Shown here in pieces: positions 1 through 64,000 of a stretch of 64,000 nt of DNA. The stretch spans positions 23,306 to 87,305 of the forward strand of contig CAJPFO010000066.1 in the NCBI GenBank assembly GCA_905339255.1. The letters run 5' to 3'. Made by a program: the position numbers and the translations under genes. Source of the DNA: Myxococcaceae bacterium (lineage in GTDB: Bacteria > Myxococcota_A > UBA9160). Numbering within the stretch: position 1 is the stretch's first letter; each line of letters starts with the position of its first letter. Below the pieces are notes generated by a model. It was not told the DNA's origin and made no database searches. It was given only the letters and a program-made list of their open reading frames with translations.

Positions 1-1
1 C

Positions 2-244
2 AAGTCCGACTACGACGCGATCCTGATGGATTGCGAGATGCCGGGGATGGATGGCTTCGAAGCCACCAGGAGGCTTCGTGAGCGCGAGGCCGGAGGCCGC
101 AGGAGCATCGTGATCGCACTCACCGCCAACGCGATGGCGGGCGATCGGGAGCGCTGTCTCGAGGCCGGAATGGACGATTACGTGACGAAGCCGATCGCGT
201 CCGAGGCGCTCGCCCGGGTGCTGCTTCGCTGCGGAGCGCGCTAG
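2..244 (+). CDS. Receiver domain, C-terminal fragment (probably of a hybrid histidine kinase)
   Basis: The reading frame is open from the left edge, so the start lies outside the window. The visible part is the second half of a CheY-like receiver domain. It has the phospho-acceptor Asp in [10 protein letters not shown], the conserved Thr in IVIALTANA and the conserved Lys in DDYVTKPI. Phosphotransfer to this Asp is the family function. The ALTANAM and [10 protein letters not shown] motifs are most often seen in receivers at the C-terminus of hybrid sensor kinases or in BarA/ArcB-type proteins. No output domain follows; the protein ends a few residues after the receiver. Whether it is a hybrid kinase or a lone regulator cannot be decided here. 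Confidence 0.85.
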
Positions 245-260
245 AAGGCGCACGCCCTGC

Positions 261-992
261 TCACCAGAGTCCGAGCGCCTCGAGCTGCCGCGTCGCCGTC
301 CCGGCGAAGTCTCGGTTCGCGGCGGGGCTCGCCGGACTCGGATGGAGGATCTGACCGGCTCGCAAGCCGAGCCCCTCCGCCACTGCGCGCGCGCGCGTGG
401 CTGCAAACGTCCCGATTCCGACGAGCCAATCGACGCCGAGAGTTCTCGCGAAATCACCGAGCGTGGCGTCGCAGAGCTCCGAGAGCGCCTCGCGGTCGCG
501 GGCGGCGAGACGATCCGGAGTGAGGTTCCGCCCCTCCGGGTCGAAGAAGGCGAGCGGGCAGTAGTTCGCGACGAAATGCTCGCGGAAGAAGGCCTCCGCG
601 TCGCCGTAGCGGTCGGCGAAGAGGCCCCAGAGCCTTCGCCCGCTCACCTCGGAGCGGGTACACGCGAAGCCTTGGACCGGCCGCTTCGGGTGCGGGTTCG
701 CCGGCCGCTCGACGGGCCCTTCGATCCCGAGCCAGTCGCGGACCGCGGCGACCTCTCCGAAGGGCACCCCCGTTTGCACCATCCCGTAGGGGCCGGGGTT
801 CATCCCGACGAACAGCACCCGCTTCGGGCGGCTCGCGTAGCGTTCGAGGTAGCGCGCGTGGGGCTCGAAGGCGTAGACGAGCGGATCGTAGACGAAAGCG
901 ACCGGCCGCCGGAAGCGGAGCGCTTCGAGCCCGTCGCGGAACGCGACGCTGCGCTCGACGAGCCGCTGCGCGAGCGCGTTACGCTCGCGCAC
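261..992 (-). CDS. SMUG1-family uracil-DNA glycosylase
   Basis: This enzyme should excise uracil (and perhaps oxidised pyrimidines) from DNA to start base-excision repair in the cytoplasm. The active-site motif GMNPGPYGMVQTG at about residues 63-75 matches the vertebrate SMUG1 signature, with the water-activating Asn. The second signature HPSPASP near the C-terminus carries the catalytic His. I place the start at GTG 992, giving 243 aa and a 14-base overlap with the end of the upstream DedA gene. The frame stays open to 1115, but the extra N-terminal residues are low-complexity out-of-frame DedA sequence. Bacterial SMUG1-like proteins are usually about 240 aa, which supports the choice. Confidence 0.9.
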   Translation of the reverse strand: MRERNALAQRLVERSVAFRDGLEALRFRRPVAFVYDPLVYAFEPHARYLERYASRPKRVLFVGMNPGPYGMVQTGVPFGEVAAVRDWLGIEGPVERPANPHPKRPVQGFACTRSEVSGRRLWGLFADRYGDAEAFFREHFVANYCPLAFFDPEGRNLTPDRLAARDREALSELCDATLGDFARTLGVDWLVGIGTFAATRARAVAEGLGLRAGQILHPSPASPAANRDFAGTATRQLEALGLW

Positions 993-1656
993 CCGAGCCG
1001 TGCATGACGCGGCGATGCACGAAGAGCCAGGCGACCACGACGACGGCGCAGCCCGCGACGATGTAGACGAGGTCGTCGCGAACCATCTCCTTCCCGGCGG
1101 CCACGAGCTCCGCATAGCTCATCTCCTTCGATTTCGAGCCGAGGTGGAAGCCGATGGCGGTCAGGATCACCACCCAGATCCCTGCTCCGAGCCCGGTGAA
1201 GAAGGAGAACCGCCGGAAATCCATCCGCGAGAGCCCTGCCGGAAGCGAGATGAGCTGGCGGATCGCCGGCAGGAGACGACACACGAACGTGGCGACGTCG
1301 CCGTACTCCCGGAAGACCTCCTCGGCACGATCGAGCGAGTTCGGGCTCAGGAAGAGCCAGCGGGCGTTCGCGTGGAGGAAGGGGCGGCCGTAGCGGTACG
1401 CGAGGAAGTAGTTGATGTAGGCGCCGAGGAGCGAGCCGATGGTTCCGCAGGCGACCGCGAGCGTGGCTGCGGTGAGCGGGTCTCCCGGGAAGAGCTCCTG
1501 GCGCGCGGCCATGAAGCCGGCCGGGATCATCACGACCTCGCTCGGGAAGGGGATGAAGGAGCTCTCGATCGTCATGAAGAGCAGAACGATGAGAAGCCCC
1601 CAGGTCCCGGCCATCTGGGCGGCAGCCTCGAGCTGCTGGATCAGGATCGCGTCCAA
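979..1656 (-). CDS. DedA/VTT-family membrane protein
   Basis: This integral membrane protein of the DedA (SNARE-associated/VTT) family is linked to membrane lipid scrambling or undecaprenyl-phosphate recycling and proton-dependent homeostasis. Family marks are the E-x-S-x-x-x-P-x-P-S-E stretch (ESSFIPFPSEVV), the G-x-x-x-G-x-x-x-x-Y pattern in the following helix, and FVCRLLPAIRQLISLPAG with the conserved Arg and Pro. Several hydrophobic segments follow, and the C-terminal helix ends in Arg residues. The start is uncertain. TTG 1656 lies 11 nt behind a GGAG, while GTG 1668 would overlap that Shine-Dalgarno. It is co-transcribed with the SMUG1-like gene, whose start lies inside its 3' end. Confidence 0.85.
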   Translation of the reverse strand: MDAILIQQLEAAAQMAGTWGLLIVLLFMTIESSFIPFPSEVVMIPAGFMAARQELFPGDPLTAATLAVACGTIGSLLGAYINYFLAYRYGRPFLHANARWLFLSPNSLDRAEEVFREYGDVATFVCRLLPAIRQLISLPAGLSRMDFRRFSFFTGLGAGIWVVILTAIGFHLGSKSKEMSYAELVAAGKEMVRDDLVYIVAGCAVVVVAWLFVHRRVMHGSGARA

Positions 1657-1809
1657 GACTTGCGCCACTCCTCGCTTCGAGCCGGCCGAGGGTATCTCCC
1701 GCAAGCCGCCCCTGCATCCTCGCCGCACGCGGGGCCGACGTTGGGCACGCCGGGCGCTTCGCTCCTGCGAGGCGGCGGGGCGCTCCGTTTCCTACCCTCC
1801 GCGGCCACG

Positions 1810-3942
1810 ATGCGTCAATTCACCCCCGCGCTTTTCGCCCTTCTCGTCTGTGGCCTCTCGTGCTCGGCGCCGACGCCAGAGCCCGAAGCGCCCGCGCAGG
1901 CGAAGCGCGTGAAGATCCTCCGCGATCGCCTCGGTATTCCTCACGTCTTCGGCGAGAGCGACGCCGACGTGGCTTTTGGTCTCGCCTTCGCGCACGCAGA
2001 GGACGATTTCCCGACGATCCAGCGGACGCTCATCATGACGCGAGGCCGCCTCGGTGAGATCGAAGGTGAGGAGGGGGCGAAGAGCGATTTCCTCGTCGCG
2101 CTGCTCCGCGTCCACGAAGCCGTCTCGGAAGGTTACGCCCGCGACCTTTCGCCCGGGTTCCGGGCCGTCGCCGAGTCGTATGCCGAAGGCCTCGACTACT
2201 ACGCGAGGCTCCATCCCGACGAGCTCGTCCTCCCGGAGCTCCTGCCATTCCGGGGAGAGGACGTCGTCGCGGGCTTCGTCCACAAGCTCCCGATCTTCCA
2301 GGGGCTGCTTCGCGAGATCGAGATCGCGCGGCGCGACGCGAGCGACGAGGCCGAGGCCTCGCGATCCGCCGCGACGATGCCCCGCGAACGAGAGTCGGTG
2401 GGCTTCTCCGCCGCAGCGGACGTGCTCGGCTCGAATGCGTTCGCGATCTCCGGAGAGCGTTCGAGCGACGGTCGAACGCATCTCGCCGTGAACTCGCATC
2501 AGCCCTGGGAGGGAGTCGTCGCCTGGTACGAGGCGCACCTCGTGAGCGGTGAGGGCATGAACGTCGTCGGAGGTCTCTTCCCCGGTTCTCCGATGATCCT
2601 CCATGGTCACAACGATCGGCTCGGCTGGGCGCACACCGTGAACCAGCCCGACATGATCGACGTGTATCGGCTCGTGACGAGCCCCGACCACCCCGAGCAA
2701 TACCTCCTCGACGGGGCGTGGCGCGACTTCGAGAGCCGACCGGTGACGCTCCGGGTCCGGATCTTCGGGATCGTTCCCTTGTCGACGACGCGACTCGCGC
2801 GCTGGTCGGTGCACGGCCCCGTCCTCGAGCTCGGAGAGGGGGACTCGAAGCGGTTCTACGCCTTCCGGATCGCCGGCGCGGGCGACGTCCGCATCGCCGA
2901 GCAGTGGTGGCGTCTCGGCAAGGCGAAAAGCCGCGACGAGTGGCTCGCTGCGATGCGGATGCAGGCGATCCCGATGTTCAACACCGTGTACGCCGATGCG
3001 GAGGGCCACATCGGCTACGTCTACAATGCGCGGCTTCCGATACGAGAGCCCGGCATCGACTGGGCGGGAGTCGCTCCCGGAGATTCTTCGAAGTGGATCT
3101 GGAACGAGACGCTCGCCTTCGAAGACCTCCCGCAGCGCTTCGACCCACCCTCGGGCTTCGTCCAGAACGCGAACTCGACTCCGTTTTCGGTTGCCGGACC
3201 GCGTTCGCTCGACGCGTCGGCTTGGCCCTCCGATCTCGGGATCGAGACACGAGAGACCGAGCGTTCGCTTCGCCTACTCACCCTCCTCGACGGCCGAGAG
3301 CGGCTTTCCGAAGCGGATTTCGAGACGATCAAATGGGACCGCCGCTACGACGGACGCGCCTGGCTCGACTCCGCGCTCGAGACGCTCCTCTCGGCGAAGG
3401 TCGAGGGTCCGGCCGCCGACGCGCAGGCCGTGCTTCGCCGCTTCGACCGCGAACTCTCGCCCGATTCGCGCGAGGCGGGGCTTGCGGTGATGCTGCTCGC
3501 ACCTTACGAGAAGGCGCATCATGGCCGCGGGCCGGCACCCCCCGATCCCGCTGCAGCGCTCGAAGAAGCGGCGGTCGTGGCGCGCGCATATTTCGATCGG
3601 ATCGACCCGACGCTCGGCGAAGTCCAGCGCTTGCGGCGCGGGGCCGTCGATCTCCCGCTCGGCGGCGGGCCCGACGTTCTTGCGGCCATCTATTCGGCGC
3701 GCGCGTCCGATCGGCGGCTCGTCGGCGACGCGGGAGACTCGTACGTGCTGCTCGTCTCGTTCGGGCCCGACGGAGTCCGCTCGCGGGCGATCCAACCGTA
3801 CGGGAGCTCGTCGCGTCCCGCGTCGCCCCATTTCGCGGACCAGGCTCCGCTCTTCGTGCGCCAGGAACTACGCGCCGTCTGGCGAACGCCCGAAGAGATC
3901 CGCGCGAACCTCGAGGCCGAGTACGACCCGGGTCCGCGTTAG
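1810..3942 (+). CDS. Penicillin acylase / acyl-homoserine lactone acylase family protein
   Basis: This is an Ntn-hydrolase that cleaves an amide bond to release a fatty or aryl acyl group. ATG 1810 begins a hydrophobic export signal with two Cys (LVCGLSCSAP), so the protein is periplasmic or possibly a lipoprotein. The alpha chain runs to about residue 207. Self-cleavage is expected before Ser208 in GSNAFAI, the N-terminal nucleophile of the beta chain. The GSNA-hydrophobic-A form and the following H-Q-P-W segment resemble PvdQ/QuiP-type acyl-homoserine lactone acylases more than penicillin G acylase. FVQNANSTPF supplies the usual oxyanion Asn region. At 710 aa the length fits the family. Quorum-signal degradation is possible but inferred. 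It converges on mrpG. Confidence 0.88.
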   Translation: MRQFTPALFALLVCGLSCSAPTPEPEAPAQAKRVKILRDRLGIPHVFGESDADVAFGLAFAHAEDDFPTIQRTLIMTRGRLGEIEGEEGAKSDFLVALLRVHEAVSEGYARDLSPGFRAVAESYAEGLDYYARLHPDELVLPELLPFRGEDVVAGFVHKLPIFQGLLREIEIARRDASDEAEASRSAATMPRERESVGFSAAADVLGSNAFAISGERSSDGRTHLAVNSHQPWEGVVAWYEAHLVSGEGMNVVGGLFPGSPMILHGHNDRLGWAHTVNQPDMIDVYRLVTSPDHPEQYLLDGAWRDFESRPVTLRVRIFGIVPLSTTRLARWSVHGPVLELGEGDSKRFYAFRIAGAGDVRIAEQWWRLGKAKSRDEWLAAMRMQAIPMFNTVYADAEGHIGYVYNARLPIREPGIDWAGVAPGDSSKWIWNETLAFEDLPQRFDPPSGFVQNANSTPFSVAGPRSLDASAWPSDLGIETRETERSLRLLTLLDGRERLSEADFETIKWDRRYDGRAWLDSALETLLSAKVEGPAADAQAVLRRFDRELSPDSREAGLAVMLLAPYEKAHHGRGPAPPDPAAALEEAAVVARAYFDRIDPTLGEVQRLRRGAVDLPLGGGPDVLAAIYSARASDRRLVGDAGDSYVLLVSFGPDGVRSRAIQPYGSSSRPASPHFADQAPLFVRQELRAVWRTPEEIRANLEAEYDPGPR

Positions 3943-3948
3943 GAAGAC

Positions 3949-3962
3949 GCGCCGGGATCCCG
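3949..3962. repeat. 14-bp perfect palindrome between convergent genes
   Basis: GCCGGGATCCCGGC lies seven bases after the acylase stop and before the mrpG stop. It could form a short hairpin serving as a bidirectional transcription end, but no T-run follows. The core CCGGGATCCCGG also occurs at 19063-19074. Confidence 0.45.
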
Positions 3963-3987
3963 GCACGTAGCCGCTCGCGGCCCGTCC

Positions 3988-4335
3988 TCAGGCCCCATCG
4001 CGCGGGTCGCTCCGGCTCGCCGGAATCCCCGACCGGTCGACCGTGCTCGGATGGAAGGCGACTCCCGTCCGCCACGCGGCACGTCCGATGCGATGCGACG
4101 CCACGGGTGCGGTGATCACGAAGAAGACGATCACGAGCAGCGCCTGCATCGTGCTCTCCGTCCGCTCGAAGTGGAGCGCCACGCCGAGAAAGACGAAGAT
4201 CACCCCGAGCGTCGCGGACTTCGAGTTGGCGTGGAGCCGCATGTAGAAATCCGGAAGGCGTACGATTCCGATCGCGGCGACCACGATGAAGGCGAGGCCG
4301 GCGAAGAGAAGCACCGAGACGGCGACTTCTTTCAA
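3988..4335 (-). CDS. mrpG: Na+/H+ antiporter subunit MrpG
   Basis: Last gene of the mrp operon. The 115-aa protein has three hydrophobic helices and the MnhG/PhaG signature G-I-V-R-L-P-D-F-Y-M-R-L-H followed by K-S-A-T-L-G-V. MrpG is a small structural subunit of the heteromeric Mrp cation/proton antiporter in the cytoplasmic membrane. Its ATG overlaps the mrpF stop by four bases (ATGA), implying translational coupling. The C-terminal tail after about residue 95 is hydrophilic and poorly conserved. Confidence 0.93.
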   Translation of the reverse strand: MKEVAVSVLLFAGLAFIVVAAIGIVRLPDFYMRLHANSKSATLGVIFVFLGVALHFERTESTMQALLVIVFFVITAPVASHRIGRAAWRTGVAFHPSTVDRSGIPASRSDPRDGA

Positions 4336-4619
4336 GGGCGCCCCCCCCGCTCGACGTACCAGGCGAAGGCCGTGGTGGCGAGAAAGGAGAGGAGTCCGAT
4401 CGCGAGCGCGATCCCGAGCATGGTCGAGCGATCGGATTGGATCGCGAAGATCCCCACGGCCGCGACGACGAGCGAAGCCGCGAAATCGAGCGCGACGACG
4501 CGGTCCGGAAGCGTCGGCCCCCGAACCGCCCTTCCGAAGGCGAGGACGAACGCGAGGAGCAGGAGGGCCTTCGCAACGCCGAGCGTGACGTCGAGCATTC
4601 CACCCGTCTCGCCGCTCAT
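4332..4619 (-). CDS. mrpF: Na+/H+ antiporter subunit MrpF
   Basis: A 95-aa, three-helix membrane protein of the MrpF/MnhF family. The diagnostic segment is RGPTLPDRVVALD, containing the conserved Asp residues proposed to take part in cation or proton passage near the MrpA interface. I chose the ATG at 4619 because it overlaps the mrpE stop codon as ATGA and gives the family length. It is followed by mrpG with another ATGA overlap. It functions as an accessory subunit of the Mrp complex. Confidence 0.92.
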   Translation of the reverse strand: MSGETGGMLDVTLGVAKALLLLAFVLAFGRAVRGPTLPDRVVALDFAASLVVAAVGIFAIQSDRSTMLGIALAIGLLSFLATTAFAWYVERGGRP

Positions 4620-5085
4620 CGCAGGATCTCGACGACGCGGCGCTCGAAACCGTCCTTCAGAAGCCGGATCTCCTCGGCCGGATCGTCGACGAACATCGCG
4701 TGTACGTAGAGAACGCTCCGGTCCTCGGCGACGTCGAGGCTGAGCGTTCCCGGAGTGAGCGTCACGAGGTTCGCGAACGACGTGATCTCGAGGTCGGTCT
4801 CGGCGTCGAGCGGGACCGCAAGAAGCGCGGGGCGGGCACGGAGCCGCGGCGTGAGGACGTCCCACGCCACCCTCAGGCTCGAGAGGAGGAGCTCCCACAG
4901 GAAGAACAACGCGAGCCCGACGATGCTCGGGACCCGACGGAACGGCGCTCGCCTTCCCGCTCCGGGATGGACGAGGCTCAGCGCGAAGTAGGCGACGACG
5001 TAGCCGACGATCAGGCTTCCGACGGTGACGTCTCCGATGAGCCCCGCCCAGACGAGCGCGAGAAAGAGGTTCAGAACGATGAGGT

Positions 5086-5089
<4 letters not shown>
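4616..5089 (-). CDS. mrpE: Na+/H+ antiporter subunit MrpE
   Basis: A 157-aa subunit of the Mrp antiporter. The N-terminal half holds two or three hydrophobic helices (MNLIVLNLFLALVWA onward). The C-terminal half is a soluble alpha/beta domain with the family motif S-F-A-N-L-V-T-L-T-P-G-T-L-S followed by Y-V-H-A-M-F-V. ATG 5089 overlaps the mrpD stop as ATGA. In the Mrp complex MrpE aids assembly and stability; that role is family knowledge and is not visible in this sequence. Confidence 0.92.
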
Positions 5090-6575
<1,486 letters not shown>

Positions 6576-6579
<4 letters not shown>

Positions 6580-6923
6580 GTCCGCGTCCCCCCGAGGTCG
6601 TCGAGATCGTCGCTTCCAAGACTCTCCCTCGCACGGTAGACGAGCACCAGTGCGAACGCCGTGACGGCGAAGCTGATCACGATCGCCGTGAGGATCAGCG
6701 CCTGCGGGAGCGGGTCGGCGTAGGGCGGGACGAGCACCGTCTCTCCTTCCGCCACGATCGGAGGGTGCCCCTCGACCAGGCCCCCGACCCCGAAGATCAG
6801 CAGGTTGGCTCCGTGCGCGAGGAAGGAGAGTCCGAGAACGAGCTTCACGAGGCTGCGACGCAGCATCAGGTAGAGGCCCGTTCCGAAGAGCGCCCCGATC
6901 GCGATGGCGAGGATCGGTGCCAT
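6576..6923 (-). CDS. mrpC: Na+/H+ antiporter subunit MrpC
   Basis: A 115-aa, three-helix protein homologous to NuoK. Diagnostic segments are [15 protein letters not shown] in the second helix and [20 protein letters not shown] in the third, with PLPQALVLTAIVI-like conservation. It starts immediately after the mrpB stop with no gap, and its own stop overlaps the TTG of mrpD. The hydrophilic tail of about 20 residues after the last helix is variable. It is a small membrane subunit of the Mrp antiporter. Confidence 0.93.
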
Positions 6924-7313
6924 CTAGGTCTCCTCCGCCATGCCGAAGACGATGGTGAGCACGACTCCGACGACGGTCACGTAGACGCCCGCGTCGAAGA
7001 CGAGTGGGGTCCCCACGTTTCCGCTCCAGACGCCCGTCATGAACGGCAACCCTTCTCCGACCGAAACGAACGCGCTCGCGAGCGCGACGGCGAGCCCGAT
7101 GCCGATCAGTCGCTGGGGGTCGATGCGGAGCTGCCGCCGCGCCGATGCGACGTCGAACGCGAGCGCGCGAAGGACGAAGGCCGACGCCGCCACGAGGCCG
7201 CCGACGAAGCCCCCTCCGGGCTCGTGGTGCCCGCGCAAGAGCAGGAAGAGCGAGAAGACCAGGAAGAGCGGCTCGAAGAGCCGCGTGGTCGTTTGCAGGA
7301 CGAGCGATTTCAT
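6924..7313 (-). CDS. mrpB: Na+/H+ antiporter subunit MrpB
   Basis: A 129-aa, four-helix protein of the MnhB/MrpB family. The signature [22 protein letters not shown] is recognisable, with the Gly-rich turn and the conserved His-Glu-Pro. The C-terminal part [16 protein letters not shown] also matches the family. ATG 7313 overlaps the mrpA stop by four bases. It forms part of the membrane arm of the Mrp complex alongside MrpA. Confidence 0.93.
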
Positions 7314-9652
7314 CCGCGAGGCCTGAGCTTGAGCAGCGCGAAGGCACCGACGGCGGCGACGCCGAGGACCGTGATCTCGCCGAGAGTGTCGAGAGCGCGG
7401 AAGTCGACGAGGATCACGTTCACGACGTTGCGTCCATGCCCGCCGGGGACGCTCTCGGCGGCCAGGAATCGGGTGATCGAATCGTCGCGCCGCAGGCTCC
7501 CGACGGAGAGCGCGAGAAGCGTCATGACCACTCCGAACGACGTGGCGAGGAGGCCGTCACGAAGGCGCGTCGACGGCCGTGAGAGGCGCGCGTAGTTCGG
7601 AAGATGGAAGAGGACGAGCACGAAGAGGATCACGGTCAGGGTTTCGATCACGAACTGCGTGACGGCGAGATCGGGTGCGCTGAAGCGTGCGAAGACCAGC
7701 GTGACGAGGGTGCCGATGATGCCGAGTACCGCAACGGCTGCGAGCGCGGTCCTCGCGAGCAGGGCGGCGACGCAGCCGAGCACGAGGAGCCCCCCGAGCG
7801 CCCACTCGGCAAGCGGGGCGGAGACGACGTCGATCGGCGGGAGGCGGAGCCCTCCGGCGAGAAGGCCGCTCACGACGAACGCTCCGCTCGCGAGCGCCGT
7901 GAGCGCGAGGCCGTGGCGAAGCCGGCGCCCTTGCAGGAGATCGGTCTGTGCTCGGGCGATCGAGAGGAGCGCCGACCAGAGGGCATCCCAAGCCCGCTCG
8001 GGCCCGAACCGCGCGGCAGCCGCGAGGTTGCGTCCGGCTCGCCGCAGCGTCGCGCGAAGCGCGACTGCGGCGAGGCCGATCACGACCGTGAGCGCCGAGA
8101 GCCCGAGCGCGGGTGTGAACCCGTGCCAGAACGAGAGAGGCTTTCCGGGAGCCTCGCCATGGACGCTCGCGACGAAACCGTCGACGAAGAGGCTGCTCGC
8201 GAGCGCCGGTGCCATGCCGAGCGCGAGGCCCGCCGCACCGAGCAGCACGGGCCCGACCGAGAGCGCGGCGGGCGCCTCGTGAGGCTTGCGCGGTGTTTCA
8301 CGGAGCGCACCGACGAAGGGCCGCACGCCGCTCTCGAAGGCCACGAGCAGCAGGAGCGCATTCGCGACGACCGAGAGCCCGATCACGAGCACGCCCCCCG
8401 GCGCCGGGAGGGCCGCTTCGTAGACCACCTCCTTTGCGACGAATCCGAGAAGTGGCGGGATCCCCGCCATCGAGAGCGCGGCGAGTCCGGCCGCTGCGGC
8501 GGTGATCGGCATCGCGCTGCGGAGGCCCCCGAGCTTCTCGACGTCGCGCTCGCCGGTCTCGTGATCGACGGCTCCGGCGACGAGGAAGAGCGCCGCCTTG
8601 AAGAGCGCGTGTGCGACGAGATAGGCCCCGGCCGCCACCACCGCTGCTTGCGTTCCCACACCGAGGAGCATCACCAGCAGGCCGAGGCTCGAGACCGTCG
8701 AGTAGGCGAGAAGTCGCTTCAACTTCGTCTGCGGCGCGGCGAGGACGGCGCCGAGAACGAACGTCGCCGCCCCGAGCGAGGTGACGGTGAGCGTGAAGAG
8801 CTCGGTGGCGCCGAGCGTCGGCGAGAGCCTCGCGAGCAGGTAGACACCGGCCTTCACCATCGTCGACGAGTGCAGGTACGCGCTCGCCGGCGTCGGCGCC
8901 GCCATCGCGTTCGGAAGCCAGAAGTGGAACGGGAACTGCGCCGATTTCGTCGCCGCGCCGAGCAGGACGAGAACGAGGATCGCCTCGTAGAGCCCGCTCG
9001 AGAGGATCGCGCTTCGCGCGCCTTCGAGTTCCGAAAGCCGCATGCTCCCGCCGGCGGCTCCGAGCAGGAGGAGTCCCGCGAGGAGCGCGACCCCTCCGAG
9101 AGCGGTTACGAGCAGCGCCTGGAGCGCCGCCCTGCGCGACTCCGCCTTCTCGTGATCGAAGCCGATCAGGAGCCAGGACGTCACACTCGTGAGCTCCCAG
9201 AAGACGAAGAGCGTGATCACCCCGTCCGCGAGCACGACTCCGAGCATCGAAGCCATGAACGCGAGGAGGAAGAGCAAGAAGCGCCCCGCCTGCCCCGGAT
9301 CGCCGAGATACGCTCCGGCATAGAGGACGACGAGGGAGCCGATCCCCGTGATGAGAAGGGCGAAGACGAGCGCGAGGCCGTCGAGCCGGAGGTCGAGACC
9401 GACACCGAGGCCGGACACCCACGGATGCGCTTCGAAGATCCCTCGGCCCGCCAGCGCTTCCGGACCGATCGCTGCGAGCGTCGCGCAGAGCGTGAGCGGG
9501 ACGAGCGCGAGAAGCGCACCACCTCGCGTCGCGCCGAGGCTCCGGCACAGCCAGGGGGCGAGGGGGGCGGCGACGAACCCTGCGAGGACCACGATGAGAA
9601 GAATCAGGAGCGGCCCCCTCCGAACCTCGTGTCCGGCCTTGGAGAATGACAC
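7310..9652 (-). CDS. mrpA: Na+/H+ antiporter subunit MrpA
   Basis: First gene of the operon; the 780-aa protein is the large NuoL-like subunit. The N-terminal two thirds hold the proton-translocating fold, with Glu in [15 protein letters not shown] and Lys in [16 protein letters not shown], equivalent to the essential MrpA Glu/Lys pair. The C-terminal third carries the extra MrpA-specific helices, with [13 protein letters not shown] ([13 protein letters not shown]) and a final domain similar to MbhE. Length is close to Bacillus MrpA (about 800 aa). The complex exchanges Na+ (and sometimes K+ or Ca2+) for protons, giving alkali and salt tolerance. No Shine-Dalgarno stronger than background is seen before ATG 9652, so the exact start is tentative. 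Confidence 0.93.
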
Positions 9653-9760
9653 ACGAACCCGCGCTGGAAAGCCGATGCGATCGCCCGAGGTCGCTGGGCC
9701 GGATGGCCCGTGCAGAGCCAGGGGGTACGCTCGCTCGAGCGTTTTGCCCAGGAGGCTTCC

Positions 9761-10366
9761 GTGTCGCGACGACCCGTCCTTCTCGCTTCACTCACGGCGC
9801 TCACGCTCGCCTGCGCCAGCACGCAGATCCTCGGCTCGTGGAAGGATCCGTCGGCCACCGAGGTTCGCTTCGAGAAGGTCGTGGTCTTCGCCCTCGCGAA
9901 GGATCCGACGACCCGCCGCGTCGCGGAGGATCGGATCGTCGAAGGAAGCCCCGCAGGCCGGGTGGTCGCATCGCATACCTTCGTGGCGGACGCGGATCTC
10001 GGCGACGTCGATGCCGTGAAGGCCAAGGTCGTCGATGCAGGCTTCGATGGAGCGCTCGTGCTCCGTCCGCGGGGAACCGAGACCCGCGAGACGATCGTTC
10101 CGGGCGCTCCGCTCCCGCCTTTCGGATCCCCGTACGGAAATCTCTGGGGCTACTACGGCTACGGATGGCCGGGAGCCCATGCGCCGGACACGGTGCGAAC
10201 CGATCGCTACGTCGAGGTCGAGACGCTCCTCTATTCGGTGGCCGACCAGAAGCTCGTCTGGGGGGCGCGAAGCGAGACGATGAATCCCGCGTCGGTGAAC
10301 GATCTCGTCGACGCGGTCGCGAGGGCCGCTCGCGACGATCTTCGCAGGCAGGGGCTCCTGCCCTGA
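9761..10366 (+). CDS. Putative lipoprotein, DUF4136-like
   Basis: A 201-aa exported protein. I start it at GTG 9761 because AGGAGG sits five bases upstream; the frame also contains an earlier ATG at 9710 without such a site. The N-terminus SRRPVLLASLTALTLAC is a lipoprotein-type signal with a Cys at the expected cleavage point. The rest resembles DUF4136-type envelope proteins: a W-K-D-P strand near the start, a central Gly/Tyr-rich turn (NLWGYYGYGWPG), and a strand Y-S-V-A-D-Q-K-L-V-W-G-A typical of this group. The molecular role is unknown; such proteins often sit in the outer membrane. Confidence 0.75.
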   Translation: MSRRPVLLASLTALTLACASTQILGSWKDPSATEVRFEKVVVFALAKDPTTRRVAEDRIVEGSPAGRVVASHTFVADADLGDVDAVKAKVVDAGFDGALVLRPRGTETRETIVPGAPLPPFGSPYGNLWGYYGYGWPGAHAPDTVRTDRYVEVETLLYSVADQKLVWGARSETMNPASVNDLVDAVARAARDDLRRQGLLP

Positions 10367-10456
10367 TCGTGCGCCTGCGGGCGCGGCTCCGGCGCCGCGT
10401 GGGCGCCCTTGCGCCACCTCCGGGTGTATGATGGTGCGTGCGCCCGGAGGTCATCG

Positions 10457-11125
10457 ATGTCCCCGACCCTCTCGATCGTCCTGCTCTGGATCGGCTTCGC
10501 GGCGTCGCACCTCGCGCTCTCGCATCCGCCGATCCGATCGAAGCTCGTTGCTGCTCTCGGCGAGAAGCCCTTCCAGGGCGTCTACTCGCTCTTGGCCTTC
10601 GTCTTCTTCGTCCCGCTCTGCTGGGTCTACTTCCATCATCTCCACGAGGGCGATTGGCTCTTCGTGTTGCCCCGGGGCGAGTGGCTCGTCTGGATCGTTT
10701 CGATCGGATCGACGCTCGGCTTCGTGCTGATGGTCGGGGGGCTCGTGCAGCCGAACCCAGCGAGCATGGCCGGAGGTGCGATGCAGGCGTGCGGCGTCCT
10801 CCGGATCACGAGGCATCCCCTTTTCATGGGGCTCGGAATCGTCGGGATCTTCCACCTCCTCGCGAACACGAGCTCGACCGACGTCGCCTTTTTCGCGGGG
10901 CTTCCGATCTTTGCCATCGTCGGCTGTGCGCATCAGGATCGGCGCAAGCTCGCCGAGGGGCTGCCGGGATATTCGAGCTTCGTGGCCGAGACCCCCTTTC
11001 TCCCCTTCACCGGCAAAGAGACGCTTCGCGGCGTCTCCGAGATGGGGCCGCTTCGGATCGGCGCCGGCATCGCCGTCGCGATCGGGGTCCGCTACGTGCA
11101 CCACCTCTCCGCGCTCGTCGGCTGA
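10457..11125 (+). CDS. NnrU-family membrane protein
   Basis: A 222-aa membrane protein with about six hydrophobic segments. ATG 10457 has GGAGG six bases upstream. The segment L-W-I-G-F-A-A-S-H-L-A-L-S near the N-terminus and LRITRHPLFMGLGIVGIFHLL in the middle are the conserved NnrU features, including the His residues proposed to bind heme. NnrU was named from denitrification loci, and homologues include zeta-carotene isomerase. No denitrification or carotenoid genes are nearby, so the reaction here is open. It stands alone between a lipoprotein and a TetR operon. Confidence 0.85.
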   Translation: MSPTLSIVLLWIGFAASHLALSHPPIRSKLVAALGEKPFQGVYSLLAFVFFVPLCWVYFHHLHEGDWLFVLPRGEWLVWIVSIGSTLGFVLMVGGLVQPNPASMAGGAMQACGVLRITRHPLFMGLGIVGIFHLLANTSSTDVAFFAGLPIFAIVGCAHQDRRKLAEGLPGYSSFVAETPFLPFTGKETLRGVSEMGPLRIGAGIAVAIGVRYVHHLSALVG

Positions 11126-11200
11126 CGCCGGGTCCGCCCCACACGCCCGGCGTCGCGGCCTCGGGTGTCGGCCGCCGGTGCCCCGCGACCTCGAGCCGGA

Positions 11201-11229
11201 TTGACATGGTAGTGAGTATTCACTATAAA
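11201..11229 (+). promoter_or_regulatory. Sigma-70-type promoter of the TetR/acyl-CoA dehydrogenase operon
   Basis: TTGACA at 11201-11206 is followed, after exactly 17 bases, by TATAAA at 11224-11229. This is a near-consensus housekeeping promoter in otherwise very GC-rich DNA, 30 bases upstream of the TetR start codon at 11259, which has GGAGG seven bases before it. The operator described separately fills the spacer between the two boxes. Confidence 0.8.
11210..11225. promoter_or_regulatory. Inverted-repeat operator inside the TetR promoter
   Basis: TAGTGA-GTAT-TCACTA is a perfect 6-bp inverted repeat with a 4-bp spacer lying between the -35 and -10 boxes. Its position would let a bound TetR dimer exclude RNA polymerase, so autorepression by the downstream TetR protein is the natural reading. 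The half TATTCACT is shared with the operator candidate at 28247-28262. Confidence 0.7.
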
Positions 11230-11258
11230 TCGGTCCAGGTCGGGACGGAGGTCGCGCG

Positions 11259-11921
11259 ATGGCGGGCAGGGATGCGAAGCCGGGGCGCAAGGCGCCCGCG
11301 CCGAAGCGAGCTGCGAAGCGCGCGGCGCCCGAGCGCCGGGAGCAGATCCTCGAGAGCGCGGGCGCGGTGTTCGCGGCCTCGAGCTACGCGAAGGTCGGCA
11401 CTGCCGACCTCGCCCGAGCGGCCGGCGTCTCGGAGCCGGCGCTCTACCGTTACTTCAAGGGAAAGCGCGATCTCTACATCGCGACGCTCGAGACGACGGG
11501 GGCTCGCCTCCTCGAGATCTGGCGCGGCGTCGCTGCCGCGAACGACGATCCGCTCGAGGCGATCCGCGCGATCGGGCTCGGCTACTACGACCATCTGCAC
11601 GGTCGCGCACCGGTCCTGCGACTTTTCTACGAGGCGCTCTCCGAGATCGACGATCCGCTGATCCGCCGCACCGTGCGCTCGAACTTTCTCGCCATGGTCG
11701 GCTTCGTCGAGGGCCTGCTCCTCGCCGCGCGCGAGCGCGGGCGGCTTCGGCTCGACATCGACCCGCGCGTCGCGGCCTGGCACTTCATGGCGATCGGCTT
11801 CTCCTTCGACCTCGTCCATCTGCTCGGGGTCGACGGCGAACTCGATCGCTCGAAGGTCGAGGGCTGGGGTTCTCTCTACCTCGACTCCGTTGCGAAACCC
11901 GAACCGGAGGAGTCTCGATGA
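11259..11921 (+). CDS. TetR-family transcriptional regulator
   Basis: A 220-aa repressor. After a basic, Lys/Ala-rich N-terminal tail of about 25 residues comes a TetR_N helix-turn-helix: I-L-E-S-A-G-A-V-F, then VGTADLARAAGVSEPALYRYFKGKRDLY at about residues 45-73. The remaining helices form the ligand pocket and dimer interface. It heads an operon with a hypothetical protein (4-base overlap) and an acyl-CoA dehydrogenase. That gene content suggests it senses an acyl-CoA or fatty-acid-like compound. The palindrome in its own promoter is the likely binding site. The long basic tail is a little unusual and could add DNA contacts. Confidence 0.92.
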   Translation: MAGRDAKPGRKAPAPKRAAKRAAPERREQILESAGAVFAASSYAKVGTADLARAAGVSEPALYRYFKGKRDLYIATLETTGARLLEIWRGVAAANDDPLEAIRAIGLGYYDHLHGRAPVLRLFYEALSEIDDPLIRRTVRSNFLAMVGFVEGLLLAARERGRLRLDIDPRVAAWHFMAIGFSFDLVHLLGVDGELDRSKVEGWGSLYLDSVAKPEPEESR

Positions 11922-12418
11922 CCCAGAGTCCCCTCTGTGAGGTAGACCGCGAAGAGATCGTCCGGCGCTGCTGGTACTCGCACGACGGCCACTGGTACGA
12001 GAGCGTCGCGGTCGAGCTCGGCATGGACGCGGCGAACCGATTGAACCGCAAGGCGCGTCGCCGGCAGGGCGCGAGCGAAGCGCGCCGACTGCGAAAGGCG
12101 CTCGGCGCGCCCACGATCGGTGGTCTCGATGACTTCTTGCGCCTGCTCGACGCGCTCGCGAGCGTCCTCGTCCCCGCTCCGACGGCCGTCCGAATCGAGC
12201 GTACGGGCGAACGCTCTTACGCGATCCACGTCGATCGCTGCTTCGTCCACGAGACCGTCGTCCGGGCGGGAAACCCCGAGTCCTACCAGTGTGCCGTCTT
12301 CGACCGCATCGCGGGCTGGCACGACGGCGCGGGGCTTCCGCTCGCCGACGAGCCGCCCGGGCTTCGTTGCGCGAAGGCAACGGGCGGCGCGTGTCACCGG
12401 ACCCTCCACCTCCGATAG
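11918..12418 (+). CDS. Conserved hypothetical protein, possibly DUF6125-like
   Basis: A 166-aa cytoplasmic protein without signal peptide or membrane segment. It overlaps the TetR stop by ATGA and precedes the acyl-CoA dehydrogenase by nine bases, so it belongs to that operon. The start C-W-Y-S-H-D-G-H-W-Y and the helical segment A-N-R-L-N-R-K-A resemble DUF6125-type (L-2-amino-thiazoline-4-carboxylate hydrolase-like) proteins; this is from memory of the family and is tentative. The C-terminal half has several Cys residues (DRCFVH, SYQCAVFDRIAGW, LRCAKATGGAC) that could bind metal or a cofactor. The function is unknown; context suggests a step in, or sensing of, acyl-CoA metabolism. Confidence 0.7.
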   Translation: MTQSPLCEVDREEIVRRCWYSHDGHWYESVAVELGMDAANRLNRKARRRQGASEARRLRKALGAPTIGGLDDFLRLLDALASVLVPAPTAVRIERTGERSYAIHVDRCFVHETVVRAGNPESYQCAVFDRIAGWHDGAGLPLADEPPGLRCAKATGGACHRTLHLR

Positions 12419-12427
12419 GAGATCATC

Positions 12428-13594
12428 ATGTCGCTTCGGGCATCGGAAGACGTCGAGATCCTTCGTCGCAGCCTCGCGCGATTCGTTGCCGAGGAAGTGA
12501 GACCGCTCGAAAAGGAGCACAGGCTCCCGGGCGACGTCTCGCCCCCCGCCGAGCTCCGCCGCCGGGTGCGGATGCGTTCGCACGAGCTCGGCCTCTACGC
12601 CGCCGACATGCCGCACGAGGTCGGCGGAGCAGGGCTCTCGCTCTCGGAGCGGGTCGTCCTCGACGCCGAGGCGTTCTCGCACGAGACGGTCTTCTTCGAG
12701 GACCTGATGGGCGGCCCCGGCGGCCCGTCCTCGATTCTCCTCGCCTGCAACGATCGTCAGCGCGAACGCTACCTCGCGCCGCTCGTGCGCGGCGAGATCA
12801 CGACCTGCTTCGCGCTCTCCGAGCCCGAGGCGGGATCCGACGCGACCGGGCTCCGGCTTCGCGCCGAGAAGCGGGGAGCCCGGTACGTCCTGAACGGGAG
12901 CAAGAACATCATCACGAATGCAGTTCAATGCGACTTCGCGATGGTTTTCGCCGTGACCGACGAGGCGCGCGGCGCGATGGGCGGCATCACCTGCTTCCTC
13001 GTCGAAAAGGGGACTCCCGGCTTCTCGGTCGGCCGCTCGCATACCTGCATGGGATTCTCGGGCTTCCAGGGCGAGCTCGTCTTCGAGGACTGCGAGATCC
13101 CGGCCGACGCCATCCTCGGGCAGGAGGGCTTTGGCCTCGCGCTCGCACTCGATTGGATCAACGCGAACCGGATCAAGATCGGCGCGATGGCGGCGGGAGT
13201 CACGAGGCGGCTCCTCGCCGCGAGCGCGACCCACGCGCGAGCACGCCGGCAGTTCGGCCGTGCGATCGGCGAGAACCAGGGCGTCCAGTGGAAGCTCGCC
13301 GACATGGCGACCGACCTCTTCGCAACCGAGAGCATGGTGACCTGCGCCGCGAGGATGTGGGACGAGAAGCTCGACGTGAGGAAGGAGGCCGCAATGGTGA
13401 AGCTCTACGCCTCCGAGATGGTGAACCGCGCCGCTTATGAAGCGATCCAGATCCACGGCGGCGCAGGATGCCTCGTCGAGACGGGGCTCGAGCGCGTCTA
13501 CCGGATGGTGCGCGTCTACACGATCGTCGAGGGCACCTCCGAGATCCAGCGCATGGGAATCGCCCGCAAGGTCTTGAAGGAGCACGCCGCATAG
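12428..13594 (+). CDS. Acyl-CoA dehydrogenase
   Basis: A 388-aa FAD enzyme that introduces an alpha,beta double bond into acyl-CoA. The FAD/substrate motif CFALSEPEAGSD is at about residues 130-141. The catalytic Glu is in VEGTSEIQ at about residue 368, the usual position for short- and medium-chain enzymes. The QIHGGAGCLVETGLERVYR stretch is the standard C-terminal signature. ATG 12428 is preceded by GGAG. It is third in the TetR operon at 11259, so its expression should follow that repressor. It is one of three acyl-CoA dehydrogenases in the window; they are clearly different paralogues. Confidence 0.93.
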   Translation: MSLRASEDVEILRRSLARFVAEEVRPLEKEHRLPGDVSPPAELRRRVRMRSHELGLYAADMPHEVGGAGLSLSERVVLDAEAFSHETVFFEDLMGGPGGPSSILLACNDRQRERYLAPLVRGEITTCFALSEPEAGSDATGLRLRAEKRGARYVLNGSKNIITNAVQCDFAMVFAVTDEARGAMGGITCFLVEKGTPGFSVGRSHTCMGFSGFQGELVFEDCEIPADAILGQEGFGLALALDWINANRIKIGAMAAGVTRRLLAASATHARARRQFGRAIGENQGVQWKLADMATDLFATESMVTCAARMWDEKLDVRKEAAMVKLYASEMVNRAAYEAIQIHGGAGCLVETGLERVYRMVRVYTIVEGTSEIQRMGIARKVLKEHAA

Positions 13595-13701
13595 GGGCCG
13601 GCCTCCCGGCTCCGCACGCTTTCCGGCAGCGGGGCAGCGCGGCGCGATCGGTGCGTGATAGCTTCGGGCTCTCATGCGGACGAACGATCGCACGGCACGG
13701 C

Positions 13702-14883
13702 ATGCCTGAGCGGCGATGGCTCGCGATCTCGGCCGTCCCCGTGCATCCGGGCCTCGACGGCTATGCGCTTCGTGTTCGGGGAATCGTGGCCGAGCTCGCG
13801 AAGCGAGCGACGGTGGTGCTCCTTGCGCCTCCCGATGGCAAAGGGGAGGAGCGGTTCGCGTCGGAACTTCCCGCCGGAATCGAGAGGCGGAGCTTCCCGG
13901 CCGGGATCGTTCCCGATCCCGTTCTGCCTCCGCCCGACCACGTCGCCGCAAGGCTCGTCCTGGCCGCACGTGAGATTTCGAGAGAGGTCGGGCCCGACGC
14001 GTTGCTGCTCTGGAGCGGCACCGAGTTCCTGGCGTCTTCCATGTCGCCTCCCTTGCCCGCGATCGCCGACCGCATCGACTGCCATTCGCTCACGGTATGG
14101 CGCGGGCTCCGGGGCACCCGGCTGCGACGCATGCCGGGGACGCTCTCGACGCTTCTCGCGGCGCTCCGCCACGAGCGCCGGATCGTGCGATCGTTTCCTG
14201 CAACGGTGGTCGTCGGCGAGGACGACGCTCGCTGGCTCCGGCGGATCGGCGGGCGCGACCGCGTGCACGTGATCCCGAATGGAGTCCACGTGGACGAGCC
14301 CGGGTCGATCGGCGCCGAGGCTCCGGAGCCGACGGTGACCTTCACCGGGGTTCTGTGTTACCGGCCGAACATCGACGCCGCACTCCGACTCGCGGAGGCG
14401 ATCTGGCCGGCGGTGCGCACCGCAGTTCCCGGGGCGAGGCTCGTGATCGCGGGCCGCCAACCGACTCCCGAGGTCGAGGCGCTCCGCGCACGCCCGGGGA
14501 TCGAGGTTCTGGCCGACCTTCCGGACCTGCGTCCCATCCTCGATCGCTCCTGGGTCTGTGTGGCGCCGATGTGGAGCGGCGCCGGGATCAAGAACAAGGT
14601 GCTCGAGGCCTGGGCGATCGCGAAGCCCGTCGTCCTCACCCCGATCGCCTCGAACGGTCTCGCGCTCGAGGCGTCGATGCGCGCCTACGTGGCGAGCGAC
14701 CCGGCGCATTTCGCCGAGAGGATCGTCGCGCTCCTCCGCTCGCGCGACGAGCGGCGGCGGATCGGTCTCGCCTCGCGGGCGCTCACCCTCCGCAGCCACG
14801 GTTGGAGCCGGGCTGCGGAGCGCTTCGAGACGCTCCTCGAGACGGCGTGCTGCGCCGCTCCGGTTTCGCTGCGAGAACTCTAG
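13702..14883 (+). CDS. GT4-type glycosyltransferase (stp1-like)
   Basis: A 393-aa GT-B fold glycosyltransferase. The C-terminal half has the GT4 pattern: VTFTGVLCYRPNIDA, an E-x-L-x-x-R-P-G-I-E-V loop, then P-M-W-S-G-A-G-I-K-N-K-V-L-E-A-W-A with the Glu that contacts the nucleotide-sugar donor. The order F-T-G-x-x-x-Y-x-P-N-x-D and the G-I-K-N-K-V-L-E-A motif resemble the exosortase/PEP-CTERM-associated sugar transferase group (TIGR03087), although no exosortase is in the window. The start at ATG 13702 has only a weak ribosome site. Its stop codon overlaps, tail to tail, the stop of the cti gene on the other strand. The substrate is unknown; envelope polysaccharide is likely. Confidence 0.85.
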   Translation: MPERRWLAISAVPVHPGLDGYALRVRGIVAELAKRATVVLLAPPDGKGEERFASELPAGIERRSFPAGIVPDPVLPPPDHVAARLVLAAREISREVGPDALLLWSGTEFLASSMSPPLPAIADRIDCHSLTVWRGLRGTRLRRMPGTLSTLLAALRHERRIVRSFPATVVVGEDDARWLRRIGGRDRVHVIPNGVHVDEPGSIGAEAPEPTVTFTGVLCYRPNIDAALRLAEAIWPAVRTAVPGARLVIAGRQPTPEVEALRARPGIEVLADLPDLRPILDRSWVCVAPMWSGAGIKNKVLEAWAIAKPVVLTPIASNGLALEASMRAYVASDPAHFAERIVALLRSRDERRRIGLASRALTLRSHGWSRAAERFETLLETACCAAPVSLREL

Positions 14884-17249
14884 AAGTTCCCGAAGCGGTC
14901 GAGATCGTAGAGTCCCGCCTCGGTCGGATCGCGCCGTTCGAGATCGGTGCGAAGCCAGTCGGAGGTCGGCCAGAAGCGGGCGTCCGTGCGGCGGACCCCG
15001 AAGCGCTCGACGAACCCAGCGAAGGCATCGGGGCTCGCGACGCCGAGCAGGGCGTCGACGAAGCTCGCGATCGCCTCCGCTTCGACCTCGAAGAAGAAGT
15101 TCGGGTAGTTCCCGAAGTGCCCGCGAACGAGGGTGAGCGTGTCGAGCGCGGGTCGGCGTCGTGCCTCCTCGTTGAACATGTAGGCGACGTTCGTGTGGTC
15201 GTCGTTGTGGACGAGGCCATAGACGAGGTCGTCGCCGCCTTCGGATCCGGCGCGTAGCCGGAGGAGCGAGGCCTCGGGCATGAACGCGACCCAAGCCCCC
15301 CGGATCGAGGCGAGCCTCCGGAGCTCTCGCTCGACGGCGATCTGCACGGGGCCGGCGCCCTCGGCATCGCACGGCGGGGCCGTACAGCGGTTGAGCCCGT
15401 CCGGCGGCCCGGAGACCGCGGGGGTGCGCACGAGCACCTGCTCGATCAGTTCTGCGACGACGTCGTCTCCCCGGTAGCGGACCTGCGTTCCGATCCCGAT
15501 CCCGTGCAGTCGATCGAAGAGGAAGAAGTCGAGCTGGCGCGTGGCCCCCACGTACCACGACGCCCGGATCCGCTCGCGTTCGTCCGCGGGGAGGAACGAG
15601 AGGAAGACCTCTTCGGCCTGCATTCTCAGGTGGTCCATGTAGAGCCGCGTCGAGACCTGATGCAGGACGTTCCCGAAGACGTCGTAGCCGGCGACCAGGT
15701 CGTAGTAGATCCGTTCGAAGATCGGGTAGTCCATCACCCATGCCGTCTTCGGGATCCCGCCGACGAAGCCCGTGAGAACGTCGGCGTTGTCGAAGTTCCT
15801 GAAGACCGTGAGGAGCGCGTTCCGGTTCCGCCCGTCGCCGTCCCAGATCCAATCGAGCGAGGGGCCCTTTCGCTTCGGATCGCCCGCCCGGTAGAACGAC
15901 TCGCGGAGCTTCAGGTAGCTCCGTTGCTTCAGGTTGTATTCGAGCCAGAGCTCCCCCGGGAGAAAGGCGTTCCCGTGCTCGGCGGGGAGGTCGAGCAGGT
16001 GCTTCGCCCGTTCGAGGAAAGACGCGTCCTTCACCGAGAGGTCGTGATCGGGGTCGAGGAACATCACGAAGAAGTGGTCCTCGATCACGTCGACGGCGAC
16101 CTGCCCCCGGCAGACCGGCCCCCGGATGAAGGCCATGACGAGATGCCGCGCGTCTTCGAGGAGGAACTCGTAACGGCTTCGCGCCGGGAGCTGGTCGAAA
16201 GCGACGAACGGGTTGGTCGCCTCCTCGCGCCGGTAGCCCGGAAGCCGGGTCGCCTTCCAGCTCCCGTCGAGAAAGCGGGATCGGAGGGTCTCGAGGCGAT
16301 CCCTCGAGAGCGGGAGCACGATGTGCGTCTTGCGGACGATGGTCTCGTCGAGGCGCCGCAGCCGGTAGAAGAAGACGGGCCCCGGATCGTCGGTAGGCCG
16401 CACGGTCGCGATTTCGTCGATGGGCTCTCCGGACGGCGTCCGCGAGCGGACGATGCGGAAGAAAGGCCCGGCCGGAGCGTCTTCGAAGTGGAGGTGCGAG
16501 AGGAACCAGTGTTCGTAGAGGTAGCGGGCCACGATCCGCTCTTCGCGGGAGGCGCCGTTCAGGAACGACTCCCACGCGGCGACCTGCTCGGTCTCCGAGG
16601 TCGTGGGCGGCGTCGGAGGGGGCGCCGGGGGCCGCTGCTTCACGAAGGAGACGAGTGTGCGGAGCTCTTCGTCCGTGAGCGGCGCCGTCGCGTACGGCAT
16701 GCCGCCCTGCGGATGCTCGCGCGCGTACGCATCGAACTCCGACGGGCGCGCACACGAGAGCTCGCGCTGGATGTCGAGGCCGACGCTCGCAGGGAGCCTC
16801 TCGCCCTCCCGGAAGCGGTTCGCCGCCCCGAGCGCGAGCATGCCGAGGACGAGCGGTTCTCCCGCTCCTTCCTCGCCGCTCGTCCCGAGGACGGAGAAGA
16901 ACCCCTTCGTTCGCCACTCGGCGCTCCCGTGCGCATCGATTCCGAGCCGGGTCGGCGTCATCGGCAGGAGCCGGCTCGAGTCGTAGACGACTTCCTTGCT
17001 CGCACCGCGCTCGGTCCCCTCCGGCGAGGAGAGGAGGAGCTGACATGGAGCGTCGTAGCAGCCGTGGCAGACGACGCAGCGGTTCTCGAGGACGGGACGG
17101 ACCTGTTCTTCGTACGAGACCTCGCTCGCAAAACCTTCGATCGGCGCGAGCGATGCGGCCTCCTCGGGCGCCCGCTCCTCGCTCCGGCGCTCGCACGCCG
17201 CGAGCAAGCTCGAGACGACGATCGCGAAGACGACCGCGCGAAAGCTCAA
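14880..17249 (-). CDS. cti: Fatty acid cis/trans isomerase, lipoprotein form
   Basis: Cti converts cis-unsaturated membrane phospholipid acyl chains to trans, rigidifying the membrane under solvent or heat stress, and acts in the periplasm. The 789-aa product starts with SFRAVVFAIVVSSLLAAC, a lipoprotein signal with the lipidated Cys at residue 19. The c-type heme site CVVCH follows at residues 58-62, followed by GCYDAPCQL as in known Cti proteins. Long conserved stretches through the body (for example FAPxxxLLxLR and NDDHTNVAYMFNEE) support the call. I prefer the TTG at 17249, with GGAGG five or six bases upstream, over ATG 17294. The lipid anchor differs from the usual soluble periplasmic form. 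Confidence 0.9.
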   Translation of the reverse strand: MSFRAVVFAIVVSSLLAACERRSEERAPEEAASLAPIEGFASEVSYEEQVRPVLENRCVVCHGCYDAPCQLLLSSPEGTERGASKEVVYDSSRLLPMTPTRLGIDAHGSAEWRTKGFFSVLGTSGEEGAGEPLVLGMLALGAANRFREGERLPASVGLDIQRELSCARPSEFDAYAREHPQGGMPYATAPLTDEELRTLVSFVKQRPPAPPPTPPTTSETEQVAAWESFLNGASREERIVARYLYEHWFLSHLHFEDAPAGPFFRIVRSRTPSGEPIDEIATVRPTDDPGPVFFYRLRRLDETIVRKTHIVLPLSRDRLETLRSRFLDGSWKATRLPGYRREEATNPFVAFDQLPARSRYEFLLEDARHLVMAFIRGPVCRGQVAVDVIEDHFFVMFLDPDHDLSVKDASFLERAKHLLDLPAEHGNAFLPGELWLEYNLKQRSYLKLRESFYRAGDPKRKGPSLDWIWDGDGRNRNALLTVFRNFDNADVLTGFVGGIPKTAWVMDYPIFERIYYDLVAGYDVFGNVLHQVSTRLYMDHLRMQAEEVFLSFLPADERERIRASWYVGATRQLDFFLFDRLHGIGIGTQVRYRGDDVVAELIEQVLVRTPAVSGPPDGLNRCTAPPCDAEGAGPVQIAVERELRRLASIRGAWVAFMPEASLLRLRAGSEGGDDLVYGLVHNDDHTNVAYMFNEEARRRPALDTLTLVRGHFGNYPNFFFEVEAEAIASFVDALLGVASPDAFAGFVERFGVRRTDARFWPTSDWLRTDLERRDPTEAGLYDLDRFGNF

Positions 17250-17479
17250 GCCGGCGGCCTCCGAGTGCTCGAGACGGGGGCTCTCGGCGGCCACTGCGGC
17301 GGATGCGCGCCTCGCGGCGCGGTCGGCCTCTCGAAGCGAGGCGGCGTTGCCGAGAGGCGCAAAGCCGGGCCGAGATGAACGAGTCGCCCGAAAGCCGTGT
17401 CGGATTCGATGGAGAACCGTGCGATGTCCTCCGCCCCGAGGCCCAGGGCCGCTCCGAGTTCTCGCAGGGCCTCTTGCAA
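17246..17479 (-). CDS. Candidate small ORF between the lytic transglycosylase and cti
   Basis: An optional 77-aa reading frame beginning at TTG 17479, which has GGAGG exactly five bases upstream. It ends at a TGA that overlaps the TTG start of cti as TTGA, the coupling pattern seen at many junctions in this window. The first 45 codons (QEALRELGAALGLGAEDIAR onward) look protein-like and helical; the last 30 are Pro/Arg-rich and overlap the cti ribosome site. I recognise no family. It may be a real leader peptide or small protein, or simply an open frame in GC-rich DNA. Confidence 0.3.
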   Translation of the reverse strand: MQEALRELGAALGLGAEDIARFSIESDTAFGRLVHLGPALRLSATPPRFERPTAPRGAHPPQWPPRAPVSSTRRPPA

Positions 17480-17505
17480 CTCGCCTCCGGTCTCTCGGGG
17501 AAAGT

Positions 17506-18972
17506 CTAGGGCGCCTTCGCCGCCGCCTCGGCGGCCTCCCGCTCCCGCTGCGTGTCGACGACGAGGCGGTACGCCACGTAGTACTTGTAGATGTTCGCGA
17601 CGTAGCGTACCGGCTCCTGTCCGACCTCGCGCGCCACCACCCGTTCGACGTTGCCGAACCAGCGGTTCGGATCGAGACCCTGTGAGGCCGCCTTCTTGCG
17701 GAGCGCCGCCACGCGATTGGGGCCGGCGTTGTATCCCGCGAATGCGAAGAGCGTTCGATTCAGCGGATCGATCGCCGGATCCGAGAAGTGCTGGTCGATC
17801 AATCGTCTCAGGTACTTGGTTCCGGCGTGGATGTTCGCGTCCCTCTGCCGGATGTCTCCGACGCCGAGCTCTCTTCCGGTCGCGGGCATCACCTGCATGA
17901 TGCCGATCGCGCCGACCCGGCTCCGGACGCCGTGGTCGAGCCCCGACTCCTGGTACCCCTGCGCGGCGACCATCAGCCAGTCGAACGCGTACTGGTCGGC
18001 GTACTTCCGGAAGATCGCAATCAACTCGAAGAGCTTCTTTCGCTCCTGCTCGGAGCGCGCACGTTTCACGTACTTCAGGCTCTTCAGGTACTCCTGGAGC
18101 TTCTGGTTCCCGAACGCGGTCCCGGCCGCATGCATTCGAGCGAATTCGTTCACCACGCTGGCGAGCTGTGGGCTCTGCTTCCGGAACGCCCACGCCGTTT
18201 CGGCTCCCGTGCGGACCGCGACGTCCGGATGGAGCCGGAGTCCCGGAAGGACTTGCGCCCAGAAGCGGGCCTTGTGGTCGTCGACGATCGCGATGTCGAC
18301 GAGACCCGCATTCAGCATCTCGAGGATGTCCTCGTCCTCGAGTTGCTCGGGAGCGCTCTCGATCGCAACGCCCGCCTTCGCCTGCTTCGAGAAGGATTCG
18401 TTCAGGTGCCAGAGGCTCTGGAAGTAGCTGCTCGTCGGCCGGACGAAGACCGTCTTGCCCGATAGGTCGTCGAGCGTACGGACTTCGGGGGACTCCGGAC
18501 CCGTGACGACGATCTCCTTCACGTCCCTCAGGAAGGGGACCGAGAAGTCGACGAAGCGCTCGCGCTCGGGGGTGATGGTCAGGTTCCCGATCGCGATGTC
18601 CCCGCGACCCTCGACGACTCCCTTCAAGAGATCGTCGCGGTGGACGGGGATGAAGATCACCTCGACCCGAGGTTCTCCCCGCTTTCGCTTCTGGTTGATC
18701 TTCTCCTCGAAAGCCCTGCCGAAATCGTATGCGAGGCCGCGCTGGGTGCCCCGGTCGACGAAGTAGTAGGTCTGGCTCGGAACGACGAGGATGCGAACGA
18801 GCCGCCGGCCGACCATCGCATCGAAGTCTCCCGTGAAGGGTTTGCGGACGGTCTCCGTGAAGGCGGCACTGGCGTTTCCCACGGCAGCGGCAGGAGGGGC
18901 GCTCACGACCAGGAGAGAAGCCGAGCCTGCGAGCAGGAGAGTGATCCTTGCGATGTTGCGGAGAGCGGACAT
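17506..18972 (-). CDS. MltF-like membrane-bound lytic murein transglycosylase
   Basis: A 488-aa two-domain periplasmic enzyme. After a signal peptide (residues 1-30) comes a type 3 solute-binding-like domain (about 55-285) with GLAYDFGRAFEEK and GDIAIGNLTITPERE motifs. Then follows an SLT goose-type lysozyme domain (about 325-470). The catalytic Glu is Glu342 in YQESGLD, followed by GAIGIMQVMPAT and FAFAGYNAGPNR, all standard for family 1E lytic transglycosylases. It cleaves peptidoglycan to 1,6-anhydro-muropeptides. The order, a ligand-binding domain followed by a catalytic domain, is that of MltF. ATG 18972 has GAGG upstream; the open frame to 19080 would run through an intergenic palindrome and is rejected. 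Confidence 0.92.
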   Translation of the reverse strand: MSALRNIARITLLLAGSASLLVVSAPPAAAVGNASAAFTETVRKPFTGDFDAMVGRRLVRILVVPSQTYYFVDRGTQRGLAYDFGRAFEEKINQKRKRGEPRVEVIFIPVHRDDLLKGVVEGRGDIAIGNLTITPERERFVDFSVPFLRDVKEIVVTGPESPEVRTLDDLSGKTVFVRPTSSYFQSLWHLNESFSKQAKAGVAIESAPEQLEDEDILEMLNAGLVDIAIVDDHKARFWAQVLPGLRLHPDVAVRTGAETAWAFRKQSPQLASVVNEFARMHAAGTAFGNQKLQEYLKSLKYVKRARSEQERKKLFELIAIFRKYADQYAFDWLMVAAQGYQESGLDHGVRSRVGAIGIMQVMPATGRELGVGDIRQRDANIHAGTKYLRRLIDQHFSDPAIDPLNRTLFAFAGYNAGPNRVAALRKKAASQGLDPNRWFGNVERVVAREVGQEPVRYVANIYKYYVAYRLVVDTQREREAAEAAAKAP

Positions 18973-19028
18973 GGGGCGCCTCGTTTCGACACCGGAGAAG
19001 GATAGGACGAGCCTGCCGGACGTCTCCG

Positions 19029-19059
19029 GGTAGGGGCGACCCGCCGGGTCGCCCCTACC
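19029..19059. repeat. Long perfect inverted repeat (REP-like hairpin)
   Basis: Two perfect 14-bp arms (GGTAGGGGCGACCC and its complement) flank a 3-base loop GCC between two minus-strand genes. The element could form a very stable hairpin and act as a terminator or mRNA stabiliser. From memory, palindromes built on GTAGGGGCGACCC recur as dispersed repeats in several GC-rich genomes; only one copy is in this window. Confidence 0.8.
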
Positions 19060-19060
19060 G

Positions 19061-19076
19061 TCCCGGGATCCCGGGA
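19061..19076. repeat. 16-bp perfect palindrome next to the hairpin
   Basis: TCCCGGGATCCCGGGA starts two bases after the long inverted repeat. It is both a perfect palindrome and a tandem duplication of TCCCGGGA. The core CCGGGATCCCGG is also found at 3950-3961 between two other genes. Confidence 0.7.
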
Positions 19077-19128
19077 CCATCTCGCGGCCTACCGCCCCCT
19101 CGCCGACTCCGGTCGTTCGCCTGCCCGG

Positions 19129-19554
19129 CTACGGAAACTCGAGGATCTCCTGCGCACGTGCGCACGAATCCTCGAAGGCGCGATCGGCCGATGCCGACTC
19201 CGGAGCGCGCGGCTTCGCATCCGCCAGCAGTCGGAGGCTCTGGACGAGCGCGAAGCCCCAGACGGCGAGTGCATGGCCGGCGAGGCCGGGCCGGACGAGC
19301 CATCCGGCGAGCGCCACTCCGACCAGGCCGAGAACGAGGTCGATGGCGAGGCTTCTCGCCCGCGCCCCCTTTCCGGCGGCGATCGCGCGCGCGGCGACGA
19401 GCGAGGCGTGCACGAGCATGAACGAGACGATCCAGACGTGGGTCGCGAGGCGCTCGCCGACGAAGGGTCCGGCTGCGAGGACGAAGACCGGAAGCGTCGT
19501 GGCGATCGCGGCGGCGAGCGCCACCGCCTTCGAGAAGCGGGCCTCGATCCTCAC
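19129..19554 (-). CDS. Hypothetical membrane protein
   Basis: A 141-aa protein with about four hydrophobic helices (AVALAAAIATTLPVFVLA, THVWIVSFMLVHASLVAA, IDLVLGLVGVALAGWLV, GHALAVWGFALVQSL) and a short acidic C-terminal tail. It starts at GTG 19554, overlapping the stop of the upstream PspA-like gene as GTGA. It is the third gene of the VWA/PspA-like operon. I recognise no family. Its place suggests a membrane partner of the PspA-like protein, in the way small membrane proteins accompany PspA in stress operons; this is inference. Confidence 0.65.
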   Translation of the reverse strand: MRIEARFSKAVALAAAIATTLPVFVLAAGPFVGERLATHVWIVSFMLVHASLVAARAIAAGKGARARSLAIDLVLGLVGVALAGWLVRPGLAGHALAVWGFALVQSLRLLADAKPRAPESASADRAFEDSCARAQEILEFP

Positions 19555-20099
19555 TGCGAACCTCCTTCGGCGCGGCGGCGGCGCAGCATCTCGATCTCGA
19601 CCTCCTCGTCGGAGACGCCCACGACGCCTCCGGCCTCGGACGGCGCGCACTGTGCGCGCGTCTCGATCTCGGCGCGCCGCAGCCGTGCGCGTTCGCGGAG
19701 TCTCGCGAGCGCCTGCTCCTGCGACGCGAGCCCCTGTGCGAGGGACTCGCGTTCGGCGCGGACCTTGCCGAGCGCCTCCTCGATCGCGTCGGCTCGCCGG
19801 CGCGAGGCGAGAAGGCGCCGAAGCGCGAAGCGTGCGAGATCCTCCTTTCCTCCACGCAGCGCGAGCTCGGCATCCTCGTCGAGACGCGCGTGTTCGCTCG
19901 CTTCGGCTTCGAGGGACCGGACGAGCCTCGCCTCGGAGTCGGCGAGCGCCTGGATCCGCACGCGCTTCTCGGAGAGCGCGAGATCGGCCTCACGAAGATG
20001 TTGCTCGAGCAGGAGCACGCGATCCTCGAGTGCTCCGACGACGCCGTGCGCGTCGGCGCGCACGAGGCGGACGATCCTTTCGATGAGTCGAGAGGTCAT
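19551..20099 (-). CDS. PspA/IM30-like coiled-coil protein
   Basis: A 182-aa, strongly helical protein starting at ATG 20099, ten bases after the VWA gene. Heptad-like patterns cover residues 15-150 (EDRVLLLEQHLREADLAL, then EHARLDEDAELALRGGKEDLARFAL). The A-L-x-x-G-x-E-D-L-A-R-x-A-L motif is the mark of PspA/IM30 membrane-remodelling proteins, which bind stressed inner membranes. It is shorter than PspA (about 220 aa), and its N-terminal amphipathic helix (LIERIVRLVRADAHGVV) is retained. It sits between a VWA protein and a small membrane protein, a set likely acting on envelope integrity. Confidence 0.7.
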   Translation of the reverse strand: MTSRLIERIVRLVRADAHGVVGALEDRVLLLEQHLREADLALSEKRVRIQALADSEARLVRSLEAEASEHARLDEDAELALRGGKEDLARFALRRLLASRRRADAIEEALGKVRAERESLAQGLASQEQALARLRERARLRRAEIETRAQCAPSEAGGVVGVSDEEVEIEMLRRRRAEGGSQ

Positions 20100-20109
20100 G
20101 ACGGCTCCT

Positions 20110-21573
20110 TCACTTTTTCTTCGCGCCGGGTCGCGCGGCGTCGAGCGCGTCGGCCTGGAGGCGCTTGGCCTCTTCGGCGCGCTGTGGAGCGGGAGACGCC
20201 GCAGCCGCCTCGACCTTCGACGAGAGGAGACGAACGTCTTCGAGCTGCGCATCGACCTCGGGCGAGCGGACGAGCTGGTTCATCCCGGACACGATCCGCT
20301 CGTACGACGCGATCCGTTCGCGGGCCGCTTCGGCGTCGCCGTGCTTCACGTCCTGGGAGAGCTCTCGGCGAAGCCGGTTGTACGCTTCGACGGCGACCCC
20401 CTTCGTCCAGAGCGTCCGATCGAGTTGCGACGCGAACTCCTCCTCGCGGGCCACTCGCGCGACGCGCGGGCCTCCCTCGAGGTCGAGCGTCCTCGGCCCG
20501 TCGACCCCCCGGTACGAAACCTGAAGTGCGCCGATCTCCTGGATCGGAGCTCCCGTCGGGGGGACGCGAAGCGTCGCGAAGAAGCGCCGCTCCTGTCCGG
20601 CGAAGAGCGTTCCCGGCCGCACCACGAAGCTCCCGCCCGCATCGCGCGAGATCGGGTAGCCGGCCGCTTCGGTCCAGACGATTCCGGGTGCCGGCGTGAG
20701 GCGAACGACGACACCGCTCGCGACCGTTTCGCGAGCGGTATCGAGCTCGGCGGTGAAGATCTCCGAGAGGGACTCGGGGCTCTGCAGATAGTGGAAGTTC
20801 CCGCTTCCGGCATCGGCGAGCGATGCCATGAGCTCTTCGTCGAAGTCCGCGCCGACGCCGATCGTCGAGAGGGCGTACTCGCCGCGGCTCGCCCGCGCGG
20901 CGCGCGAGCGAAGTCCCTCGCGCGAGACGTCCCCCTGGTTCGCGAGGCCATCCGAGATCAGGATCACGCGAGGCGCCCGCCCGCCGCTTCGAGACGAGTC
21001 GACGGCGTCGAGGGCGAGGTCGAGCCCCGCGGAAAGGCGCGTCCCACCCGCCGCGGAGAGCCACGAAGCCTTCTCGAGCCACGCACGTTTCGCGTCGGCG
21101 TTCGCAGGCGCGAGCGGGATCCGGAGTTCGGCACCGTCCGAGTAGGTGACGAGCGCAAAGCGGTCGCGTTCGCCGAGCCGTTCGATCAGTGCAGCCACCG
21201 CTGCACGCGCATGGTCGAGCTTCTCGCCCGCCATCGAGCCCGATCGATCGAGGACGACGACGAGGTCGGAGGGAAGTCGCTCGTGCAGCTCGCCCGAAGG
21301 GCGGTCGGCGCGGAGCACGATCTCCATGCGAAGCTCGCCGTCGCTTCCTTCGAGGATCGCTCCCCGATCGAGATGCGCGGAGAAGTGGACGGGGCCCGAA
21401 GACGCCGCGTGGAAGGCGAGGGGAAGCGTCGCGGGCAGAACTCGGGAGGGCGCGTCGGCCCTGCGGAGCGCCGCCCCCGCGCCGGCGGTGGCGACGAGGA
21501 GGACGGCGGCGAGAGTGAACGCCCGGCGGCGCGAGCCTGCGCCGGAAGCGGGGGAGGTCGGGTTGGCATCCAT
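20110..21573 (-). CDS. VWA-domain membrane-anchored protein
   Basis: A 487-aa protein with an N-terminal hydrophobic anchor (residues 19-37) and an extracytoplasmic region. The von Willebrand A domain spans about residues 102-270. The MIDAS metal site DRSGS is at 109-113, with the later Thr in ALVTYSD and Asp in LISDGLANQGD. The C-terminal 120 residues are helical and charged. VWA proteins of this YfbK-like type bind metal-dependent protein partners. I chose ATG 21573 because AAAGGA precedes it by six bases; an upstream ATG at 21642 lies in the divergent promoter region. It is first in the operon with the PspA-like and membrane proteins. Confidence 0.85.
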   Translation of the reverse strand: MDANPTSPASGAGSRRRAFTLAAVLLVATAGAGAALRRADAPSRVLPATLPLAFHAASSGPVHFSAHLDRGAILEGSDGELRMEIVLRADRPSGELHERLPSDLVVVLDRSGSMAGEKLDHARAAVAALIERLGERDRFALVTYSDGAELRIPLAPANADAKRAWLEKASWLSAAGGTRLSAGLDLALDAVDSSRSGGRAPRVILISDGLANQGDVSREGLRSRAARASRGEYALSTIGVGADFDEELMASLADAGSGNFHYLQSPESLSEIFTAELDTARETVASGVVVRLTPAPGIVWTEAAGYPISRDAGGSFVVRPGTLFAGQERRFFATLRVPPTGAPIQEIGALQVSYRGVDGPRTLDLEGGPRVARVAREEEFASQLDRTLWTKGVAVEAYNRLRRELSQDVKHGDAEAARERIASYERIVSGMNQLVRSPEVDAQLEDVRLLSSKVEAAAASPAPQRAEEAKRLQADALDAARPGAKKK

Positions 21574-21713
21574 GGTATTTCCTTTCGAGGCGGCGGGTGC
21601 CGCCTCCTCTGTGTACGGCGGAGCGGGATCGGCGACCGTCATTTGCGGGTAAACCCGTGGGACTGCTCTTTACGTTCGCTTGACGCGCGGGGGCGCTCGC
21701 GGGCCTAGACTGC

Positions 21714-22418
21714 GTGGTGATGGGAGAGATCACCGGCATCGAGATCCTCGTGGTCGAGGACGAGGAGGCCATCTGCCGCGGCCTCTGCGACGTGCTCGCC
21801 TATCACGGCCACGCGCCGACGGGAGCGGCGAGCGGCGAGGACGGCGCGCGTCTCGGGCTCGATCCGCGTTTTTCGCTCGTGATCCTCGACGTGATGCTCC
21901 CGGGACGCTCGGGTTTCGATGTCTGCGAGGAGCTTCGCCGGGCGCGGCCGAGGCTTCCGATCCTCGTCCTCACGGCGCGCGGAGCCGAGGAGGACGTCCT
22001 TCGCGGGTTTCGCGCGGGAGCGGACGACTACGTGACGAAGCCCTTCTCGGTCGCCGAGGTCGTGGCACGTGTCGAAGCGCTCCTCCGACGTTCCAGGCGG
22101 GCCGTTCGCGACGAGGCCTCGAGCTTCCGGGTCGGAAGCTGGAGAGTCGATCCCGGATCGCTCGTCGCCGAGCGCGAGGGCGAGCGCGTCACGCTCTCGC
22201 GGCTCGAGATGGATCTGCTCGCGCTTCTCGATCGTGAGCGCGGTCGCATCGTGAGCCGGCGCGTACTGCTTCAGGAGGTCTGGGGCTACGAAGCGCCCGA
22301 GCGGATCGAGACCCGCACCGTCGACGTCCACGTGGCGACGCTCCGGAAGAGACTCGGCGACGAGGGCCGGAAGCGGATCGAGACGGTTCGCGGCGAAGGC
22401 TACCGGCTCGCAACATGA
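21714..22418 (+). CDS. OmpR/PhoB-family response regulator
   Basis: A 234-aa two-component regulator. The receiver domain (about 9-122) has acidic residues VVEDEE, phospho-acceptor Asp59 in VILDVMLPG, the Thr of LVLTARG and Lys of DDYVTKPF. The C-terminal winged helix (about 130-232) has the OmpR pattern L-S-R-L-E-M-D-L-L and TVDVHVATLRKRLG, ending in VRGEGYRLA. Start codons GTG, GTG and ATG stand in a row at 21714, 21717 and 21720; I give the longest. Its stop overlaps the kinase start as ATGA. Divergent to the VWA operon, which is the obvious candidate target. Confidence 0.93.
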   Translation: MVMGEITGIEILVVEDEEAICRGLCDVLAYHGHAPTGAASGEDGARLGLDPRFSLVILDVMLPGRSGFDVCEELRRARPRLPILVLTARGAEEDVLRGFRAGADDYVTKPFSVAEVVARVEALLRRSRRAVRDEASSFRVGSWRVDPGSLVAEREGERVTLSRLEMDLLALLDRERGRIVSRRVLLQEVWGYEAPERIETRTVDVHVATLRKRLGDEGRKRIETVRGEGYRLAT

Positions 22419-24295
22419 GGCGGGTCCGGATCGCGTTCGCGCTTCTCTCCCTGGCCCTCGCCGCCGGAGCGACGCTTCTCGTCGGTCATGCCATGGCGAG
22501 CCTGCGTGCCGAACGTGCGGCGCAGGCGGAGACACTCGCGGCGCGGATCTTCGACGAGATGGAGCGCGAGCTTTCTGCCTTCCTCGCGGCCGAGGAGGAG
22601 GCTCCCGTTTCCGATTGGCGCGCACGCCTCGCCGGGGGGCCTCAGTTCGTCCGCGCGCGCTTCGAGATTTCCGGGGAAGGGGAGGTCGGCGTGAGCGCAG
22701 ACGAGCCCGCCGATCTCCGGGAGCAGCTCGCTGCGTGGGCCGATCGGCGTGTGACGAGGCCCTTGCGACGTGAATCGCCTTCGACGCCGCCACGCGACGC
22801 CCTGGCGGAGACGCCTTCTCCCTCCCGGCTCGCGAAGGAAGAGAAGGAGACCGTGTACGAGGCGCTCCAATCCCTGAACCGGGGCGCAGAGGAGCGCGTG
22901 CAACGCGCACGCAAGATCGTACCGGGCGAGGGCCGCGTGGAGTCCTCGCTCGCCGACGCCGACCGCATCGACACGCAGGCGCAGCCCGACGCGCTCGCCG
23001 CGCCGGCCGCGGTGGAGCCTTCGCGATCCTCCGCGGCAGCTCCGGGAGTCGCACCGGCGCCGCTCTCGCAGGAGGCTTCCGATACCGCACGCCTCGGCGC
23101 GTCGAGCACGGGCTCACGGACGGGCAGCACGAACGCGGCGAAGCGGAGTGCCGCGATCGTCGATCCCCTTCTCGGCGATCGGCTCGATCGCGCGACGCTG
23201 CTCCTCGTGCGGACGGTTCTCGTCGACGGCCGTGGGCTTCGCCAGGGGCTCGTCCTCGACGAGGCCGCGCTCGGCGGCTGGCTCGCGGAACGCGTCGGCT
23301 CACGTTCCGGGATTCCAGGCCTCGAGATCCGGATCGGAAACGCCGAAGACACGCTCGGAACCGCGTACGAGCATCGTTTCGCGGAGCCCTTCGAGGCGCT
23401 CCGTGCCGGGCTACGGCTCCCTGCGCTCGACGGCGGAGCGGGAGCGGCCGCCATCCTCCTTCTCTCGGGACTTCTCGCGACGGTGGCTGCGGTGGCTCTC
23501 TTCGCGCTCTATCGCATGGTCGCGGTCGCGCTCCGCTTCGCCGAGCGCCGGAGCAACTTCGTGGCGGCCGTCTCGCACGAGCTCAAGACCCCCCTCACCT
23601 CGATCCGGATGTACGCCGAGATGCTCCGGGACGGGCTCGCTCCGAGCGAGGAGAAGCGCCACGAGTACGCGCGAACGATCACGGCCGAATCCGAGCGCCT
23701 CTCGCGGCTCATCGACAACGTCCTCGAGTTCGCCGCGTCCGAGCGCGGAGGACGCCGCGCCGAGCTCGCCCATGGGTCGCTCACCGGAGAGATCGAGGCC
23801 ATCGCGGAAATGCTCGGTCCCCACGCGCGAGGAGCCGGCTTCACGCTCCTCCTGTCCGTGGAGCCGGCACTTCCGGCCGTGCGATACGACCGCGATGCGC
23901 TCGCGCAGATCCTCGTGAATCTGGTCGACAACGCCCAGAAGTACGCGCGTTCGGCGATCGACCGCAGGCTCGAGCTTCGCGTCGCGCGCTCCGCCGAGGG
24001 CGTCATCGTGGCGCTTCGGGACCACGGCCCGGGCGTCGCCGCGGGGGATCTCTCGCGCGTCTTCGAGCTCTTCCATCGCGGCGGCGACGAGCTCACGCGC
24101 GCCACGAAGGGAACGGGGCTCGGCCTCGCGCTCGTCCGCTCGCTCGCCGAGCGGATGGGCGCGAGCGCGTCGGCCCGCAACGTCGAGGGTGGGGGATTCG
24201 AGGTCTCGATCGTCTTCCCCGTCATCGCTCGGGAGCGTGCCGCGCCGACGGCGCTCACCCCGCCAGACGAGACGGCGGAGCGGGACGAGGCGTAG
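22415..24295 (+). CDS. Sensor histidine kinase
   Basis: A 626-aa partner of the preceding response regulator (4-base overlap). There is a TM helix at the N-terminus (IAFALLSLALAAGATLLVG). A long sensor region of about 320 residues follows, with a low-complexity Ala/Ser/Pro-rich stretch. The second TM helix is AAAILLLSGLLATVAAVALFALY. The dimerisation domain has His388 in AAVSHELKTPLTS. The ATPase domain shows the N box (QILVNLVDNAQKYA), G1 (LRDHGPGVA) and G2 (GTGLGLALV). The unusually long, low-complexity periplasmic region contains no domain I know. The signal is probably an envelope cue, given the divergent VWA/PspA-like operon. Confidence 0.92.
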   Translation: MRRVRIAFALLSLALAAGATLLVGHAMASLRAERAAQAETLAARIFDEMERELSAFLAAEEEAPVSDWRARLAGGPQFVRARFEISGEGEVGVSADEPADLREQLAAWADRRVTRPLRRESPSTPPRDALAETPSPSRLAKEEKETVYEALQSLNRGAEERVQRARKIVPGEGRVESSLADADRIDTQAQPDALAAPAAVEPSRSSAAAPGVAPAPLSQEASDTARLGASSTGSRTGSTNAAKRSAAIVDPLLGDRLDRATLLLVRTVLVDGRGLRQGLVLDEAALGGWLAERVGSRSGIPGLEIRIGNAEDTLGTAYEHRFAEPFEALRAGLRLPALDGGAGAAAILLLSGLLATVAAVALFALYRMVAVALRFAERRSNFVAAVSHELKTPLTSIRMYAEMLRDGLAPSEEKRHEYARTITAESERLSRLIDNVLEFAASERGGRRAELAHGSLTGEIEAIAEMLGPHARGAGFTLLLSVEPALPAVRYDRDALAQILVNLVDNAQKYARSAIDRRLELRVARSAEGVIVALRDHGPGVAAGDLSRVFELFHRGGDELTRATKGTGLGLALVRSLAERMGASASARNVEGGGFEVSIVFPVIARERAAPTALTPPDETAERDEA

Positions 24296-24339
24296 CGCCC
24301 CTTGCGCAGCGCGCGCGTCGTGCTGCACTCCGCGGCGCC

Positions 24340-24690
24340 GTGGAACGTGCGCTCCTCCTCGTGACCGCGATCATCCGTCCCGAGAAGCTCGAGGAGGTTC
24401 GCCGCGCCCTCTCGCACGCCTACGTGACGGGGATCACGGTGACCGAGGTGATGGGGTTCGGCCGCCAGCGCGGGCACGTCGGAACCTATCGTGGCGCCGA
24501 GTACCAGAGCTTCTTCTTGCCGAAGCTCGAACTCGAGGTGGCGATCCTCGAGCGAGATCTCGATGCGGTGGTCTCCGCGCTCGTGCGGGTTGCGGCTTCA
24601 GGCAAGGTCGGCGACGGCAAGATCTTCGTTCGTCGCCTCGAGAACGTCGTGCGGATCCGGACCGGAGAGCAGGGACCCGACGCACTCTAG
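24340..24690 (+). CDS. P-II nitrogen regulatory protein
   Basis: A 116-aa trimeric signal protein reporting nitrogen and energy status (2-oxoglutarate, ATP/ADP). The family core is clear: T-V-T-E-V-x-G-F-G-R-Q-x-G-H in the first half, then the T-loop YRGAEYQSFFLPK. The Tyr equivalent to the uridylylated Tyr51 of GlnB is Tyr55, in AEY. GKVGDGKIFVRRLENVVRIRTGE forms the C-terminal nucleotide-binding part. Translation starts at GTG 24340. No ammonium transporter, glutamine synthetase or uridylyltransferase is adjacent, so it is an orphan copy downstream of a two-component system, and its partner is unknown. Confidence 0.92.
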   Translation: MERALLLVTAIIRPEKLEEVRRALSHAYVTGITVTEVMGFGRQRGHVGTYRGAEYQSFFLPKLELEVAILERDLDAVVSALVRVAASGKVGDGKIFVRRLENVVRIRTGEQGPDAL

Positions 24691-24696
24691 GTTTCC

Positions 24697-24710
24697 GGCG
24701 CGAGCGCGCC
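24697..24710. terminator. Possible short hairpin between convergent genes
   Basis: GGCGCG-AG-CGCGCC lies between the P-II stop and the stop of the CoA-transferase-like gene on the other strand. It is a 6-bp GC stem with a 2-base loop and no T-run, so it is only a weak candidate for a bidirectional transcription end. Confidence 0.35.
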
Positions 24711-24757
24711 GCTCCGCGCCCGACCCGATGGGCGGCCTCTTCGTCGGGCTTCTCGCG

Positions 24758-25903
24758 CTACGCGATCGCCTTCTTCTCGCGAAGTCCTTCGAGCTCGGCC
24801 GACGAAAGACCCCAATCGAGGAGCGCCTCTTCGGTGTGCTGCCCGGCGTGCGCGGGGGGGCGCGAGACCTGGCACCCGGTGCGGCTGAAGCGGGGGGCAG
24901 GCGCCGCCTGCACGGCTCCGGCGATCGTCACGAAGGTCTGACGCGCCGCGAGGTGCGGATGCTCGGGCGCTTCCGACATCGAGAGCACGGGAGCGAAGCA
25001 GACGTCCGATCCCTCCATGATCGCACACCACTCGTCGCGCGTCCTGGTGCGGAAGATCGATCGCAGCCGCTCCTTCAGCTCCGACCATTTCGAGCGATCC
25101 ATCTGATGCGGGAGCTTCTCGCCGGCGAGCCCCGTCTTCTCGAGGAGCTCGGCGTAGAACTGCGGCTCGATCGAGCCGATCGAGACGTACTTTCCATCCT
25201 TCGTCTCGTAGACGTCGTAGAAGTGTGCTCCGGTATCGAGGAGGTTCGTGCCGCGCTCGTCCGACCAGAACCCCATCTGACGCATCCCGTGGAAGATGTT
25301 CATGAGAACGGCCGCGCCATCGACCATCGCGGCGTCGACCACCTGGCCGCGCCCGCTCGAGCGGGCTTCGAGCAGCGCACAGACGATTCCGAAGGCGAGG
25401 AGCATCCCGCCGCCCCCGAAGTCCCCGACGAGGTTGAGCGGCGGCACGGGAGGCTCGCCGCGGCGCCCGATCGGCTCGAGCGCGCCGGCGAGGGCGATGT
25501 AGTTGATGTCGTGGCCGGCGGCCGAGGCGAGCGGCCCCTCCTGGCCCCAGCCGGTCATCCGCCCGTAGACGAGACGCGGGTTCCTCGCGAAGCAGGCGTC
25601 GGGGCCGAGCCCGAGCCGCTCCATCACGCCCGGCCGGAAGCCCTCGAGAAGCGCATCCGAGCGCTCGACGAGGCGGAGCACGAGCGCGACTCCCTCGGGC
25701 TGCTTCAGATCGACGCCGATGCTGCGGCGGCCGCGGTTCAGGAGATCGAGCGAAGGCTTCGTCGGATCGAGTCCGCGAACGTTCTGTGCGCGATCGATGC
25801 GCAGGACCTCGGCACCCATGTCGGAGAGCATCATCGCGCAGAAGGGGCCGGGCCCGATCCCCGCGATCTCGATCACCTTGATTCCTTGGAGCGGGCCGGC
25901 CAT
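24758..25903 (-). CDS. CaiB/BaiF CoA-transferase family, alpha-methylacyl-CoA racemase type
   Basis: A 381-aa family III CoA enzyme. The conserved residues fit alpha-methylacyl-CoA racemase rather than a transferase. His131 is in GHDINYIALAGAL and Asp161 in LVGDFGGGGM, the catalytic pair that removes the alpha proton. IGSIEPQFY carries the conserved Glu. In CoA transferases an Asp at a different place forms the acyl anhydride. Racemisation of 2-methyl-branched acyl-CoA lets isoprenoid, sterol side-chain or branched fatty acids enter beta-oxidation. It is divergent from an SDR and close to an acyl-CoA dehydrogenase, which supports a branched-chain lipid degradation role. Confidence 0.9.
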   Translation of the reverse strand: MAGPLQGIKVIEIAGIGPGPFCAMMLSDMGAEVLRIDRAQNVRGLDPTKPSLDLLNRGRRSIGVDLKQPEGVALVLRLVERSDALLEGFRPGVMERLGLGPDACFARNPRLVYGRMTGWGQEGPLASAAGHDINYIALAGALEPIGRRGEPPVPPLNLVGDFGGGGMLLAFGIVCALLEARSSGRGQVVDAAMVDGAAVLMNIFHGMRQMGFWSDERGTNLLDTGAHFYDVYETKDGKYVSIGSIEPQFYAELLEKTGLAGEKLPHQMDRSKWSELKERLRSIFRTRTRDEWCAIMEGSDVCFAPVLSMSEAPEHPHLAARQTFVTIAGAVQAAPAPRFSRTGCQVSRPPAHAGQHTEEALLDWGLSSAELEGLREKKAIA

Positions 25904-25967
25904 GTCGTTCCTCCGAGTCTCGGCAGAGGCCCTACGGTAGCCTCCGGCCCGAGGAGGAGGGAGGGAT

Positions 25968-26780
25968 ATGCCGAAGCTCGACGGACAGTGGGCGCTCGTG
26001 ACCGGTGGGGCCTCGGGGCTCGGCCGCGCGATCTCGAAGGCGCTCGCGGCGGAAGGGGCGCGGGTTGCGGTCGCGGACCTCGACGGCTCGAGAGCGGCCG
26101 AGGCGATCGAAGAGATCGGAGGCAGGGGGCTCGCGCTCTCGGGCGACGTCTCGGACTCGAAGCAGGTCGCCGAGTGGTTCGTCCGGCTCGGCGCGACGTC
26201 GAGCCGGCGACTCGACATCCTCGTGAACAACGCCGGTTACGCCGACGGAAGGCCCGAACTTCTCGAGCGCGCGAAGCAGATCGCGGGCGAGGTCCTCTCC
26301 GGGAAGGGGCAGCAGACTCCGCTCGATGCGACCGCGACGCTCTCCGACGAGGACTGGGCGCGAATGCTCGCCGTGCACCTGAACGGAACTTTCTACTGTA
26401 CGCGAGAGGCGCTCCGCTGGATGACGCCCGCGCGCTACGGCCGGATCGTCAACATGGCCTCGATCGCCGCCACCACAGGCCTCGGCATGGTCCCGCATTA
26501 CTGCGCCGCCAAGGGCGGGATCGTCTCGCTCACCAAGTCGGTGGCGAAGGAGGTGATGCCCTTCGGGATCACGGTGAATGCGATCGCGCCCGGCTTCATC
26601 GACACGCCGCTCCTCGATCCCTTCGATGCACTCTCGCGGATGGCGATCCTCGGCGGGATCCCGATGGGGCGCTTCGGACGCCCCGAAGAGGTGGTTCCCT
26701 CGGCGATGCTGCTCGTCGACCCCGCCAACTCGTTCATGACCGGCCAGGTGATCTCGCCGAACGGGGGGCAGGTGATCTGA
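25968..26780 (+). CDS. Short-chain dehydrogenase/reductase
   Basis: A 270-aa classical SDR. The nucleotide motif TGGASGLG is at residues 12-19, with Asp38-like acidity after strand two (VADLDG) favouring NAD. NNAG is at 87-90. The catalytic set is Ser165, Tyr178 and Lys182 (YCAAK). Between NNAG and the next helix there is an insertion of roughly 30 residues (91-125), which probably shapes the substrate pocket. It is divergent from the racemase-like gene and upstream of an acyl-CoA dehydrogenase, so a 3-hydroxyacyl-CoA or steroid-type alcohol is a fair guess for the substrate. Confidence 0.9.
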   Translation: MPKLDGQWALVTGGASGLGRAISKALAAEGARVAVADLDGSRAAEAIEEIGGRGLALSGDVSDSKQVAEWFVRLGATSSRRLDILVNNAGYADGRPELLERAKQIAGEVLSGKGQQTPLDATATLSDEDWARMLAVHLNGTFYCTREALRWMTPARYGRIVNMASIAATTGLGMVPHYCAAKGGIVSLTKSVAKEVMPFGITVNAIAPGFIDTPLLDPFDALSRMAILGGIPMGRFGRPEEVVPSAMLLVDPANSFMTGQVISPNGGQVI

Positions 26781-26892
26781 TCCGACGCGCCGTGCCCGGC
26801 CCCGCGGATGGCGCCGGGCGCCCCCGCTTCTGCGGAGCCGTCTGGGTTAGGATGCGGCGTCGAAGAGAAGCGTCCCTGTCGAAGGAGCCCCG

Positions 26893-28140
26893 ATGCCGAT
26901 GAACGTGCAGCCGATTCCCGGCGTGAGCGAGCGCATCAACCAGATCCGCCTGCTCACGGCCGAGGTCGTCAACAAGGAGATCCTTCCCCACGAGAACCTG
27001 CTCTGGGCCGCGCGGCGGCCGGGAGCGCCCGAGGCCACTCGCAAGCGCGCGCGGGAGATCCGCGATGCGATCAAGGCGAAGGTCAAGCAGACGGGGCTCT
27101 GGGCGCCGCATCTTCCGGAAGAGTACGGCGGCTGCGGGCTCTCGTTTCTCGAGCACGCCTACATGAACGAGGTGCTCGCCTACACGCTCGGTGGCGCGGC
27201 GCTCTTCGGCGTGGTCGCGCCGAACTCGGGGAACCAGAAGATCCTCGCGCGCTTCGGAACTCCCGAGCAGATCCGGAACTGGCTCGTCCCGCTCACCGAA
27301 GGAAAGCTCGAGTCGGGCTTCTCGATGACCGAGCCCGACACCGCCGGATCGGATCCGCGATCGCTTCGAACCACCGCACGGCGCGAAGGCAACGAGTGGG
27401 TGATCAACGGCCTCAAGTGGTTCACCTCGAACGGGCGGCGCGCGGACTTCTTCATCGTCATGTGCCGAACCGAGGATCCATCGGGCCCTGCTGATCGAAA
27501 CGGCAAGATGACGCAGATCATCGTTCCGCGAGACACTCCCGGAGTGAACATTCTCCGCAACATCGAGGTCTGGGGACAGGAGAGCGACCACTGCGAGATC
27601 TCCTACGAGAACGTTCGCGTGCCGCTCGGGAACCAACTCGGCGCAGCGGGCTCGGGCCACCATGCCGCGCAGGAGCGACTCGGCGCGGGGCGCGTCTACC
27701 ACTGCATGAACTCGGTCGGTCAGATGTGGCGCGCCTTCGACCTGATGGTGCAGCGAGCGACCGAGCGCGACGTGCACGGCGGGAAGCTCGAGACGAAGCA
27801 GTTCGTCCAGGGATTCATCGCCGATTCGTACATCGACATCCAAGCCGCGCGACTCATGACGATCCACTGCGCCGAGCGCATGGATGCGGGCCTCGACGCG
27901 CGCACCGACATCTCGGCGATCAAGATCTTCGTCCCCGATGCCTACCACCGCGTGGTCGACCGCGCGATCCAGGTCTGGGGCGCCGCCGGCGTCTCGGGCG
28001 ACCTCCCGCTCGCGGCGATGTACCAGGGGGCGCGGACCCTGCGGCTCGCCGACGGACCCGACGAGGTGCACAAGATCCTGATCGCGAAGAACGTGCTGCA
28101 CCGCCACCACGCCGGAGAGAGCTGGGACTTCGGAAACTGA
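26893..28140 (+). CDS. Acyl-CoA dehydrogenase, ACAD10/11-like
   Basis: A 415-aa flavoprotein. ATG 26893 follows AAGGAG. The FAD/substrate segment reads GFSMTEPDTAGSDP. The C-terminal signature is QVWGAAGVSGDLPLAAMYQGARTLRLADGPDEVHK. The Y-E-G-T-x-x-I-Q motif of ordinary enzymes is replaced by ADGPDEVH, which marks the ACAD10/11-like group acting on long or 4-hydroxylated acyl-CoA. The genes around it encode a methylacyl-CoA racemase-like protein and an SDR, compatible with breakdown of a branched or hydroxylated acyl chain. The AT-rich stretch after its stop precedes a TetR gene with its own operator. Confidence 0.9.
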   Translation: MPMNVQPIPGVSERINQIRLLTAEVVNKEILPHENLLWAARRPGAPEATRKRAREIRDAIKAKVKQTGLWAPHLPEEYGGCGLSFLEHAYMNEVLAYTLGGAALFGVVAPNSGNQKILARFGTPEQIRNWLVPLTEGKLESGFSMTEPDTAGSDPRSLRTTARREGNEWVINGLKWFTSNGRRADFFIVMCRTEDPSGPADRNGKMTQIIVPRDTPGVNILRNIEVWGQESDHCEISYENVRVPLGNQLGAAGSGHHAAQERLGAGRVYHCMNSVGQMWRAFDLMVQRATERDVHGGKLETKQFVQGFIADSYIDIQAARLMTIHCAERMDAGLDARTDISAIKIFVPDAYHRVVDRAIQVWGAAGVSGDLPLAAMYQGARTLRLADGPDEVHKILIAKNVLHRHHAGESWDFGN

Positions 28141-28246
28141 GCCCGCCGGATCCGGGACGAGCTCGCAACAAGATCACATAACTGTCTGATTAAATGAGGA
28201 GAAGTCGATCTCTCCCAGGACTCTTCCGGGTATGATCCTGAACATA

Positions 28247-28262
28247 TATTCACTCGTGAATA
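28247..28262. promoter_or_regulatory. Inverted-repeat operator upstream of TetR and molybdoenzyme genes
   Basis: TATTCAC-TC-GTGAATA is a perfect 7-bp inverted repeat with a 2-bp centre in an AT-rich pocket, about 75 bases upstream of the TetR start. A TATGAT box lies just before it at 28231-28236. Binding of the downstream TetR to block its own operon is likely. It shares TATTCACT with the operator at 11210-11225. Confidence 0.65.
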
Positions 28263-28335
28263 GTGGTTCATACTCTGCCTCGAACCCGCCCGGTCCCGGC
28301 GATCCGCCGGCCTCCGGGCGGTGCGGGAGCAGGCG

Positions 28336-29013
28336 ATGGTCGCAGCGAAGGGCAGGGCGGCGAAGGCGAGCCGGGCGACGCGCCGGCGGCTCGATACGCG
28401 CGAGCGGCTCGTCGAGGCCGCGCAGCGGATCGTCGCGCGCAAGGGAATCGACGCCACCACGATTGCCGACATCACGGACGAGGCCGATGTCGGGATCGGC
28501 TCCTTCTACAACCACTTCGCGTCGAAGGAGCGGATGATCGAGACGCTCGTCGCGCGCGCGATCGAAATCCACGGCGCAGGGCTCGATCGGCTCGTGTCTG
28601 GAGTGTCGGATCCGGCGGAACGCTTCTCGATCTGCGTTCGCCACACGATCCGCATGGCAGATCACGACCCGATCTGGGCCTGGTTCACGGTGCGCGCCGG
28701 AATCTACATCCGCGAGCTCGGCTCGGGGCTCGGCGTGCGACTGCTCCGCGACCTCACGGATGGGGTCGAAAGGGGTCGCTTCTCGCCACGCGAGCTCCGT
28801 TCGGCGCTCGTCGTGATCGGCGGAGCCGTCGTGGCGTCGATGCAGGGAAGGCTTCTCGGACTCCCGGACCTTCCCGACGAGGCGCTCGTCGCCGAAAACC
28901 TGCTTCGCATGCTCGGCGTACCGCCTCTCGAGGCGGAGAGGATCGGCCACCTGCCGCTCGGAGACGCGCACGACTCGACGCTACGCACGGGAACGGGAGG
29001 AGACGAACGATGA
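28336..29013 (+). CDS. TetR-family regulator of the molybdoenzyme operon
   Basis: A 225-aa repressor counted from ATG 28336, chosen because GGGAG is six bases upstream; a GTG lies at 28321. A basic tail (about 20 residues) precedes the helix-turn-helix: TRERLVEAAQRIVARKG, then TTIADITDEADVGIGSFYNHFASKERM. The F-Y-N-H-F-x-S-K-E form of the recognition helix end is common in regulators of hydrophobic-compound catabolism. Its stop overlaps the iron-sulfur subunit start as ATGA, so regulator and enzyme are one transcript. The palindrome at 28247-28262 is the expected binding site. Confidence 0.92.
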   Translation: MVAAKGRAAKASRATRRRLDTRERLVEAAQRIVARKGIDATTIADITDEADVGIGSFYNHFASKERMIETLVARAIEIHGAGLDRLVSGVSDPAERFSICVRHTIRMADHDPIWAWFTVRAGIYIRELGSGLGVRLLRDLTDGVERGRFSPRELRSALVVIGGAVVASMQGRLLGLPDLPDEALVAENLLRMLGVPPLEAERIGHLPLGDAHDSTLRTGTGGDER

Positions 29014-30080
29014 CGGCCGGCTCGACGACGAACGGATCCCCCTCGCGTCAGGTCGCGATGGTCTTCGACTTGAACAAGTGCATGGGCTGCCAGAGCTGCG
29101 CCGTGGCGTGCAAGATGCTCTGGACGCGCGAGCCCGGCGAAGAGCGACAGTGGTGGTGCACCGTCAACACGCAGCCGGGGCGCGGCTCGCCGCGCGATTG
29201 GGAGACCATGGGCGGGGGCTACCGCGACGGCCGCCTCGTCCTCGGCCGGGAGCCGACGCCCGAAGAGGTGGGCGGCGGCTGGAGCTTCAACCACGAAGAG
29301 GTCTTTTTCGGCGGCCGCGGTCGTTCTGCGCATCTCGAGCCGAAACAGGATGGACGGGATCCCGAATGGGGCCCGAACTGGGACGAAGATCAAGGCGGAG
29401 GGGAGTACCCGAATGCGTACTTCTTCTACCTCCCGAGGCTCTGCAACCACTGCACGAAGCCGGCGTGCGTCGAGGCCTGCCCGAGCGGCGCGATGCGGAA
29501 GCGCCGCGAGGACGGGATCGTCGTTCGTGACTAAGAGGTCTGCAAAGGTGCGCGCGCGTGCATGAAGGCGTGCCCGTACAAGAAGATCTACTGGAATCAC
29601 GTCCGGAACGTCTCGCAGCACTGCATCGGATGCTGGCCGAGGCTCGAACGCGGGGTCGCCCCTGCGTGCGTGCGGAACTGCCCGGGGCGCCTCGCCTTCG
29701 TCGGCTTCCTCGACGACGAGACCGGGCCGATCCATCGCCTGGTCCACGAATGGCGCGTGGCGCTCCCGCTCCATCCCGAGTACGGGACCGAGCCGAACGT
29801 CTTCTACGTCCCGCCGCTTTCGCCGCATCCGCTTCGCGCCGATCGCTCGGTCGACGAATCGAAGCCCCGGATTCCGCCCGCGTACCTCGAGTCCCTCTTT
29901 GGCGCCCGGGTCCACGCAGCGCTCGATCGGCTGCGCAGCGAGCTCGAAGCCGTCCGCGCGGGCGGTCGCTCCGAACTCCTCGACACGCTCATCGCCTACG
30001 AGTTCCGCTCGCTGCTCGGCCCGTTCACGGCCGAGCCCGTGACGATCCGCGCGACCACACCGGCGAAGGAGGCCCGATGA
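29010..30080 (+). pseudogene. Four-cluster iron-sulfur beta subunit, interrupted by an in-frame TAA
   Basis: Electron-transfer subunit of a type II DMSO-reductase-family enzyme (EbdB/DdhB/SerB/NarH-like). The frame is perfectly continuous from ATG 29010 to the TGA at 30080 except for TAA at 29532-29534, codon 175. Cys groups for four clusters are present: CMGCQSCAVACK at the start, CNHCTKPACVEACP before the stop, CKGARACMKACPYKK directly after it, and CIGCWPRLERGVAPACVRNCPGR. In homologues the stop position reads D-Q-E-x-C, so CAA or CAG (Gln) is expected and one C-to-T change makes TAA. Upstream and downstream halves keep full family character and codon bias, so the change is recent, a sequencing error, or read through. 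No ribosome site precedes ATG 29562. No signal peptide. Confidence 0.88.
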
Positions 30081-32839
30081 CGCCGTCCGACGGACACGAC
30101 GCGACGCACGAACGCTACCGCCGCCGTCTCGACTTCGATCGTGCGAGCTTCGGAACCCATTGCGTGAACTGCTTCCCGAACGACTGCCCGGTCTACGTGT
30201 TCGCGAAGGAAGGAAAGGTCGTCTTCGAGGAGGCTGCGGCGGTGCTCGAAACGGTCGAGCCCGGCGTCCCGGACATGAATCCGATGATCTGCCAGAAGGG
30301 GCTCGCGTGGAGCCGGCAGATGGAATCCCGGGACCGCCTCCTCCACCCGCTGCGCCGCGTCGGTGCGCGGGGCGAGGGGCGGTGGGAGCGCATCTCGTGG
30401 AACGAGGCGATCACCGAGATCGCCGACGCGATCCTCGACGCGATCGAGGAGGGTGGCCCCGAGGCGGTCGTCCTCGAGGGGACCCCCGAGATCTCGGCGA
30501 CGATCCCGGCCGCCCGCTTCATGGGTGCGCTCGGGGGGACGGTGATCGACGTCGACGCGACGATCAACGACTTCTGGGCGGGCTATCAGGCCGTCTTCGG
30601 GAAGTTCACGTTCACGAGCTCGGTCGATGACTTCTTCCACTCCGACGTCATCCTCTTCTGGCACGCGAATCCGGCGTACACGATGATCCCCGCCTTCCAC
30701 TACTTCGTGGAAGCCCGCTACAAGGGGGCGACGCTCGCGCTGATCTCGCCCGACGTGAGCCCCTCGCACTCTCACGTCGACTATCACGTTCCGGTTCGCC
30801 ACGGAACCGACGCCGCGCTCTGCCTCGCGATGTGCCAGGTGGTCCTCTCCGAGGGGCTCGCGGATCTTCGCTTCGCCGTCGAACAGACCGACCTCTCATT
30901 CCTCGTCCGCTGCGACGACGGTACGTATCTGCGCGAATCCGATCTCCGCGCCGGGGGACGCGAGGACCGCTTCTTCCACTGGCATCCGGATCGTGGCGTC
31001 GTCTCGGCCGATCCCGCGAGCCTGCGACTCGACTTCGAACCCGTCCTCGCGGGAGTCACGAAAGTCGAACTCGCATCGGGAGAGACGATCGAGGTCGAGC
31101 CGCTGCTCGCGCGCGTTCGGCGCGAGCTCGACGCGCACTACACGCCGGAGGCGGCGTCGCGGATCTCGGAGGCGCATCCCGACTCGATCCGGCTTCTCGC
31201 GCGCAAGGTCGCGCGCGGCCGCACCCACGTCGTGGTCGGCGCGGGCGTCGCCAAGTATTTCCACGGGGATCTCATGACGCGGGCGCTGCTCCTGCTCCTC
31301 GCGCTCACCGGCAACTGGGGCAAGAAGGGAACGGGAGTCGGCGGCTGGTGTTCGTCGATGTTCGACGGCCACGGTACGGCGATGGCGAAGACGAAGCGCG
31401 GCGTCGAGGGAGCCCGTGAGCTCGTCGAGGGTTTTCGCGCCATGACGGGGGCGCTTCGCGCGCAGGATCCGACGCTCTCGCCCGAACTCGCGGACCGTGC
31501 GCTCTGGAGAATGGTCGGCCCCTCTCGCGGCATGGTTCCCCCCGCCTTCTACTGGTACTGGCACGCGGGCTTCAAGGAGCGCTGGAACCGCCCCGAGTGG
31601 AACGACCCGGCGATGAAGCGTCCCTTCGACGACTACTGGAAGGAGGCGATCGAGTCGGGCGCGTGGAAGCAATCGGCGAGTCCCGCCCCGGATCATCCGC
31701 CTCGCGTGCTCCTCGAGATCGGAGGAAACACGCTCCGACGAACGCGCGGAGGGCAGGGGGTCCTTCTCGAACACCTCTGGCCGAAGCTCTCGAAGATCGT
31801 CGCAATGGACTACCGCATGTCGGAGACGGCGCTCCATGCCGACCTCGTCCTTCCCGCGACGCAGCACCACGAGAAGGTCTCGCTCAACATGCCGACCCCG
31901 TGGACGATGTTCCTCACGATGTCGGACCGCGTGGTCCCGCCGGCAGGCGAGGCACGGGACGAGTGGGAGGTCCTGGCCGATCTCGCGAAGGCGATCGGCG
32001 AGCGAGCGAAGGCCCGCGGCCTCGAATCGTGCGTCGACCGCTTCGGAGTGGTGCGGCGATTCGACGATCTCTGGAATCGCTACTCGCTCGACGGCGCGTT
32101 CGCGACCGGCGAATCGGCGGTGGCAGAGATGGTCGCGGACGCCGTCGAGATCGGAAACCTCCCGGCCGGAACGACCCTCGAGACCTTCCGCGAGCAGGGC
32201 TTCACGCGCTACGCGAACTGGGGCTTCCTGGCGCTCGCCACGGCGCAGGCTTCTCCCTTCCCGAAGGGCGAGACGCACGTCCCTCTTCGTGACCACATCG
32301 AGCAGGGGCTCCCCTACCCGACGCTCACGAGACGCGCGCAGTTCCTGATCGACCACCCCTGGTTCCTCGAGGCCGGCGAGGGTCTTCCCGCGCACAAGGA
32401 GCCGCCCGCGATGGGAGGGGAGCATCCCTTCCGTCTCTCGGGCGGGCACGCCCGCTGGAGCGTCCACGCGATGAACACGACGAACCCGCTCCTGCTCGAG
32501 ACGCATCGCGGGCGCCCATTCGTGCTGGTGAACGACCGCGACGCCGAGAGACTCGCGATCCGCGACGACGCTCGCGTGCGCGTCTGGAACGATGCGGGCG
32601 AGTTCATCGTCCACGCCCGTACCAGCCCGGCGCAGCGACCCGGCGCGCTCACCGTCTACAACGGATTCGAAGGCTTCATGTTCCCGGGCGGCAAGGGCCA
32701 CAACGAGGTCGAACCCGGCCTCGTGAAGTGGCTCCACCTCGTCGGCAACTACGGGCATCTCTCGTACACGCCCATGGAGTGGCAACCCGTCCCCTTCGAT
32801 CGCTGCATCCCCGTCGACATCGAACCCCTGAAGGAGTAA
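30077..32839 (+). CDS. Molybdopterin oxidoreductase catalytic subunit (type II DMSO reductase-like)
   Basis: A 920-aa bis-MGD molybdenum catalytic subunit. The N-terminal cluster ligands read His28-x3-Cys32-x4-Cys37, then Cys72; a His first ligand is the mark of type II enzymes such as NarG and ethylbenzene dehydrogenase. Asp165 in INDFW is a candidate Mo ligand. Later marks are LLLLALTGNWGKKGTGVGGW, HADLVLPATQHHEKVS, and a C-terminal dinucleotide-binding domain (LSGGHARWSVHAMN). There is no twin-arginine signal, so unlike most type II enzymes it should stay in the cytoplasm. It overlaps the beta subunit stop as ATGA. No gamma heme b subunit or TorD-like chaperone follows. Hydroxylation or dehydrogenation of a hydrocarbon or steroid side chain is plausible but unproven. 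Confidence 0.9.
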   Translation: MTPSDGHDATHERYRRRLDFDRASFGTHCVNCFPNDCPVYVFAKEGKVVFEEAAAVLETVEPGVPDMNPMICQKGLAWSRQMESRDRLLHPLRRVGARGEGRWERISWNEAITEIADAILDAIEEGGPEAVVLEGTPEISATIPAARFMGALGGTVIDVDATINDFWAGYQAVFGKFTFTSSVDDFFHSDVILFWHANPAYTMIPAFHYFVEARYKGATLALISPDVSPSHSHVDYHVPVRHGTDAALCLAMCQVVLSEGLADLRFAVEQTDLSFLVRCDDGTYLRESDLRAGGREDRFFHWHPDRGVVSADPASLRLDFEPVLAGVTKVELASGETIEVEPLLARVRRELDAHYTPEAASRISEAHPDSIRLLARKVARGRTHVVVGAGVAKYFHGDLMTRALLLLLALTGNWGKKGTGVGGWCSSMFDGHGTAMAKTKRGVEGARELVEGFRAMTGALRAQDPTLSPELADRALWRMVGPSRGMVPPAFYWYWHAGFKERWNRPEWNDPAMKRPFDDYWKEAIESGAWKQSASPAPDHPPRVLLEIGGNTLRRTRGGQGVLLEHLWPKLSKIVAMDYRMSETALHADLVLPATQHHEKVSLNMPTPWTMFLTMSDRVVPPAGEARDEWEVLADLAKAIGERAKARGLESCVDRFGVVRRFDDLWNRYSLDGAFATGESAVAEMVADAVEIGNLPAGTTLETFREQGFTRYANWGFLALATAQASPFPKGETHVPLRDHIEQGLPYPTLTRRAQFLIDHPWFLEAGEGLPAHKEPPAMGGEHPFRLSGGHARWSVHAMNTTNPLLLETHRGRPFVLVNDRDAERLAIRDDARVRVWNDAGEFIVHARTSPAQRPGALTVYNGFEGFMFPGGKGHNEVEPGLVKWLHLVGNYGHLSYTPMEWQPVPFDRCIPVDIEPLKE

Positions 32840-32844
32840 GAGCC

Positions 32845-33579
32845 ATGACGCTTCCCATCAGCATGCCCTGGTCGAATCCCGTCTTCGCGAAGCCTCCGCA
32901 CGCCTGGAAGGGTGTTCGCGTGGCGGTCTTCCCGTTCACGCCGAAGCCGGGATCGCTGCGCAGGATCCTCCCGCCCGGAATCGAGCCGCGAGATGGCCAG
33001 GGCATGGTGACGATGCTGTCGTATCCGCCCGGAGCGACGCGTCCTTTCCACGAATGCGTGGTGCTCGTTCCCGTCCGCGTCGGGGACGTCGTCGGCAACT
33101 ACGTTCCCTTCATCTACGTCACGACCGACGAGGCGCTCATCCCGGGCCGCGAGATCGCGGGCTTCCCGAAGCGGATCGCCGACGTCCGCTTCGAGCGCGA
33201 AGGAAGCCGCTTCGTGGGCTCTGCGACGCGGTTCGGAAAGACCTTCCTCTCGCTCGAGGGAAGCATCGACGCCCCGCTCCCGACCGAGCTCGCGGCTGCG
33301 CAGAGCCAGGCTTCGCGGGCACCGACCATCAACTACAAGCTGATCCCGGGGCCGGCGGGAGAGATCGAGGTCGAGGAGATCACCGCGGTCGACCTCGAGA
33401 TCGAGACGCGGGGCGCGGAGATCGGGAAGGGGAGGCTGCACTGCGAGGCCTCCGACGACGATCCGCTCGCCGAGCTCATCCCCGACACCGAAGGCCCGCT
33501 CGTTCTCCTCCTTTCCGACAACACCATTCCGGCAGGCCGCGTGCTGCAGCGAATCGAGCGAAAGGAGCGTGCATCGTGA
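32845..33579 (+). CDS. Acetoacetate decarboxylase-family protein
   Basis: A 244-aa protein of the Adc fold. The Schiff-base Lys is Lys109 in GREIAGFPKR, and the preceding Glu103 is conserved as in clostridial acetoacetate decarboxylase. In that enzyme this Lys forms a Schiff base with a beta-keto acid, and relatives act as aldolase-dehydratases. It follows the molybdoenzyme by five bases with AAGGAG as ribosome site, and its stop overlaps the next acyl-CoA dehydrogenase start. The position inside an operon with a molybdoenzyme suggests it handles a keto intermediate of the same pathway; the true substrate is unknown. Confidence 0.88.
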   Translation: MTLPISMPWSNPVFAKPPHAWKGVRVAVFPFTPKPGSLRRILPPGIEPRDGQGMVTMLSYPPGATRPFHECVVLVPVRVGDVVGNYVPFIYVTTDEALIPGREIAGFPKRIADVRFEREGSRFVGSATRFGKTFLSLEGSIDAPLPTELAAAQSQASRAPTINYKLIPGPAGEIEVEEITAVDLEIETRGAEIGKGRLHCEASDDDPLAELIPDTEGPLVLLLSDNTIPAGRVLQRIERKERAS

Positions 33580-34760
33580 TGGGACCCTCTCCGGAACAAC
33601 TCGAAATCCAGCAATGGGCGCGCGAGTTCGCGAAGCGCGAGATCGCGCCGCGGGCGCTCCTGCTCGACAAGGACCCCGAGAGCCCCGAGCGAGAGGCCCT
33701 GCTCCGGGCCGGGGCGAAGGCCGGAGTCCTCGGCGCGAGCCTGCCCGAGTTTCTCGGAGGCGCCGGACACGATCCGCTGACGGGCGCGCTCGTCACCGAG
33801 GAACTCGCCGCCGAGTGCTCGGGCTGCGCCGTGCTCTTCGGCGCGAACATGCTCGGGCTCCTCCCGGTCCTGCTCTCGGGAAACCTCGGCGCGATCGAGC
33901 GCTTCGTCCGGCCGATCACGCAGTCGTGGGAGACCGACGCGCCGAAGCTCGCCGCGCTCGCCGCGACCGAGCCCGACGCGGGCTCCGACTTCATCCAGGG
34001 GCATCCTCGCGGCAGGATGCGGACGCGCGTCGAGAAGAAGGACGGCGGGTACGTGATCAACGGCCGCAAGGTCTTCATCTCGAACGGATCGCTCGCGAGT
34101 CTCGTCACGGTCTTCGCGACGCACGATCCGAATGCGCCGATCCGCGAGAGCACCTCGTGCTTCGCCGTTCCGGCCGGCACGCCGGGCTTCTCGGTGGGGC
34201 AGGTCTTCGACAAGATGGGCCAGCGAGCGGCGCCGGCCGTCGAGCTCGTCTTCGACGACGTCGTCGTTCCCGACGAGAATCGACTCGGAAACGAGGGCGG
34301 TGGTTTCGCGCTCAACCGCCTCATCATGTCGGTCACGCGAACGCCGATCGCTGCGCTCTCGCTCGGCATCGCGCGGTCGGCGTACGAGAAGGCGCTCGCG
34401 TACGCGCGCGGCCGCGTCCAGGGCGGCGGCCCGATCGCGGGTCACCAGGCGGTCGAGATCATGCTGGCGGACATGGCGATCCGGGTCGAGGCGGCGCGAG
34501 GCCTCGTCTGGCGTGCCGCGAGCGCGATCGCGGCCGGAAAGCCGTCGCTCGAGCTCTCGTCGATGGCCAAGACGTTCGCTTCCGACTCCGCGGTGGCGAA
34601 CTCCCTCGATGCGATCCAGATCCTCGGCGGATATGGCTACATGCACGAATATGGAGTCGAGAAGCTCCTCCGCGACGCCAAGCTCACCCAGATCTACGAG
34701 GGAACCAACCAGATCAACCGCTTCGAGATCATGGAGGCGATCGCGGCGACCAGCGCCTGA
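33576..34760 (+). CDS. Acyl-CoA dehydrogenase
   Basis: A 394-aa FAD enzyme from GTG 33576 (the adjacent ATG 33579 is equally possible); AAAGGAG stands upstream and the start overlaps the stop of the Adc-like gene. It shows LAATEPDAGSDF for substrate/FAD contact, QILGGYGYMHEYGVEKLLRD and the catalytic Glu in QIYEGTNQI near residue 374. The standard motif separates it from the ACAD10/11-like paralogue at 26893. It is the last gene of the TetR-molybdoenzyme operon and would oxidise an acyl-CoA product after oxidation and CoA activation. Confidence 0.93.
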   Translation: MMGPSPEQLEIQQWAREFAKREIAPRALLLDKDPESPEREALLRAGAKAGVLGASLPEFLGGAGHDPLTGALVTEELAAECSGCAVLFGANMLGLLPVLLSGNLGAIERFVRPITQSWETDAPKLAALAATEPDAGSDFIQGHPRGRMRTRVEKKDGGYVINGRKVFISNGSLASLVTVFATHDPNAPIRESTSCFAVPAGTPGFSVGQVFDKMGQRAAPAVELVFDDVVVPDENRLGNEGGGFALNRLIMSVTRTPIAALSLGIARSAYEKALAYARGRVQGGGPIAGHQAVEIMLADMAIRVEAARGLVWRAASAIAAGKPSLELSSMAKTFASDSAVANSLDAIQILGGYGYMHEYGVEKLLRDAKLTQIYEGTNQINRFEIMEAIAATSA

Positions 34761-34819
34761 AGGACCCGATCGCCCCGCACGGGGCCCCGTGCGGAGCGGT
34801 CGGGATCCTCGATATGGTG

Positions 34820-34839
34820 AGTGGTACGTTCGTACCACT
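34820..34839. promoter_or_regulatory. 20-bp operator upstream of the cytochrome operon
   Basis: AGTGGTACG-TT-CGTACCACT has perfect 9-bp arms. A further ACCACT half-site occurs at 34854-34859, exactly 20 bp beyond the one in the right arm, so two dimers could bind on one face. The TetR gene at 38177, third in the downstream operon, is the best candidate for the binding protein. Confidence 0.72.
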
Positions 34840-34894
34840 TTCAGCCCCGTCGCACCACTCTTTCGCGGGGTAGGCGCGGGCGTCGAGGATCTCG

Positions 34895-36679
34895 ATGCGC
34901 AAAGGCCTCGTCCGGCTCGCCGTCGCCTTCGCCTTCGTGGCGATCGCGCCTGCGCGCGCCCCGGCAGCGGGCGACCCGGCGGTCGGCAAGGGTCTCTACG
35001 CCGCGTGCGTCTCGTGCCACGGCGAGCGCGCCGGAGGCATGTTCGCGCTCGGCGCCCCCGGCCTCGCGGGCCAGGACGCCGCCTATCTGGCCCGCCAGCT
35101 CGAGAACTTCCGCGCCGGGCGCCGCGGAGCCGCACCCGACGACCCGCTCGGCGCCCGCATGCGTGACGCGGCAGAGCCGCTCTCGGACGACCAGATCCGC
35201 GATCTCTCGGCGTACCTCGCGACCCTCTCGATCGTTCCCACAACCGCCACCGTGAAGGGGGATCTCCGCAACGGGGCCAACTACTACCAGATGAAATGCA
35301 ACGCGTGTCACGGCGCGCGGGCCGAGGGAAACCCGCTTCTCGGCGCACCGCGGCTCGCCGGGCTCGACGACGACTACCAGCTCCGCCAGCTCGAGCGGTT
35401 TCGCAGCGGCGTTCGCGGAGGAGCGAGCGACGATCGGCCCGGCCGCCAGATGGCGCTCATGGCACGAACGCTTCCCGACGTCGCGACCGAGCGCGACGTG
35501 GTCGCGTACATCCGCACGCTCGCCGCCCCGGGTGGAGCGCAAAGCAGAGCACGCGGCTTCGTTCTCTCGAACCGCTGCCCGCCGCGCTTCGAAAAGCGTC
35601 CCGACGGCACGTGTCGGCTCCACACCCTCTACGATGCCTACGATTCCCTCGAAGGGCGTGGGGTCGGCGGGCTCAAGACGGGGCTTCCACCGCGCCGCGA
35701 CGGCTTTCGCCCCGAACAGATCGATCTCGGTCGCTACCTCTTCTTCGATCCGTTGCTCTCGGGGACGCGGACCCTCTCGTGCGCGAGCTGTCATGATCCC
35801 GCCCAGGGATTCGCGGACGGGCTTGCAAGGAGCGTCGGAGTCGAGGGCACGGAAGTGCCTCGCTCGGCACCGACCGTCTGGAACGCCGCCTTCCTCGGGC
35901 GGTTCTTCTGGGACGGACGCGCGCGAACGCTCGAAGCGCAGGCCGAAGGCCCGCTCTTTGCGGCGATCGAGATGGGAACGACCCCCGAGAAGCTCGTCTC
36001 CGCGCTTCGCGAGAATGCGGAGTACCCGGCGCTGTTCGGCGCGGCGTTTCCCGATTCGGAGGGCGATCCGGTGAGCGTCGGGAACGTGACCGCGGCACTC
36101 GCCGCCTTCGAGTCGTCGCTCGTCTCGCTCGACAGCCGCTACGACCGCTACGCGCACGGGGATGCCGGGGCGCTTTCGCCCGCCGAGCTCGAAGGGCTGA
36201 ACGTCTTCCGATCCTTCGTCGCGCGATGCGCCGAGTGCCACACGCCGCCGCTGTTCACCAACCAGCAGATCGCCGTGATCGGCGTTCCGGAGCCCGAAGG
36301 ACGCCCCCTCGATCCGGGTGCCGCCGCCGCCTTCGAGAACCCGACCTGGCGCGGCGGCTTCAAGGTGCCGACGCTCCGGAACATCGCCAGGACGGCGCCC
36401 TACATGCACGCGGGGCAGTTCGCGACGCTCCGCGAGGCGGTCGAGTTCTACACGAAAGGACGCGGCCACGCCGTTGCCGCCGGCGAGAAACTCGCCCTCC
36501 ACTGGCACATCTGGGAGCCGAAGCTCGAGGACCACGAGCTCGATCGCCTCGTCGACTTCCTGCAGGCGCTCACCGACGAGAGCGGCGTCCCGGAGATCCC
36601 GAAGCGTGTCCCGTCGGGGCTCGGCCCCGTCCCGCAACCCACACCACGGACGCTCGCGTCCCGAGGAGATCCCTCTTGA
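34895..36679 (+). CDS. Tetraheme fusion: two cytochrome c domains plus MauG/CcpA-like peroxidase
   Basis: A 594-aa exported multiheme protein with a signal peptide (residues 1-25). Two class I cytochrome c domains come first: heme sites CVSCH (38-42) and CNACH (135-139). They are followed by a diheme peroxidase-type domain of about 330 residues with CASCH (296-300) and CAECH (445-449). The latter keeps FFDPLLSGTRTLSCASCH and PTLRNIARTAPYMHAG, the standard CcpA/MauG motifs. Such domains reduce H2O2 or perform long-range oxidation of a partner. The fused donor cytochromes would feed electrons directly. The end overlaps the next gene as TTGA. It is the first gene after the palindromic operator. 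Confidence 0.92.
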   Translation: MRKGLVRLAVAFAFVAIAPARAPAAGDPAVGKGLYAACVSCHGERAGGMFALGAPGLAGQDAAYLARQLENFRAGRRGAAPDDPLGARMRDAAEPLSDDQIRDLSAYLATLSIVPTTATVKGDLRNGANYYQMKCNACHGARAEGNPLLGAPRLAGLDDDYQLRQLERFRSGVRGGASDDRPGRQMALMARTLPDVATERDVVAYIRTLAAPGGAQSRARGFVLSNRCPPRFEKRPDGTCRLHTLYDAYDSLEGRGVGGLKTGLPPRRDGFRPEQIDLGRYLFFDPLLSGTRTLSCASCHDPAQGFADGLARSVGVEGTEVPRSAPTVWNAAFLGRFFWDGRARTLEAQAEGPLFAAIEMGTTPEKLVSALRENAEYPALFGAAFPDSEGDPVSVGNVTAALAAFESSLVSLDSRYDRYAHGDAGALSPAELEGLNVFRSFVARCAECHTPPLFTNQQIAVIGVPEPEGRPLDPGAAAAFENPTWRGGFKVPTLRNIARTAPYMHAGQFATLREAVEFYTKGRGHAVAAGEKLALHWHIWEPKLEDHELDRLVDFLQALTDESGVPEIPKRVPSGLGPVPQPTPRTLASRGDPS

Positions 36680-38166
36680 AGCTCCGCAAGGCCTCGCTCC
36701 TCGTCGCCGGCGCGCTCGCGTCGGTCTGCCTCGGGTACCTGCTCGGACGCAGCGGGGTTCGGCCGGATTCGCCGCCTCCGCCTGCGCCGGCCGAGACGCC
36801 TCGCGCCGAGCCGGGAGAGGTCGTGGCGATCGAGAGCCGTCGCAGCGGTCGGGTCGTCACCGTCGAGGAGGGCGAGTCGATCCAGAAGGCCGTCACGGCG
36901 GCGCGCCCGGGCGACACGATCCGCGTTCGCCCCGGCACCTACCGCGAAACCGTCTACATCGACAAGGACGACGTGACGCTCACGGGATCGATCGAGGCGG
37001 GACGCTGGCCCGTTCTCGACGGGGAGGGGATCCGCAACGACGCCATCCTCTACTCCGGGAACGGGATCACGATCGAGAACTTCCGGATCGTCCACTACAA
37101 GGGAAACGGCGTCATGGGCCAGGCCGGAAACAACTTCGTGATCCGGCACAACGTGATCCACGATTCCGGGGTCTACGGGATCTTCCCGCAGTTCGGGAAG
37201 AACGGCCTCGTCACCCACAACGTGCTGAGCGGAATCGCCGATGCCGCGATCTACATCGGGATGTCCGACCACATCCACGTCGCGAACAACGAGGTCTTCG
37301 AAAGCGTCGCGGGGATCGAGATCGAGAACTCGCGGCACGTGATCGTCGAAAACAACCATGCTCACGACAACACGGCCGGGATCCTCGTCTTCATCACCCC
37401 CGGCCTACCCATCAAGACGACCTACGACGTGATCGTCCGGAACAATTTCGTCCAGGACAACAACCATCCGAACTTCGGCGCGGCTGGATCGATCGTTGCG
37501 GGAGTTCCGGCCGGAACCGGGATCCTGGTGATGGCCGCGGACGACGTCGTGATCGAAGGCAACCTGATCGAAGGCAACGACAACATCGGAATCGTCGTGA
37601 CCGACCACGGACACGCGACGAACCTGACGCTCGATCCGGAATCCGAGCCGAACTCGGACCGCATCGCGATCCTCGAGAACCTGATGCTCGACAACGGGAA
37701 TCATCCGATCCCGGAAGTGAAGGCGCTCATGCTCACCCGGCTCTCGGATCGGGGGCCCGACGTGCTTCGGGTGGGAGAGAGCCGCGAGAGCTGCATTCTC
37801 CATCCCGAGCGGCTCCGAAGCTACGGCGTCGACGAGTTCCCGCCCTGCCGCGTCACGACGACCGCCGGGACGCGAACCTATCTCCTGCCCGAGCCCGTCG
37901 CGCCGCGGCCGATCGCGGCGGCCGAGCGCGGCAAGCAGGTCTACTTCGCGATCTGCGCAGGCTGCCACGCGTACAACGTGCGGATGATCGGCCCGCCGAC
38001 CCAGGTGATCCAGGCGCTCTATCTCGAAGATCCCCAGGGGATCGCCGACTACGCCGCCCGGCCGGTAAAGAAGCGCCCGGACTATCCGGAGATGCCGCCG
38101 CAGGACCACCTCGATCCGGAGACCCGACGAGCGGTCGCGGAATACATGCTCCGCGTGACCGAGTAG
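36676..38166 (+). CDS. Right-handed beta-helix protein fused to cytochrome c
   Basis: A 496-aa protein starting at TTG 36676, with GAGGAG eight bases upstream and a TTGA overlap with the tetraheme gene. The N-terminal hydrophobic helix (residues 8-24) is a signal or anchor, followed by a Pro-rich linker. Residues about 60-370 are a NosD-like parallel beta-helix with repeated N-x-I or N-x-V rungs (IVENNHAHDN, IVRNNFVQDNN, VIEGNLIEGND), a fold typical of carbohydrate-active or copper-site proteins. The C-terminal 75 residues are a class I cytochrome c with CAGCH at 427-431 and a candidate Met ligand in YPEMPPQ. This architecture is uncommon; I know no characterised example. Confidence 0.88.
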   Translation: MKLRKASLLVAGALASVCLGYLLGRSGVRPDSPPPPAPAETPRAEPGEVVAIESRRSGRVVTVEEGESIQKAVTAARPGDTIRVRPGTYRETVYIDKDDVTLTGSIEAGRWPVLDGEGIRNDAILYSGNGITIENFRIVHYKGNGVMGQAGNNFVIRHNVIHDSGVYGIFPQFGKNGLVTHNVLSGIADAAIYIGMSDHIHVANNEVFESVAGIEIENSRHVIVENNHAHDNTAGILVFITPGLPIKTTYDVIVRNNFVQDNNHPNFGAAGSIVAGVPAGTGILVMAADDVVIEGNLIEGNDNIGIVVTDHGHATNLTLDPESEPNSDRIAILENLMLDNGNHPIPEVKALMLTRLSDRGPDVLRVGESRESCILHPERLRSYGVDEFPPCRVTTTAGTRTYLLPEPVAPRPIAAAERGKQVYFAICAGCHAYNVRMIGPPTQVIQALYLEDPQGIADYAARPVKKRPDYPEMPPQDHLDPETRRAVAEYMLRVTE

Positions 38167-38176
38167 GCGAGCCGAC

Positions 38177-38845
38177 GTGGCGACGCCGGCCAAGATCCGC
38201 TTCCGCGGTAGACCCGCACGACAAGCCGAGAGCCGCGAGCGGCGCCGTTCGATCCTCGAGGCGGCGCTTCGCTTGATCGTCCGCGACGGAATGCGCGGCG
38301 TCCGCCACCGGGCGATCGCCGAAGAGGCCGGCGTGCCGCTCGCTGCCACGACGTACTACTTCCGCGACCTCGACGATCTCATTTCGGACGCGTTCAATCT
38401 CTACGCGGAGGACACGCTCACGGAGTCGACGTCGCTCGAGTCCTCGGCCCTCTCCGTTCTCGAGCGGTACGCGGGCGGAGAGATCGAGCTTCCCGACGAG
38501 CGGGAAGGCCTGGTTCGGGCGCTCTCGCGCCGGCTCGTCGCACACGTGCGCTCTCAGGTCGAGCGGCGCGACGAGCGGATCCTCGAGCACGCCTTCCGCA
38601 ACGAAGCGCTTCGCAACCCGAAGCTCGCGGTGGTCTCCGAGATTCCGCAGGCACGGATGCTCGCCGCACTCGCGGGCTTTCTCGAGCGCTGCGGGTCGGC
38701 GGACCCCGAGGCCGACGCGCAGATCATCTTCGGATTCGTCTTGAACCTCGAGTATCAGGTGCTGCTCGGATCGGTCGACGACGCGCTCATGGAGCGGAGC
38801 GTCCGAAGGATGGTCCGGCACGTCCTCGGCGTTCGCGGGGACTGA
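38177..38845 (+). CDS. TetR-family transcriptional regulator
   Basis: A 222-aa regulator starting at GTG 38177, ten bases after the beta-helix/cytochrome gene. The helix-turn-helix covers ERRRSILEAALRLIVRDG and VRHRAIAEEAGVPLAATTYYFRDLDDL, with the T-T-Y-Y-F-R form of the recognition helix end. The remaining helical region binds an unknown ligand. Third gene of the cytochrome operon, it probably binds the 20-bp palindrome at 34820-34839 and closes a feedback loop. It converges on the NtrC-type gene. Confidence 0.9.
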   Translation: MATPAKIRFRGRPARQAESRERRRSILEAALRLIVRDGMRGVRHRAIAEEAGVPLAATTYYFRDLDDLISDAFNLYAEDTLTESTSLESSALSVLERYAGGEIELPDEREGLVRALSRRLVAHVRSQVERRDERILEHAFRNEALRNPKLAVVSEIPQARMLAALAGFLERCGSADPEADAQIIFGFVLNLEYQVLLGSVDDALMERSVRRMVRHVLGVRGD

Positions 38846-38852
38846 CCGGGAG

Positions 38853-38867
38853 GCGGCGGGGAGCCGC
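38853..38867. terminator. Weak hairpin between convergent genes
   Basis: GCGGC-GGGGA-GCCGC followed by TCCTT lies between the TetR stop and the NtrC-type stop on the opposite strand. The 5-bp stem and broken T-run make it only a possible terminator for the plus-strand cytochrome operon. Confidence 0.35.
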
Positions 38868-38872
38868 TCCTT

Positions 38873-40297
38873 CTAGACCGATCGATCCGATTCGTGTCTG
38901 CGGGGGGGCTCATCGGGTCGTTCGAGATGCGCGCGCTGCATCTTGGCGAAGAGCGTCGGTCGGTTCAGACCGAGCAGATCGGCTGCGCGCTGCTTGTTCC
39001 AGCGCGTCCGCTCGAGCGCCTGGAGGATCAGATCGGCCTCGAAGCGGGCGACCGCTTCCTGGAGGCGGAGCCCCTCCTCCGGGAGCCGCGGCGCAGAGAG
39101 CGGCGGAGCCGCCGCCGCACGGTGGAGCGCCGGCGGAAGATCCTCGACGCCGACGTTTCGCCCCTCGCAGAAGAGGACGAGACGCTCGGCCAGATTCTCG
39201 AGCTCCCGAACGTTTCCCGGCCAGTCGTGATCGCAGAGCCGCCGGAGCGCCTCGGGCGAGACACCGAGAACGCGCCGACCGGTCTTTTCCGCGAAGCGCC
39301 CGAGGAAATGGTCGAGCAGCAACGCAATGTCCTCGAGGCGCTCGCGAAGTGGAGGCAGGTGGAGCGGAATCACGTTCAGGCGGTAGAAGAGATCCGAGCG
39401 GAAACGGCCCTGCGCCACCGCGCGTTCGAGGTCCTGATGGGTTGCTGCGATCACGCGAACGTCGACGTGCACGGGTCGAGACGAACCGACCGGTTCGAAG
39501 CTCCGCTCCTGCAGAACGCGAAGCAGCTTGACCTGGAGCGAAGGACTCATGTCACCGATCTCGTCGAGGAAGATCGTCCCGCCGTCGGCGAGGGCGAAGC
39601 GGCCCTGACGGTTCGCGAAGGCGTTCGTGAAGGCGCCTTTCACGTGCCCGAAGAGCTCGGATTCGAGGAGCTGTTCGGGGATCGCCCCGCAGTTCACCGT
39701 GACCATGAGGCGCCGCGATCGGCGCCCCGCATGATGGATCGCACGCGCGATCACCTCCTTGCCGGTTCCGCTTTCTCCCGTGATGAGGACGGTGCTGTCG
39801 GAGGCCGCCACGCGCTCGGCGATCTCGAGGACCTCGCGGAAGCGGGGGCTCGTCCCGATCACTCCCTCGAACGCTGCGCGTCCCTGCCGCTCGCGACGGA
39901 GTACCCGGTTCTCGTCGCGGAGTTGCCCCTGTTCGAGCGCATGGCGGGCGAGCGTCTGGATCACCTCGACGAATCCCGACGTGATCGGCTTCTCGATGAA
40001 CCAGAAGGCCCCCGCCCGGAGCGCCTCGACCGAGCGCGCCGCATTGCCGTAGCCCGTGAGCACGATCGCCGGGAGACCCGTCCACTGCTCTCCGACTTGG
40101 CGCACCAGCTCGATCCCGTCGAGCCCGGGCATCTGGATGTCGGTGATCACGAGGTCGATCGGCTGCGTTCCGAGCACTTCGAGTGCCTCCTCGCCGGAGG
40201 CCGCCGTGCAGACCTCGTGGATCGGCGTGAGGGCACGCCGGATCGCGTTGCGGATCGCCTCCTCGTCGTCGACTACGAGCACTCTCGAGATCGGCAT
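38873..40297 (-). CDS. NtrC-family sigma-54-dependent response regulator
   Basis: A 474-aa activator. The receiver domain (1-120) has phospho-acceptor Asp53 in VITDIQMPG. The AAA+ domain (about 143-380) has Walker A GESGTGKE at 174-181 and Walker B GGTIFLDEIGDM at 239-250. The DNA-binding Fis-type helix (about 430-465) reads RTRWNKQRAADLLGLNRPTL. The loop that normally reads GAFTGA, and touches sigma-54, reads GAFTNA here (221-226). Change of that Gly often weakens sigma-54 contact in studied activators, so the protein may have altered output or a suited sigma-54. It is the last gene of a phosphorelay operon, 126 bases after the hybrid kinase. Confidence 0.92.
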   Translation of the reverse strand: MPISRVLVVDDEEAIRNAIRRALTPIHEVCTAASGEEALEVLGTQPIDLVITDIQMPGLDGIELVRQVGEQWTGLPAIVLTGYGNAARSVEALRAGAFWFIEKPITSGFVEVIQTLARHALEQGQLRDENRVLRRERQGRAAFEGVIGTSPRFREVLEIAERVAASDSTVLITGESGTGKEVIARAIHHAGRRSRRLMVTVNCGAIPEQLLESELFGHVKGAFTNAFANRQGRFALADGGTIFLDEIGDMSPSLQVKLLRVLQERSFEPVGSSRPVHVDVRVIAATHQDLERAVAQGRFRSDLFYRLNVIPLHLPPLRERLEDIALLLDHFLGRFAEKTGRRVLGVSPEALRRLCDHDWPGNVRELENLAERLVLFCEGRNVGVEDLPPALHRAAAAPPLSAPRLPEEGLRLQEAVARFEADLILQALERTRWNKQRAADLLGLNRPTLFAKMQRAHLERPDEPPRRHESDRSV

Positions 40298-40423
40298 CGA
40301 CCCTCCCCTGGCTTCGGGTTTCCCCGCCGGTCGGCGCCAGCGAGCGCTCGGGCGAGCGCCGCCTCTGCGCGCAGATCCTGCCGCGAGCGGCGGCATGCGC
40401 GCGGATCGTCCTTGCACCGGCCT

Positions 40424-42430
40424 TCATGCATCGAGCACCTCGCGGATCCGTCGCGTGAGCTCGATCACGCTGTAGGGTTTGGCGAGGAATGGCATCCGGC
40501 CGTCCGCGATGCCGCGGCGAAGCGCCTCGTTCTCCGCGTACCCGGAGGTGTAGAGAACCCGCAGCGTCGGGCGCTCGCGAAGCGCGCGGCTCGCGAGTTC
40601 GACGCCGCTCATCCCGGGCATCACGACGTCCGTCAGCAGGAGATCGATCTTCTCCTCCGATCTCGCGAGGATCCGGAGCGCATCGGCGGCGTTTTGCGCG
40701 GTCAAGACGTGGTAGCCGACGGCGCCGAGAACGCGTCGGGTGACGCGCTGGAGGGCTTCGTCGTCCTCGACGAGGAGGATCGCCTCGCGACCACGGAGCA
40801 TCGCCGGGGTGGGGACCGGGAGCCTCGGCTCGGCCTCGCCGTCGAAGCACGGGATTTCGATCGAGAAGGACGTTCCCCGCCCGGGCTCGCTCTCGACCCG
40901 GATCTGCCCTCCGCATTGGCGGATGATCTCGTGGACGGTCGAGAGACCGAGCCCGGTTCCCTTGCCGGGCTCCTTGGTCGTGAAGAAGGGTTCGAAGATC
41001 CGCGCTCGGGTCGCGGCGTCCATCCCGGTCCCGGTGTCCTCGACGCGGAGCCGGACCCAGCGGCCCGTGCCGGCGTCGGAGCTCGGCCCTGCTTTGCCCG
41101 ACTCGACCTCGGCAACCGAGATCGTGAGTCGCCCGCCCGTCGGCATGGCGTCCTGCGCGTTCACGGCGAGGTTCACGATCACCTGCTCGAGTTGCCCCCA
41201 GTCGGCGCGTACCGTTCCGAGCTGCCCCTCGGCCTCGAAGACGAGTTCGATGTCCTCCCCGATCAGCCGCCGGAGCATCGGCTTCATCTCGCGGATCAAC
41301 TCATCGAGGTGGATCAGCTTCGGCGACGCGATCTGCTTGCGGCTGAAGGCGAGCAGGCGCTTCGTGAGCGCAGCCGCTCGTTCGCCCGCGCGCCGGATCT
41401 CCTCGAGATCCTCTCGCAGCGGGCTCCCGGCCGGGAGCTCCGCGAGCACGAAGTCGGTGCTGCTCAGGATGAGCGTCAGGAGGTTGTTGAAGTCGTGCGC
41501 GATCCCTCCGGCGAGCCTTCCCACGCTCTCGAGCTTCTGTGCCTGGAAGAGCTGCGCTTGGAGCTGGTCGTACTCCGTCAGGTCGACGTGGCTTCCGAGG
41601 AGCCTCGTGCGCTCGCCGTGCTCGTCGCGAACGGCCGTCCCGCGCGCGAGGACGTGGCGATACGCCCCGTCCCGGTGCCGAAGCCTGAAACGCCACTCGT
41701 AGGCATCGTCGTCGCCGTCGAGGTAGTGCTCGACCGTCGCGAGGGCTTCGTCACGATCCTCGGGGTGGAGCCGGCACTCCCACTCCGAGAAGGTGTTCGC
41801 GATCTCCTGGTCTTCGTACCCGAGCTGACGCTTCCACTCGGCCGAATACTCGACCCGCTCCGTCCGGAAGTCCCAGCTCCAGAGTCCGATGCGACCGGCC
41901 GCCACCGCGAACTCGAGCCGCTCGTGCGCCTCGTGAAGCTCGCGATGTGCTTGCTCGAGCTGCGCCGCTCTTCTTTCGAGCTTGCGGACGAGCGCGGCGT
42001 TGTAACGTTCGAGCAGTACGACCTCGTCCGGCTCGGCCATGGCTTCGTCCATCGCGGGCACGCCGCGATCGAGGATCTCCCCGATCCGCTCCACGAAGAG
42101 CTTCGGTTCCATCGGCTTCACCAGGAAGGCGCTCGCACCGAGATCGAGTGCGAGGCGGATGTCCTGCGGCTCGGTGTAGGTCGCGCTGTAGACCACGATC
42201 GGCACCGAGGCGAGTCGCGGATCTGCGCGCCACTCGCGAAGCAGCGTGAAGCCGTCCATCACCGGCATGAGGAGATCGGTGATGGCGAGATCGGGCGGAC
42301 TCTCGCGAGCGAGCGCGATTGCCTCGGCGCCGTCCCGGGCTGCGTCCACGTCGATGCCGCGAGCGCGGAGAAGGGTCGTCACGATCTCGCGATTCGCGTC
42401 GTTGTCGTCGATCACGAGTGCGCGCGGCAT
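40424..42430 (-). CDS. Hybrid histidine kinase REC-PAS-HisKA-HATPase-REC
   Basis: A 668-aa cytoplasmic kinase with no membrane segment. An N-terminal receiver (Asp52 in AITDLLMPVMDG) is followed by a coiled segment (140-172). A PAS/PAC domain (about 173-288) has LGYEDQEI and YEWRFRLRHRDGAYRHV. The kinase His312 lies in GGIAHDFNNLL, the H-x-F-N-N-x-L class often seen with PAS kinases. The ATPase domain carries NLAVNAQDAM, VEDTGTGM and GTGLGLSTV. A second receiver with Asp601 ends the protein. Receivers at both ends allow it both to receive and to pass phosphate. It starts seven bases after the lone receiver gene and leads to the NtrC-type activator. Confidence 0.92.
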   Translation of the reverse strand: MPRALVIDDNDANREIVTTLLRARGIDVDAARDGAEAIALARESPPDLAITDLLMPVMDGFTLLREWRADPRLASVPIVVYSATYTEPQDIRLALDLGASAFLVKPMEPKLFVERIGEILDRGVPAMDEAMAEPDEVVLLERYNAALVRKLERRAAQLEQAHRELHEAHERLEFAVAAGRIGLWSWDFRTERVEYSAEWKRQLGYEDQEIANTFSEWECRLHPEDRDEALATVEHYLDGDDDAYEWRFRLRHRDGAYRHVLARGTAVRDEHGERTRLLGSHVDLTEYDQLQAQLFQAQKLESVGRLAGGIAHDFNNLLTLILSSTDFVLAELPAGSPLREDLEEIRRAGERAAALTKRLLAFSRKQIASPKLIHLDELIREMKPMLRRLIGEDIELVFEAEGQLGTVRADWGQLEQVIVNLAVNAQDAMPTGGRLTISVAEVESGKAGPSSDAGTGRWVRLRVEDTGTGMDAATRARIFEPFFTTKEPGKGTGLGLSTVHEIIRQCGGQIRVESEPGRGTSFSIEIPCFDGEAEPRLPVPTPAMLRGREAILLVEDDEALQRVTRRVLGAVGYHVLTAQNAADALRILARSEEKIDLLLTDVVMPGMSGVELASRALRERPTLRVLYTSGYAENEALRRGIADGRMPFLAKPYSVIELTRRIREVLDA

Positions 42431-42437
42431 TCGACTC

Positions 42438-42812
42438 CTATCCGCCTTCGGGCAGGAAGCGCGAGACTTCGCCGACGAAGCGCTCCGGGTCGATCGGCTT
42501 TTCGAGGTAGCCGTCACAGCCCGCGGCCATCGCACGCTCGCGGTCGCCGACCATCGCGTACGACGTGACGGCGACGATCGGGATCGATCGCAGCACCGGA
42601 TCGGTCTTGAGCCGCGTCGCGACCTCGTAGCCATCCATCCCGGGGAGCTGGATGTCGAGGAGGATCAGGTCCGGCCGGAGGCTCCGAGCGCGATCGAGTC
42701 CGCTCGGGCCATCGATGGCGCTCTCGACCGCGTAGCCACTGCGCTCGAGCAGGAACGTCGCGAGATAGCGATTCCGCTCGTCATCCTCGATCAAGAGGAT
42801 CGACCGCTTCAT
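42438..42812 (-). CDS. Single-domain response regulator
   Basis: A 124-aa CheY/DivK-like receiver without output domain. Acidic pair IEDDE, phospho-acceptor Asp53 in LLDIQLPGMDG, Thr/Ser in VAVTSYAM and Lys in GYLEKPID are all present. The M-V-G-D-R-E-R-A-M-A-A-G-C-D-G-Y region is typical of DivK-type shuttles in phosphorelays. Its ATG overlaps the stop of the CHASE3 kinase by four bases. It probably carries phosphate from that kinase to the following hybrid kinase or back. Confidence 0.92.
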   Translation of the reverse strand: MKRSILLIEDDERNRYLATFLLERSGYAVESAIDGPSGLDRARSLRPDLILLDIQLPGMDGYEVATRLKTDPVLRSIPIVAVTSYAMVGDRERAMAAGCDGYLEKPIDPERFVGEVSRFLPEGG

Positions 42813-44242
42813 TCGCGCTCCGCCTTCGGCGCGGGGAGCGAGAAGGTGAAGGTGCTGCCCTCTCCCTTGCGGCTCTCGACGCGGATCTCGCCTCCGAGGA
42901 GCGCGGCCAACTTCCGGCTGATCGCGAGGCCGAGTCCGGTTCCGTCGTGTCGCCGTGCGGTTCCGCTCTCGACCTGATGGAACGGCGCGAAGATCCGCTC
43001 GACCTCCTCCGGAGCGATTCCGATCCCGGTATCGGTGATCGCGACCTCGAGGAGTGCATCTTTTCCGATCGCCCGGACCTCGACCGTTCCCTTCTCGGTG
43101 AACTTGATGGCGTTCTGGACGAGGTTCAGCACGATCTGCTCGAAGCGGCGACGATCGGAAACGCGAACCCCGAGGTCGGGAGCGAGCGAGGACCGCAGGG
43201 CGATTCCCTTCCGCTCGGCCTGCGGGGCGAAGGAGGCCACGAGCGCTTCGAGGGTTCTGCGGACGTCGAAGGGCTCGGGCTGCACGGCGAGTTCGCGTGC
43301 CTCGAGCTTCGAGAGGTCGAGGACGTCGTTGATGAGGCCGAGGAGATGTCGTCCGCTCGCCTGCACCATGCCGAGCTGGCGTTCCTGCTCGGGATTGAGC
43401 GGCCCGGCGAGACCCTGATGCAGGATTCCCGTGAAGCCGATGATCGAGTTGAGCGGCGTGCGGAGCTCGTGAGACATGGCAGCGAGGAAGGCCGATTTCA
43501 CCCGGTCGGCCTCTTCGGCACGCTGTTTCGCGGTGTCGAGCTCCCGGTTCGCTTCGCGGAGCCCGGCTTCCGCCTCTTCGCGGAAGCGGAGGTCCCGGCG
43601 CACGCGTCCGAGCGAGGCGGCGATCGCGAGGACGGCGAGAAGGAATCCGATCGTGAGAAGCGCCAGCGAAAGGCGGAGGCTCTCGTCTCGTCGTGCCTCG
43701 CGCTCGTCGAGAAGCACCGCTTCACGCTCCTCCATCCGGGCGACCGCGTCGCGAAGCTGATCCTGCGCGTGACGGCCTTCGCCCGAAGCGATCACTCGGC
43801 GAGCGGCCTCGAAGCCAGCTTGCTCGCGAATCGCGATGGTTTCTTCCGCGATCCCGATGCGGTGGCGCAGGAGTTCGAAGAGGGCGTCGAGACGTTCGCG
43901 TTGCTCCGGGTCCCGGATGCGCGCGCGGAGCGTCTCGCCCTCGAGCGCGATCCGGGCCTCGGCCGCCCGAAGGGGGCCGAGGAAGTCGGGGTCGCCCGTG
44001 AGCACGTAGCCGCGCTGGGCCGTCTCGACGTCGATTGAGCTCCGCAGCAGTGCACCGAGGCGGCTTTCCACCTCGTGTGCCTCCTCGACCGAGCGGGCGT
44101 CGGCGAGGAACTCGGACGTGGTGCGGTGGTAGAGGAGCGCGACGAGGCCCACGAGCAGGAGCCCCACCGCCGGAGCGGAAGCCGTCCAGCGCTCGAGCGA
44201 GCGGAAGCCGCGATCGCTGCGCATGCGCTCCGTGCAGCGCAC
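42809..44242 (-). CDS. CHASE3-domain sensor histidine kinase
   Basis: A 477-aa membrane kinase, first gene of the phosphorelay operon. TM1 is about residues 24-38 and TM2 about 191-212. Between them is a CHASE3-like helical sensor with the hallmark S-S-I-D-V-E-T-A-Q-R-G-Y-V-L-T-G-D-P-D-F-L. A coiled linker (about 213-250) leads to the HisKA domain with His258 in AAMSHELRTPLNS. The ATPase domain has NLVQNAIKFT, ITDTGIGI and GTGLGLAIS. An internal ATG at 44224 with GGAG just upstream is an alternative start. CHASE3 senses extracellular cues that are mostly undefined. Confidence 0.92.
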   Translation of the reverse strand: MRCTERMRSDRGFRSLERWTASAPAVGLLLVGLVALLYHRTTSEFLADARSVEEAHEVESRLGALLRSSIDVETAQRGYVLTGDPDFLGPLRAAEARIALEGETLRARIRDPEQRERLDALFELLRHRIGIAEETIAIREQAGFEAARRVIASGEGRHAQDQLRDAVARMEEREAVLLDEREARRDESLRLSLALLTIGFLLAVLAIAASLGRVRRDLRFREEAEAGLREANRELDTAKQRAEEADRVKSAFLAAMSHELRTPLNSIIGFTGILHQGLAGPLNPEQERQLGMVQASGRHLLGLINDVLDLSKLEARELAVQPEPFDVRRTLEALVASFAPQAERKGIALRSSLAPDLGVRVSDRRRFEQIVLNLVQNAIKFTEKGTVEVRAIGKDALLEVAITDTGIGIAPEEVERIFAPFHQVESGTARRHDGTGLGLAISRKLAALLGGEIRVESRKGEGSTFTFSLPAPKAERE

Positions 44243-44427
44243 CGGCGCTGGGGGTGGGCACCGCCCCGGCCTTCCGGCCGGACTCCCGGTCGCTCGCCGC
44301 GCGGCGCCCTGCGTGCCGCCGACCCGACGCTCGCCCGGATAGGCCGCTGCACTTCCCTTTCGTCACCATCCTCCCGCCAAAACGTGGCGAGGTCAAGACT
44401 GGGATCGTCGAGCTGCGTCGGCGCCCC

Positions 44428-45201
44428 CTACGCGCGAGCCGCGTCCTTTGGCGAGGGGGCGAACCGGCTCGGCAGGGCGGGCTGCGGGGCGTCGTGTCCG
44501 TTCGCCCCGGAGTCGAGCCTTCCATCGCGCAGGTGGATGATCCGATCGAAGCGATCGAAGATCTTCTCGTCGTGCGTGACGGCGATGATGCACGCGTCCT
44601 GCTCGGCCGCGAGCCTGCGAAGCAGATCCATCACGATTCCGGCTCGCTTCGAGTCGAGTGCGGCGGTCGGTTCATCGGCGAGGATGATCCGGGGGCCGTT
44701 CGCGAGGGCGCGAGCGATCGCGACGCGTTGCGCCTCGCCTCCCGAGAGCCGCGCAGGGAGCGCATCACGCCGATGCGATACCTCGAGATGGTCGAGGAGC
44801 TCGATCGCGCGACGCCGAGCGGCGTCGGGAGAATGGCCCGCGAGCTCGACGGCCACCGCGACGTTCTCGGTGGCGTCGAGAAAGGGCAGGAGGTTGTGGA
44901 ACTGGAAGACGAAGCCGATCTTTTCGAGGCGGAGTCTACGAAGATCTCCGCGAAGCCATCTGCCGTCGTAGACGAGCTCGCCATCGAGATGCATCCGGCC
45001 GCTGGCCGGCTCGACGATGCATCCGATCACGTTGAGAAGCGTCGTCTTGCCCGACCCGGACGGACCGAGAAGCGCGACGACCTCCCCCGACCGGACCTCG
45101 AGATCGATCTCCGAGAGCGCGTTCACGCGCGCCTCTCCTTCGCCGAAATGCTTCGCGATCCGCTCGAGCAGGACCACGCGATCGGGGGCGAGGGGCTGCA
45201 C
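44428..45201 (-). CDS. ABC transporter ATP-binding protein (DevA/LolD/MacB-like)
   Basis: A 257-aa ATPase. Walker A GPSGSGKTT is at 46-54, the Q-loop in VFQFHNLLP at about 99-106, signature LSGGE at 152-156, Walker B ILADEP at 173-178 and the switch His in AVTHDEK. The L-R-L-E-K-I-G-F-V-F-Q-F-H-N-L-L form places it with the DevA/MacB/LolD subfamily. It is the last gene of the TetR-HlyD-permease-ATPase operon and powers export with those partners. A C-terminal Pro/Ala-rich tail extends past the usual end at about residue 230. Confidence 0.93.
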   Translation of the reverse strand: MQPLAPDRVVLLERIAKHFGEGEARVNALSEIDLEVRSGEVVALLGPSGSGKTTLLNVIGCIVEPASGRMHLDGELVYDGRWLRGDLRRLRLEKIGFVFQFHNLLPFLDATENVAVAVELAGHSPDAARRRAIELLDHLEVSHRRDALPARLSGGEAQRVAIARALANGPRIILADEPTAALDSKRAGIVMDLLRRLAAEQDACIIAVTHDEKIFDRFDRIIHLRDGRLDSGANGHDAPQPALPSRFAPSPKDAARA

Positions 45202-45205
45202 GTCG

Positions 45206-46339
45206 CTACCCTCCGAGCGCCGTCGACGGATCCACCGCGAGTGCGGCCCGGACGCCGAGCCCGCTCGACAGGATGCAGACTCCCGCGACGATGAGAGCGA
45301 GAACGAGGGCGTTCTCGGTCTCGAGGACGACGCGACGTGGGAAGTGGTCCTTCACCACGCTCACGAGAAGGACGCCGAGTCCGAAGCCGACTCCGCCGAG
45401 CGTGAGCGCCTGTTGGACGATCAGGCCGATGATCGTCCGATCGGGGGCGCCGATCAGCTTGAGGGTCGCGATCGAACGGAGTTTCTCCATCGTCATCGTG
45501 TAGAGGATGAGCGCGATCACCACGGCCGATACGACGAGCAGGATCGCCATGAAGAGACCGATCTGGCGGCGGGCGCGGTCGACTACGGATTTCGTGAGCA
45601 GGGTCTCCTGCTCCGCCTGCGTGAGCGTCGAAAGATGCTTCCATCCATGCGCAGATCTCGCGACGTCCTCGGGGCTCGCGTCGGGGTGGAGTCGCGCGAC
45701 GACGGCGTTCAACGTGTCCTGGCTCTGGGGCAGCGCGCCACGCGCGCGCTGTACGCGTGCTGCCGGCGGAGCGAGATCGAACTGGAGCGTCTGTGCGTCG
45801 CGCAGCGTAAGGTAGACCGCCGGATCCCCTCCCGAGTTCACGTGGTTCTCGACGAGCCCGACGACCTCGAAACGGTTTCTTCCGAGACGGAGCCGGTCGC
45901 CGAGCGCGAGGCCCGTACGCCGGTCGGCGACGAGCTCGTAGTGGCTGGCGACGATCGGACGGCCCGCGACGAGGTCTTCGGGCGCGCCGGGACGCCCCGG
46001 CTCGAAGCCGACGACGTACACCCGTAGAGACCCGCCGACGAACTCGGCTTCGGCCGTCTGGTAGGTGACGCCCCCGGCGGCGGCGACCCCGTGGAGGCGC
46101 GCAACGGCCTCGCGTAGCTCCGCGGGAATCCGTGATGCCTCGGCAAAGGGACCCTTCGTGCCGGGCTCGACGAGCCAGACGTCGACTCTCGGCGCGCGGG
46201 TGATCGTGAGTGCATCGACGACGAGGCCGTTGTAGATCCCGACCATCGAGAGCACGACGGCGAGCAGGAGTCCGAGGCCGAGGCAGGTGAGCACGAATCG
46301 GAAGAGGTTGTGACGGACGTCGCGGAAGGCGAGGTTCAC
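45206..46339 (-). CDS. FtsX/MacB-type ABC transporter permease (DevC-like)
   Basis: A 377-aa permease. One N-terminal TM helix (FVLTCLGLGLLLAVVLSMVGIY) is followed by a periplasmic MacB-PCD-like domain of about 200 residues, then three TM helices at the C-terminus (from IGLFMAILLVVSAVVIALIL). The motif ATLKLIGAPDRTIIGLIV is the FtsX cytoplasmic coupling region. The start is GTG 46339, overlapping the HlyD stop as GTGA. DevC-type permeases work with a DevB/HlyD adaptor and outer-membrane channel to export lipids, peptides or drugs. No outer-membrane channel gene is next to it. Confidence 0.9.
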   Translation of the reverse strand: MNLAFRDVRHNLFRFVLTCLGLGLLLAVVLSMVGIYNGLVVDALTITRAPRVDVWLVEPGTKGPFAEASRIPAELREAVARLHGVAAAGGVTYQTAEAEFVGGSLRVYVVGFEPGRPGAPEDLVAGRPIVASHYELVADRRTGLALGDRLRLGRNRFEVVGLVENHVNSGGDPAVYLTLRDAQTLQFDLAPPAARVQRARGALPQSQDTLNAVVARLHPDASPEDVARSAHGWKHLSTLTQAEQETLLTKSVVDRARRQIGLFMAILLVVSAVVIALILYTMTMEKLRSIATLKLIGAPDRTIIGLIVQQALTLGGVGFGLGVLLVSVVKDHFPRRVVLETENALVLALIVAGVCILSSGLGVRAALAVDPSTALGG

Positions 46340-47499
46340 GAGGGGTCTCCTTCCGACGCGCGAGCGCGGCGCCCTTCGCGCAGGCCGGGGACGATCTCGG
46401 CGACGACGCGAGCTCCGTCCGGAAGACCGCCGACGACTTCGAGTCTCGCGTCCTCGGTGCGGTGGCCGAAGGCGAGGACCGTGCGGGCGAGGTGCCCATC
46501 GCGGAGGATCCATGCGGTCGCGTGCGTTCCATCGAAGTCGCGCACGGCCGCCTCGGGAACGAGGATCGCGCGGTCGAGGCGGGCGACTTCGATCCGGACC
46601 TCTGCCTGCTCACCGAGGTGGACGGCCTCGGGACAGCGGTCGCAGGCGAGCCAGACCCGTCGCTCCTCGTTCGCGCGATCGCTCTCGAGGCCGATCCGGA
46701 CCACCGTCGCTTCGTAACGCTCGTGCGGAAGCGAGCGCAGCCGGACTTCTGCCTTCTGGCCGAGCGCGATCGCACCGGCGCGCGACTCGTCGATGTAAGC
46801 GAGCGTCCAGACCGTCTCCGGCGCGAGCAGGGTGAAGATCACCTCACCAGATCCGATCACCGAGCCGATTTCCCGGTGGCGTTCGACGACGACGCCATCG
46901 AAGGGCGCGAGGAGCACGTGCTGCTCGAGGAGCACGGTCTCCTCGCGGAGCAGGGCGCGGGCGTCTGCGAGCCGCGCTTGCACGACGCCGACCTCGGCGA
47001 GTGCCACGGCGACCTCGGCGGCGGCCACGTCCTCGTCGCGCTGGGCTTCGTCGGCGCTCTGGCGCGATACGACGTCCCGATCGAGAAGCGCCCGCCTGCG
47101 CTGGTTCGTCGTCCGGCGCTGCTCGAGCACCGCGCGGGCGCGAACGACCTGCGAGCCGGCTCGCTCGACGTCGGCCTCGGCAGCGCGAACCGCGGCCGCC
47201 GCGCTCGCTACCCGGGCCTGCTGCTCTTCGGAGTGGAGCCGTGCCAGGACGTCTCCTCGCCGGATCTGGTCGCGGTGATCGACGTCGAGCTCGGCGAGAG
47301 CCCCGCCGACCTCGAAGCCGACCTTCGAGACGACCCGTGCCTCGACCGTGCCGAGACCGAAGACCCGGACAGCGACGCCGTTCTCGGGACGAACGGCGGT
47401 CACCCCGATGGGGCGGAGATTCGCGAGCGCGTGGATCCCGAAGCCGATCCCGGTGCTCGCGAGGACGCCGATCAGGAGGTTCCTTCGTCGGCGCGTCAT
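46336..47499 (-). CDS. HlyD/DevB-type membrane fusion protein
   Basis: A 387-aa periplasmic adaptor. N-terminal anchor RRRNLLIGVLASTGIGFGI; then a split lipoyl domain (GTVEARVVSKVGFEVGGAL and HVLLAPFDGVVVERHREIGSVI) around a long helical hairpin (about 95-190). A beta-barrel domain follows with VWTLAYIDESRAGAIALGQKAEVRL. The hairpin would reach the outer-membrane channel. The DRCPEAVHLGEQ segment has an unusual Cys pair (LACDRC). ATG 47499 overlaps the TetR stop as ATGA. It links the permease/ATPase to the exterior. Confidence 0.92.
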   Translation of the reverse strand: MTRRRRNLLIGVLASTGIGFGIHALANLRPIGVTAVRPENGVAVRVFGLGTVEARVVSKVGFEVGGALAELDVDHRDQIRRGDVLARLHSEEQQARVASAAAAVRAAEADVERAGSQVVRARAVLEQRRTTNQRRRALLDRDVVSRQSADEAQRDEDVAAAEVAVALAEVGVVQARLADARALLREETVLLEQHVLLAPFDGVVVERHREIGSVIGSGEVIFTLLAPETVWTLAYIDESRAGAIALGQKAEVRLRSLPHERYEATVVRIGLESDRANEERRVWLACDRCPEAVHLGEQAEVRIEVARLDRAILVPEAAVRDFDGTHATAWILRDGHLARTVLAFGHRTEDARLEVVGGLPDGARVVAEIVPGLREGRRARASEGDPS

Positions 47500-48122
47500 G
47501 CCGCGCCCTCCCGCGTTCCGGCAGGACGCGCGGCCTCGAAGAGTCCGAGCTGTACGGCGAGTAGCCGTGCGCCTTCGGCTTCGAGCCCGAAGCTCCGTCC
47601 GGCGAGCGACCAGCGAACGGCGAGCCCCTGGACGAGCCCGATCAGGAGGAACGCCGCGTCGTCGGGCGCGAGATCCGCGCGAACGGTGCCATCGTCGAGC
47701 GCACGTCGGATCTCCCCTGCGATCGCGGTGCGGAACGCATTCATGAGCTCGAAGACCGCGCGGCGCAGCGTGTCGTTCTCTGCGTGGAGCTCGCGCGAGA
47801 AGAGGATCGCTGGAATCGCGGGAGTCGACTCGATCAGTTCGAGCTGCGCTCGGATCAGCCGCTCGATGCGATCGAGAGCCGCGCCGCCCGGTCGGAGTGC
47901 GACACCCCAACGCGATCGCATGTGCTCTGCGATCCACTCGGCGACGGCCTGCCAGAGGGCCTGCTTCGTCTGGAAATGCCGGAAGATCCCGGGCTGGGTG
48001 AGGCCGACGGCGCGGGCGATCGCCTCGGTCGAGATCCGGTCCGGGCCGAGCGCGTCGGACAGGGACAGGGTGGCCTCGACGATCTCGAGCTTGCGTTCGG
48101 CTGCGGACTTCCGGATGGGCAT
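47496..48122 (-). CDS. TetR-family repressor of the efflux operon
   Basis: A 208-aa regulator, first gene of the efflux operon. The helix-turn-helix ERKLEIVEATLSLSDALG and ISTEAIARAVGLTQPGIFRHFQTKQAL has the Q-P-G-I-F-R-H-F form shared by AcrR/CecR-type repressors of exporters. The C-terminal helices (from about residue 80) form the ligand pocket. The palindrome 48136-48161 lies 14 bases upstream of its ATG, as expected for autorepression. A substrate of the pump is the likely inducer. Confidence 0.92.
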   Translation of the reverse strand: MPIRKSAAERKLEIVEATLSLSDALGPDRISTEAIARAVGLTQPGIFRHFQTKQALWQAVAEWIAEHMRSRWGVALRPGGAALDRIERLIRAQLELIESTPAIPAILFSRELHAENDTLRRAVFELMNAFRTAIAGEIRRALDDGTVRADLAPDDAAFLLIGLVQGLAVRWSLAGRSFGLEAEGARLLAVQLGLFEAARPAGTREGAA

Positions 48123-48135
48123 GGGCTCGGGTCCA

Positions 48136-48161
48136 TTAGCTAGTGCTTGATAACTAACTAA
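48136..48161. promoter_or_regulatory. Imperfect palindromic operator of the efflux operon
   Basis: TTAGCTAGT and ACTAACTAA form 9-bp arms with one mismatch around an 8-bp AT-rich centre (GCTTGATA). The site is just upstream of the minus-strand TetR start in otherwise GC-rich DNA. The TTAGTTAGT half-site resembles those of CecR/AcrR-type repressors. The mRNA start is probably inside it. Confidence 0.68.
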
Positions 48162-48271
48162 GACATCCACGCGCGATCGCAAGCCCCTGCCAGGCGCCCC
48201 GCGGGGAGTGCCGAGAATCATCGGATCACGCGGCGGGGCCGGCGCAGCTTCGCGGAGCGGACGCTGCCGCG

Positions 48272-50017
48272 TCACTCCGTCTCGTCGTAGCGCTCCTCGA
48301 CGGCCGCGAGCATGCGGAAGCGGAGATCCTGGAGGCCGGCCCGGGACGGAGCCGCAGCGACGAGGCGCTCGATTTCGCGAAACGTGCCCGCGAGCTCGCG
48401 GTCGGCGATCACGCCCGCGATCCAGCGCGAAAAGTCGTGGGCGCGTGCATGCCGCGAGAGCGTCTCGGCGTCGCAGCGATGCAGCAGGCGATGGAACTCG
48501 ACGAGGTTTCCGGCGATCCCGACCAGCGCGCCGCTCGCCGCGCGGAAGTAGAAGCGCTGCGCCGAGGGAAGTTGTGCCGCAGCGTACTTGTGCCAATGGC
48601 GAACGTGCCGCACCCAGCGATTCGAGAGTGTGAGCGTCTCGACTGCGGGCGCCGACCCGACACGGAGCAGGAGCGCCTCGCCGAATACGAGCGACGCGCT
48701 CCGGCTCCGGACGTCTTCGGCGATCGGTCCCGCCACGGAAGCCACCGCCTCGAGGCTCTCGCGATCGACCCCGCCTCGACCCGGCAGGAGCAGGAGGAGA
48801 TCGAGGTCCGAGAGCGCGACGCTCGCGACCTCGGCGGGTCGATACGTGACGAGACAATGCCCCTTGTGCGACGGACGAAACCAGCGTCCGACGCTCACGT
48901 CGCGTCCGAGAGGAGCGTGCGCTTCGTCGATCAGCAGCCAATGCGGAATGCCGTGTGTCTCGCGCTGCTCCTCGAGGGTCGCGAGTGCGCGCTGCGTCCA
49001 CGCGTCCCGTTCGGGTGCGCTCACCAGGGAAAGATCGACGACGACGCTCGTCATGCTCTGCCGGAGTACGCGTGCCACGTCGTCGGGATCGGGAGGGGTG
49101 ATCGTGCCGCCGAGCGAGGTCGTCCTCGCGAGGCGGGCGAGCGGAGCGTGATCTCCCTCCGGATCGATCGCGCAGACGACGTAGCCGAGCGCGATCAGTT
49201 GCTCCGCGACGAGCCCGGCTGCGAACGACTTTCCGCTGCCGCTCCCCCCGACGATCAGGAGATCGGTCCCCGAGGCCGGCATGCGAACCCAGCTCCCGTC
49301 GCTTCGGCTCCCGAGTACGACCTCGAAGCGCGTCGAGCGAAGCCCCTCGTCGTCGCCGTGCACGAGCTTTTCGACGATCTCCGAGACGCCCTTGCCATTC
49401 GCGGCGGAGAGGACGACGTCGGCACGCTCCTTGAGCGAGACGACCGCGTTCGCCACCGCCACGCCGACCTCGCAGGCTTCGAGCATCGCGAGGTCGTTCT
49501 CGGCGTCTCCGATCGCGATCGCGCTGTGCGGCGAGATCCCGATCTCTGCGAGTGCAGTCGCCACGCCCGTCGCCTTCGAGACGCCGGGGGGGAGGATCAT
49601 CCGTTCGCCCCGGTTGCGAACGATCTGGCAATCGAGCCCGCAGCGTCCGACGGCCTCGAAGATCTCGCGGTCCGGCGTGCCTGCGCTCACGGCGATCAGC
49701 ACGAAGCCCCGCCGGAAGCCGATTCCGCGGGCGAGGAGCGCGCGGTCGACCGCATCGTCGACGGGCGCTGCGAGCGCGCGCTCGTGGCGTTCGGCGGCGA
49801 GCACCGCGCCGTTCTCGGCGACGATCGCGTCGAAGCGCTCGAGCGCATCGGGAAACGCGTGGAGGAGTTCGACGAGGATCCTCCCCGTCGCGAGCACGAG
49901 CCGGAGCCCACGGTCCCGCGCTCGTTCGAGGAGCGCGAGCGCGTCCTTCGACGGTTCGCCCTCGCTCGCGAGCGTTCCGTCGTAATCGACGACGAGAGCC
50001 CGGATCCGGCTCGACAC
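48272..50017 (-). CDS. HAD phosphatase fused to a HerA/DUF87-like ATPase
   Basis: A 581-aa two-part protein starting at GTG 50017. Residues 1 to about 225 are a Cof-type HAD hydrolase: DYDGT with nucleophile Asp11 and Asp13, Thr in LATGR, Lys148, and GDAENDLAML with Asp171/Asp175. Residues about 230-430 are a P-loop ATPase: Walker A GGSGSGKS at 257-264, Walker B WLLIDEAH at 360-367, AIDPEGDH after the second strand, as in HerA/VirB4-type or DUF87 proteins. The C-terminal 150 residues are helical with many His and Trp residues. There is no frameshift or stop at the join, so it is one polypeptide. A sugar-phosphate or phospho-substrate phosphatase joined to a motor-like ATPase is unusual, and its role is unknown. 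Confidence 0.85.
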   Translation of the reverse strand: MSSRIRALVVDYDGTLASEGEPSKDALALLERARDRGLRLVLATGRILVELLHAFPDALERFDAIVAENGAVLAAERHERALAAPVDDAVDRALLARGIGFRRGFVLIAVSAGTPDREIFEAVGRCGLDCQIVRNRGERMILPPGVSKATGVATALAEIGISPHSAIAIGDAENDLAMLEACEVGVAVANAVVSLKERADVVLSAANGKGVSEIVEKLVHGDDEGLRSTRFEVVLGSRSDGSWVRMPASGTDLLIVGGSGSGKSFAAGLVAEQLIALGYVVCAIDPEGDHAPLARLARTTSLGGTITPPDPDDVARVLRQSMTSVVVDLSLVSAPERDAWTQRALATLEEQRETHGIPHWLLIDEAHAPLGRDVSVGRWFRPSHKGHCLVTYRPAEVASVALSDLDLLLLLPGRGGVDRESLEAVASVAGPIAEDVRSRSASLVFGEALLLRVGSAPAVETLTLSNRWVRHVRHWHKYAAAQLPSAQRFYFRAASGALVGIAGNLVEFHRLLHRCDAETLSRHARAHDFSRWIAGVIADRELAGTFREIERLVAAAPSRAGLQDLRFRMLAAVEERYDETE

Positions 50018-50241
50018 GCTGCCTCGCGCCCCCCACCTCGGGAACGACGAGGGTCGCAGAGTCCCTGTCGGCGCGCACCCGCAGGGCGGCTCCGCCACGG
50101 TCCCCGCGATGAGCTCGAGTCGATGGCCGGAGGTCGCGGGCTCGTTCGCGCGATCGAAGGCTTCTACGATCCGGAGTCGACGCGCCCGTCGATCCGCTTC
50201 GTAGAGCTGCGCGGCGGAACCGAGGGGACGGGGGAGGGGGC

Positions 50242-51105
50242 ATGACGGTTCGGAGCGGGGCAGACGACGAGAGAAGCGCATCCGACGCAAGGCGGTCGGC
50301 GACCCTTCCGGGTCGCTTCGCCGGAAGGAACGCGCTCGTGACGGGAGCGGCGAGCGGGATCGGCAAGGCGACGGCCCTGCGTCTCGGCCGTGAGGGCGCC
50401 GGCGTTGCCTGCCTCGATCGTGACGCCGCGGGACTCGATATGACGGTGGCCGCGCTCGCGGCGGCGGGCGCGCGCGCCGAAGCGATCGTCTGCGACATCG
50501 CGAAGAGCGCCGACGTCGCCCGTGCGAGCGGGCGCGCAATCGAAGCGGTCGGTCCGATCGATGCGCTCGCGAACGTGGCCGGGATCGGCGACGTCTCCGG
50601 TCACGACGGAATCGAGAACCTGCCCGACGACCGCTGGCAGCGCGTTCTCGACGTGAACGTGAACGGCGCCTTCTACCTCTGCCGCGCGCTCCTCCCGGCG
50701 ATGGCGGGGAGAGGATTCGGCGCCGTGGTGAACGTCTCCTCGCTCGCGGGACGCTCGAAGAGCGCCAATGCGAACCTCGCCTACACGACGAGCAAGGCCG
50801 CGCTCCTCGGGTTGACGCGGCATCTCGCCTTCGATTACGGGCGCCGGGGCGTTCGCGTGAACGCGATCTGCCCGGGAGGGGTCGATACGCCGATGATCCG
50901 ATCCGCTGCTGCGCTCGCCGCGGCATCCCCCGAGGCCTCGGCCGCGCGGGCGAAAGGGCTCGCGGCGTACCAGTTCTTCATGCCGATCCAGCGCATGTCG
51001 ACGCCCGACGAGCAGGCCGCCGCAATCCTCTGGCTCCTCTCCGACGACGCTTCGTACGTGAACGGTGTCTCGCTCGACGTGAACGGCGGCCTCTACATGG
51101 CGTAG
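50242..51105 (+). CDS. Short-chain dehydrogenase/reductase
   Basis: A 287-aa SDR. A 25-residue Arg/Asp-rich N-terminal extension precedes TGAASGIG at 34-41. Asp59 in CLDRD after strand two favours NAD. NVAG (111-114) takes the place of NNAG. The catalytic set is Ser167, Tyr181 and Lys185 (YTTSK). ICPGGVDTPM is the usual loop after the active site. A purine-rich GGGGGAGGGG precedes the ATG. It is divergent from the HAD-ATPase gene and converges on the YfhO-like gene two bases away. The substrate is unknown. Confidence 0.9.
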   Translation: MTVRSGADDERSASDARRSATLPGRFAGRNALVTGAASGIGKATALRLGREGAGVACLDRDAAGLDMTVAALAAAGARAEAIVCDIAKSADVARASGRAIEAVGPIDALANVAGIGDVSGHDGIENLPDDRWQRVLDVNVNGAFYLCRALLPAMAGRGFGAVVNVSSLAGRSKSANANLAYTTSKAALLGLTRHLAFDYGRRGVRVNAICPGGVDTPMIRSAAALAAASPEASAARAKGLAAYQFFMPIQRMSTPDEQAAAILWLLSDDASYVNGVSLDVNGGLYMA

Positions 51106-51107
51106 CG

Positions 51108-53228
51108 TCAGTCCCGGCGCTCCGTGCGAGGCCCGAAGCGCGCCGCGAGCAGGCACGCCGCGACCCCGATCCCTCCGATCGAGGCGAGAAACATGCCGGT
51201 TCGGAAGCCGGCGGGCCGATAGACGAACTCGACCTCGCTCGACCCGGCCGGCACCGCGACCGCTCGACCGAAACCGTTGGCTCGGAGCACCACCGTCGGC
51301 GCTTCGTCGACGCGCGCTTCCCATCCCGGGAACCATGCATCCGAGACGACGACCCAGCCCGGCGTCGCTCCTTCGCTGCGGATGACGAGACGCTCCGGAT
51401 CGCTGACGACGAGCTCTGCGCGATCTCGCGACGGATCCGGGCTCGGCTCACCCTGCGCGGAATCGATCCCCTCGAGCAGCACTTCGCTGCGCGGGTCGAA
51501 GGCCGGAGATACGAGGCGCTCGAAGGTCGCCTGCGGGTCGTCGCTCGCGGGCTCTGCGCGGGCCACCCGCCAGGTACGCGGAAGCGCGTCCGGGTTCTCG
51601 AACACGAAGGGCCTTCCGCGGAAGCTCGTTCGTGCGGGATACTGCTTCACGACCCACTCGGGGGGCGAGGAGCTCACGACGAAACGGATCCCGAGTACGT
51701 CGAGAATCCGTCGCCGGGAGCCGTCCTCCGGGAGCTTCGCGTGCCCGAAGTACGGGAGGATGGCGCGTTCGTTGCGCTCGAGCGTGCTCGCCTCGCCACG
51801 CTCGAGGTAGGTGAGAACGCGCGCCGTCGATGCCGGAGAGAGCGGCTCGAGGTAGTTGATCACGTCGAATCCGACGGCCTCTTCTTCACGGCGCGCACGG
51901 TCGTCCCAGAGGACGCGACCCCCTTGCGGTCGCGGTGGGACGACCGACTGCACGGCGGTCACGGCGAGATCGGGAGCGATACGCCCGCGCGAGCGCGCGA
52001 AGGGCGCCTGCCGCGAACGCACGGCTTCGACCTGCACCCCGATCCCGACGACGGCGATCGCGAGGAGCGCGAACGCGCCGGTACGCGACCGGACTTCGAC
52101 CGCGCGCAGGGCCTGCTCGAGGCCGACTCCCGCACAGACGGCGAGCGTGAGGGTCGAGAGGAGCCGGTAGCGCATCGGAAACCGGAAGTCGCCGAAGAGC
52201 GGAAGACTTCGCATCCATCCATACACGGGTGTGTGATCCGCGAACGAGATCAGGAGCGCGAGGACTCCGGCGAAGAGGAGCGCGCTCGCGCGGAGGCGTC
52301 CGGGACCGCGCAGGATCGCCGCGAGAGGTGCGAGGACCAAGACGGCGATTCCCGGGATTCCGTCGCTCACGCCTCTCTCGAAGAGCCGGCCGAAGAACCC
52401 CCGCGGCTCGTGGAGGACGTCGATGAAGATCGCCTGCTCGGAATCGAGAGTCCCGAACGCGCGCGGCGTCTCGCCGACGATCTCGAAGGTCGGCAGCAGC
52501 TGCGGAGCCGCGAGCAAGAACGCGAGCCCCGCCGCGAGTGCGAGTCCGGTGACGCCACGTGCCGCGTTGGCTCGAGCGTTCCCGCCGGGCTCGAGAAGCG
52601 CCCCGATCGCGAGCGCTCCGGCGCCGAGCGTCGTGAGCAGCAGCAGATACGGCCAACCTGCGAGCGCCTGCATCCCGGCCGCAACCGCGAGCGCCGCGAC
52701 TCGCGGCGCCGACGGAGCGGCGAGGAGCCGGTCGACCCCGAGCAGGACCCCCGGAAGCCATGCCGCGGCATAGAGGATCGGCGGAGTCCAGACCGAGAAG
52801 AGCATGTACGGGGAGAAGCCGAAACCGATCGCGGCGACGATCGCCCCGCGCCAGCCTGCTCCGAGGGCGCGGGCGAGCGCGCCGGCGAAGAACGCGCCGA
52901 GCGCGAGGTGCAAGGCCATCAAGACGGTGTACGACTCCTGCGACGGGAGCAGGAGTGTCAGCGCGTTCGGCGGATAGAGGACTCCCGCCTGGAGCGTCGC
53001 GAGAAAGGGGCCTCCGAGTCCCTGGCGATCGTCCCAGAGCGGAAGGTCGCCGCCCTTGATTCGTGCCGCTGCGAGGTCGACGTTGGGACGGTAGTAGTGC
53101 CAGAAGTCGACGATGGCGTGCGGGGGGTTCGCATCGAGCCCCGGGAGTGCGGGTTTCGTGAGCAAACCGAGCCAGAGGCCCGAGACGAGCATCGCCACGG
53201 CAACGAGCACCGCCCACGACCGATCCAT
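51108..53228 (-). CDS. YfhO-like polytopic membrane protein
   Basis: A 706-aa membrane protein with about 12 hydrophobic helices in the first 400 residues and a soluble C-terminal domain ending in one last helix. Near the N-terminus D-F-W-H-Y-Y-R-P and LPLWDDRQGLGGPFLA, and in the C-terminal part SDAWFPGWEARVDEAP, match the YfhO family. YfhO relatives are GT-C-type glycosyltransferases that glycosylate lipoteichoic acid or other envelope polymers from a lipid-linked donor on the outer face. The neighbours (two other large membrane proteins, GT9) support envelope glycan work. Confidence 0.85.
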   Translation of the reverse strand: MDRSWAVLVAVAMLVSGLWLGLLTKPALPGLDANPPHAIVDFWHYYRPNVDLAAARIKGGDLPLWDDRQGLGGPFLATLQAGVLYPPNALTLLLPSQESYTVLMALHLALGAFFAGALARALGAGWRGAIVAAIGFGFSPYMLFSVWTPPILYAAAWLPGVLLGVDRLLAAPSAPRVAALAVAAGMQALAGWPYLLLLTTLGAGALAIGALLEPGGNARANAARGVTGLALAAGLAFLLAAPQLLPTFEIVGETPRAFGTLDSEQAIFIDVLHEPRGFFGRLFERGVSDGIPGIAVLVLAPLAAILRGPGRLRASALLFAGVLALLISFADHTPVYGWMRSLPLFGDFRFPMRYRLLSTLTLAVCAGVGLEQALRAVEVRSRTGAFALLAIAVVGIGVQVEAVRSRQAPFARSRGRIAPDLAVTAVQSVVPPRPQGGRVLWDDRARREEEAVGFDVINYLEPLSPASTARVLTYLERGEASTLERNERAILPYFGHAKLPEDGSRRRILDVLGIRFVVSSSPPEWVVKQYPARTSFRGRPFVFENPDALPRTWRVARAEPASDDPQATFERLVSPAFDPRSEVLLEGIDSAQGEPSPDPSRDRAELVVSDPERLVIRSEGATPGWVVVSDAWFPGWEARVDEAPTVVLRANGFGRAVAVPAGSSEVEFVYRPAGFRTGMFLASIGGIGVAACLLAARFGPRTERRD

Positions 53229-53315
53229 TGCAGCGATCTCCCGATGCGCGTGTCCGACCCGTGCCGCGCACGCGGGGCCGTAGCATACGCGCGCCGGAGC
53301 CTCCCGGGCAGGGTC

Positions 53316-55067
53316 CTATGCGCGCTCCGAAGGCCGACGTGGGGAGCGCCACGCCTCGGCCGCTCGCGCTGCGACGTCGCCCAGGAAGGCGCAGGCGGTC
53401 ACGATCAGGATGGGCTGGACGACGAGCCGGTAGCGCGACTCCATCACCTCCGTTGCGGAGCTTCCCACCACCACGCCGAGCGGGACGACGACCAGTGCGA
53501 GCAGCGGGAAGCGCCGACGGTCGCGCCCGGAGACGACCTCGAAAACGAGGACGACCGACCAGCCGAGGAACGATCCCGCGATGAGCGCCTGCATGCCGAG
53601 ATCCTGTGCCCGCAGGTAGAGTGCCGAGAAGCCGTTGTAGAGATCGAGCCGCAGCCCTCGCGGTTCTCCCGACACGAGCTCGCGTTGCCCCTCGAGGAGC
53701 GCCTCTGCGAGCGATCGATGCATCGGTTCGGACCGGAAGCCGAGGAGCCATCGAAGGTTCATCTCGTACGTCGGATAGACTCGGGTCGGGTAGAGCTCGC
53801 GTCGCGCGAAGAGCATCCGTACGGACATCGTGAGCGTATCGACGACGTACTTTCCCGGATTCGCCCGTAGCGCTTCCCACGCGAGGCCCCGACAGATCTC
53901 TTCGATCTCCTCCTTCGAGTAGCCGAGCGGGCTCAGCTGTTGGCCGAGATCCCACCACGTTCCGAGGGCGATCTTCTGCAGGCGGCGCCCGCGGACCTCC
54001 TCGGCGAGTTTCCGGAACGCCGGCGATCCCGTCGCCGACGCCGTCTCGATCGACAGGTACTTCGAGCCGCCCCGAGCGTATAGGTCTCCACCGACACTTC
54101 GCCCGACCCCCTCGATCTCGTCGGCCGAGTAGCCGAGCCAGAAGAGCTGCATGGCGAGCCACTGCCCGTCGATCGCGAGATACTGCGGGGGGCGTTGCTC
54201 GAGATCCGAGGCGAGCTTCCGAAGCGAGGGCGAGCCGTGTTCCTTCGCCCGGCCGACGGAGACGTACTGGGTCCGGTCGGCTTCGAGCGGCTCGTCGATC
54301 TCCACGGGAAGGCTCTTTCCGGCGAGCACGACGCGGTTGTAGAGATGGAGCCAGAAGCCGCCGACGATCCGACGGCTGCCGTAGATCGAATGGTTCGCGA
54401 GAGACTGTGCCGCCGGGATCACGGCGAACGCCACGAGCAGGAGCGCCCAGAACCCGAATGCGCGCGCCTTCCATTGGTGGACGACGACGCCGATCCAAAG
54501 GAGTGGAAAGATCGCGAGGAGCACGGTCTTGAGGAGCACTGCATAGCCCGCGATCAGGAATGCTCCGACGAGGGCGCCACGCCGTTCGAGGAGCGTTCCC
54601 TTCAAGAAGAGGAGTACCGAGCCCGTGACGAGCAGGCACGAGATGGTTTCGCTCATCACGAGCGCGGCGAAGTTGAGAAAGGGAAACGATGCGAAATAGA
54701 CGAGCGCCGCGACGGCCCCCGTCTTCGGACCGCGTAGCAGGACGCCGATCGAACGAACGAGGAGCCCCGTGACGACGTAGGCGCCGAACTGGAGCAGGCG
54801 CAGGAGTGTCACCCAATCGGCGCCGATCGCCCCCGCCGCGTCCTCGACGAGTGCAAGGATGAGCCCGTATCCGCCGAGCGCGTAGTAGCTCCCGACTCCG
54901 CTGAACGACGGATAGAAGCTCTCCCAGACGAAGCCTCCCGTTCGCAGGTACTGCGCACCGACCCAGTACCATGCGGAATCGCTCTGCTTCGGGAGAAGAG
55001 GAACACCGCTGTAGACGAACGCGGTCAGCGCGACAGCGATCGCGAGCGCGATCCGGAGGCCGATCAC
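53316..55067 (-). CDS. GT-C-like membrane protein with an internally duplicated soluble region
   Basis: A 583-aa membrane protein from GTG 55067, with no clear ribosome site. Helices occupy residues 5-25 and about 65-240 and the C-terminal 120 residues. KQSDSAWYWVGAQYL after helix one has an acidic residue placed as in GT39/GT83-type transferases. Residues 268-323 and 337-393 repeat each other: GSPxxRKLAxxL and LGYSxxEIExxxR appear in both at matching distances with a one-residue shift. This duplicated segment probably lies on the outside and may bind a polymer. I recognise no family for it. Its stop is 87 bases before the YfhO-like gene on the same strand. Confidence 0.75.
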   Translation of the reverse strand: MIGLRIALAIAVALTAFVYSGVPLLPKQSDSAWYWVGAQYLRTGGFVWESFYPSFSGVGSYYALGGYGLILALVEDAAGAIGADWVTLLRLLQFGAYVVTGLLVRSIGVLLRGPKTGAVAALVYFASFPFLNFAALVMSETISCLLVTGSVLLFLKGTLLERRGALVGAFLIAGYAVLLKTVLLAIFPLLWIGVVVHQWKARAFGFWALLLVAFAVIPAAQSLANHSIYGSRRIVGGFWLHLYNRVVLAGKSLPVEIDEPLEADRTQYVSVGRAKEHGSPSLRKLASDLEQRPPQYLAIDGQWLAMQLFWLGYSADEIEGVGRSVGGDLYARGGSKYLSIETASATGSPAFRKLAEEVRGRRLQKIALGTWWDLGQQLSPLGYSKEEIEEICRGLAWEALRANPGKYVVDTLTMSVRMLFARRELYPTRVYPTYEMNLRWLLGFRSEPMHRSLAEALLEGQRELVSGEPRGLRLDLYNGFSALYLRAQDLGMQALIAGSFLGWSVVLVFEVVSGRDRRRFPLLALVVVPLGVVVGSSATEVMESRYRLVVQPILIVTACAFLGDVAARAAEAWRSPRRPSERA

Positions 55068-55482
55068 GGAAGGATCGGTCGATGCTCACGACACGGCCGA
55101 GCCGCGCCGCGGCGGGCTCCGACGTTCGCGAACCGTACGGCCCGCTCGGACCGCTCGCCCCCCGCGAGCGCACGGCGCGACCCGGACGGTGCAGGATCCG
55201 GACGACGCATCTTCTCCCTTCCGAGCGACCGCCGCAGAGTCGGCCTTCGTCGCGAGAGTATCGCGGAAGGCTCGCCGGTCGCGAGTGCGACGCATCCGAC
55301 GCAGCGGGTGCGCAAGAGCCCGGGGGCCAGCCGGCGCTTCGATTGCGAAGCCCATCCGGAGCGGACGGCGGGATCGGGCTCCCGAGCTCGTGCGGCGGCA
55401 TCGGCCAAGACCTACCCTGCGGCCGCCGCGGAATGCGACCTCGAGCTCGGCGTCACGAGTGCAGGAGCAGACGGTTCGAACC
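55068..55482. other. Divergent intergenic region without recognisable gene
   Basis: A 415-bp gap between two divergent membrane-protein genes. It is GC-rich throughout with no near-consensus promoter and no codon pattern I trust. The plus-strand frame upstream of 55483 is open from 55189, but its translation is Arg/Ser-rich and unlike an N-terminus. The only structured spot is GGTTCGAACC at 55473-55482, touching the next ATG. Promoters for both genes must lie here. Confidence 0.6.
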
Positions 55483-57525
55483 ATGGCGTGGAATCCGACC
55501 CTGGCCGCCGCGCTTCTTGCCGCCGCCTCGATCACGGCCGTCGCGGCTTGGCTGCCGATCCGCTTCGAGGCGCCGCCGAACCCGCTCGGCATCGTGAGCG
55601 TCGCGACGGTCACGGGCTATCCGGCTCAAAAGGAAATGTTCTGGCTCGCCTTCGGGACGGGAGCGGGCGCCCTCGTTGCGTGGCTCGTCGCGAGCTTCTT
55701 CGCACGTCGCTCTCCGGAGCCGCGAGAGCAGATCAGAATCGAGGTCGCTGCGGCCGCGTCGCTCTGCAGCGCACTCCTCCTCCCGTCACCGCTTCGCGAG
55801 GCCGGGATCGTCGCATGCGGCGTGTTCTGCTTCTCGCGTGTCTCGAAGGCACCTCACGCTCCCGAGGGCCTCGTGCCGGTGCCCCACGAGGAATCGCAAG
55901 CGCAGCGGCCGCGAGTGGAATCGCTGCTCGTCGGTTTCGCGATCGTCGGCTTCGCGTTGCTTCGGCCGAGGATCTGGCTCTCGCTCTCGAACCTCGCGAA
56001 CGGTGTCCCCGATCTGGCCTTCGCGAGCGACGATTGGGGATTCCTCTCCGAGCTCGGACAGCACCTCGCCTGGGCCGATGCGGTGCGTCGCGGAGAATGG
56101 CCGGGAGTCGACTACTTCTCGCTCTACGGTCCGCTCGTGAGCCTCGGAATCGAGCGGGCCTGGGCGATCGCCGGGCGCTCGATCGCGACGATGACCCTCT
56201 ATGTCGAACTCGTCTCGGCGTGGGGGGCGGTCGCCGCGATGTGGCTCGCGGCGCGGCACCTCCGGCACCGAGTCCTCGCATTGCTCGTTCCCTTGCTCGC
56301 GCTTCCGATCCGTGGCCGTTACGGCCTCGGGCTCACGGGTCTGCTCTTCTTCTCGTATGCGATCACATCGGGCCGCGCGTGGCCGATGCTCGCTTCCGGA
56401 GCGACGGCGGGAGTCGCGCTCTTCTACAGTCAGGAGTTCGGCCTCGCGCTCGTATTGACGGCGGGCGCCGGGCTCGCGGTGCGGAGGAATCTCGGGAGCT
56501 GCATCGCCTTCGTGGCGGGTCTCGCCGCCGTGGTCGCGAGCGTGAGCGCCTGGCTCGCGAGCGGAGGGGCACTCGGCGCTGCACTTCACGACATGGTGTC
56601 GTATCCCACGTGGGTCATGGCGGGATTCGGCAAGCTGCCCTTCCCGGCGCTCCTTCCGGCGCTCCCTCTGCCGCTCGACCGGCTCTTCGCCGGAGGGACG
56701 ATCCTGCTTCGCCTCGCTCATGCGACCATCGCCACGTACGTCGTCGCCCTGCTCATGATCCTCCGGGCCGATCGGCTTCGGCCGCGCCGGCTCGGTTCCG
56801 ACCTCTCGAGACTTCGTGACGAGCTCCGGGACGATCCGCGCAGGCTCGGCATCGCCATGGTGGCCCTCTACGGCCTGATCGCGTTCCGATCGGGGATGGG
56901 GCGGAGCGAGATCATCAATCTCGTCCAGGCGAGTGGATCCGCCGGCATCCTGCTCGTCGTCGCCCTCGATCGGACGATCGAAGCGTTGCGACACCGACCC
57001 TCGCGCGGGCTCGCGACCTGGCGTCTTGCAGCGCTCGGCGTCTTCGTTTCGGTCGGCGCCTTTCTCCAATATTCGGGCTGGGTCTTCGTCCAGTCCGCGA
57101 TCGAGACGGCGTCGGCGATCGGATCGATCGCTTCGGGCGGCGCCGCGCCGCGCGGCGATCCGGCGATCGCGAGGCTCGCGGCCTGGGTCGAATCACAGGA
57201 TCTCGACGACGACGACGTCCTCTTCTTGCCGAGCCACGCAGCGTACTACTACCTGACCGACCGGAGAAGCCCGATCCGATTCGTGGTGGCGCAGCATCTG
57301 GTGACGGACGAGCAGCGGCGGGAGACGCTCGAACGTCTTCGCGCGAACCCACCTCGCTACGTGATCTGGTCGCCGCGCTCGCTCGTCCTCGACGGGATTG
57401 CGCACGAGCAATACCTCGGGCCCGAGATCATGCGCTGGCTCCAGGACGAGTACGCCTTGCTCCGCGTGCAGGACCAGTCGTCGATCCTCGAGCGGCGTCC
57501 GTCGGCCGACGGGAGCGCTCGCTGA
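55483..57525 (+). CDS. Large polytopic membrane protein, possible GT-C glycosyltransferase
   Basis: A 680-aa protein with about 12 hydrophobic segments, beginning at ATG 55483. The stretch LAFASDDWGFLSELGQHL after an early helix, with an Asp-Asp-Trp, and WPGVDYFSLYGPL resemble the first extracytoplasmic loop of GT-C enzymes that use lipid-linked sugars. The C-terminal 130 residues are soluble with DDDVLFLPSHAAYYYLTDRR, then a short alpha/beta segment. No exact family is recognised. It is divergent from the duplicated-loop protein and precedes a GT9 gene by 149 bases. The ribosome site is weak (AGGAG 15 bases upstream), so the start may differ. Confidence 0.75.
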   Translation: MAWNPTLAAALLAAASITAVAAWLPIRFEAPPNPLGIVSVATVTGYPAQKEMFWLAFGTGAGALVAWLVASFFARRSPEPREQIRIEVAAAASLCSALLLPSPLREAGIVACGVFCFSRVSKAPHAPEGLVPVPHEESQAQRPRVESLLVGFAIVGFALLRPRIWLSLSNLANGVPDLAFASDDWGFLSELGQHLAWADAVRRGEWPGVDYFSLYGPLVSLGIERAWAIAGRSIATMTLYVELVSAWGAVAAMWLAARHLRHRVLALLVPLLALPIRGRYGLGLTGLLFFSYAITSGRAWPMLASGATAGVALFYSQEFGLALVLTAGAGLAVRRNLGSCIAFVAGLAAVVASVSAWLASGGALGAALHDMVSYPTWVMAGFGKLPFPALLPALPLPLDRLFAGGTILLRLAHATIATYVVALLMILRADRLRPRRLGSDLSRLRDELRDDPRRLGIAMVALYGLIAFRSGMGRSEIINLVQASGSAGILLVVALDRTIEALRHRPSRGLATWRLAALGVFVSVGAFLQYSGWVFVQSAIETASAIGSIASGGAAPRGDPAIARLAAWVESQDLDDDDVLFLPSHAAYYYLTDRRSPIRFVVAQHLVTDEQRRETLERLRANPPRYVIWSPRSLVLDGIAHEQYLGPEIMRWLQDEYALLRVQDQSSILERRPSADGSAR

Positions 57526-57674
57526 GCGGCCGAGCCCGGTGCGGCAACGAGGTGCGCCGGCCGGCCCCGAACCCTCGGGACGCTTTCCCGATCGCGGTGC
57601 CTCGCGACCTCAGGGCGGGACACGTATCGGCCGATCTGGCAAGCTCGCAGGCCGACCCGGAGGAGCCCGTCGCG

Positions 57675-58940
57675 ATGCGCCCCGCTCGACCGAACCGCCG
57701 CTACGAGGCGGCCCTCTGGCTCGACAAGCGGGTGGGGCCGCTCCTCTGCACGCTGCTGCTCGGTGTGAGGCGTCTGCTCCGACGCGCGCCGCCGATGCGG
57801 GACACCCCGATTTCGAAGATCCTCGTGCTCAAGTTCTGGGGGATGGGAAGCATCGTCCTCGCGTCGCCGCTTCTCGTAGCGCTTCGTGAGCGGCATCCCG
57901 AGGCGAGGATCGATTTCGCGACGCTCGAGGAGAACGACGCGCTCCTGCGGCTCGTGCCGTACGTCGATCGGCGCATCACGCTCGGGCTCGGCAAGGGGAT
58001 CCCGCGTTTCCTCCTCGATACGCTGCGGCTGATCCTTCGTGTGCGACGCGAGCGCTACGACCTCCTGCTCGATCTCGAGTTCTTCACCCGGTACACGGCG
58101 ATCTTCTCGTTCCTCGCGAACGCCCGGATCACCCGGGGATTCAGCGCGAAGGGGAGCGCGCGCGGGCAGCTCCACGACGTCGAGGTCCCCTTCAACGCCT
58201 ATCATCACGTCGCGACCAACTTCCTGACCCTCCTCGAAGCGAACCCGCTGCGGGTGATTCCGGCGCGCCCGGGCGACGAGCAGGTCGTTCTTCCCGCGCT
58301 CGCGGCGGGAGAGGCCGCGCGAGCGCGCTGCGACGCCGCGCTCGCGTCGCAGCCGGGCTACCGGACCGGCAGGCCGACGGTCGTGATCAACCCGAACACG
58401 GGAGACATGGCGCTCGAACGTCGCTGGCCTCCCGAGCTCATGGCCGAGTTGCTCCGGGAACTCGCGCGCTCCGAGGACGTGAATCTCGTCTTGACGGGCT
58501 CGAGCGGCGAACGACCCTTCGTCGAATCCGTGGTACGCCTGGCCGGGATCGAGGGGCGGGGAGTCGTCGCGGCGGGGAAGCTCGACCTCGAGGCCTTCAT
58601 CGCGCTCCTCGAGCGGGCGCACGTCGTCGTGACGAACGACAGCGGACCGCTCCATCTGGCGCGCGCGGCAGGAGCGCCGGTCGTGGCGCTCTTCGGTCCC
58701 GAGACGCCCGTTCTCTACGGGCCGCTCCGCAGTCGCGACGTCCAACCGTTTCGCGTCCACTACCGGGGGCTCGCCTGCTCCCCCTGCATGTTCGTCCACG
58801 ACAACAAGGTCCTCTCGTGCTGGTTCGCGCAGGCGCGCTGCATGACCGAGATCGAGCCGCGCGAGGTCCTGGCGTCGGTACGCGAGCTGCTCGAAGCCGG
58901 CCACGCGGCGGCAGCGAGGCGGGTCGCGGCGCGACCCTGA
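57675..58940 (+). CDS. Glycosyltransferase family 9 (heptosyltransferase-like)
   Basis: A 421-aa GT9 enzyme related to lipopolysaccharide heptosyltransferases, which add ADP-heptose to the core. N-terminal ISKILVLKFWGMGSIVLASPLL has the standard family start with the G-x-G-S/D turn. The C-terminal half has VVINPNTG, a W-P-P-E-L-M-A segment, then VVTNDSGPLHLARAAGAPVVALFGPETP with the donor-binding residues. Cys-rich C-S-P-C-M-F and A-R-C-M are typical of WaaF/WaaQ-type proteins. I chose ATG 57675; the frame is open further upstream (57552) without a ribosome site. Residues before 45 form an unusual basic N-terminal extension with a hydrophobic patch. Confidence 0.88.
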   Translation: MRPARPNRRYEAALWLDKRVGPLLCTLLLGVRRLLRRAPPMRDTPISKILVLKFWGMGSIVLASPLLVALRERHPEARIDFATLEENDALLRLVPYVDRRITLGLGKGIPRFLLDTLRLILRVRRERYDLLLDLEFFTRYTAIFSFLANARITRGFSAKGSARGQLHDVEVPFNAYHHVATNFLTLLEANPLRVIPARPGDEQVVLPALAAGEAARARCDAALASQPGYRTGRPTVVINPNTGDMALERRWPPELMAELLRELARSEDVNLVLTGSSGERPFVESVVRLAGIEGRGVVAAGKLDLEAFIALLERAHVVVTNDSGPLHLARAAGAPVVALFGPETPVLYGPLRSRDVQPFRVHYRGLACSPCMFVHDNKVLSCWFAQARCMTEIEPREVLASVRELLEAGHAAAARRVAARP

Positions 58941-59098
58941 GCCGGTCCAGGGGCTCGGCCTCGGGGAGCGCATCGCCCTCGGAGGACTCGGAAGCAGCGC
59001 CACGGCCGAAGCGGTCGCCCCGCGGGGAAATGTTGGCCACCAGCCAGTCCGGGATCGGAGCGCGCGACGTGAGGGGCATCGGAGAGGTCCCGCCGGCA

Positions 59099-59127
59099 TT
59101 GACACGAGGAGCCGGCTCGTTCAAACT
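59099..59127 (+). promoter_or_regulatory. Candidate regulated promoter upstream of the hypothetical gene
   Basis: TTGACA at 59099-59104 is a perfect -35 box. A 17-base spacer leads to CAAACT at 59122-59127, a poor -10 box that is overlapped by the inverted repeat at 59123-59145. This resembles the arrangement upstream of the TetR gene at 11259, but the -10 fit is weak. Confidence 0.42.
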
Positions 59128-59145
59128 GAAAACGACATTCAGTTT
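59123..59145. promoter_or_regulatory. Inverted-repeat operator candidate
   Basis: AAACTGAA and TTCAGTTT are perfect 8-bp arms around AACGACA, in a markedly AT-rich pocket 42 bases upstream of the ATG at 59188. A dimeric regulator, TetR-like by geometry, probably binds here. No regulator gene is adjacent. Confidence 0.65.
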
Positions 59146-59187
59146 CATTTTGTCTCGCCATGCAGCGGGACGTCTGTGGAGGTAGGG

Positions 59188-59640
59188 ATGCGATTGCAGG
59201 CCGGACACGTCCCGTTCGCCCCGGTCCCGGACCGCCGGGCCGCCGAACCCTCGCTCCGCGCGCTCCGTCTCCTCGTGGGCTGGCTCGCGCTCCACGGCAG
59301 GCCGGCCCTCGAGGGGCTCTTTCCCGAGCGCGTCCCGCTCTCGGGCGAGCCGCGCACTTGCGAGCTTCTCTTCGGCGTCGTCGCGGCGGCGTGTCGTTGT
59401 GAGCGCATCCGTGCGCGCCTCGAACTCTTCGTGGCCGCGCGACTCGGCGGCACGCTCCTTCGCGTCGCAGAGGAGTCGGTTTCGGATCTCGCCTTGCGTT
59501 TCGATCGCGAGCGTTGCGTGATCGACGACCGGGAGCTCCACGCCTGGCTCCTCGCGCTCCATACGCATCCGAGTGTCGCCGCGAGGCCTCTCTCGGAGCG
59601 TGTCGCCGACGAGATCGAGCGCAGGCGGCGCCTCGATTGA
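59188..59640 (+). CDS. Hypothetical protein
   Basis: A 150-aa cytoplasmic protein with no signal peptide or membrane helix. ATG 59188 is chosen because GGAGG lies five bases upstream; GTG 59176 is in frame too. The translation is helical and Arg/Leu-rich (ALRLLVGWLALHGRPALEGLF, RARLELFVAARLGGTLLRVAEE) with a Cys pair at AACRCER. I recognise no family. It stands alone behind a palindromic operator and a TTGACA box, so it is probably induced or repressed by an unlinked regulator. It converges on the alpha/beta hydrolase. Confidence 0.65.
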   Translation: MRLQAGHVPFAPVPDRRAAEPSLRALRLLVGWLALHGRPALEGLFPERVPLSGEPRTCELLFGVVAAACRCERIRARLELFVAARLGGTLLRVAEESVSDLALRFDRERCVIDDRELHAWLLALHTHPSVAARPLSERVADEIERRRRLD

Positions 59641-59674
59641 GGTGGCCGCCGCCCGGCCGGATCGAGTCGGTCTC

Positions 59675-60571
59675 CTAGCCGCGCGAGAGGTGCTCGCGCA
59701 GGAAGGTGACCTGGTCCCCACTCGCGGCCTCGAAGAGATCGCCCAGGTAGATCTCGAAGTGCTGGCAGTCGTAGTGCTTCGCGGTCCCGCAGCGCGCACG
59801 CCGCGCGGCCTCGACGGCCGGTCCGGGAGGCGTCACGACGTCGCGGTCGGCGACGCAGACGAGAAGCGGGGCCTCGATCCGCGCGGCGCTCGAGAGTGGG
59901 CGGTAGCGCTGGACGTGAAGGACGATCCTGGCGGCGACCGTGTTCTTCCAGGTTCCGCCGGGCGGTGAGAGGGCGAGGTAGCCCGGCATCGAGTCGGGCG
60001 ACGTGAGGACGGCGAGCGATCCGGGAGGGCCGACGACCGCGATCTCGTGAGGCGCGAGTCCGAGAAGCGCGTGCGCCGAGTCGCGAAGGCCGGCCGCGAG
60101 GAGTTTGAGCATCTGGGTTGCCGTACCGCCCGAGGCGCGGGGATCGCAGTAAGGCACCTGCGAGACGATCGCAGCGAGCCTCGGATCCTCGGCGCCGATC
60201 GTGAGCACGTGCCCTCCGCTGAACGAGGTTCCCCAGATCGCGATCCGCTCGGCGTCGATCTCGGGCCGTGAACGGGCGAAGGCGATCGCTGCGCGCCAAT
60301 CCTCGAGCTGTCTCTCGATGTCGAGAAGCTGGCGCGGCTCGCCTTGGCTCGCCCCGAAATGACGGTAGTCGAATACCAGCGCCGCGAAGCCCGCCGCGGC
60401 GAAGCGCTCGGCGTACGCGTCGAGGCGGACTTCGCGGGTTCCGGCGAAGCCGTGCGCCAGCACGACGCATGCGAAGGGCTGCGCGCCCGAAGGAACGTAG
60501 AGCCACGCCGCGCAGCGCGATCCCGCGCTCTCGAAGCCGACGTCGCTTCTCGAGAAGGGTCCGGGGTCCAT
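59675..60571 (-). CDS. Alpha/beta hydrolase
   Basis: A 298-aa serine hydrolase. The oxyanion strand VVLAHGFAGTRE is followed by nucleophile Ser in GTSFSGGH, the acid Asp in CVADRDVVTPPGPA and the base His in CQHFEIY. The lid region (about 150-210) is mostly helical. This architecture matches DLH-like or X-Pro dipeptidyl-type hydrolases of small esters, and no exact substrate is clear. ATG 60571 has GGAGGAG four bases upstream. No signal peptide, so it is cytoplasmic. It is divergent from ElbB. Confidence 0.88.
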   Translation of the reverse strand: MDPGPFSRSDVGFESAGSRCAAWLYVPSGAQPFACVVLAHGFAGTREVRLDAYAERFAAAGFAALVFDYRHFGASQGEPRQLLDIERQLEDWRAAIAFARSRPEIDAERIAIWGTSFSGGHVLTIGAEDPRLAAIVSQVPYCDPRASGGTATQMLKLLAAGLRDSAHALLGLAPHEIAVVGPPGSLAVLTSPDSMPGYLALSPPGGTWKNTVAARIVLHVQRYRPLSSAARIEAPLLVCVADRDVVTPPGPAVEAARRARCGTAKHYDCQHFEIYLGDLFEAASGDQVTFLREHLSRG

Positions 60572-60779
60572 CGGCTCCTCCGCTCCGATCCGGCCGAGCT
60601 CGACGCGACATCGGCCGGAGCGGAGGATAGGCACGGGCGCGCCTTCCCGCGATCGCCGACTCCGCCAGAGGGTCGCGCGGGCTTGCTCGGAGCGCGCAGC
60701 TCGCGAACACTCGGTGCCCTGCGGCCCGAGGGCGGATCGGCGTATGGGCGGGTCGCGTCATGAACGAGGAGACCCGGAA

Positions 60780-61436
60780 ATGTCGAAGGTGGGCGTGATT
60801 CTCTCCGGCTGCGGACACCGCGACGGCGCCGAGATCCGCGAGGCCGTCCTGACGCTCCTCGCGCTCGAGAAGGCCGGTCTCGATTACGAGTGCTTCGCTC
60901 CGGACGTCGAGCAACGCGACGTGGTCGATCACCTCACGGGCGAGGCGTCGCCGGCCGAGAAGCGCAACGTGCTTCGCGAGGCGGCTCGCATCGCTCGCGG
61001 CAAGGTGCGCCCGACCTCGGAGGCGAGGGCCGCGGCGCTCGCCGGGCTGGTCGTTCCCGGGGGCTACGGCGCTGCGAAGAACCTCTGCGATTTCGCGGTC
61101 GCCGGACCCGATTGCACGGTCGAGCCCTCGGTCGCGAAGCTGATCCGCGACGTCCATGCCGCGGGAAAGCCGATCGGCTTCATCTGCATCGCGCCGGCGC
61201 TCGCGGCTCGCCTCATCCCCGGCGCGAAGCTCACGATCGGTCGTGATGCCGGGACGGCCGAGGCGATCGAGAAGATGGGGGCGAAGCACGTCGAGTGCTT
61301 TTCGGACTCGTTCGTCTCGGACGACGCGCAGAAGGTCCTCTCGACACCCGCCTACATGTGCGATGCAACGCTTCCGCAGATCGCCGCGGGGATCGAAGCG
61401 ATGGTGCGGCGGCTCGGAGAGATGACGCCGCGCTGA
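60780..61436 (+). CDS. elbB: ElbB-type glyoxalase/class I amidotransferase-like protein
   Basis: A 218-aa protein of the DJ-1/PfpI-ElbB group. The N-terminus VGVILSGCGHRDGAEI and the nucleophile-elbow Cys in IGFICIAPALAARL are characteristic of ElbB, as is VPGGYGAAKNLCDFA in the middle. E. coli ElbB has weak glyoxalase activity and was tied to isoprenoid metabolism; the physiological role is not settled. ATG 60780 has GAGGAG upstream. The gene stands alone, divergent from the hydrolase. Confidence 0.9.
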   Translation: MSKVGVILSGCGHRDGAEIREAVLTLLALEKAGLDYECFAPDVEQRDVVDHLTGEASPAEKRNVLREAARIARGKVRPTSEARAAALAGLVVPGGYGAAKNLCDFAVAGPDCTVEPSVAKLIRDVHAAGKPIGFICIAPALAARLIPGAKLTIGRDAGTAEAIEKMGAKHVECFSDSFVSDDAQKVLSTPAYMCDATLPQIAAGIEAMVRRLGEMTPR

Positions 61437-61507
61437 GGAAGCGCCGGCACACTCCCGTTCCGCGGTCGCGTCCGGGGGACCGACCCGACCCATCCTGGAT
61501 CGATCTC

Positions 61508-62545
61508 CTAGGTGAGCGGATCGGCGATCTCGGCGTGCAGCGTGAGCAAGTCGGGGATCGTCTCGGGAGGTCGGCGGCCGAGCCCGCATTCGGTTCCGAC
61601 GCCGAAATCCTCGACGAAGCGGCGTGCGGCCGCGATGCGGCGCCTCGCGCCCGCCACGCCATCGCTCCGGTGGACGAGACCGAGATGGAGCCGCGTGGTC
61701 GGCGCGAGCTCGAGCCCCGCGAGCGGCGCGAAATAGGCGTGATCGTCGCGGTCTCGCGGGACCGGGACGTGCAGCCAGTCGAGCGGCCGTCGCAGCCTCG
61801 GGGTGATCGCGTTCGCGAGTCCGACGAGCTTCGCGAGGTCGTCGGGCTGCTTGAAGTGCTCGTGGCCCGCGTCGCCGTAGCAGAAATGGAATCCGAGCTC
61901 GACGTCGGGTGGAGTCGCGTTCGCCAACCGGACGAGCCGCTCGACGATCCCCGACTCGACCGGGGAGAAGTGCGCCGGGAGGATTCCCTCGAGGAGCGCG
62001 ATCTCGACGGCCACGTCCCATTGGACGGCGAGCCTTCGCTTCGGGATGGCGGACGCCATCTCGCGAACCTCGCGGAGCATCGCTTCCTCGTACGCCGGCT
62101 CGACGCTCGCCCGGTCGCCGGGCTCGACGAACCACGAAACCGGCGCGAGCGGTGTCGGGAGACTCACCTGGAAGCGCAGGCCGGGCGGAATCTCGCCGTC
62201 GTCCTCCGCGCGAGCGAAGCCAGCGAACGAGGTCTGTGCCGTTCGCGCGTAGCCGAGTGCGCCGAAGCGGAGTCCGGACGGATCGACGCCGTCCCGAAGC
62301 CGTACCCGAACCCCCGCCGAGTAGCCGGCCCCCGCAGCTTCGGCGGGCTCGAACCCGGGATGCGTCGCGAAGACGGACGCTTGCCAGTGGATCCAGCTCG
62401 TCCGCTCTCCCGTTTCACCGTCCGAGAGCCGGGCGAGCCGGCTTCCGAGGATCGCGCCGGCCATCCGGTACACGGACGCCGCGTTCTCGAGCGGGACGCT
62501 TCCCACCAGGTGGACTCCGCGCGGACGGAACCCCTGCAATCGCAT
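61508..62545 (-). CDS. MetE/UROD-superfamily-like protein
   Basis: A 345-aa predicted TIM-barrel protein resembling the C-terminal half of cobalamin-independent methionine synthase. Early segments VHLVGSVPLENA and RLARLSDGETGERTSW, the central AVQWDVAVEIALLEG, H-F-C-Y-G-D-A-G-H and the C-terminal FGVGTECGLGRRP support the fold. The last motif holds the Cys that could bind zinc as in MetE, though the full His-Cys-Glu-Cys set is not clear. AGGAGA precedes ATG 62545 by six bases. It follows the two U32-like genes in the same direction, which suggests a common pathway of unknown nature. Confidence 0.75.
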   Translation of the reverse strand: MRLQGFRPRGVHLVGSVPLENAASVYRMAGAILGSRLARLSDGETGERTSWIHWQASVFATHPGFEPAEAAGAGYSAGVRVRLRDGVDPSGLRFGALGYARTAQTSFAGFARAEDDGEIPPGLRFQVSLPTPLAPVSWFVEPGDRASVEPAYEEAMLREVREMASAIPKRRLAVQWDVAVEIALLEGILPAHFSPVESGIVERLVRLANATPPDVELGFHFCYGDAGHEHFKQPDDLAKLVGLANAITPRLRRPLDWLHVPVPRDRDDHAYFAPLAGLELAPTTRLHLGLVHRSDGVAGARRRIAAARRFVEDFGVGTECGLGRRPPETIPDLLTLHAEIADPLT

Positions 62546-62556
62546 CGACCGTTCTC

Positions 62557-63381
62557 CTAGAAAGGAAGCCCGGGCTCGACCACGACGCGGTCGATCCCGC
62601 GATCGGCGAGACCCTCGGGAAGTCCATCGCTCCGGTAGAAGAGGGTGTTCCCCTTCCGGTACTGCGCCGCCGACGATCCGAGCGGTTCGATCTCGAAGCT
62701 CATCCGCCGGCATTCCTTGCGACAGGAGAAGATCCCCACTTCGTCCTCGAGGCCATGTCGGTCGCAGGATGCCGAGAGACACAGTCGCGTCGTCGCGATG
62801 TATCCGTACGGGGTGTAGATCGATGCCGAGATCCCCGTTCCGCGAAGGTCGAGATCGAGGCCCTGGAGCGGATCGTCGAGCTCGACCCTCGAGATGCCCT
62901 GGGCGAGGAGAAACTCCCGGTAGACCGGCACATCGAGACTACAGGTGCGGAAGTAGCTCGCCGTCTCGGCGTTGAAGCGGGAGCTGAGCTCGGCGATTCG
63001 CGATCCACTCTTCATCTTGATGAGGAGGCGCCCGAGAACGGGGACGAGCGAGGGAAACTCGCTCCGGAGCATGCGGAGCGTGCCCCAGTCGCTGAAGACG
63101 ACCTCCGCGTCGGGGCAAAGCTCGGCGAGCGTCGCGCAGAGCGCTCCGAGCCTTCGAAGCCCCCGCTCCGTCACGTAGGGAGTCACGAAGCTCACGGCGA
63201 GGCGCGCCCGGAGCGCCTCGCGAAGTCGGGTCGAGAACGATTCGACCGTGGGCAAGAGCCGCTCGCAGAACTCGTGCCCGAGGTAGACGCGGGTCGAGCC
63301 TGCCGCGAGCGCCGCTGCATCGCACGTCTCGCCGAGGTAGGTCGCCCATTCGGGGGCCGTGGCGCGCGCCGCTCGGCTCAT
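62557..63381 (-). CDS. U32-family-like protein with UbiV-type cysteine pattern
   Basis: A 274-aa protein. ATG 63381 overlaps the stop of the upstream U32-like gene as ATGA. The body is an alpha/beta barrel-like pattern with AVSFVTPYVTERGL, VVFSDWGTLRML, and VELDDPLQGLD. Cys residues Cys39, Cys201, Cys206, Cys220 and Cys224 include a C-x13-C-x3-C group (220/224 last) near ATTRLCLSASC. UbiV, an O2-independent ubiquinone hydroxylation protein, uses Cys at about 39, 180, 193 and 197 for a 4Fe-4S cluster, so a cluster is likely here. Sequence identity to UbiV is not obvious. The function is unknown. Confidence 0.68.
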   Translation of the reverse strand: MSRAARATAPEWATYLGETCDAAALAAGSTRVYLGHEFCERLLPTVESFSTRLREALRARLAVSFVTPYVTERGLRRLGALCATLAELCPDAEVVFSDWGTLRMLRSEFPSLVPVLGRLLIKMKSGSRIAELSSRFNAETASYFRTCSLDVPVYREFLLAQGISRVELDDPLQGLDLDLRGTGISASIYTPYGYIATTRLCLSASCDRHGLEDEVGIFSCRKECRRMSFEIEPLGSSAAQYRKGNTLFYRSDGLPEGLADRGIDRVVVEPGLPF

Positions 63382-63998
63382 GCTCGCCTCGCGGAGCGCG
63401 GCAGGAGCTCGGGGTAGTAGCAGTGAACGGCACGGCACGGCCGCTGCGTGAGGTGGGAATGGAGCAGCCGCGCGCTCTCGCGAAAGCGCTTCCGCGAGAC
63501 TCCGCTCGACGATGCGAGCGTAACGAGGGAACGGATGAAGCGGAGATCGGCGATCTTGCGCCGCGTCGTGTTGCCACGTCCGACGATCTTGAGGTGCGTC
63601 ACTCCGATACGATCGAAGTCGTGGAGGGCACACGCGCCGCACGGGGAGTCGTCCATGTGGTGTCGCTGCCAGACCTGCTGCCGAACGACCGGAGCCACCC
63701 GCGCGGCCTCGTCCGCGACCGAGACGGCCGAGGCCCCCGCACCCGTCGAGGGCTGCACGGCTCCCGCGCCGTCCTCGGCGCCGCAACGGTCGTCCGGGTC
63801 GGAGGGCGAGCCCGCCGCGTGGCAGCGGACGCGGCACGGGACCATGCAGGCGTTCTTGAACGCTTCCCCGGGAAGCTGCGTGTGATCGAAGGTGCAGAGC
63901 CCGTCGATGTTCGGGCAGCGGCCGTTCAGGACGAAGACCGCCGTCTCGAGGCCTGGCGTCTTGCGCACGAGCGCCTCGATCTCGCCCACGGTCTGTTG
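63378..63998 (-). CDS. U32-family-like protein, 5'-truncated by the window end
   Basis: At least 206 residues; the start lies beyond 64000, as the frame is open through the edge (a GTG at 63989 is internal-looking). The central SPCGACALHDFDRIGVTHLKIVGR and the nearby RKIADLRFIRSLVTLA match the C-terminal part of U32-type proteins (RlhA/UbiU/YegQ group). Cys residues in GRCPNIDGLC, ACMVPCRVRCH and CGACAL suggest an iron-sulfur site. A low-complexity stretch (about GSPSDPDDRCGAEDG) looks like a loop insertion. It overlaps the next U32-like gene by four bases, reminiscent of the ubiU-ubiV pair, but I cannot confirm orthology. Confidence 0.65.
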   Translation of the reverse strand, partial: QQTVGEIEALVRKTPGLETAVFVLNGRCPNIDGLCTFDHTQLPGEAFKNACMVPCRVRCHAAGSPSDPDDRCGAEDGAGAVQPSTGAGASAVSVADEAARVAPVVRQQVWQRHHMDDSPCGACALHDFDRIGVTHLKIVGRGNTTRRKIADLRFIRSLVTLASSSGVSRKRFRESARLLHSHLTQRPCRAVHCYYPELLPRSARRA

Positions 63999-64000
63999 GC

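What the first reader, a model, noticed from the sequence alone, without database searches (positions are those of the whole stretch)
29529..29567. In-frame TAA splits an otherwise intact iron-sulfur electron-transfer subunit
The frame is continuous from 29010 to 30080 except for TAA at 29532-29534. The stop lies between Asp and Glu just before the third Cys group (CKGARACMKACP), where homologues have Gln. A CAA-to-TAA transition is enough. The second half has 171 further codons with full family signatures, and the molybdenum subunit downstream depends on this partner. Options are a sequencing error, a recent nonsense mutation, or readthrough. TAA rules out the usual selenocysteine (TGA) and pyrrolysine (TAG) readings.
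Basis: partly seen in the sequence, partly recalled or inferred. Interest (0 to 1): 0.72.

Follow-up and report, generated by a model that had tools for sequence, protein, structure and literature searches.

The report
One stop codon breaks enzyme gene
A gene for an iron-sulfur helper subunit of a molybdenum enzyme carries one in-frame stop codon that its two closest relatives lack; this is likely an ordinary recent nonsense mutation or a one-base error in a draft genome, and our searches gave no support for a new way of reading the code.

Summary
In detail: frame 29010-30080 is open except for TAA at 29532-29534, and both halves match one family end to end. One detail is wrong: the column is Glu in 119 of the 120 best-listed full-length homologues and Asp in 1, never Gln; the two nearest orthologues are intact there with Glu codons, in the same TetR-beta-alpha setting. 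So the one-step CAA-to-TAA transition is not supported. Of 71 strong beta matches in 79 genomes of the order, only this one has an internal stop (one weaker fragment elsewhere also holds a TAA). Both halves show purifying selection (pairwise omega 0.11-0.16), all 15 conserved cysteines remain, and no column conserved at 99% has decayed: the break is very young or not real. Readthrough finds no support: none of 45 typed tRNAs has a UUA anticodon, the adjacent alpha gene ends in TAA, and the RNA after the stop folds no better than shuffles. No second, independent sequence of this species was found, so a real mutation cannot be told from a consensus error. If real, the loss may be buffered: the draft holds 12 alpha-like genes of this kind and two other intact beta genes. 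Low interest.

The parts
29010..30080 (+). beta (iron-sulfur) subunit gene of an ethylbenzene-dehydrogenase-like molybdoenzyme, interrupted
   Evidence: translation; TIGR03478 456.3 bits with X at the stop; 2ivf_B E 8.7e-122
29010..29531 (+). N half, 174 codons, Cys groups I and II (8 of 15 conserved Cys)
29532..29534 (+). in-frame TAA; Glu column in relatives
29535..30080 (+). C half, 181 codons, Cys groups III and IV (7 of 15 conserved Cys), then TGA
30077..32839 (+). alpha (molybdopterin) subunit gene, open throughout, ends in TAA; its ATG overlaps the beta TGA (ATGA)
   Evidence: PF00384, TIGR03479 771.1 bits; 2ivf_A; terminal codon
28321..29013 (+). TetR-type regulator gene; its stop overlaps the beta ATG
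   Evidence: PF00440, PF21306; same place in both orthologue loci
32845..33579 (+). acetoacetate-decarboxylase-like gene
   Evidence: PF06314; syntenic in CTSoil_098
33576..34760 (+). acyl-CoA dehydrogenase-like gene
   Evidence: PF00441/PF02770/PF02771; syntenic in CTSoil_098

Best explanation
The gene for an ethylbenzene-dehydrogenase-like beta subunit is cut by a single TAA, likely a recent nonsense mutation in this lineage that would leave no working beta subunit. Shown: the stop, the two intact orthologues, no other damage at conserved columns. Inferred: ribosomes stop after 174 residues; the fragment has Cys groups I and II without III and IV and would not carry a full set of iron-sulfur clusters; the ATGA overlap suggests alpha is translated by coupling, so its dose would fall too; two other intact beta genes may keep the loss tolerable. 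That the base is real rather than a consensus error is not shown.
For: Stop and frame. Orthologues in G001 and G025 (89% and 88% in the C half) intact with GAG and GAA, same TetR-beta-alpha order. Column Glu in 119 of the 120 best listed. Pairwise omega G000-G001 0.112 N, 0.125 C; G000-G025 0.160 N, 0.137 C; between the two intact genes 0.155 and 0.159: no relaxed selection visible, so young. All 15 conserved Cys kept; 0 of 93 columns conserved at 99% changed apart from the stop. A stop screen of 317 kb of this genome flagged 9 sites: this one, 6 shown to be separate neighbouring genes and 2 unresolved; 0 of 86 domain matches have stops: no flood of base errors. Other intact beta genes on C164.
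Against: One sequence only: no near-identical second copy in the protein collection among the best 120 rows of each search (full length 84-85%; N half 86%; C half 73%). The lack of any second lesion fits an error equally well; omega averages over the whole divergence and is blind to a very recent change. The draft is a fragmented 335-contig assembly.
Confidence: 0.52

Rival explanations
1. Consensus error or chimeric strain base in a metagenome assembly: the organism's gene is intact.
For: Draft of 335 contigs, 90% complete; single lesion, no decay, selection intact; the only internal stop among 71 strong beta matches in the order; no independent copy.
Against: No sign of a raised rate of stops elsewhere in the draft: 0 of 86 domain matches, and in 317 kb no other interrupted gene shown, 2 flagged sites unresolved.
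Confidence: 0.43
2. UAA is read through as an amino acid, giving full-length beta.
For: Frame stays open after the stop and shows purifying selection between species.
Against: 45 of 46 tRNA hits typed, none with anticodon UUA; the 46th is a remnant whose loop reads CGT by eye; the alpha gene next door ends in TAA; no internal stop in the other 70 strong beta matches; RNA after the stop z -0.32. The draft is 90% complete, so a missing tRNA is not excluded.
Confidence: 0.02
3. The two halves are made apart (restart at ATG 29562) and assemble as a split subunit.
For: ATG at 29562, 172 codons, with AAAGG 13 bases upstream.
Against: The restart product would lack Cys 178 and 184 of the third group; none of the other 70 strong matches in the order is split by an internal stop.
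Confidence: 0.02

Closest known systems
Ethylbenzene dehydrogenase beta subunit EbdB (PDB 2ivf chain B)
   Same: Aligned over residues 11-345 of 356, E 8.7e-122; same four Cys groups
   Different: EbdB has Gln where this clade has Glu and this gene has TAA; score 415.8 against the EbdB cut-off of 740
Steroid C25 dehydrogenase (S25DH) group
   Same: A review (PMC6153880, passages read) gives S. denitrificans seven more alpha and five more beta and gamma genes beside the first set: more alpha than beta, as here (12 and 3); a source names P0002 a steroid C-25 hydroxylase beta subunit
   Different: Substrate unknown here; no gamma (EB_dh) match on this contig, C66, though there are some on C164 and C293; alpha read from 30077 shows no evident twin-arginine signal by eye
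Perchlorate reductase beta subunit (PDB 4ydd chain B; the enzyme's name is recalled, the record says DMSO reductase family type II)
   Same: E 1.6e-111 over residues 10-332
   Different: weaker match than EbdB

Membership tests
TIGR03478 type II DMSO reductase iron-sulfur subunit | curated score cut-off 480.7 bits | tested here: not met
   456.3 with X at the stop; intact homologues P0001 461.5 and P0002 455.0 also miss it: relative of the subfamily, below its cut-off
EbdB equivalog NF042979 | curated cut-off 740 bits | tested here: not met
   415.8
EBDH-like beta subunits | four Cys groups for the iron-sulfur clusters | tested here: met
   15 of 15 conserved Cys kept, 8 before and 7 after the stop
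EBDH-like beta subunits | adjacent molybdopterin alpha gene | tested here: met
   30077-32839, PF00384, 2ivf_A E 3.1e-199
Pseudogene by nonsense mutation | disruption that intact orthologues lack | tested here: met
   G001 and G025 intact
Pseudogene by nonsense mutation | further decay or relaxed selection | tested here: not met
   pairwise omega 0.11-0.16, no other change at 99%-conserved columns
Pseudogene by nonsense mutation | base confirmed by reads or a second genome | not testable with these tools
   no reads held; no near-identical copy found
Programmed or suppressor readthrough | UUA-anticodon tRNA | tested here: not met
   none among 45 typed of 46 hits; draft 90% complete
Programmed or suppressor readthrough | stop conserved in relatives | tested here: not met
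   internal stop in 1 of 71 strong matches, this one

The most novel reading that the evidence does not exclude
UAA at this codon is decoded as an amino acid, so that a trickle of full-length beta subunit is made and sets the dose of this molybdoenzyme.
Probability: 0.02. Interest if true: 0.6.

Novelty: already known. Interest (0 to 1): 0.1.

Why it matters
Mostly as a correction: the stop should not be read as recoding, nor as a one-step Gln-codon change. If the mutation is real it is a fresh loss of one electron-transfer subunit in a genome with many more alpha than beta genes of this enzyme group, a natural test of whether beta subunits are shared between alpha paralogues.

Tried and rejected
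Readthrough: tRNA survey, RNA fold after the stop, stop use in the operon, recurrence in the order; no support. Recurrent stops in relatives: the C-half search flagged several rows with a stop inside; all nine flagged besides ours in the full-length search have it at codons 336-341, the normal C terminus. Left open: G027:C375, a fragment at a contig end, has an in-frame TAA (not followed); G028:C47 was seen but not settled; G033:C58 and G009:C180 were not looked at. A suppressor among untyped tRNA hits: the one not called by ARAGORN (C307) has an anticodon loop reading CGT and lacks a normal 5' half, so a remnant (by eye). Independent copies: three protein searches, only the best 120 rows of each seen (of 6429, 682 and 440; only the 7999 candidates sharing most words were scored; entries stand for 90% clusters); none near-identical, and the window's own halves are not listed either. 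Literature: ethylbenzene dehydrogenase with premature stop codon, 0 papers; steroid C25 dehydrogenase with paralog and beta subunit, 2 papers, of which passages of one were read.

Weak points of my own steps: the first stop screen missed the known stop with its thresholds. The second finds it plus 8 others; on checking those, 6 have two different or two separately complete domains on either side, so neighbouring genes (one of them, on C90, is followed by a partial CorC_HlyC domain); 2 (L040, L098) have no family upstream of the stop and stay unresolved. Frameshifts were not screened. One search printed wrong-strand rows for several loci; one search replaced it. One search failed on a wrong pattern; one search replaced it. 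Synonymous distances are high (0.46-0.97), so omega is rough.

Full report
What is there. The frame from ATG 29010 to TGA 30078-30080 holds 174 residues, TAA at 29532-29534, and 181 more residues. The two halves match consecutive parts of TIGR03478 (227.8 and 208.8 bits, profile 2-159 and 163-316). Read with X at the stop, the protein scores 456.3 bits, the same as intact homologues P0001 and P0002 (461.5 and 455.0); none of the three reaches the curated cut-off of 480.7. The nearest solved structure by sequence is the beta subunit of ethylbenzene dehydrogenase, 2ivf_B, E 8.7e-122. The next gene, alpha, begins at 30077 overlapping the beta stop and matches 2ivf_A.

What the codon is in relatives. 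In the 120 best-listed full-length homologues (of 6429 matches) the column is Glu in 119, Asp in 1, Gln in 0. Gln occurs in EbdB and in other paralogues. In this gene 10 Glu codons are GAA and 19 GAG.

Is it old? Pairwise omega between G000 and G001 is 0.112 for the N half and 0.125 for the C half, between G000 and G025 0.160 and 0.137, between the two intact genes 0.155 and 0.159. At 93 columns conserved at 99% (57 before and 36 after the stop) G000 has no change apart from the stop; at 135 columns conserved at 95% it has one, shared with both orthologues; all 15 conserved Cys are kept, 8 before and 7 after. The TetR-beta-alpha order is kept in both orthologue loci, and the two genes after alpha in CTSoil_098 (the G001 contig ends inside alpha). 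So the lesion is very young or not real.

Is it common? In 79 genomes of the order (all that the call searched, 200 asked for), 71 matches were found at E 1e-80 or better; 10 were flagged with a stop, of which 9 have it at the normal end (codons 336-341 of the matched stretch) and 1, this gene, inside. Below that threshold, a fragment at a contig end in G027 also has an in-frame TAA, so broken beta copies in drafts of this order may not be unique. In the own genome 0 of 30 PF00106, 0 of 38 PF02771 and 0 of 18 PF00384 matches have a stop inside. A codon-usage screen of 317 kb of this genome flagged 9 sites: this one, 6 that are neighbouring genes by their domains, and 2 unresolved.

Readthrough. 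Of 46 tRNA hits 45 have a typed anticodon, none UUA; there is a tRNA-SeC (TCA), irrelevant to TAA. The 46th hit is a truncated remnant with a CGT anticodon loop (by eye). The alpha gene ends in TAA, one of ten genes here whose stop was read. The 120 bases after the stop fold at z -0.32, 74 of 200 shuffles folding as well. On the other side, the draft is only 90% complete. A restart at ATG 29562 would lose Cys 178 and 184.

Mutation or error. No near-identical second sequence was found in the protein collection: best 84-85% full length, 86% for the N half, 73% for the C half, best 120 rows of each seen. The window's own halves are not listed either. Without reads the two cannot be told apart; I put a real recent mutation slightly ahead because nothing else looked at in the draft suggests a high error rate, but the margin is small.

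Consequence if real. The draft has 12 alpha-like genes (E 4.2e-147 or better, one of them cut by a contig end) and 3 beta genes of this kind, the two others without a stop on contig C164; a beta on missing contigs cannot be excluded. A review gives the sterol degrader S. denitrificans seven more alpha and five more beta and gamma genes beside the first set (PMC6153880, passages read). Sharing of beta subunits would make the loss tolerable; this is inference. The ATGA overlap between beta and alpha suggests, but does not show, that alpha translation would fall too.

Noticed in passing
G000 contigs C164, C66, C160, C202, C318, C42: 12 ethylbenzene-dehydrogenase-like alpha genes against 3 beta genes in one draft genome; six of the alphas lie on contig C164.
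   Followed up: partly
window 30077-32839: The alpha subunit and its orthologue in CTSoil_098 show no evident twin-arginine signal at the N terminus by eye, and there is no EB_dh (gamma) match on contig C66; the enzyme may be cytoplasmic with another electron outlet.
   Followed up: no
G000:C307:16909-16974: tRNA-like remnant with a Thr (CGT) anticodon loop and no normal 5' half; possibly an integration scar.
   Followed up: no
L048 (G027:C375, contig end): A beta-like fragment in another genome of the order with an in-frame TAA near its C-terminal part.
   Followed up: no
P0122, P0129: Two public beta homologues end near this position: P0122 seems frameshifted just after it, P0129 (602-base contig) ends at the equivalent Asp; stop or contig end is unknown.
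   Followed up: no
P0012: Homologue whose N part resembles one beta subgroup and whose middle resembles this one; possible recombinant or chimera (by eye).
   Followed up: no
L095:14780-14992 (G000:C90, - strand): A 71-codon open frame with only the later part of a CorC_HlyC domain (profile 37-78 of 81), directly after an ADP-ribosylglycohydrolase gene; possible gene remnant.
   Followed up: no
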